This document shows, piece by piece, positions 1 to 37,308 of a stretch of DNA of 37,308 nt; position 1 is the first letter of the stretch, and each line of letters begins with the position of its first letter. Where the stretch lies: NCBI GenBank assembly GCA_000310025.1, contig FN649737.1, positions 2,937,982-2,975,289 of the forward strand, in the 5' to 3' direction. The stretch comes from Ectocarpus siliculosus (Eukaryota; Sar; Phaeophyceae; Ectocarpales; Ectocarpaceae). The notes below the pieces were generated by a model that did no database searches, was not told where the DNA came from, and saw nothing but the letters and a program-made list of their open reading frames with translations. Made by a program: the position numbers and the translations under genes.

Positions 1-1204
1 CGAACAGCATCATCACATTATTTAGTATTTAGAAGTACTGTCTTGACCTGCTCAACTTGGCAACCACGGCTGAGCACATCGCCATCATACCGGGAGCTCT
101 GTCGGATTCTATGGCGGCCGCGTGGCGGCCTTGTTTGCGACCTTCAAGTCTGCACGGACTCAAACGAAGAGCGTCTGCCTCCTTCATCGGCCGGCCCGGT
201 GCCCAATGCCTCATATCTCAGAACCCGTTCTCGTCGAGAGTTTTTGCCCGATCTTTTCTGGCATTCACACGGTCGACGCCTACCAGCAACCTTTGGTGCC
301 ACTCGAGAAGAAAACCGCCAAATAGAAGGAAATCTACAACCAACCTTGCCGGACGTGCGTCTCCAAGCTCCAAGTACATCTATTCTCGTTGTTCTCACCA
401 TCAAACAGGTCACTCAGAGCAGCTACCAACGGCGGACAACAACGTCCACTCAACACCGCCGCATTCTCGTCGAGACTCTTCTCTCTCGAAGCACGCCTAA
501 CCTACACCTGAAACGACTGCACACAACGGCGAGCTGCCTTTTACAGAAACTGAACAAACGGTGCTGTTTGTCAGTTGTTCTTCACCTCCTTTCCGCGTGC
601 ATATTTGCCGTTGGCATACACACATTATGCCCATTCGTTACGCTTGAAGCGCTGCTGCTACGTGCTCCCTTATGCCGAACAGAACCGATGCGACGCCCAA
701 TCGCGCCAGGCACACTCCAGGGCATCTATCGCTGCTACTTCCTCACCCTGCTCCGACGCCGATACACTGCTCGCCAGAGGAAGGGTCGTATTATCACAAC
801 ATTTAAATACCACCCCCACAAAAAACCTCCAATCAATACGTTACTTACTCGAAAATACTAGCTTTACGGCTTGTGCCAGCAGGACTCAATACACACCGTA
901 TCTACAATGGGTGAAATTCATATTCGTTCACCATCGGTGCCCACACCAATAGACAGACTCGCGCTTTCGAGCATAACGTGGCCGCTCGCTCCGCCAGCCC
1001 ATTCAATGGCGACCCTTCTCTGCTGGACTTCACGAAACCATATTTCACTTCATCAGCGTGTAGCCTAGACTACTTATTGCAAGGATAAAATCAAACACTG
1101 CAACAGAAAAAACACTTTAGCTAGTGCAAAGGTTCGAGCTAGAACCACAACGCGGTCTTCCGACAAGCCAACGGAATGCCGGCGGCTGTATAAATTAGAA
1201 TAAT

Positions 1205-1236
<32 letters not shown>

Positions 1237-1568
1237 GCCGCGTGGCATGATGGGTTGCGTAGTCTGCACGTCTACACCTCCAGCCTTGATAAAACCCACC
1301 CGGCGTACATCAAGCCGCGTCCCATGGGCGACGAAACCATCGTCGAGGGGCGTTGCTCCGTAAACCACGTGAAGATTGAACAATATTATACATGACGACA
1401 CTTTCCTTGCGAGCGCGAGGGGCATAAACCCTCACGATCCAGGCGTGAGCTGAACCAAGCAGGACTTAGTTTGGGATGTGACGCAACCCCACGACAAGAC
1501 CAAAGAGCGAGGCGTCTACATGTGTCTGCCTTTCTTTGGGCACGTCCCCGCATGGCCCGGCGATGAAA
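1..1568. other. Region downstream of the PARP gene; no supported gene
   Basis: This stretch follows the PARP stop codon and should include its 3' untranslated region. A plus-strand open frame of 272 codons runs from 43 to 861, but two other plus frames and one minus frame are also open across 57-500. The predicted protein shows no domain, repeat or localisation signal that I recognise, so I do not call it a gene. A short coding-like patch at about 1240-1391 is open on both strands and also unrecognised. No clear polyadenylation signal was seen. Confidence 0.4.
1205..1236. repeat. (AAC)n microsatellite
   Basis: About ten uninterrupted AAC triplets lie downstream of the PARP stop codon. On the PARP sense strand this is (GTT)n, the same orientation as most triplet tracts in the introns of the three genes here. 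Confidence 0.9.
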
Positions 1569-4500
1569 TCAACACTTGACAGTGAGCATGTAGCGGATGC
1601 GCTGTTGACTCTCCTTGTACACCTGCCATAATATATCCGTTCAGGGGGGAGGGAGGGAAAAAGTTAGCTGAGGTCGTCTCGAAGGCCGAAAATACCCAAC
1701 GTTCAACAGAAAGCTGGTAACGTTAACAGGTCCGGCATTGTCTCGAGGTCTACAAGGGGCGTAACTCACAACAGAAAAAAAGCATCAAAATGACGCTTCC
1801 GATTTCGAATAGCAACGTTGTTCATGTCCCTTTTGCGAGAGGCACCCGGTCATGGAAACCCTACCGTATACGACAAACAAGATAACACACCCCCTCGACC
1901 GATTTCAAAGCTCGATTGCGCCACGACGAAGAGGATGATAAACGAAACGATATATTTTCGGAAAGCTCTCGACGAGACGGGTTCAATGCTGCCGTTTTCG
2001 GCGCAGCGACTCTTTCTGCTGTTGAGAAATCGACATTTGAAAGTCGGTCCAGGGGGTGTGTTATCTTGTGCCGTAGTTGGTAAATACGAAATGTAGTTCT
2101 ATTAAGCGTCTGTCGTTGTCGTTGTCGTTGTCGTTGTCGTCGTCGTCACGCCAATGAGAGGAGGACACCGCCGTGTGCACACCACAACCAACAAATATCG
2201 CTCCCTCCCGTATTTTTTCAACGTCTTCCACCATCTCTCCCTCTCTCTTCGTCTCTCTCTCTCTCTCTTTCCCCCCCGCTCCTCTCTCTATAATATAGAT
2301 ATAGATATATCTCACCAGGTACTCGGAGTTGGAGAACCTAGAGCCCTTGTACTTGGGCTGGGTCTTAGGCTTGCCCTGAGGCACGCTAACCGACTTCCCG
2401 TCGATGGTGATGACGACATCCTTGGAAGGATCGGGCTCCTGCCACCCGCGCGCCACGATCGAGTCGTACCCCTTTTTCATCGGCACCGACAAATTGTTTT
2501 TCGGGAACCGATGGACACAAACAAGCGCGCACAAAAAAAAATGAGGGTAATTTCCGCGTCAGAGAAGCGCTAGGTTCGCAGGAGAGTCCCACATCGAGCG
2601 GGACCGTAGCGTTCGGAATCCACAAAAATTTCAACACTTGAAACGAAGCGAACAGAACAACAGGGCCTCGGTACCTCACGGCCACACGCGGAAAGACAGC
2701 CAGCCGCTCGATAGATTCGTCGACTGATGTCATTTGTTGACGAAACGTGATCCAAAAACAATCGCCAGGTCTTCGTGAGATGCTTCTCGTAAACACGTGA
2801 GCGGCCTCGTGTTAGAGGCGGAGAGTGGGGCGGGCAGACCCTTGAGAAGCAGCCGTTGACCGGTTTGCCGGACACGAGACACTCGCCGGACACTAGGACA
2901 CGGCACCATGCAAACGCCGTACATACCTTCGCCAACGATGGCTGATCTACGATACCCTGGACACAAAAAGGGTGCACCCTGGGAGCGAGCTATTGTTGCG
3001 GCTGGGAAGAGCCAAGGCATGTTCACCGCAATCATCACGAAAGAATCGGCTCTCCCGCAAGCTGACAAGCTTATCTTGTGATTTACGCAAATGTGCTAGA
3101 GCTACACCTTATAGCTACACAAGAGCTCGACAAGAGCACTCCACAAGAATAAAAGCCACACAATATGCAACCAACCCATTATCATCGGCGATGCCCACTG
3201 CACCTGGGGGGGCTTGGTGAGCTTCCAGTCGTCGACGGTGATGCTAGCCTCGTTGCCCAAGGCCGCTTCGCACAGGAACATGATGCCGAGGTTCACCCCG
3301 GGGCCCTTCGCCCCATACGCTGGGCGCACGTACTGACGGCTGCGCGAGAGCACGCAACGGGAACAAGAGAGCTCGATGAAAAAAGTTTACGTTTCCTGCT
3401 GCTGTTCATTTTTCTTTGTTTGTGGTGGTGGTTTGATGTCGGTGTAGTGACTGTTGAGGCATCGCGGTCGTTGGCGGTGTTTTCTCTCTTACATTATAAC
3501 ACACAAACGAATCCATTCGACGCTTATTGCGCCGCGTTTCTGTGTTTTAGGGTCGTGAGCATGCTGTCCTGGACAGGCGCGGGGGGTGCTCCCTTCCTGG
3601 TGTGCGAAGAACTGCGTGGAACTGGGTGGAACTGCGTGGAACTGCACATGCACCACCGGGTGCCCTACCCTATCATCCCTACCCACAGTGTTTCAATCTA
3701 ACACGCATACACCATCAGTGTCACCAGCGGAACTAACTCGTCTCATGTCACCTCTTCGCGTTCTCCGAGGCGAGGTAGATGCCCTTGCCCACGCGTCCGC
3801 CGCTGTGGGGCATGATGCGAAGCCCGCTCTTGACGATGGCGGCCACGACAGCGACTGATATTTCAAGTCAAGCGCAGCACGAAAGCAATGCAGCCAAGCA
3901 CAACCCGAAAGGAATGCATTGGTAACGGTGTGGTGTCATCAAGGACCGCCGATCAATGTCGTCTGCTGTTTCAAGCAGAGTTTTCCTACAGCCGGTTGTT
4001 GTTGCAGGCACGTTCCCCAAAGTTGTTGTTGTTGTTGAGGTCTCGTCCAGATGGGTGTGGTGTAGCGATCGGCCGAGTAGAAAAACACGTGTAGTTCATT
4101 TAGTGTGAGACGAAGTGTTTTTGCGAACAGCTTTCGGTGAGACATGTGGGGCAGCGGCAAGAGCAAGCAGCGAGGACGCCGTAGCGCTATCGCAGGATCG
4201 TCGACGGTAACGCTAACGGCGATGTTGCGATCCGCTGTGATGCTTTCTTCGTTGAGAAAAACACAAAACGGTAATTTCTACATATTTTGGCACAAATGAG
4301 CAGTACTACCACACCGGACGTCGGCCAACGAACTCAATCAACATGATCGAGCGCTGCCCCCCATCGGGCCCCCACTGAAATACATAACCAATCCCCTCAC
4401 CGTTGGTTCCGTGCCACAGAAGCTTGCGGTTGGTCATCTTATCGTGCGCCTTGAAGCGCTGCCCCTCACCCTCCCTGTCCACGGTCCAGACGTTAAACAG

Positions 4501-4605
4501 GTCCATGTCGCCGTAGCCTGGCTTGGTGTTCTCCAGATAGGTCCTGTTTCAAAGCGGTGGTTTGTTGTGGGTTATGGTGGTCTTACTGTTGCTTGCATTG
4601 TCTGC

Positions 4606-4659
<54 letters not shown>

Positions 4660-7094
4660 GTCGTCGCTGATGGATGATATATTTTCTAAGCCGAGGCGTT
4701 GTAAAGATTCGAAAGTGCTGGCGGGAAAAAGACAAAACACAAAACACCGCCTCTCCAGCCTTGCCTAGTTCTGGCCAGATCTCCTGGTCCAAACTTTTTC
4801 CACCTGTCGTGCGTTGCTACACATACCAATCAAGCCACTTTTGCCTCCCAGCACCAAACAAAAGTCTTCCGCTACAACAAAGCCAAAGTTCTCAGCACAA
4901 AAACAAATTTCCAACCTATTGATGTCCTTTGCGCTCCATCGCCACCGCCGACTCACTTGATGGCCTTGTGCTCGCTAGAGCCGGGCGAGACCAGCTTGAG
5001 GTCGGCGTTGAGGGCGGCGTAGTTCACGTCCGTGGGGTGCGGTACCGTCGGTATCTTTTCGGCACCCTTGCCCTTGCCCTTCTTGGTGCCGCTCGTAGAC
5101 GACAACAGGGTCTGCGCCTCGTCGATGTCCTGAAGGACGTTGAGCATCTCGACCTAGGGGTGCGATTGGGAGTATCCCCACGGCACGAAACCCCAAGGGG
5201 GAACAAAAGGTCAGGCCCAAGCGGCCGCAGTTTGGAACATAGGTGGTTGGCGGCTACCAGCAAAAACATCTCAACCGCCTGAAACCCACCAGCCCGTTTT
5301 TCCGACACTAGCGTACCCAACGATCGTCTTGGATTTCAGAACCACCGACTCCTCAGCCTTTGACTAGTTCTCCTCACATCACCAACATACTCTCTTGTCT
5401 GGTGTTGTCGGTAAAAGTCGTTTTTTTCTCCATGATAGATCTATCAGTCTCTCACCTTGTCGCGGAGCATGGTGTCCGTGTTGATCACCGGCGGCCTAGA
5501 GCGCCCGAAGGCGTGGGGAATCACCTGCCATTTCGTTTTTGTGTGTGTTGTGTGTGTGACGTGCGGCATGCGGCTGAGAACAGAGAACTGAATTGAAAAA
5601 CCGAATCGGTAACCCGATGCAGAAGAGAACATAAAAAGGTCCATATCGAGCACAGAAACTGTGTGTACCAAGCGTCGCTCACTCAAATAACCCACTCTGG
5701 TAAATATATTACAAATACTGAAACACATTTGACCCCGACGAGCACGTAGGATTGACTGTCTTGAATGCAAGAAGGAAACCAACGCGCCTCGTTTGTTTCT
5801 GTATTTTGTTCTCTTGTTTCGCGGTTTGGTCGGCCATGAGCTGCTGGCTTACCTGGTAAAACTTGGCTGAAAGCGTTTCCAGCAAGGCCGCCTTGTTCCT
5901 GCCCGTAGTCTTGAGCGCGTCCTCCAGTTCCTCAAGAACATCGTAGCCGCGCTGGACCTGTCGTCGTCATCGTTGTCGTTGTCGTTGTTGTTATTGTTGT
6001 TGCTGATGATGCCCGTGGCATAAGTTATTCTCCTTGTGCCAGAACCGGCGGACTTGACCGATCTACTTCGCCCTCATATCCCTACACACCCCAACCTAGG
6101 GTAGTGGCCACGACAACACCTAGCCCCCCTCCCCTACAACGCGCGTACGCAAGTCGCCGCTAACGCACCTGGGCACTGGAGAGCTGTCCCAGGGGCATCT
6201 TCTTGACGTCGATGTTCATCTTCGACATCGCAGACTTGAACATGTCCTCGCTGCAGCAAGAAGAACGAGAATGACGGACCGACAAGAGACAAAACGTTAC
6301 GGATGCATAAGAAACTATCAACAGAGAGGCGGTAAATAGTCAGTAGTCTTTGGCACTTTCGACACGCGGAGAGGGCGAGAAGAATGACACCATTGCCAAG
6401 CGTTCTCATCGTCACTATTGTCGCTGTTTTCGTTGCCGTGGTGGTCGATGTTGTCGTCGTTTCTTTGCTGCTACGGTACCACTGCCGATGATGTTCTTCT
6501 ATCGTGTCTAAAGCTCAACTCAGGCCCCGTCTCCGCGGTCAACAAAAACAAGCCAACACCTTCCGCAAACGCCGTGCTACTTGCTGCCACATACACAGCT
6601 CACCTAAAGATGAGCTCCACGAGCTCCTTGGTGGCGGGGTCGAGCGTCGACGGCAGCACCTTCGCGGGGCGGGCGGGGGAGGAGGGGCAGCCGCCGGCGG
6701 CAACCACGGCGGCGGCGGCGGTGGTGTCCGAGTTGTCTGTCTCGATGAGCTCGTACTTGCCGGGCACTGCCGTAAACTTGCCGTTCTGGGCGTCCTGCGG
6801 GGAGCCGGTGCGAAGTTGGGGGGCACGCAAAGCGCAAGGGGAAAGAGGGGTCGTTCGGGTGAGAATTGGGCAGCCTGACGGACGTGTGTTCGGTGCGTAT
6901 TTTGTAGACGACACACGCGCACAACAAAAAAAAACACCAACAAGAGGTCTCCGTGTGCCCTTTTTGCACCAGTCCCCAAAAACAATATCGGTACACCAAC
7001 AACGCCAGCACGAACAACAACGACCACGATGACGAACATCACCACCACCACCACCACCACCACCACAACGACAACGACAACAACAACACTGACG

Positions 7095-7146
<52 letters not shown>

Positions 7147-10100
7147 CGACAACGACAACGACAACAACAACAACAACAGCAACAACAGCAACAATATTAG
7201 TACCAACGACGACGACGACGACGACGATGACGACGACGACGACGATAACTACGATAACGACGCACCTCCCACTTGTTGCCCGACTTGTCCTTGAATTTCT
7301 TTGCGAAGGCCTTGGAAGCGTCGCTCTCGTCGCTGAAAGGACCCAGCTCAGCCATCGCCCCGAGCTCCCCCACACGGCCCCAGCGGCACCAGACGAAGTA
7401 GTTGTTGCGCCCGGCATCGCGGCACATCTGGAAAAACAGGAGGCGAAAAACAACAAACACCAGCGGATAACATTTCTCACATTCTCGATTTGTCTTTTTG
7501 AAAAACAGAGGTCCAATACAAAAACAGCAGCGGATACCATTCCTCGACAGTCTCGATTTGTTTGTCGACATGTTGAAATACGGAAGGCGAAGAACAACAA
7601 ACAGCAGGATATCGTATTCCTCCCTCAAAGCCTAGATTGTTGTTGTCTACATCTTGAAAAACAACAACCAGTCCCGGATGACATTCTCAACACCAGTCTA
7701 GATTAAGTTTGTCTACATCTTGAAAACCACAAGCACAAAAACAACAAACAGCAGCGATAATTCCTCCCTCAAGAGCCTCCATTTTTTCTTTTTTCTTGCG
7801 GTCTACCGGGCAGTGCCGGATGCTCGAGACGAGCGCGGTCACGACCTTGCGCACGAGCAAGCAATCCCCCCGAGGAGAGAGAGGGAGTGGTAAATCGTAG
7901 ACGCGACAGCACGCGTACGTCAACAGGTGCTACACGAAACGAAAGGGGGCGTGAAAACCTCCGTTTTCGGCGACCCCCACCCCCCTCTTTTGTCACCTGG
8001 AGGATGTAGAACTTGTTGTTGTTGTTGGCGATGTTGGTCTGGTTAAGCTTAGCGTCGTGCCCGGCGTGCACGGAAACGCCCTTGTTGCCGGCCTTCGGGC
8101 AGCACTTGTCGACCTCGGCGTTGGAGGCGGCGGGGGCGGGCGAGGGAGGGGCCGTAACGGAGACCGCGGCCTTGCCCTTGCCCTTTCCCTTACCCTTCGG
8201 GCCGAAGCCAGCGTAAGATAGCAAGCAGGCAAGAGGGCAAGAGGGGAACTGTAACGGACGGCTCGCTGGAAAAAAAAAAACGAAATGGTGGCTTCTCCTT
8301 GAGTGGTCTTCGTTGTCGACGATTGTGTGTCGGCGGGTACTCACAACCGACCGTGCATGCCGTAGTCGTTAGACCCTTGACCTCGCATAGCGGGAGGGGG
8401 GCGAGAGAACAAACAATAAACGATCCTTTGGAACCGGGAAAATTGCAAAGTTAATTGTCCTCTGCAGCGGGTGCACAGCAAGCAAATAGACTTACCCAAG
8501 GGATGTGTGATGAAGAACCAAGCACCGGACCACAACCAAGGAGAGCAAAAAAAGGAGGACGACACTGTTGTCTCGGCTGCACCGCATACCGCCACAACAA
8601 CTCCCCACCATGAACGAAGAACATACGACACGCACACAGCAGCCAACACAAGGCCGACGGGAGAGCAACAGCACAACCCCGCACCTTGCCCGTGGAAACC
8701 CCCGGAGGCGTGTTTGGCAGAGATTTCCCCGGGTTGCGGCGGATGTGGCGCATCTTCCGGTTGGGGTGAGCGACGTTGGTCTGGGTCATCAAAGCCAGGT
8801 CCACGAGGTACATGAACCTGCTCAGCATGCGTTTCGCAAACGCCGGCGGGCGGGGAGGGGGGAGGGGGGGGCACTCATGTAAACGCATGCTGTATGCGTA
8901 GTCGTTAGACCATGCGACCATGTGATCGAGGAGGGGGGGGCGTAGTTATTGCCGTGGATGGGTGAGCGAGCGAAAGGACGATGACTGCCGCTGTTTACAA
9001 GGCCTGCCATGGCTCTGATTGTCATTACCACATGGGAAAAGTTTGCCTGGCTACCAACTTGGGGGTTTTCAACCACAGAACATACGTGCGGACGGCCACC
9101 CGCCCACGCAATTCTTCATGAAGAACCAACAAATGTCGTCAGTCGAAGTGCAGACCTAGTTTTGGTGAAAACGTGATATCTAGTGTGTTCGTTGGTGCCA
9201 GGTAAGCTGGCCCTTCTCTCAGACAACTGCGAAATACCTACGGATGCTACACACACTATAATCTCCGCTGCGCACGATGCTACGGGATATGATGGATTCC
9301 ATCTTGCGCTTCTTTGCCAAAACAAAAGAACGACCTGTCATGATCTAGAACATAAATCAACCAATCCACCACTATTATAGATATTCCATTCGAAGCGACG
9401 CCGATTTTTTTTCTCACATTCCGCTGGTGACCACTCTCTGGCTCATCGATGGGTTGGTCTGGAACCTGCTCAAAAGGAACGTAGACAAAGGGTGACAGCA
9501 GTAGCGGGGACTCAAGTACGCGTACCACGTGTGCGTGTGGGGGTCCGTACTTGTTTCTTACAACGGGCTATGCGACCGCTATAACCTGGCACGCACACAC
9601 CAACACGGTTCGAAACAAAAAACGCCGCACATGAATACCCCGTGCCTGAGCGGCTCCAGTTCCTACAGCCGCGGCACCGTCACTGCCATCGTAATCGCAC
9701 CCTCGAGGGGAGGGGGGGGGGGGGGGGCTCAAGACTCACTCTGTGTTGAGCTGCTCCACGACAATCGCGGCGCTGTCGTCGTAGTCGTACCAGCCGTCGG
9801 TTTTCCCTGAGAGGGGGTTCAAGTGTCCAGGGGACACACACGATGACGGGATTGACGGTGCAGGAAAGCGGAAGTAAGACAAACGAGCGCAAGGTCGTAG
9901 CCATGGAGGGCGTGTGTGTAGTAGCACACACCGCACGGCTTGGTGCGTGCGTCTGGCCGAGGAGCGTGCCATGCTGGGTTTCCTTGGAAGATGGGGAAGC
10001 TTGTTCCTTTTTTCTCTCCTCCAAGGGGGGAGGTTGCTTAGAAACAGAAACTGATCCCTTCCTTACACTTCCCCAGCAGATTGGTCCTCCATGTAACCAT

Positions 10101-13100
10101 GTGTGGGCAGGCAGACAAACAAGCACGTGGCACTTTCTCATGGGATGGATATCTCGCACGCGAGTGTGAGTAAAACTTTGGTGCAACATGGCCGGAACAG
10201 CAGTACACGTGAGAAGAAGGGACCCTGGGACCATACGTCATTCTTGTCTTTGTTTCAAAATGAAACGGAATAACGTCGGAATAACGTCGACGGCAAGGCG
10301 CACGGGCGGCCGGTTCGTTCTCACCGTCGATGTTGTCGTCGACCCAGTACTCCCACGTTTCCGCCTGGACCTGGGAAGCGTTGGGGCGAAGGCACTTGTA
10401 CTTGCCTGGCGTGGCGCCGCCCGCGAGCAAACGAGAGATTGACATCATCGCCAAAACGAAACAAGTGAAGTCAACCGCCTGTCAGCAGTAATAGTGATAG
10501 GGACAAACACCCAACACCAGCACTACTAACAGCGGCGGCAAGGCCAAAAAACAGCAAAAACAGCGGCAGCAGTGGCGGCAACAACAACCATAGTAGTATC
10601 CATCGACACACCTTCCTTGCGGTTTCTGCGTAGCTTGTGTCATATTTCGTGGCCGATCAAGTACACGGCAGACGACGAACAACAGACGAGGTCTTGAACA
10701 ACACCCCTTCTCAACAACCCGTTTCCGAACCACAACGCCACGTTCACTGCAAGCATCCCCCCCGCATGGGTGGCGGCAGCCCAAGAAAGCACTACTACTG
10801 CTGCACCAGAACTTTGTAAGTCAGGATCAAAACCACGCGCCTTTGTTGACAACGTAGCGGTCCTCGTGGTCGTCCACGTCCCACTCGTTCGCCGTCTTCT
10901 CCTCGAACTTGGCGGCGAAGAGAGCCGAGGCCTCGTCGATGGTGTCGAAGGGGCCCTCCAGCTTGCCCTGGCCAGAGGTACCGGTACGCCCCCAACGGGT
11001 GAAGAAGTAGAACTGCCGGTCGGGCAAGGCGGGGGGGGGGGGGGGGGGGGGGGCCCCCTTTTTTGGTTGGGGGGAATCTTTTGACCATTAACCCCCCCCC
11101 CTTTTTGGAAGGGGGCCCCCTTCCCCCCCCTCTAAAAAAACCCCCCACATTTTGGGGGCCTTTTTTTTTTTCCCCCAAAACCTCAAAAAAATTTTTGGGC
11201 CATTTTTTCCCCGCCCCCAGGGGGCNNNNNNNNNNNNNNNNNNNNNNNNNNNNNNNNNNNNNNNNNNNNNNNNNNNNNNNNNNNNNNNNNNNNNNNNNNN
11301 NNNNNNNNNNNNNNNNNNNNNNNNNNNNNNNNNNNNNNNNNNNNNNNNNNNNNNNNNNNNNNNNNNNNNNNNNNNNNNNNNNNNNNNNNNNNNNNNNNNN
11401 NNNNNNNNNNNNNNNNNNNNNNNNNNNNNNNNNNNNNNNNNNNNNNNNNNNNNNNNNNNNNNNNNNNNNNNNNNNNNNNNNNNNNNNNNNNNNNNNNNNN
11501 NNNNNNNNNNNNNNNNNNNNNNNNNNNNNNNNNNNNNNNNNNNNNNNNNNNNNNNNNNNNNNNNNNNNNNNNNNNNNNNNNNNNNNNNNNNNNNNNNNNN
11601 NNNNNNNNNNNNNNNNNNNNNNNNNNNNNNNNNNNNNNNNNNNNNNNNNNNNNNNNNNNNNNNNNNNNNNNNNNTGACCATTGACCTCGCATCCCTACAA
11701 AGCCGGGACGGAGCACGCCGGGTTCTCACCGGACCAGGCTCTCACATCACCAAGCGCGAAGCGCCGTGAGGTATTTGGCGAGTCGCATGAAGGGTGAGCT
11801 GCATCCTGCTAAGGGTGTTCGGCATCTTGTGCTTACTTCCTTGCGTACGGATGACAGCTACGTATGACTTAATTTATTTTCTGGTGCTTTCACTTCCAGA
11901 GACAGTTGTAAGCACTGTGTAACTGCCTCGAGGAAGCTTGACCATTTTAACACAACGTGGTGCGATCATCCCCCGTTGCGCGGAGTGAGGGTTCTCGACC
12001 CCGCACAACATGATCTACTCGACCACCATTATGGTTACCGCCAAAAAAAAAACGAGGTAAAAAAAAAAATGGTAACCTGCTTGCCGAATTCACGAAGTGA
12101 ATTGGCTTGTTTTACAACGTCGTTGCCAAGCGCCGAAAACCCAACCCCGATGGCAAACACCGAGTGGGGGGAAACACCGAGTGGGGGGGGGGGATTGTCA
12201 CGAAGGACTTTCGTCGTCGTCCTCAGACCGTACTGGTGCTGCGTACCACCACCACCACCACCGCCACCGTATGTATCGTGCACGGGCGGCGGTTCAAACC
12301 GCTGTTCCCTGATTGGTCCGCACGTTCTCGAGGCGGCAGGAGGGGGCAAACGAGAACATGCCCCAGCCAGCAACACCTTTGGCGCCACGTTCGGCTACAC
12401 GAGATTTTTTTATTGTATCCGTCCTAGCTTTTACCAACTCTTCCTTCTGGGCCGTCCCCCCGAGGACCTTAGCTCCTCGAAACCGTTCGAGGCACGGAGG
12501 GGGGAGACGCAAACGAACCAACAGGAGCCGCCGCCAAAACTTCCAGCCCCTGACGACGAAGTCCAAGACAATAAATACTCTACGGGGGGAGGTGATGATT
12601 TGACGCCTTTTCTCAGTTGCAAAAACAAAAAAAACTCTTCACCTGGTCCGTGGCCGACGTGGAGGAGCCCTTGGCGGTCTTAGCCTTCTTCTTGGACGAG
12701 CCTGCGGGCTCGAGAATCACCTGGAGAACGAAGTACCTGACGGAAGACGTTGATGCGAGGGTTTTCGCGAGAACGGCTCCACGGGTTATAGGATAAGACG
12801 TTGATGCGAGCGTTTTCGCGAGAACGGCGGGTACGCAGACGTACACGGGTTAGGTTAAGCGTAGAAAGGCGGAGTGAAGGAGCGAGAGCGTGTCTGCGAA
12901 AAATGCGGGGGGAAAAGCTTGGGAGAATCGCTTCAGTGGACAAATGTGTTCCGTGCACGTGGGTCATATGCGTATCACATCGGAACAACGGCAGGAGAAG
13001 CAGCAGCAGCAGCCGCGGCAGCAGCAGGTGCCATGTACACACAAGCACACAAATTGCACGGGATGGCATGAGTGACGTCGGATCGGAGCTGGCTCTTCAG

Positions 13101-13668
13101 CTGAGGAAAGGCGAGGCCCAGCGCAAGAACACCAACCAAGCCAAGCTTAACACAAATCATGCAGGCCAGCACACAAACGAAATACTTCATAACAGCTAAC
13201 TCACTTGTCCATGTTCTTCTTCACGTCGATCAGGGTCAGCATCGCGTCCAGCTCCTCGTCCTCGTCCTCCGCCTCCGCCAGAATGGCATCGTCGCTCAGG
13301 CCGGCCGCGGGGTCGACCTTGCCCACCTTGCCGGTCGCCGGGCTCGGCGCAGCGTGGCCCTTGAGCCCCCGCTTTCCGGTGGCAGGCGCAGCGGTCTTCT
13401 TACCCTTGGCCGCCGAGGCTGCCTTTTTAGCAGGGGCTGCCTTTTTAGCTGGGGCTGCCTTTTTAGCTGGTGCTGCCTTTTTAGCAGGGGCTGCCTTTTT
13501 AGTAGGGGCTGCCTTTTTAGCAGGGGCTGCCTTCTTGGCGACCTTTTTCTTCGCAGCAGCAGCAGTCGCCGCGGGCTTCTTCTTGGACACCGCGGTCTTC
13601 TTAGCGGCGGCAGACTTCTTGACTCCGGCGGCAGGCCTCTTAGTAACGGCGGCGCGGGTAGAGCCCAT
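1569..13668 (-). CDS. PARP: Poly(ADP-ribose) polymerase, PARP3-like, with WGR-WWE-WGR architecture
   Basis: This enzyme transfers ADP-ribose from NAD+ to proteins, and in the PARP1/2/3 class is activated by DNA breaks; a nuclear location is inferred. The spliced product is 884 residues. Residues 1-154 are Lys/Ala-rich, with AAPAKK-type hexapeptides at about 47-84 and an acidic patch at 131-141. WGR1 spans about 152-250 (RWGRTG at 192-197). A WWE domain spans about 257-336 (W261, GWYDY 275-279, MTQTN 319-323, IRR 334-336). WGR2 spans about 400-490 (NNNNKFYILQ ending at 419, RWGRVGE from 434). The helical regulatory domain is about 535-660 (DVKKMPLGQLS, FYQVIPHAFG). The catalytic domain is about 670-884, with H732 in LLWHGTN, Y762 in GKGIYLASEN and E865 in FSNSEYL, so the H-Y-E triad of polymer-forming PARPs is intact. 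The motifs LNQTNI and VVAAI-SGLRIMPHSGGRVGKGIY match animal PARP3 closely (known family sequence). The start at 13668 is chosen because the basic tail begins there; an in-frame ATG at 13746 is the alternative. Confidence 0.93.
1864..2084. mobile_element. MITE-like inverted-repeat element, family 1 (copy in last PARP intron)
   Basis: The ends are near-perfect inverted repeats. GATAACACACCCCCTCGACC at 1881 matches the reverse complement of the right end, where GGGGGTGTGTTATC ends at about 2065. Similarity extends outward to about 1864 and 2084. The interior is roughly 150 bp with no coding capacity. It lies wholly inside the last PARP intron (1623-2315). Two further family members are at 27652-28077 and 29184-29430. 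No transposase source is in the window, and target-site duplications are unclear. Confidence 0.75.
2108..2148. repeat. (GTCGTT)n / (GTC)n tract
   Basis: A hexamer repeat that decays into GTC triplets, inside the last PARP intron. Confidence 0.85.
2231..2286. repeat. CT-rich low-complexity tract
   Basis: An imperfect (CT)n tract just inside the last PARP intron, about 25 bp from the donor at 2315. On the PARP sense strand it is GA-rich. Confidence 0.8.
4600..4664. repeat. Compound GCT/GTT/GTG triplet repeat
   Basis: Runs of GCT, GTT and GGT triplets inside PARP intron 14 (4544-4956). On the PARP sense strand it reads AAC/ACC, the opposite of the usual orientation in this window. Confidence 0.85.
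7037..7257. repeat. Long compound CAC/AAC/GAC triplet repeat in a PARP intron
   Basis: About 220 bp of almost pure triplets: CAC, then AAC, then GAC on the plus strand. It starts only about 10 bp inside the intron, next to the donor of the exon ending at 7266. On the sense strand it reads GTC, GTT then GTG. The long Thr-, Asn- and Val-rich open frames across it are repeat artefacts, not genes. Confidence 0.95.
7441..7790. repeat. Imperfect 60-80 bp tandem repeat in PARP intron 8
   Basis: Four or five degenerate copies share AACAACAAACAGCAG, a CATTCCTC or ATTCCTCCCTC block, TCTCGATTTGTTTGT-like sequence and CATCTTGAAAA. Read on the PARP sense strand, the last block is TTTTCAAGATGT. That resembles the real 3' splice site at 7428 (TTTTTCCAG|ATGT), so the array may have grown from acceptor sequence. 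Confidence 0.7.
8338..8395. repeat. Dispersed repeat family 3, partial copy
   Basis: Contains the family core GTGCATGCCGTAGTCGTTAG followed by ACCTCGCAT, then breaks off at a G-rich run. It lies in PARP intron 7. Related copies are at 8871, 11675, 21092, 26265 and 31905. Confidence 0.65.
8871..8940. repeat. Dispersed repeat family 3, partial copy
   Basis: Begins after a G-run with CACTCATG, then GCGTAGTCGTTAGACCATG, and ends in another G-run. It lies in PARP intron 6, just beyond the polypyrimidine side of the exon starting at 8817. Confidence 0.6.
11032..11674. other. Assembly gap with degraded flank
   Basis: Positions 11226-11674 are 449 N. The roughly 190 bp before the gap (11032-11225) consist of stretched homopolymers of G, C, T and A, unlike any other part of the window, and look like the low-quality end of a read. 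The gap falls in PARP intron 2, so no coding exon needs to be missing: exons 2 and 3 join in frame. Confidence 0.9.
11675..11870. repeat. Dispersed repeat family 3, copy truncated by the gap
   Basis: Starts at the gap edge with CATTGACCTCGCATCCCTAC, then continues through CGGGTTCTCACCGG to GTGCTTACTTCCTTGCGTAC. It is almost identical to 31938-32121 over about 180 bp, differing by a few substitutions and a one-base insertion. The near-identity implies recent spread. Confidence 0.85.
12747..12830. repeat. Direct repeat in PARP intron 1
   Basis: Two copies of GACGTTGATGCGAG followed by GTTTTCGCGAGAACGGC, about 53 bp apart, lie directly upstream of the acceptor of exon 2 (12736). One base differs between copies. 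Confidence 0.85.
13411..13550. repeat. 18-bp tandem repeat coding for the AAPAKK tail of PARP
   Basis: About seven copies of an 18-bp unit (plus strand GGGGCTGCCTTTTTAGC) encode the hexapeptide AAPAKK in exon 1 of PARP. Synonymous and T/A variants distinguish copies. The unit is in frame, so copy number can change without breaking the gene. Confidence 0.95.
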
Positions 13669-14719
13669 GATCGTGTATGTCCTGGGCGGGGCGAGAGGCC
13701 ACGAAAACGTGAGTGTAGGTGGAAGGCAGGGCGCGAAGTGTGGCAAGGATTCGTGATATCACCTACGGTCTAGTTCCTGCGACTAACACCCAGCAGGGTG
13801 AGGGTGAACAGAGGGAGGCTCTCTAGGAGCCCATTGAACAGTGGCACCGCTTCTTCCACTTTCATGTACAAGGTTCCCCTCGGGGCGTGGCTGTCACGCC
13901 TTCCGAGCGTGTGATGCGAGATGACACACCCGAACGTTTCTCATGGGTTCGTGTATCTTGTTGATAGGTAAATGCACGTGCACATTTCCGAACGAGGATC
14001 GCGGGTATTGTTGGCGCAACTCGAACTGACAACAACAACTTGCCATCGAGATTTGGGGATTTGGACATGCGGTTGCCTGGAACGTTGTCCGTGCAACGTC
14101 AAATTTATATCACGAGCGCAATAACCGGTGTGAATTATGTGGAGCTCTCATTTGAAAGGAAGAGAGCGTCAACGACTGTGGCAAGGGGGAGTTCGTTGTG
14201 CACAGACTGAACCCTTGCCTGATAAGGTTTTCAAGTTTTCAGGGCACCTTGAAGAATTCAAGAGCAGCACAACACAGCCCACCGTAAATCATGGACACAA
14301 CCTGCATATCCAAGGATGGATGTTGAAAGTACATGGCCGTCCGCACCACAGGGCTACGGGTAGTTTTTATGTGTTGAACAGCGTTGCACAGTCAGAAACA
14401 ACGCCCGCAGGACCAATACAACGAGAAGTCCCTTCATCTTGACAGTGACGCAATAAATCTCATCACCGACATGCTCAGGCAACCAAATTGGTGGATCAAA
14501 CAGCATCGAGCATTGCTCGTGTAAATCAATGAATGAATCAGATTCAGGCAGGATATATATGCGCATTTCGTTCGAGCAGTGCTTCGCCGTGTTCATCCTA
14601 CCGTACGGACAGGCCGATTTCGCCGGCACACTTACTTACAAGACTCCCCGCAATCTATCGCGGAACATGTCACGAATGAATACACTTCCCCACACACGGA
14701 CCTGTAGGTCTGTATGCAT

Positions 14720-14824
14720 ATGTACTCCCCAAACCCAAAAACAATTAATTAAATATGTACTCCCCAAACCCAAAAACAATTAATTACACATGTACTCCCC
14801 AAACCCAAAAACAATTAATTAAAT
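14720..14824. repeat. Three 35-bp tandem repeats
   Basis: Copies start at 14720, 14755 and 14790. Each contains ATGTACTCCCCAAACCC, then AAAAACAATTAATTA and a variable AAAT or CAC end. They are A+T-rich compared with surroundings and nearly identical to each other. Confidence 0.95.
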
Positions 14825-15400
14825 CAAACACCTATTTAGTTTATATTTATCTCCCTTTACAAAAATTGTACCGAGGAGCCTTCTGAGTGCCTATCTGAAG
14901 GAAGCGTAAGAAGAATAGAATCGCTTGCGCAAGAGAAAGAAATGCCCAAGGACTCGTAGCAATAATCTGGCCACAATCGGCGCTGACCACACGCCGATGG
15001 CATCTTGTCAGGGTGGGGTACAACAACAAAGATGAGACATAGGGGGGTGGGGTGTGAAGCGACAGGCCGAGTCTCACGGACTTGGAACCGAGATACAAAG
15101 CCTCGCTGCTAATTCGTCGTTTGCTTGTTGGTGACGAGCTCATCGTGGGTCCTAGCGCACTGAAAGGCGAGGGAGGGTAAATGCAAGGGCCGGAAAGCTC
15201 GAGGTTGTGTCTAAGAGGCCAGGAATTGTAGTTAGGGGTTCGGGGTTTCGGGTTATGGGGATGGGGCAACTTGGCGAGCTGAATCGGCGCGTATGTGCAC
15301 CCTTGCGAGCTCTACAGCAGCAAGCAGTCAGCGCATCATGCATGCATGTACATGTGTAGGTCGAGAAATTTTCCCTCCATCAGAAAGTTCGCCGTTCATG

Positions 15401-15403
<3 letters not shown>

Positions 15404-15439
<36 letters not shown>
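15404..15439. repeat. (GA)n microsatellite
   Basis: About 17 GA dinucleotides in the region between PARP and PPR gene A. Confidence 0.95.
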
Positions 15440-15442
<3 letters not shown>

Positions 15443-16092
15443 TAGACGGAGAGATTGCCAAGGTTCTATGGGAGATATACAGCAATACAGGTGTCAAGTG
15501 TCAAGGAGGACAAAAGGCTTGGCGAGAGGTGAGATGGTTGATGTATCACAGCAAACCTTTGATGGTCCGAAGCCAGAAGGGAAGGCAGTTTGACATTGCG
15601 CGAATTTGCATGAATGATCATGTATCAAATTATTCACGCCCAAGGCTCGAGCCTCCCGTCCCGAGGCCCAGCAATGAAGATGCGGCTCGTGCCTCATGAA
15701 CATACGGCTCGTCCCCTGCAGACACTACTGCTCTTCGCGCTGTTGCTTCGGCCCTTGGCTCGTTTATCGGAGCAATTTCGTGTCGGAGTGAGATTTAGTC
15801 TACAGCAGTACCTGCCTGGAAGTGTTCCACAGATAGATATACAACTAGGCCGCGCTTGACAGCGGGCATGTACGCTGTGGCTTACCACTTGTGTACGGTC
15901 GGCAGCGGTTGGCGTCCTCGGAGTGGTGCGATGCGGGGTGCGGTGGTCGCTTTCCTCGGTCGGGTGTGGGAGCTCGTTGTGGTTTGTGGGGGCTCTTGAC
16001 TCTATGCACTCTTCACACATCACATGTGAAGATGCGGCGCAATTATTATAGCGGTTGAGAGATGAGGTACGGTCCGAGGAACGTTCCGTTTC

Positions 16093-16196
16093 AGCGAATT
16101 TGCCCGACAAAAGCCTCGGTCGTATCTTCTTTAGAACGCTCGCCTCCAGCGAATTTGCGCGACAAACGCCTCGGTCGTGTCTTTCTTTAGAACGGC
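16093..16196. repeat. 55-bp tandem duplication
   Basis: AGCGAATTTGCCCGAC...GCCTCGGTCGT...TTTAGAACG is repeated 55 bp later with a few substitutions and an inserted T. Confidence 0.9.
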
Positions 16197-16526
16197 CGCC
16201 GGCGGTCATCTACAGCTCAGGTACTGCTAAACATGGAAGATCGAGACTGCACGACCAAGGGGCGGAATCTTCGCAAACCTCGGTGTTCTCTCCCTAGGTC
16301 CAATTAACCCGGACGCCTTTCTGTCGTTGGTCACACTTGGTCAAGTGACTACTGCTGCAGCAGTGTGTTCCCAAGGCATAATGCGTGCGCGAATATGAAG
16401 ACCACCATTAGTTTCTTTCCGAGCGTATTTGCGCGTGGATCGACATCGTGAAAACATGTAGATATCGGGATGTGTGAACTTTCGCCCACAACAGATTATG
16501 TGACGAAAAAAAACAGGCGAAAAAAA

Positions 16527-16745
16527 TCATGCGTCTACATGTAGTCCGCTGATAGCATTCAAAGAGGCCGTTGTTGCGTACAGGACAGGAACGTACACGC
16601 GCCGAATGTCACTCCCGAAGCGCTGCGGAACCCTTCCAACGACAACAAACTGAAGACGTGTGTCGTAGACAGATTCTCCCTGTGGCTCCAGCTGCCGAGT
16701 GGTCGTTAGGCCGTACAAGTACGACAGGTGCAGAGTGCTAGCCAT
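16527..16745 (-). CDS. Hypothetical 72-residue open frame, unrecognised
   Basis: An ATG-to-TGA frame gives a 72-residue protein of ordinary composition, neither repeat-derived nor strongly skewed (it contains LQFVVVGRVPQRF and VYVPVLYATTASLN). I recognise no family. It lies 13 bp downstream of another coding-like fragment on the same strand, so the two may be pieces of one decayed or unannotated gene. A chance open frame of this length is quite possible. Confidence 0.22.
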   Translation of the reverse strand: MASTLHLSYLYGLTTTRQLEPQGESVYDTRLQFVVVGRVPQRFGSDIRRVYVPVLYATTASLNAISGLHVDA

Positions 16746-16758
16746 GGCTAGCCATGGC

Positions 16759-16875
16759 CTACAATGGGATGGAAAAGAAAAGATCAAAACTGAAACCGAC
16801 GTTGTGCTTGCGCTTGAGGCCGTACTGTAGCACGGGCAGGTCATTCTTGGCACCTGGGTCAGGCGGAGAGAAACC
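16759..16875 (-). CDS. Possible terminal exon of an unidentified minus-strand gene
   Basis: Starting after an acceptor-like CACAATAG at 16876, 38 codons run to a TAG stop at 16759. The peptide starts GFSPPDPGAKNDLPVL and ends GFSFDLFFSIPL, with mostly G/C third positions in the first half. I do not recognise the family, and no upstream exon could be joined in phase with confidence. A spurious frame or a gene relic are the alternatives. Confidence 0.25.
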   Translation of the reverse strand, partial: GFSPPDPGAKNDLPVLQYGLKRKHNVGFSFDLFFSIPL

Positions 16876-17368
16876 CTATTGTGCAGTCAGCAGCGGAGAC
16901 GCAGAGGCGCGGGATTGCCGCTGCTCCAGATTGATTGTCGAAGCATACCCATGGTCGCTCACTGCTTGAGACAAAACCGGGCCAGTAGTTTGTCCTCTAA
17001 GTCAAAGAGACAAGGCCACATGTTTACACTGCTGCAATAGCATCTTGCGTATAGTCTGGATGCGAAACTGTCGGTACAGCATATTTCACACAGCAAATGT
17101 AAACGTTTCACGTAGGTGTAAGCCCTTCACGGGACGAGCACGAGCACGAAACAAAGCTAGCCTGCGCGGCCAGCGTGCGACAAAAAAAAGAAAACGGTGT
17201 ACATTTACAAAAAATCGTAAAGCGCAGACAGGATTTGACAGCATCCCCCTGCGTCCGCCCTCTTGGGTGGGCGTCTCTTCTGTGACGTCGACATCTATTC
17301 GGAAAGTTAAGAACGCGTCAACAGAGAAGGGATATTTCATGCGTAACCCCCCCGTCGTGAAGAACGCC

Positions 17369-17412
17369 ACGCCCTTGCTGCGACGCCCTTGCTGCGACGC
17401 CCTTGCTGCGGC
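17369..17412. repeat. Three 15-bp tandem repeats
   Basis: ACGCCCTTGCTGCG occurs three times in a row, in the region between PARP and PPR gene A. Confidence 0.9.
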
Positions 17413-18617
17413 GGCATTGTGCTCTTAAAAGTTAACTTGTAGCTCACAAGGGCAAGACATACCCTTCCACCGCTCCAACGAACGGCAGTAACTGCGACAA
17501 ACCGCGGGAAAAGAAGCAACAGACAAGAACCTCCAACGTCTCGCGAGAAATTCTCGCTGCACGCTCGTGACCACACAAGCGACGTCTAGCCACCCGCCAC
17601 CCGCCACCCGCCCCGCAAAGGGGCAAAATCATAGAAAAAGACAAATGTGGGGTCTAGGCGCGCCTTCCTATGGCTTGCTTCAAGGGCAGGAACACACTGC
17701 TGGCATCAAAGCACAGCAGCGGTGGCTCGCCGAAAAGGCCAGACGACGCCCGTCGTTTGTTGTTCGGGGTGCCGCCGTGTCTTCCAGGGTCATGATCCCC
17801 CCCCTTCCGCCGCAAACGGCGGCGCCCCTTCCTCCGGCCCCGCCGGAGGAGCCTTCTCCAGCCCCAAGCTTGCGAGGTGTGCTGCGTCAGGCTCGTAGCC
17901 CTGGGTAATGGCCAAGGTCCGTCGGAAGAGGGGGTTGAGAGGGGTACACAGAACATGATTTCGGCGTTCCTGAAGTCATACGGTCATCAACCACGAACAT
18001 GGTTTGGCTTTCCTGAAGGTCATACGGTCAACAATTGTATAGTGTCCATCCTCCTCAAAACAGAGACACCTGGCACGTGCGGGATCCTCTGTCATGTACG
18101 CCGGGGGGGGGCAACCAAGCGCATCTGTTGACTGTCGCAAAAGCTAGTCAATGAGCACTAGGCTACGGGCGGTGAACACAGGAAAGGTATGATACAGATG
18201 CTTCTCTTTCTCGGTTCGAAAGCAACAGCAGCGCGACACCTCAGACCCATGGACCAAACAAACCCAAACGCGCGTGCCATGCAGCTTTTACAAGAGGACT
18301 GCAACATGTCGGAGAAGAGCGGAAATTTCACGGTACCTGTGAAAATAGTACGATTACGAAGCACACCTTCACCCTGCCCACAGCGGGAGCAAGCTTTCAC
18401 CCATGAAATCACCCATGAAAGTGCGCATGAGCACGCAGAACATTCTTCCAAGACGTGGAACTCGGAGGTCACACCGCCACCCTTGGGCTAAAAATAAAAC
18501 AGACGCAATCATTCGTTTCGACATCACTTTACATCAGCGATCACACACAGAGAGCATTTCTGGCGGGTAGGAGGTAGGTCCAATCCGTGGTCAGTCAATC
18601 ACACGGAAGGGTTTTCC

Positions 18618-19499
18618 CTACTTGAGTCCGCCAACCCTCCCCTCCTGCGGTGCTTGCCTTCCGATAATAACGCGCGTACGGCGAAGAAAAATAAAAAAAA
18701 GCCAGGACGAAAGACTCGCTGCCGTGTAACTCACCGCCGCGCGAAGCTCTTCCACAAACGCCGACACCACAGCGGGATGTGCGAGGTCGCTAAACGCGCT
18801 CAAGATGGTCTCCCGAGTTACCGGTGTTTCCAAGGGCGCGCAATCTCCCGGTCTTGTTTGCTGCGGGGGGGGGGGGCAGCAGCAGCAGGGGAAAACTGGG
18901 GGGTCTCGCCTTGTATGCATATCGGTATCTTCATGTTGCGTTTCGCCTATACCTCTCGGTCGTTAATCCGCCGCTCTCTACGAAACCCTAGAAGGCACAA
19001 CTTCCCAAGAGAAGAGTTTAACGACAAATTGGAGAGACGCCGTGACGCCCCAACAGGAGGAGGAGGAGGAGGAGGAGGAGGAGGAGGATTGAGAGCCAGT
19101 GTCGAAAGGAAAAGGTCCGTTTTGGGAAACATCATATGGTACACGTAGGAGATTTCCGAAAGTGCTTAACCGTTCTGTGTCAGCACCCTGCCTATCGAGT
19201 CCCGCAACCCCGGCCAGGCTCTTGCTCATGCTACAACAGGTAGCCCATGGCACGCCCTCCAGAAATTTCTGTACTCTTGGGACGACTTCCTGGTTGGATC
19301 ATCGCACGCATGGACTCAATTATCCCTCCCTAGGACTTGGAACACAACGGCACGGCATGGCAGCTACAAGTACAACACAACCACATCAGCAACAACAACA
19401 AAAGAAGGCAACCCCGAACACCAACACGCCTACAACGGCGACGACGACAACAACCACCACAACAAAAACTGCTACTGCTACACACCACCACCGCCAACG

Positions 19500-19533
<34 letters not shown>

Positions 19534-22500
19534 CTGCTACACACCACCACCGCCAACGACAACAACAACAACAACAACACAAAGGCAGTCCTCACCTGCA
19601 AGACATCCGCAGCTTCTTCCAGCCTCCCGGCCTTCGTCAGCACCCCCACCACGTCCTGCCACAAGCGCGGGGCGGCTACCCCCGCCCCCCTCCTCGACGA
19701 TGCCACAGAGTGCAACTCCAAAGCCCAGTCCGCGTCGTCCAGCTCCCGCGCGGCCTCGGCCATCGTCAGCAACACCGCCGGCCGGAATACGCTCGCGTCC
19801 TACATAAAAAGTGCGAAACAAACGACCACACATAACCTCCTGGTCTAAGTTGGAAGCGACGCGTTGCAAAACTCGTTGTTAGTAAACTAGATCGACTTCA
19901 TTGTTCACGAGGGAAGGGATTGCTGTACCCTTCTCGCGATAAAAATATCTCAGGCAGGAACCGCAGGAGGGGGTCCAACCCCCCCTCCTATGTGACCCCG
20001 GTTGGGTCGTCTAGCTAGTAGAAGTGGAGGATGGGGGCCAGAGGGGCAGACGACAGAGTCCAATGATGGGAGAAAAAAAAAAACATAGGTAGCATTGGCA
20101 TATCGGCATTACAGCACTATTGTAGTGGTCCCGCTATAATGCCGGTTGCCCTGTGTAATGCCGGTGACATCGTCCGACACAGATGGGATATTCAAGTTGT
20201 GTTTTCATACTGCGAATAATGCCGGTTGCCCGCTAGAATACCGGTTCAAGGGGCTACATGTAGCAACTACCGGGACCATTACTGCAGAAAGATGCAGCTG
20301 CAGTACACACATGAGGACACGTAGGATTAAGTCTGTTAAGTGGACGGGGTATCTCGGAACACGGGCATACAGCAGTGACGCGTGGCGATCCGCAGAACAG
20401 CAGTGCGGAGGAACATTTGGACACGCCTCTCAAGCAGGAGCGTGCTTCTCAGAGACAACGGGAACCCACAGCAGTTCAACGGGAAATCACAGAAGTCACA
20501 TATATCTACCATGGGGTAAACGTGGCCAGGTTAAAGACTTACCTTGGAGCCTGTGTTGCGCGTCCAAACCTCCTTCACCTCCCCGTACCTCTCCACCCCC
20601 GCCAGCGACATTACCAGGAGCTCTGTCTCGTTTGGACCAAGCTTGTTGTCCTCTGCCAGCTGCACGGTGCGGAAAAACAAATAAAATAAAAACAGGAAGT
20701 ACGCCAAAATACTACATAAATGCGAGGACAAAAGAACGAAGGCAATCGCTGACGCCTGTTAATTGGTTGGCCACACAGCGCTGTAGATGCTAACACTCAC
20801 TTCCGAGAAGCATAGAAGTCTCTCCCGTGTTTCTCGCCCCCGCTTAGACTGACGTCCACTCATTGGGCGGCGCGATCGCTTCTAATTGAAACACACGTTA
20901 CACTCTACCGTCTTGTCATTGGTCAGACGATGCAGTTCGTGCTCCTGCTGGGGAAAAAGAAACACACAGCCGTAGGAGGCGCGTCCGTGTTCTTCTCCCT
21001 TGTCACCCCATGACAATGTTTCACTAAGAGTCGGTCAGGTGTAGCGCGGGCGACGCTAGCTAACTCAGTGACACATATTGCGGGGCACCCACGGGGGGCG
21101 GGGGTACTTCACAGCCGTGCATGCCTTGTAGTCGTTAGACCATTGACCTCGCGTCCCTACAAAGCCGGGACGGTGCACGCCGGGTTCTCAGCAGAGCAGG
21201 CTGTCACATCAAACGCCTTGAGGGATCGGCGAGTCGCATGGAGGGTGCGCTGCATCCTGCCCGTGGGTGGGTGGTAACACGATGCGGGGCACCCCCCGGG
21301 GGGGGGGGGGGCAAGAAGCACTCACCGCAGGGTCGAACCAAGCCATCGCCTTGACCCATGCCCTGCACCTCGCGTACGCCATAGCCGCGTGCAGCCCCAC
21401 AGCTCTGTCCGGTCGCCACTGTCTCCTGTGAATCTCACCGAAGATCCGATCAAGACGCCCCTCGTCGCCCGTCTCCTCGGCGCTCCACACGTCTACCATG
21501 CTCCGCCACGTGGCTACCGTGGACTCTACCGCTTTCGCCTGCAAGTTCGGGGTGGGGGAAGTCAGGGTCACGGAGCTTGGTGATCAGCGCGCGAGAAAGC
21601 AGGTGGGCGACTGTTCGGACATTTTTCGCCTGCACCATCATCGGCTAATACGGTAACATTGGTAGCATCGCCGACACCATCACTGCCACCAACGCCGTAC
21701 GACACCATTACCGACAGCAGCCGCAATAACTGCAGAAGCCGTTTAAGACGACCAACAACATCAACAACCAACAACCAACAACCAACAACCAACAACCAAC
21801 AACCAACCAACAATCAACAACCAACAACCAACAACCAACAACATCAACAACCAACAACCAACAACCAACAACCAACAACCAACAACCAACAACCAACAAC
21901 CAACAACAACACCAGCACCAACATCGTCACCAACAACACCCACCACCACCACCAAAAACATTAGTCATGGGGCACCTGCATCATGTCTAAAATCGCCTCC
22001 ATCTCGTCCCAACGCTCCATCTTCACCGCGGACGTCAGGGCAAGGTTGTACGTCTTGCCGTTGAGCTTAACATCACCGAGGCCATCGAGCAGCACCAGCT
22101 CTCTCCAGCAGGCCAGGCATTCTTCGTGCTGGCAGGCGTTTCTCAAGGCCACCATGACCTAAAAAAACAAAGAGGACAGCAAAAAAGAAGAAAAAAAGAA
22201 TCAGATACATCAGGGCCTTGTGGTGACAAGAAGCAAAAATCAAGGCACCTTTCTTGTGTTGTGTAAAGGAAAAACGTCAAAATAAGGTGCTACAGAAGCA
22301 CACGGAGGACAAAAACTCACGCAGGCAAAGACCAAGGAGAGAGCGTCCGTGGCGAGAGAAAAAAAAACAAGCTCTTCGACATACAGAAAAAAGAGTTCGT
22401 GGCGAAACGCCGATGCAGCTACAGCAGAGACAGAGAAGGAGGGAGGGTGCAGTCTAACCTACACACAAGAGGGTATCAAAGGAAGACCACAGCAGCAGCA

Positions 22501-25500
22501 GCAGCAGCACGGCCAGTAGATACTCAAACACCGCCGTGCATTTCAAACCACAACACGCGCACGCGCGGTAGAGAACAGGGAACAACAACACTCAGCAAAC
22601 GCCCAGGCCGTGTAAGCCTTCCTACCCCATCCCCCCAGACTCACAAACAGCAATCTGAAGGCTACCCCCGCTGATCTCCCCCGCGGCATACACACAAGAG
22701 CATGGCAGACACACAAGAGCGCGGCAGACACACAAGAGCGCGGCGGACACACAAGAGCGCTGCAGACACACAAGAGCGCGGCAGACACACACAGAGAGCG
22801 TCAACGTAGCAGCGTTCCAAACTCACGCAGACGTAGAGCTGCTCTTGCGGGCGGTGCTTGTTCTTGCCATGGGTCAGCAGGAGCTCCCTGGCGAAGCCGG
22901 CGTTGCCCGCGTTAGCGGCGGCCTTGATGGCCACCACCAGACCGGCCTCCGTCATCGTCTGCCCGTTCTCCAGCATTGCTCTCGTCGTCTGTTCCATCGC
23001 ACCCGCAGCAACAAATTAAATATGGGGGAACATTCAAAAGCCCCGCGGGGTCAAAGTAGCGGGGGGTAGGCATGTGTCGCATGCCTTTTAGCGGATAGGC
23101 CATTGGCCACGCGTCCTCGAGAGGACGGAGCATTGTTCCCGGAGGACCCATCACCGATGGCCAATCGTTCCTTATTGCTTTGCCAAAGGTGGCTAAGTAA
23201 TGTCGTCCCTGCTCCTAACTATCCCATCGATATCACTTCCCGCCGTTTCAGCCCACTTCCTACGCCCCAGTGGGGTAGTGTCCTCATGAAAGGCTCCACG
23301 CCATAGTAGGTAGACCCTCGCATCCCTAAAATGCCGGGGCCGAGCGATATGGCGGGTTTTCGCCGGCCCAGGTCATGCAGGGGAGGGGAGGGGGGACGGA
23401 ACAATCATGCATGGACCAGCTTGTCCCTTCCTCCGTTCAAATTCGTCGTCCATAGCAACTTCTCCAAAAGACTTCCATCCGAATTTCCTTCCCCAACCTG
23501 TAGACCAACCTCGCTTGCAACACAACAATCCTCAAGCCTTGCAGCTAAAACTCCGTCCCGATAAGACCAAGCTCGCTTGTTGCAAAAAACTGTGTACAAA
23601 AACCCTCGAGTCTCACATCTAAAATCCCCTCCCAATCCTCGGCTCGCCGGAGCGCCCCGATCATGGCCGAATTCGCCCGTTGTGTGGGCGTCCATCCCTT
23701 CTCCCGCATCTCCGACGACACTCTGGGTTGGCGGCGGACCCAATAAGCGCGCAGGAAAACAGGGCGTTACAGCAGTAATGCTTGGAAGAATACATTTTGT
23801 GATTTTTCGAAATTTTCGTATCGCAATCTGTGACAATATTTTATTATTCCAGATTCTGGGGGAGGTCGAAGCCCATTTGTCCTGGCCGGAACTTGTCGTA
23901 GAGCGTGCTCTCCCTGGCCCTGTAACTGCTGCTGTCGTGAATAGGCGACCTTCTGCTCACCCCACGCAGTGGCACCTCGTAGTCTCGCGAGTAGAATTTA
24001 TTATCTTACCCTGTGAGCTCTCTCGCAGCCAACCAAACTCAAACCAACCCATCCCATCCCATCCCATCCCATCCCATCCCATCCCAACCCATCCCAACCC
24101 AACCCAACCCAACCCAACCCAACCCAACCCGGCCGTCCCCAGCTCACCTCCGCATGTCTTCCACGGAGCCCCAGGAGTGCGCGACTATCATGCTGGACAG
24201 GGTCTTTCGTTCGGGCTGTAGGCCCTTGACGGTCATCTCCTCCAGCAGTCGTACCGCCTCCCCTTCTTTTCTACCCTGGCTGTATCTGTCCTCGCGCAAA
24301 GGGGAACCACACGCTAATTTTCATCAACAAGTTGCACACAAGAGAAGCCAAAATCAAACCATTCAACGAGTCAGCCGTTGACCAATGGTTTGATTTCGGC
24401 TTCAACAGCACACACCGAAATAGAACACAGGCACGCGTGCTGCCGAGTAGAAAAATCAAGCAAAAAACGGCACAAAGCGCTATCTAAAGCAGGCCCTCGT
24501 GAGAAACACCAAAGCAGGCCCTCGTGAGAGGGACGATATTCCCTGCGACGCCAAGACTCGGGACAAGACAAACGAGGTACATAAAAAAAGCATTGCTACA
24601 GGATGATGAAAAAAAAAAAAACGCTCACCCGTAGATGAGGTGGCTGTAGGTTAGAGCTTCAGGCTCGAGCTCGTCGTCCTCCGTCATCTGCTCGAAGAGC
24701 CGCTCCATCTCCTTCATCTTGTCCTCCGTCATACGTTCGTCCGTGGCTATCATCTGCCAACGAGTTGCGGTCACAGCAGCAGCAGCAGCAGAATGTGTCA
24801 GCAACGAATACAACAGTCGGCAGCGAAAGGGTTGTAAATCGTCGTGCATCAATGGATAACCGATTACATCAAGTGTTACTACTAATCCAAAGGACCGCAC
24901 AACGGTTTGCGGCTTGATCGGTGCAGATGGCGTACAGACCACCGAATGTTGCTCATTCACTATCCTTCAGGGATGGCAGACAAGGAATTTTGATGTGGAC
25001 CATTTTTAAAAACAGACGCAAAAGCACCAGAGAGTGCACAAGAGACACACAAGGCCAGTTGGAAGGCATCTCGAAAAACAGAAATCGTTGATTCTCGCAC
25101 ACGACGGCAGTAGAGGTTGCTCTAAACAGACACTTCACGTGTCTACCTCCACACGCCTCCTTTGAAATCAAGATAAAATGAACTCCACTCTATATTCAAG
25201 TCAAAGAGCCAAAACGGCAGGCCCTCAAACAAGGTCGGTTTTGCACTAGATTCTATGCATTCTACTGATATCACTATACGACACCCTATAGCAGCGGGGG
25301 GGGGGGTGTTGGCGCGCTCAAACCTGCTTCTTGGGGATGGTTATATCGAGGGTCTTACAGTAGTAGCGGCCTACAATCTCCGCAAATCTCCGCAAATTGG
25401 ACCGCAACCCTGTGTCTTGTACTGCTTGTGCTCGCCGCCACTGACCCCAATCTCCTCAACTATGGCTTGACTACATACACTAGCTCATGCCATTAGCTAC

Positions 25501-28416
25501 TGCTGATGACCCTCCGCTAAGGGGTTTAGCGAGCGTGGCGGTGAGAACGGCTGTGACAAACGTTGGGTTCCGGCGCCGAGTTACGGACTGTTTTCAGAGT
25601 CCCGACCTTACATATTTCAGCTCCAGTAGCAAACCTGAACGTGCCAGCACACAGGACGCCACTCCATGGTGTCCTCTACTGATAAGAGTAGATTGCATAG
25701 AACCTAAACGGCGGGAAGGTTCCTTATTTTCTTTGTATCGGATTTATCCATGAAAATAGAGCCAGCGTCAAACAGCTTGTCTTCAATCCCTTAAGCTTGC
25801 CCTCCTGCAACGCACCCGTCGGCTTGCTATGTTCTTCCTATTCTTGTACATACCCCGGGAAGACAATACTGGGGTGTTCAACGCGATACAAACATGCCTC
25901 GCTGGGATAGCGGCGTGGGAAGAGGGCGCGCAAGGAGAGTACGTCATCGGGGGGGGGGGGTCGGACTTGCCTTTAGCACGGTGTTGTAAACTTTGACATC
26001 CTTGATGCCGTTCTGCCGGCCTTTCTCCAGCAGGTGCACCGCTAGCCACCAAGGTCCGTTGCCGTTGCTGGCGAACATTCTCCTCAGTCGCGTCGTAAGC
26101 ATCGCCGCCGGGGTGCCGTGACGCTGCGTGATTTTTGTCCATCCGCGTGTTTGCGACAGGAAGAGCGCACAGGGGAGACGCGTTGAGGGCAAACAAGAGG
26201 GGGGAGAACCAGGCCGGATTAGAGACAAAGGACATCGAGAATGGGGCGGTCGGGGGGGGGGGGGGGGTACTCATGTTTTGCATGCCTTAGAGGTTAGGCC
26301 ATCGGCCACGCGTCTTCGAGAGCGGGGGGGGGGGGCGTGCAGAATTGCCGGCGAGCGAAGGAAGAGGGAAGGTACAGCAGCATTTGTGGGTAACCGAACC
26401 TTGACGGTTCAAGAAGTAGGCTGAGGGATCCGACACATTTCATGACGTACAACAGCCTTCGCACGTTGGACATGCCTGGAGAGAGAGTAGGTGGCGGACG
26501 CGAGGTGGAAGCTTACCTACCTGTGTGCATGTCTACGTACAAGCTTGAGAACGGTACTCCCACCATCAAACTGACCCTCGCAAACATATGTAGCGGGCGG
26601 AAAACGCCCCACAGGGTGCGATCCTAGTGCTACGTCGTAGATACCGTGTACAATGCCACTTGCTGTCGTGTCGTGGTACAGAGGGGGTCCCTGTTTAGTG
26701 CCGGTTGAATAGTGCCGGTGCCCAGTATAGTGTTGGTGTTTTCGGTGGGCACACACTGATTATCCAAGTCATTGTCAGTGCTTTGAATTGTGCCGGTCCG
26801 GTATAGTGCCACTGCAGTCCCGGTGAATTTTCTGGGCAGATACCGGCATTCAACAGGGACCCCCTCTGAAGTGTGAAGCAGGTAACACTCTCGTGAGCGA
26901 TGTGCTCTGTACCGTGTGTGCGCCAAAAGCCAAAACGAGCTAATAGAAGCGTGGGTGGTGACACGCATACGGCGATCTTCATTTTTTTTCTCACAAGAAC
27001 AAGACGAAATTTCATCTGGAGAAACGAGCAAATAATTCTGAAGTGTTCGTGACCAGCCTGTGTTTCTACCAATCTCCGAGCAGTATGCAGCAAATACCCC
27101 CCCTGCACCGGTACTGCTGTTGGGGGGGGGTGGTATCTCCAGGACCGAACCAAAAACGTGGTTGAAAATGTTGCCTCTGGGGGGAAACCCGCGGCGGGAG
27201 TTGTACCCTATGCACTAAGACCACACATACTGCGCACCGATTTATCAACCTGTTCGGGGTACGGGACCGTACTCGCTGTGAATGCCATGGCTCAGGTGTT
27301 TGTATCTCTATTCACCCTCTACCTAAAATCTGTGTCTTGTTCAAATGTTAGATTTAGTTGCCACCCCTGCAAAGTGCCAAAACTTTCATCAAAGTGGCTT
27401 CGCATCGGCACGCCCATCTGTTGCAGTTTCGACCCCAACATGGTGGCGGCCCTCACTGTCAATATTGTCAGCGTTTGGTGCCAACGAAGCGTTTACAATG
27501 CTCGTCATTGGAGCTGAACGAGACGTGCCGCGAAGCGACTCTGGCCGTGACAGTTGGTGAAGGCTACATACCACCCTGGACCGCCTGGCTAGCAGCAGGA
27601 AGCACCACAAGGTGGAAGTGCGCTAGGCTATGTACGGCCGGGAAAATGATTACGGTAGGTGACGCAAGATATCACATCCCCTGGATCAATTTTCGAAGCT
27701 CGATGACTCGGCAGGAAAAACAAGTTATTTAGTGACGCTGCCGGAAATGGCGGCGTTGCAGCTATCTCGCCGAGAGCTTTCCGAAAATGTATCATTTGAT
27801 GTCGGCATCCTCCCCGTCGTCGTGGAACGCTACAATAACCGACTTCCTATATATTTTACTTCTTATTAGAAAGAACACAAACCATCCCTGCCACATATAA
27901 GAGTCCGTGGAAGATTAGCAATGGATGCATTCATTGCGTTGTACGGTGTGACAAACCCGTATATCTACGGTTCCTTGAGCGGCGCACAGCGATATCCCTT
28001 CTGGGCAACTGGCTCGACAAGAACAGGTTCGAAATTCGGTCCACGGGGTGTGGTATCTTCCGCAATCCATGGTAGTCGTACGATGTTGTTGTTCGTTGCA
28101 CGGATAGCATGCTAATTCCGCAGGCGAATGAACTGGAGCAAGCGCGCAGAAACGTTGATACCGGCACCGAACACAACAAGGCCCTCTTGGCGTGCTCATG
28201 GACAGCAGTGCTCTGGGTGGTAACGCACAGCTTTGTACGGCTTGGGGGGAGTCCCGCTGGCCTCAGGGACACCACCACCGAGAAGAGACGCGGACACTCT
28301 CGCACGCCTCTCACCTCTAGATCCGGTCGTGCGGCCAAGACATCCTCGTTGCCTTCCCGTGTCGGTATCCCCGTCGCACGCGCCCAGCCATGGCTCCTAC
28401 CGCTGTTGGTCACCCA

Positions 28417-28447
<31 letters not shown>

Positions 28448-28608
28448 CTGCCGACGACATTATGTTGCCTTGCTCCTCCCATGGAACCCGCTCGTGCTTT
28501 GTCACCAAAATCCCGCGCCCAGACCCTAGGTGCTGCTCTAACCCCTGCATTTCGAGCAGACCTTGACCCACCGGCGCTAATCGCACCCTGCGCGGCCGCG
28601 CGAAGCAT
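18618..28608 (-). CDS. Pentatricopeptide-repeat protein (PPR gene A), probably organellar
   Basis: PPR proteins are helical-hairpin repeat proteins that bind specific organellar RNAs and act in their processing, stability, editing or translation. The spliced product is 615 residues. Residues 1 to about 95 are rich in Arg, Ala, Ser and Gly and poor in acidic residues, typical of a mitochondrial or plastid transit peptide, with nine Gln at 55-63. Helical-pair repeats then fill about 110-600. Typical PPR phrases include VYNTVLK (143-149), ALTYSHLIYGYSQG, LLEEMTVKGLQPERKTL, EMREKGWTPTQRANSAMIG, VKLNGKTYNLALTSAV and LTKAGRLEEAADVLQ. No DYW, E or SMR domain is visible, so it resembles the plain P class. 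The start at 28608 opens the basic leader and joins in phase to exon 2. The stop at 18618 depends on a nine-codon last exon; acceptor choice there is uncertain. Its divergent neighbour is a paralogue with matching exon structure. The RNA target is unknown. Confidence 0.9.
19499..19578. repeat. (CAA)n / (AAC)n triplet tracts
   Basis: Two AAC tracts separated by a duplicated CTGCTACACACCACCACCGCC segment, within about 100 bp downstream of the donor of the exon ending at 19596. On the sense strand of PPR gene A they read GTT. Confidence 0.9.
20118..20286. mobile_element. MITE-like inverted-repeat element, family 2
   Basis: The left end CTATTGTAGTGGTCCCGCTA is matched by the reverse complement of the right end (TACCGGGACCATTACTG). 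The inside contains three copies of AATGCCGGTTGCC or close variants. The order GGTCCC, then two TGCCGGT motifs, is shared with the element at 26679-26868. It lies in an intron of PPR gene A. Confidence 0.5.
21092..21300. repeat. Dispersed repeat family 3, divergent copy
   Basis: Runs from TACTTCACAGCCGTGCATGC through GTAGTCGTTAGACCATTGAC and GCCGGGTTCTCAGC to a G-run beside the donor of the exon ending at 21326. It is more diverged from the 11675 and 31905 copies than they are from each other. Confidence 0.75.
21763..21915. repeat. (CAACCAA)n heptamer minisatellite
   Basis: About 20 copies of a 7-bp unit CAACCAA, with two short CATCAA interruptions, in the intron that follows the exon ending at 21976. 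On the sense strand it reads TTGGTTG. Confidence 0.95.
24045..24130. repeat. (CCCAT)n / (CCCAA)n pentamer repeat
   Basis: A pentamer tract shifting from CCCAT to CCCAA units, ending about 18 bp from the donor of the exon ending at 24148. On the sense strand it reads TTGGG then ATGGG. Paralogue B has GATGG-type repeats within its intron 4. The telomere-like look of TTGGG units is probably coincidental. Confidence 0.9.
26265..26335. repeat. Dispersed repeat family 3, diverged partial copy
   Basis: A G-run, then TACTCATGTTTTGCATGCC, TAGGCCATCGGCCACGCGTC and a second G-run. A similar block is at about 23065-23125 (GCATGCC...GATAGGCCATTGGCCACGCG), so this is a subfamily. It lies in intron 1 of PPR gene A. 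Confidence 0.55.
26679..26868. mobile_element. MITE-like inverted-repeat element, family 2
   Basis: The left end CAGAGGGGGTCCCTGTTTAG and the reverse complement of the right end (CAACAGGGACCCCCTCTG) are nearly identical over about 26 bp. The interior of about 140 bp repeats TAGTGCCGGT. It lies in intron 1 of PPR gene A. It has no coding capacity. Confidence 0.75.
27652..28077. mobile_element. MITE-like inverted-repeat element, family 1
   Basis: The left end AAGATATCACATCCCCTGGA and the reverse complement of the right end (TCCACGGGGTGTGGTATCTT) define an element of about 425 bp. The interior shares GAGAGCTTTCCGAAAA with the 1864 copy. It is larger than its relatives and sits in intron 1 of PPR gene A. 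Confidence 0.75.
28419..28447. repeat. Coding (CAG)n repeat, polyglutamine in the transit peptide of PPR gene A
   Basis: Nine CTG triplets on the plus strand encode nine consecutive Gln (residues 55-63) in exon 1 of PPR gene A. All Gln codons are CAG, as expected of a recent slippage expansion. Confidence 0.95.
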
Positions 28609-28833
28609 AGCTCCCTCTCTAACCTACGGCCTATGCATGCATGATGTGTGGCAGAGTGAGTACGTGAGAGGCCCTACAGATGTATCGATTTCATCCACAT
28701 TTTTCTACATACAATTGTAGGGGGGGGGTCTTTTTCGATGATACTGCGTGGTCAGCACAGCAACAAGCAACAACTGAAGCACACAGAAGCCCAAGGACAG
28801 CTGAAGGAAGGGAAGGCTGCAAGCGCCGAGAGC
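28609..28833. promoter_or_regulatory. Probable bidirectional promoter between the two PPR genes
   Basis: The two start codons point away from each other and are separated by 225 bp, so both 5' untranslated regions and core promoters should lie here. I see no convincing TATA box. The segment contains TGCATGCATGATG and an ACAATTGT palindrome, but neither can be tied to a known factor. An in-frame upstream ATG at 28738 in gene B would shorten the shared space to 129 bp if used. Confidence 0.6.
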
Positions 28834-31800
28834 ATGCTTCGGGTGCGGTCGTTGGCCGCGCAAGGCGTGCGAGACTTTGCGCTACGTAAGGTTGGACGAT
28901 CGAGCGCCACAGCAGCAGCACGAGAGTTGACCTACTGCAGCAGCAGCAGTCACTCCCCAGCGACAGCATTTGAACAGCAGGGGGGGGAGTCGGCTGCGGC
29001 AGCACCAACAACAGCAGCACGAGCTGGTACAGACCCAGTGCAACATGGCGTGGAGTACGCATCAAGGGCGATGGTGGTGGAGGAAACAGGAGAAAATCAG
29101 GAGGAGGAGGAGGAGGGTGGTGAATCACCCGACCAGGGCGACGTGAGTGTTCCGCAAGCATCTCATCATGTGCAGTCAACACGTACCGTTGGCAACGTGA
29201 GATATCACACCCCCTGGACCAATTTTTAGAGCTCGACTACGTATGTACTCACAGCATCAAAGAGTGGTGGCCTACTCACAGCATGAAAGAGTGGTGGGGT
29301 GGAGAATGGTGGCGTTGGAACCGGCTCGTTGAGAGCTTTTCTAAAACACGTCGTTTGCTTTTTGCATCCTTTTCGTGGTGGGCTTTGAAAATCGACGCAG
29401 GGGGTGTGGTATCTTATGTCACCAACGGTAGCCGGAATATCGCCGCAGGAGAGCGGCGAACATGCTTGTATTTTATAGATACATAACAGCAGTCGTCCTT
29501 TCTCGTGCGCGCTCACTACTCGTCATACTGTATGCTGTGCATCTTCTGTACCGCTCGGATTGCCCCATGGCAAGATTGAAGGTTTAGAAGAAATAAATTT
29601 ACACAGCTCTCTTTGTACGCATTTGAAGCTGTGCAACCTGCCGTTGCGGAAGCATAAACTCATGTGTGGACGACACTTGCTACACGCAATGCATAGTTGG
29701 AGCGCGGGTTTGGTTTGGGTGCGTCCGGAACGTGCTCTGTGTGCTGACTATGTGTACAGCAGTACCTGTGGCTTCTGCAGGCATCGAGTGTGCCGAATCG
29801 ATTGCAAGACCGTTCGTTCCTTGGCCTCCATTACGATGACGGACGGTGTGCCGGGGATAACAACCACCGGGTTCGTGGTGTTACTTCGGCGTACATACAG
29901 GCATTGCGCGTGAAGTAACAAGACACGTTGTTGCGGTTTTTCGAAGGCGGGAGCGGGAGGTCAAAGGTGGGAGCTGACGAGACGGGCGGAGCCACGGCGG
30001 GCACAGGACAGCCCGGCCACAGCAGCAACGGGTGGGTGGGTCGCGCGGCCGTGTGCCTGGCCCGAAGAGCGCTCCGCAGGAGCTCCACCTTTCCCCGCAG
30101 CTCGGGGTTGTCGTGTGCGGCACGCAGAGCGTCTTGGAACCGTCACTCGTCAGAATGCGTTTCACAAATCAGAATCCCAAAAGTTGTGTTGTTTCGCCTG
30201 CGCCTTGGCAGACCACATTCCCCCCGCAAACACCGAATCGATTTCGATTTCGATTTAGGTGTTTGCGGGTGGAATGTTGTCTGCAAAGGCGCGGTCTGAA
30301 CAATTATAACTTTTGGCACGCTGATCGTGAACGCGTTCTGATGAACGTCGCCCGTACGCGGGAGCGACGGTTTTTAAGACGCTGTGCGTGCGGCATGCGA
30401 CAACCCTGGGCTGCGGGCAAAGGTGGAGCTCCTGCGGAGCGCCCTTCGGGCCAGGCACACGGCCGCGCGACCCATCCACCCGTTGCTGCTGTGGCCGGGC
30501 TGTCCTGTGCCCGCCGAGGCTCCGCCCGTCTTGTCAGCTCCCACCTTTGACCCCCCGCTCCCGCCTTCGAAAAACCGAAACTGTCGCACACTGTCTACTA
30601 ACGTCTCCGGATGCGTAAAGTGGCGACTTGCTCATAACTTTGGCAGTGACCGGTGTAGAGTAGAGCGTGTCAACCACAGCAGTATAGGTACCAACCAAGT
30701 GCTTGCCGTAGTAGTAAACGAACGGCGAGACGATTGGGATGTTCATCTCCCTCACTTTGGAGTTTTGCGTGCAACAGCCCAGGTAGCGCGCTGCCACCGG
30801 CTTGCTTGAGCACCGAATGGAGGTCCTATGGCCCGATTGCTGATGATGACTGAAATCGCGCATCATCCCATAGCTCGGGTTCATCAAAGCTTAAGTCGTG
30901 ATCATCTCGAACATATTGCGATCCTGCTGCTGATCGCCAGCGTCGTGCGCGAGCAGCACAAGTTGCCCTATACATCATTGGGATACAGCAGTAAAAGGCG
31001 ACTTCTCAAAATAGATGCGGTGTAATTCCACGTCGTTACGTGTGACAGCAGTACGGCTCCTCCCGCCAAGAGTTGTGCCAGAGCTTTTCGTGAGTTGGCG
31101 CGGATTTATCAAGCAATACGAAATGAGAGAGGTGTCTTGGGAACCCAGAGGTTCTCAGGAATGTTTCGAGTTGTGAAACACAAGAAAATATGAACGGTGT
31201 GTTCACACGCGTACCCTCTGGGCGAAGTTCATTGAAATGCATCCCCAGCCAATTCGTTGTTGTTGTTGTCTTTTTTCTCTTTTTTTCTACACCTCTTAAT
31301 TTAACGCTGCTGGTCTCAACGATGCGCACTCACGTTTCCATTCAGAGGTGGGCATGAAAGCAAACATTGTCGCGGAACACGCCGCATGTTTGTATACTTG
31401 GTGGTGGTGACCCTTATTTTTTTTTCTGGTGTGTTGAGGCGTTTCTTTTTCGTCGCTCCTCCCCCCCCCCCTCCAGTTCGAGTCGCGGACCCCCGAGGAA
31501 GAGCTAGTGTCCAAGCTCAAGAGAATCCGCACCGTTCAGGGACCGGGCAACTTGGAGCAGGCAATGGCCAAGCTGACCAAGGCGCACAACGAGGGCATCA
31601 GCGACATCACCGCCTACAACATCGTCATCAAGGCAAGAGCAGGCCCGCCTGCTTCGCGGGGATGAAGCGTTGTATAGTCGGGGCTCCGATGTACGAGGGT
31701 ACCATAGAGGGTACCTTATGAGAGGGAGCTCCGATTTAAGAGGGTCGGAATTGGTTGTCACGGGCTCGACCCGCGATAGTGCAGTTGGGTACCCTCTTAT

Positions 31801-34011
31801 TCTGGTACAAGAGGGGGTTCCGATATTTGAGGGTCGAGGGCCTTTGTCACACCACCCTTTCCTATGTCGGACCCACGACTGCTGTGTATGAAATAGAGAG
31901 GGGGGTGTACTCATAGTCGTGCATGGCGTAGTCATTAGACCATTGACCTCGCATCCCTACAAAGCCGGGACGGAGCACGCCGGGTTCTCACCGGACCAGG
32001 CTCTCACATCACCAAGCGCGAAGCACCGTGAGGTATTTGGCGAGTCGCATGAAGGGTGAGCTGCCATCCTGCTAAGGGTGTTCGGCATCTTGTGCTTACT
32101 TCCTTGCGTACGGATGACAGAGGGGGGGGGGTCGTAACCCTACCCCTAGCCCCCAACCCAAAACGAAAAACGAGCTTAAATATCCTCGCTGCTGCAAGAG
32201 AAAGCGGGTTGCGGGGGTGGGCGCGGGGGGCACCCGTAAAATCATGCGAATCTCGTTGGGGGGGGGGGGGGAGATCGCCGCGGAGAACTGCTGGCGTGAT
32301 TGAAGTGTACCCCCTTTCGGCCGATACCCGCGACCCGCTTGTTGACGACTCAGAAGAGTGCGGAGAGACAACGGGGTGAGATAGGAGCCTTCCGACAATC
32401 TATGCCCTCAAGTCGTGGGGTCTGACCTCCGCAGCATCCAAGCCTTGTACACTTTTCTGTCTGTCTTTCTGGTATGACATTGTTGGGGCCAGTTTGTACC
32501 CCCCTCTCACATTCCCTCCAAAATAAGTGGGTGGGAGAAGATTCCTTCGCTACTACTGCTGTAGACATTTGCTTTGTTTTTCTAGAAAACGTCTCGGGAA
32601 AAGGGTAAGGTTCTTGGACTGCCCGAGCTCACTTCTTTTTTCTCTTGTGGTGTATTTCTTGTTTCTATATCGCCAGATGATCGGCATGGAACGATGGTTA
32701 ACCAAGGCTAAGCCGGACGTGCTGGAGGAGCTCCTATTGAAGCTCGAGAAGGATTCGCTGGTGCCCAACATCTACACGTACAACGGCATCATTTTCGTGT
32801 AAGATGATACGTTGTTGCCTTGCTGTCGTTGTTGCTGCTTATTCTCACGCCTGTACGCCGATACCCAGCGCCTGAGAAGTTTGTTTCCGTGCCAATTGTA
32901 TTCCAACCCAACACTGGTTTGCAAATGTACCTGGTATGTAAGTGGGGTAAGCACACTGGTCTACCAAATGTACCTTGGGCGGGCACGTAGGCAAACAACC
33001 TGTAAGGTAGGCTATACAGACCTGACATCTGTGTACCTGCTTGCTCAGAGCACACACACGACTCAAATCCGGGTGCCAATCATGGAAGCCAACCTACTAG
33101 TCGTAAACCAGTGTCCGATTGTTATACAACTAACACGGACTGCTTCTCAGGCACTGGGTATCGGCGCAAACACGTATTTTTATACTGGTACTGGTCATCA
33201 GGGGTCCTTCGATAGTGACGGTATGTGTCCGCCGGGACCACCGGCGCTATCGCGTTCGGGGAAAATTGAGAGAATGGGACAAGCTGATTGCGTCATCCGT
33301 GTCACGTGGTTTCGCTTCCGCCGTGCCGGGCAGTGGCACAATCTCAACCGACACTACTGAGGGACGCCCACCGTATCCGCTCCGCGTGGTTCTGTTGGAA
33401 CGTAGACACACGTCCTTGCGATGCCTTCGATTTCATCGCGAAATAGTTTGCTTGAAACGAACGCAGCACGCCCCCGTACATTTTGGTGGTGGCTTAACCC
33501 CCCCCCCCCTTTTCCCCGATTGTGCTTCAGAGAAATGGATAAAAAGTTAGCGTATTGTTTTATCCCTCTTCCCCTCCTGTCGTGCTTGATGCCAAACTCC
33601 ATCAGGTACGCGCAGGCGCGGTCTTTGCCCAAGGTGGAGCGGGCGTACCGTGAAATGGTTTCGAAAGGGTTGGAGCCTGATGTGTTGACGCTGTCTCACT
33701 TGGCTATGGCCCAAGCTTGGGGGTCTTCGAACGACATGTACAGGTCAGTGCCGCCGCGGACACCATCGCTGCTGCTGCAGCTGTAGTGCTGCCAACGTGT
33801 TTGGCTGTTGCTATTGGTGGTGGTGGTGGTGGGAATGGTGTTGTTGTTGTTGTTGTTGTCGTCGTTGCTGCTTCTTCTGCCGTTGTTGTTGTTGTTGTTG
33901 TCGTCGTTGCTGCTTCTTCTGCCGTTGTTGTTGTTGTTGTTGTCGTCGTTGCTGCTTCTTCTGCCGTTGTTGTTGTTGTTGTCGTCGTCGTTGCTGCTTC
34001 TTCTGCCGTTG

Positions 34012-34043
<32 letters not shown>

Positions 34044-37000
34044 GGTGGTGGTGGTAGTGCTGTAGTCGTTGTTGTTGCTACAGTATTCTTATTGTTGTTG
34101 TTGTTGTTGTTGCTGCTGTTGTGTTCGTGTTCTTGCTGCTGCTGTCTATGTACATCACGCAAGAACCCATTAACAGACTCCCGTCGTAACCCAACACAAC
34201 GTACCTCGTGCAAATGTGTGTGTGTGTGTGTGTGTGTGTGTTTTTTCTCAGGAGTGAGAAGCATCTCCAACAGATGAACGCTGGTTGATTGATGTCTAGC
34301 GACTTAAGAAACCATTGTTTGCGTGTTCGTGTGTTGTGTACGGCGCAACGTGTGTGCGTGTCCGTCCCCATCCATTCCAGTCTACACACATTTCCGGTGT
34401 ATGTATGTGCTTGCTGTATCAACCGGGGGTGATGTTGTGGGATGTTATGGGATGGGATGGGATGGGATGGTTGCTGGACCTGGCACGACACTCGTTAATA
34501 ATCAATGTGATGGGACGGGATGACGGTTGTTGGACCTGGCACAACACATGCGGAGATGGACGAGAGGGCTAACACTATTTAACAACCAATACGATGGGAC
34601 GGGATGATGATTGTTGACCTTGTAGAACGCTTGCTATCAATCAATATCATCCGATGGGATGGTTGTTAGCTTGGCACAACACTCGTTAATAATCAATGTG
34701 ATGGGACGGGATGACGGTTGTTGGACCTTACAGAACACTTGCGGAGATGGACGAGAGGGGCTGGACTCCGACGAGGGCGGCCCACCTAAGCGCGATCGCC
34801 TTCATGTGGCAGAGGAAGGACACGGAGGGCGTACTGCAGGTGATGGGTGGCGTTGTTGTCGGAAGTTGCTGAAAGGCTTTATGCGTGTTTTTTTTCTTGT
34901 GGAAGCTGCTGAGCTATGTGGTACACCGTTTTTTTTGTCTCTGTGGAAGCTGCCGAACTATGCAGAAGGCTGTGTTTTTTCTTGCGGTTTTGTGAATTCG
35001 GAGAGGTTATCGACTGCTGAATAGGGCCTTGTGTTCGCAAGCATCACCCCTTTCATGTTTGAGGGCGCTTGCTCCGGTTTTCTAGAAGGCGAGGCTTTTT
35101 CCTGATGGGACGCAGCCCACGGACGGTGTTTCTTCTCCCCGTTCCAGTACAAAAGCTCTTGGGTCTCGCTGTGCTTGATCTTGTTCTTCCTGCTACCTTT
35201 ACTGCTACCCTCTCCCCTTCTTGTCGTCCCTCCCTGCTGCTTCTGCTCCTCCTCATCTCACGTTTGATTGTTCCTGCTTCCGCCTCCCCCTCTTCCTGTT
35301 GTCGTTCTTCCTCCTTTCTTGTTTTGTTCCTTCTTCCGTCTTTCACGTTCTTAGGTATGCATGTTGCCAGTACGACACAGCATTTATTTCGAGTTGTCCT
35401 TATGCTCCCTCCCCTCTTGATGTTGCTCCTCCTGCTTACTACTCCCTCAAATTTGTTCTTCGTATTTCCCCCTCCTCCACGTCCTCCGCTTTACCCGGAC
35501 TCGTCAGTAGATGATAGAGCGCGCGCTTGTTGTAGTTCCTCCTGCTTCCTCCCCTCTTGCTGCTGTCCCTCCTGCTCACTCCCTTCTGTGCTGTTCCTAT
35601 TTCCTCCTCCTCGTCCTTGTCTTTTTTACCCCGCCTCGTCAGTAGATGATAGAGCGCATGCTTGAGAAGAGCTACCAGCCTACGGAGGCCGCATTTGCGA
35701 TGGCTCTCATGTCTGCCGGGCGCTTGGGCAGGGCGGACTTGGCCAAGGTGCTGTTCGAGTGGCGCAGCGAGTCGGGGCTGGAGCCGAAACAGGAGATTTA
35801 CTCCAGCGTGAGTTGTTGGTGTTGTTGGGTGATGGTGGTGGTGGTGGTGGTGGTGGTGTTGTTGTTGTGTAGTTGTCGTTGTTGGTGGTGTTGTTTTTGT
35901 TGCTGTCCCTTTGCTATGGTTGCCATTGCTGCTGTAGTTGTCGTTGTTCTTGTTGGCGCCAATGGTGGAGTTGAGCGTTTGCCATGGCGGTTGCTGCCAT
36001 TTTTTACACGATGCTGCCTGCGCGTGAGTTTACGCGACTGGGGACTATCTCGGGACTAGGACGTTTGTCTTGGCCCATTTCAAGGAACACGCACGAGCGC
36101 GAGTTGCAGTCTTGTTCGTGAATGACGATGATGTTCAGCTGTGTTGCTGTTGCTGTTATTTTTTTGCATGTTGCCTTTCGCATACCCTACCAAGCAACCG
36201 GACAAAATGCCAATCTAAGTCTGCCCTTGCCAGTCGCGACACTTCACCTTCCCTGTGTGCTGTTTTTATTTCTCTTTCAGGCATACAACAAAACTTAATC
36301 TCTACAGTGTATCTGCAAAGAGTCCGCGATAAATGTGGCCACGAATTTCGAAGTGTTACAAGACCTACCTGTCTTTCTGCTCGTCCCCGAGCAACATACA
36401 GCAGTTATACCGTATATTTCGGAGAGATGGCACCCCCGTGTTAGCGTATTTCTCTACCAAGTAGGGGGGTACCACTGCCGAAAAGGGTAGTTTTGAAAAC
36501 ATCTCGTGGAGGGCTTTCCTAAGAGTTATCGGTTGGTTTTGGCACCCTCCCAGTTATGGAGAAATACGCAATAAAAACACCTCTTTCGACTGTTAGGGTA
36601 TTGCGCCCCCAAACCTGAGTATGAGAAAATACCCAAAACAACACACACCCAACCTATACTCGTCATTGCGTCCCCAAAGCTGTATTTTCCTCGCCTCCGG
36701 GTTAACAGGTCCAACAAAACTTTTTTTTTTTTCTTCTTAATATGACACAACGAATCCATCTCTATCATAGAAAAGAGTCTGAGACAGATTAGCAATGAAT
36801 TCATAGCGTCAGAAAGTACCCGTATGTCTTGTTTTTGTTTTTTTTGCTAAACCTAACAGATGATGCTCGCCCATTCGAAAGCGGACCTCCATGAGGAGAG
36901 CCTAGCGTACTGGCGGCAGCTGGTGTGCCTCGACGGGGTTGGGGGGGTAGCCATCGACCTGGAGACGTGCCGGAGCGCCCTGAGGTCTGCGATTGTGAGC

Positions 37001-37088
37001 GACCACTGGGACGAGGTGGACACCATCGTTGGCATGCTGAGGGTGAGCGGCTCGTGCTGTTCGTTGTTGTTGCGGTTGTTGTTGTTCT

Positions 37089-37120
<32 letters not shown>

Positions 37121-37308
37121 GATGTTGCTGTGGTTTTTGCTGCTTCTGCTGCTGCTGATAGTTCCATGTACTGCTGCTGTTGTTATCGTTGCTGCTGCTG
37201 TGGATACGTACGATGCTCTGCTGTTGCCACTGCTTCATCAAACCCACCCATCTGGGCACATACCTCCCCCCCCCCCCCCCCCCCCCGTTTTTTCCCCTCC
37301 CCTCCCTT
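28834..37308 (+). CDS. Pentatricopeptide-repeat protein (PPR gene B), 3' end beyond the window
   Basis: A predicted organellar RNA-binding PPR protein, paralogue of the divergent gene. Seven exons are visible: 28834-29142, 31477-31632, 32677-32798, 33606-33743, 34734-34839, 35646-35807 and 36860-37042, giving 392 residues. Phases are 0,0,2,2,0,0. Residues 1 to about 35 (MLRVRSLAAQGVRDFALRKV...) form a basic leader like a transit peptide; an acidic Glu-rich stretch follows at about 83-97. Repeats from about 115 include DITAYNIVIK, LVPNIYTYNGIIFVYAQA, REMVSKGLEPDVLTLSHLAM, EMDERGWTPTRAAHLSAIA and MLEKSYQPTEAAFAMALM. The exon at 34734 was identified only by phase and by alignment with gene A. 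Intron 2 begins GCAAGA (GC-AG). Gene A predicts five more exons outside the window. The start at 28834 is preferred over the in-frame ATG at 28738 because the basic leader begins there. Confidence 0.88.
29184..29430. mobile_element. MITE-like inverted-repeat element, family 1
   Basis: The left end TACCGTTGGCAACGTGAGAT and the reverse complement of the right end (ATCTTATGTCACCAACGGTA) pair over more than 30 bp, including the family signature CACACCCCCTG. At 247 bp it is the cleanest copy for defining the element ends. It begins only about 40 bp inside intron 1 of PPR gene B. Confidence 0.82.
29931..30581. repeat. Foldback element: 650-bp imperfect palindrome
   Basis: The left arm (29931-30234) and right arm (30258-30581) are reverse complements over more than 300 bp with scattered mismatches and small indels, separated by 23 bp (a TCGATTTCGATTTCGATT-like loop). 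The outer ends begin CGGTTTTTCGAAGGCGGGAG on both arms. It is G+C-rich compared with the rest of the intron. It lies in intron 1 of PPR gene B, so the pre-mRNA would contain a long hairpin. Open frames across it are mirror-image artefacts. Confidence 0.92.
31677..31840. repeat. Imperfect repeats of a GCTCCGATNTANGAGGGT motif
   Basis: Three copies (about 31681, 31728 and 31813) of GGGCTCCGAT or GGTTCCGAT followed by GAGGGT lie in intron 2 of PPR gene B. GGTACC-containing segments between them are partly inverted, so this could be a degraded inverted-repeat element. Confidence 0.55.
31905..32121. repeat. Dispersed repeat family 3, longest copy
   Basis: Starts after a G-run with TGTACTCATAGTCGTGCATG, continues through GTAGTCATTAGACCATTGAC, GCATCCCTACAAAGCCGGGA and CCGGGTTCTCACCGG, and ends near CTTGCGTACGGATGACAG before another G-run. 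It is the reference copy for this family and lies in intron 2 of PPR gene B. Confidence 0.85.
33825..34123. repeat. GTT/GTG triplet array with a 42-bp minisatellite
   Basis: Inside about 300 bp of GTT, GTC and GTG triplets, the 24-mer core GTCGTCGTTGCTGC|TTCTTCTGCC recurs four times at about 42-bp spacing (about 33858, 33900, 33942, 33984). It begins about 80 bp after the donor of the exon ending at 33743. The Val-, Cys- and Leu-rich open frames here are artefacts. Confidence 0.9.
34484..34766. repeat. Tandem duplication that includes the start of a PPR gene B exon
   Basis: About 90 bp ending at GGAGATGGACGAGAGGG occurs at 34484-34570 and again at 34676-34762. The second copy spans the true acceptor and the first 25 or so bases of the exon starting at 34734. 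The first copy has lost the acceptor (GGCACAAC in place of TTACAGAA). A third, shorter relative lies at about 34592-34640. Confidence 0.85.
35493..35666. repeat. Duplicated 3' splice site in PPR gene B intron 5
   Basis: CTCGTCAGTAGATGATAGAG occurs at about 35500 and again at 35635, about 136 bp apart. The second copy is the real acceptor and exon start at 35646. The first keeps the AG acceptor and the ATGATAGAGCGC exon start, but its continuation is CT-rich intron sequence. Confidence 0.85.
36441..36573. mobile_element. Short MITE-like inverted-repeat element
   Basis: The left end TTAGCGTATTTCTCTACCAA and the reverse complement of the right end (TTATGGAGAAATACGCAA) pair over about 30 bp, with GGGGGGTACC against GGCACCCTCCC. 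The interior is about 70 bp. It lies in intron 6 of PPR gene B and differs in sequence from families 1 and 2. Confidence 0.7.
37063..37122. repeat. (GTT)n triplet tract after a PPR gene B donor
   Basis: GTT triplets begin about 20 bp after the GTGAGC donor at 37043, in sense orientation. Confidence 0.9.
37262..37308. other. Homopolymer-rich window end
   Basis: A run of 20 or more C, then TTTTTT and C-rich sequence, resembles the degraded sequence beside the N gap and may be a contig end. Nothing can be read from it. Confidence 0.6.

Follow-up and report, generated by a model that had tools for sequence, protein, structure and literature searches.

The window analysed here, a 37,308-nucleotide stretch of Ectocarpus siliculosus contig FN649737.1, carries on its minus strand a gene with exact bounds (ATG at 13668, TGA ending at 1569) predicted to encode a PARP3-type protein (Table 1). 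Its 19 exons are separated by 18 introns of 211–1630 bases (median 469.5), 17 of which are GT-AG and one of which, intron 3, is GC-AG. Phase is kept at 18 of 18 junctions and the spliced product of 884 amino acids has one terminal stop, confirming at exact coordinates the complete in-phase product of this length proposed in a preliminary description. A further 30-base candidate exon, which fits the phase and would have added 10 residues (894 in total), was left out because it has no homologous counterpart in human PARP3 or in four myxobacterial relatives, and the model therefore stays at 884. The Pfam search used the 894-residue version, in which only the end of the catalytic domain shifts (893, corresponding to 883 in the 884 numbering). 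Among the 30 neighbouring ORFs scanned, of 137, none returned a Pfam hit with an E value of 0.01 or lower.

Table 1. Features of the PARP3-type locus, in window coordinates.
Feature	Position	Strand	Evidence
Whole gene, 19 exons, 884-residue PARP3-type protein	1569..13668	minus	In-phase splice model, 17 GT-AG + 1 GC-AG introns
Lys/Ala-rich basic tail, residues 1–101	13366..13668	minus	29 K, 3 R, 39 A, no D/E; HC2 15.7 bits, cut-off 40
18-base tandem repeat x 6.5, coding K/A hexapeptides	13417..13533	minus	Tandem Repeats Finder
WGR1, residues about 147–250, exons 1–4; Lys/Ser-rich insert in exon 2, Asp154 at relay-Asn position	10386..13230	minus	Pfam WGR 55.7 bits; alignment
N run, 449 N, low-complexity flank, inside intron 2	11226..11674		Sequence
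WWE domain, residues 261–336, exons 4–7	8736..10355	minus	Pfam WWE 32.7 bits, cut-off 21.1; alignment
Exon 8, internal; no ATG in open frame	7997..8194	minus	Reading-frame inspection
WGR2, residues about 396–490, exons 8–10, adjoining regulatory domain	6744..8068	minus	Pfam WGR 400–478; 7/7 PARP2 residues
PARP regulatory (helical) domain, residues 522–666	5022..6650	minus	Pfam PARP_reg 143.5 bits
Catalytic domain, residues 681–883, triad H732, Y762, E865	1575..4979	minus	Pfam PARP 142.6 bits; alignment to PARP3/PARP2
Candidate 30-base exon, rejected	2927..2956	minus	Phase fits; without counterpart in human PARP3 and four bacterial relatives

From N- to C-terminus, the protein consists of a Lys/Ala-rich tail, WGR1, WWE, WGR2, a regulatory domain (REG) and a catalytic domain (CAT), an order already put forward in the preliminary description and upheld by Pfam. 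All four profiles (WGR, WWE, PARP_reg and PARP) matched above their cut-offs, WGR scoring 120.8 bits over two stretches (best 400–478, 894-residue version), with a WGR followed directly by PARP_reg and then by the PARP catalytic domain. The preliminary description had staked its reading on a WWE match at residues 257–336, and the profile was found there; the WWE segment alone scored 37.0 bits. The zf-PARP and BRCT domains of a PARP1-type N-terminus gave no match in the protein in Pfam up to E 1, and NCBIfam returned no match for it.

The best match among solved structures was human PARP3 (357.5 bits), followed by PARP2 (239.3) and PARP1 (221.9). Catalytic identity was 52.9% to human PARP3 over the solved region and 33.6% to PARP2, the H-Y-E triad aligned with those of human PARP3 and PARP2, and the loop preceding the GKGIY motif lacked four residues relative to PARP2, a shortening shared with PARP3. 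A small tree grouped the PARP3-like rows apart from PARP2 with support of 81/92. As judged from sequence, the catalytic part is of PARP3 type. The likeness to human PARP3, a DNA-dependent clade 1 PARP, extends to the WGR-REG-CAT arrangement, with WGR2 51.2% identical; full-length human PARP3, in contrast, contains a single WGR and is not known to carry a WWE or a long Lys/Ala tail. An alignment-based scan of genome contigs returned five loci, four of which, all myxobacterial (L017–L020), were taken into the comparison, leaving out a Clostridium locus with 27% identity (L021). The four share WGR-REG-CAT and 52–58% catalytic identity with the Ectocarpus protein, and one (L019) likewise has a Lys/Ala-rich tail, but all four have one WGR and lack a WWE. 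None of 37 candidates from a scan of genome contigs with the protein was confirmed as a relative, nor was any from two scans of viral contigs (2 and 237 candidate stretches).

Seven PARP2 residues (N127, N129, K130, W151, R153, K183 and Y201) are described as contacting DNA or passing on its signal, and the N129A mutant as retaining DNA affinity while losing activity (PMC8190142). WGR2 keeps all seven, its first strand holding Asn411, Asn413 and Lys414. WGR1, matched by Pfam as a segment on its own (cut-off 22), keeps six (N152, K155, W193, R195, K225 and Y246), with Asp154 replacing the relay Asn equivalent to PARP2 N129. This pattern adds to the preliminary description. WGR1 is also where the assembly calls for caution, as the N run in intron 2 lies between its two halves. 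Exons 1–2, which encode the tail and the first strand of WGR1, might have been misjoined across this run, whose flanks are of low complexity, to a protein with a different true N-terminus, and the first strand alone is not significant (−0.8 bits). Against such a scaffolding error, phase 0 is kept on both sides of the run and joining exons 2 and 3 yields one whole WGR that retains the first-strand N and K, making a misjoin very improbable; even if it had occurred, the WGR1 core, WWE, WGR2, REG and CAT, all on one side of the run, would be unaffected.

Further downstream, exons 7 and 8 meet in a low-complexity linker with a plain, weakly placed acceptor, and no domain bridges the junction. As the gene model was built from DNA only, two adjacent genes, one for a small basic-tailed WGR-WWE protein and one for a separate PARP3, could have been wrongly joined at this point. 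Exon 8, however, must be internal, because no ATG occurs in its open frame, which covers the 66 codons of the exon and 58 ahead of them, and the nearest in-frame start, either the opening codon of exon 9 or one lying 48 codons ahead of that, would cost WGR2 its first strand and the three residues named above. Exon 7, for its part, runs on in phase to a GT donor, and the 490-base gap to exon 8 is close to the median intron of the gene. With exon 4 shared between the last strand of WGR1 and the first strand of the WWE, and every junction in phase, a fusion of two genes appears improbable. The two WGRs are real, as are the WWE and the PARP core, and all most likely belong to one product, the transcript being predicted from the splice model.

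The pocket of RNF146 for the AMP part of its ligand is described as formed by Y107, Y144, Q153 and R163 (PMC8853533). In the Ectocarpus WWE, Y312, Q321 and R332 correspond to Y144, Q153 and R163, and none of them varies among the six WWEs aligned. In the MAFFT alignment the position of Y107 is taken by Asp266; shifting the register by one to three residues brings Tyr263 or Trp264 there instead, so that three of the four pocket residues are present but the pocket as a whole is incompletely confirmed. The PDB matches of the domain did not include RNF146. The WWEs of PARP11 and RNF146 share with it the Pfam profile and the Tyr, Gln and Arg of the AMP pocket; the Ectocarpus domain differs in its longer first and middle loops, and in being linked to DNA-sensing WGRs rather than to a bare ART or RING. 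As both WGRs keep residues for contacting DNA ends and key residues of the pocket are conserved in the WWE, the earlier suggestion that one protein could sense DNA ends and read ADP-ribose was a fair one. The accompanying view that WGR belongs to PARP1/2/3, with WWE typical of other PARPs, does not hold strictly, given the WWE reported by Perina et al. (2014) in PARP2 homologues from animals other than mammals. These likewise carry the WWE N-terminal to WGR-REG-CAT in a single protein, but have a PARP2-type catalytic domain, and the text, figures aside, mentions no second WGR.

A second precedent, PiPARP1 of the oomycete Phytophthora infestans, is described as PARP3-related with more than one WGR per chain, its WGR, REG and CAT being duplicated, an arrangement stated to be restricted to stramenopiles. 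There the entire WGR-REG-CAT unit is doubled, and the main text makes no mention of WWE; in the Ectocarpus protein, Pfam found one stretch each of REG and CAT and no second copy of either. PiPARP1 nonetheless offers a model for a different history, in which WGR1 and the WWE are leftovers, either a drifting N-terminal module or the remnant of a tandem duplication that lost its first REG-CAT, with only WGR2-REG-CAT working as a PARP3. Identity between WGR1 and WGR2 is just 28.6%, the relay Asn is missing from WGR1, and the bacterial PARP3 relatives all do without such a module. Drift, though, would not be expected to keep six of seven DNA-contact positions in WGR1 together with three pocket residues in the WWE, and a duplication is at odds with the missing second REG or CAT and with WGR1 resembling human or bacterial WGRs (30–34%) at least as closely as it does WGR2. 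We consider this history unlikely. The order WGR-WWE-WGR was not met in the literature texts searched, where architectures drawn only in figures could escape notice.

The tail had been called H1-like, and in composition it is; a globular linker-histone domain was not found in it by Pfam, HC2, below its cut-off, being the sole match. The basic N-terminus of PARP2, described as providing most of its DNA affinity (PMC8190142) and as binding PAR, may serve by analogy as a precedent for the role of the tail.

We therefore favour, with a probability of about 0.6, a single gene for a break-activated PARP3-type ADP-ribosyltransferase with a binding-only WGR1, a WWE reader of ADP-ribose and a tail anchor. 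Gene model, domains, homology and residue conservation were observed; the steps of binding, activation and localisation are what we infer from them. WGR2 would bind a 5′-phosphorylated DNA end and, via Asn413, unfold the regulatory helices to free the active site, as in PARP2 and PARP3. WGR1 would act as a second binder of DNA ends or nicks, predicted to be unable to relay activation because its relay Asn is Asp154. With ADP-ribose already at the break, the WWE may dock onto it, recognising terminal units or iso-ADP-ribose; the tail may keep the enzyme on DNA or chromatin, so that writing would be reinforced where the mark already exists. If the enzyme only mono-ADP-ribosylates, iso-ADP-ribose would need another PARP, and the genome yielded no further gene matching WGR or PARP_reg, a provisional result as the search was read exon by exon. 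A zinc-finger PARP1 elsewhere in this genome was rejected, the sole zf-PARP match (on C16, 32 bits, cut-off 39.3) lying beside SNF2-type helicase-like motifs. Searches of the same genome for HPF1 and PARG gave no match, nor did their control sequences. A search for RuBisCO likewise came back empty, with 5 of 14 control genomes giving a match.

In PARP2 and PARP3, one WGR is described as both holding the DNA end and turning on catalysis, mutants that lose bridging being also inactive (PMC7608914). A bolder and rather doubtful extension would have the two WGRs of a single chain grip both ends of one break, a job needing two PARP2 molecules, with one, having lost the relay Asn, binding only and the other activating catalysis; between them, the WWE would bind fresh ADP-ribose and so lock the enzyme in place. 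As the only DNA-dependent PARP of the genome, this enzyme would cover the work of PARP1, PARP2 and PARP3. The favoured reading suggests an unusual mix of known parts, through which one protein could sense breaks and read the signal written there. A natural protein with a relay-competent and a relay-less WGR could uncouple end-holding from activation, and an ADP-ribose reader within a break-activated writer would offer a natural test of feed-forward ADP-ribosylation.

Profile searches recovered every domain that the preliminary description had assigned to the 884-residue product (two WGR domains, WWE, regulatory and catalytic domains; see table), confirming a multi-domain PARP gene. The WWE match expected at residues 257-336 was present and rose to 37.0 bits when the segment was searched on its own; the segment holding only the N-terminal WGR (WGR1) scored 55.7 bits. 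Introns were GT-AG in 17 of 18 cases, intron 3 being GC-AG. Intron 2 contains a 449-base N run, and the adjoining low-complexity C, G and A runs (window 11013-11225) have the appearance of a low-quality contig end; an imperfect 130-base ACA triplet repeat (7065-7194) lies in the exon 9/10 intron inside the second WGR (WGR2). A candidate exon at 2927-2956 (exon 18 of a 20-exon, 894-residue model), adding 10 residues absent from human PARP3 and four bacterial relatives, was rejected; without it phase is intact and the product has the length first claimed.

Predicted parts of the window PARP gene (residues of the 884-residue model unless stated)
Feature	Location	Strand	Evidence
PARP gene	ATG 13668 to TGA 1569	minus	in-phase splice model, 884 residues
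WGR	two stretches	minus	Pfam 120.8 bits together
WWE	residues 261-336	minus	Pfam 32.7 bits, cut-off 21.1
PARP_reg	residues 522-666	minus	Pfam 143.5 bits
PARP	residues 681-893 (894-residue model), to 883 (884-residue model)	minus	Pfam 142.6 bits

Two adjacent genes, WGR1-WWE and WGR2-regulatory-catalytic, would be the alternative to this architecture. Exon 4 straddles the WGR1-WWE boundary, encoding the final strand of the former (GKYKCLR) and the opening strand of the latter (WEYWVDD). Exon 8, where WGR2 starts, requires an exon upstream because its frame has no ATG across its 66 codons and the 58 codons before them; translation from either of the closest in-frame starts, one at exon 9 and the other 48 codons upstream of that exon, would lose the first WGR2 strand. 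The exon 7/8 junction is the weakest join, as no domain crosses it. The predicted exon structure is thus evidence for a single gene, though not proof.

The catalytic region matched human PARP3 best (357.5 bits; PARP2 239.3, PARP1 221.9), with 52.9% identity over 350 aligned residues versus 33.6% to PARP2 (339), and shares with PARP3 a four-residue shortening ahead of GKGIY. The aligned catalytic triad is kept (H732, Y762, E865), and in an 8-row tree six PARP3-like rows separated from PARP2 with moderate support (81/92). An alignment scan of genome contigs yielded five bacterial loci, the four characterised being Myxococcota, whose PARP3-like WGR-regulatory-catalytic proteins are 51.9-58.0% identical to the window catalytic domain; none of the four carries WWE or a second WGR. 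One, in Paraliomyxa miuraensis (L019, ORF 4419-6383), has a Lys/Ala-rich tail, as does the window protein. On two other Myxococcota contigs (L017:4914-7866, L018:4884-7876) the PARP3-like gene is directly followed on the same strand by a second, divergent WGR-regulatory-PARP gene; by the count of Perina et al. 2014, just a single bacterium has two such genes. Citarelli et al. 2010 (PMC2964712) report that brown algae yielded no PARPs. The PARP3-related PiPARP1 of P. infestans is described as having its WGR-regulatory-catalytic unit duplicated. We found no description of a WGR-WWE-WGR-regulatory-catalytic order in the article texts searched, figures and most subscription papers lying outside that scope.

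PARP2 contacts DNA ends through N127, K130, W151, R153, K183 and Y201, and N129 relays activation to its regulatory domain: the N129A mutant retains DNA affinity yet is inactive (PMC8190142). By alignment WGR2 retains all seven residues and WGR1 six, the exception being Asp154 in place of N129, suggesting that WGR1 would hold an end without activating the enzyme. A Lys/Ser-rich insert separates strands 1 and 2 of WGR1. WGR1 does not stem from a recent duplication of WGR2, since its identity to WGR2 (28.6%) is no higher than that to human and PARP3-like bacterial WGRs (30-34%). Whereas break bridging by PARP2 uses WGRs from two molecules (PMC7608914), the window protein has both within one chain.

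The tail described as 'H1-like' is so in composition (101 residues: 29 Lys, 3 Arg, 39 Ala, no acidic residues), part of it encoded by 6.5 copies of an 18-base unit, but not as a linker-histone domain, for which Pfam gave nothing above cut-off (HC2 15.7 bits, cut-off 40).

RNF146 grips the AMP part of iso-ADP-ribose via Y107, Y144, Q153 and R163 (PMC8853533). In a six-sequence alignment the last three have invariant counterparts in Y312, Q321 and R332 of the window WWE, and the Y107 column holds Asp266, becoming aromatic only under another register. The best solved-structure match was PARP11 (20.8 bits, E 0.0033), whose WWE reportedly prefers terminal ADP-ribose (PMC10450202); the four hits obtained with E up to 1 did not include RNF146. 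On these grounds ADP-ribose binding is likely and chain reading uncertain.

The 189-Mb genome was searched exon by exon, so that exon-split genes may escape. Both WGR matches and all three PARP_reg matches fell in the window gene. Of four PARP catalytic matches one was the window gene; two of the other three, at G000:C472:345091-345237 (YHGSSPENFHSILNTGLR) and G000:C12:535451-535660, are fragments, each with one in-frame stop and no WGR or regulatory match, the former resembling PARP6/8/16. WWE gave three matches up to E 1, one of them from the final WWE exon of the window gene, which taken singly stays under the cut-off. One macro-domain match was found, as was an ADP-ribosylglycohydrolase on contig C2, whose three matches fall inside about 3.2 kb; HPF1 and PARG had no match in this exon-wise search, in which their controls gave none either. 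The only zf-PARP match (G000:C16:613585-613746, 32 bits, below cut-off) lies upstream of helicase motifs of the SNF2 type, possibly marking a finger-helicase gene rather than a PARP.

The window gene may therefore be the single break-dependent PARP of this genome, within the reach of the exon-wise search. The proposal that its product both senses DNA ends and reads ADP-ribose is supported in part. The accompanying contrast between WGR and WWE groups was overstated (for WWE in PARP2 homologues of non-mammalian animals, see Perina et al. 2014); judged from sequence, the component domains and such a combined role are plausible.
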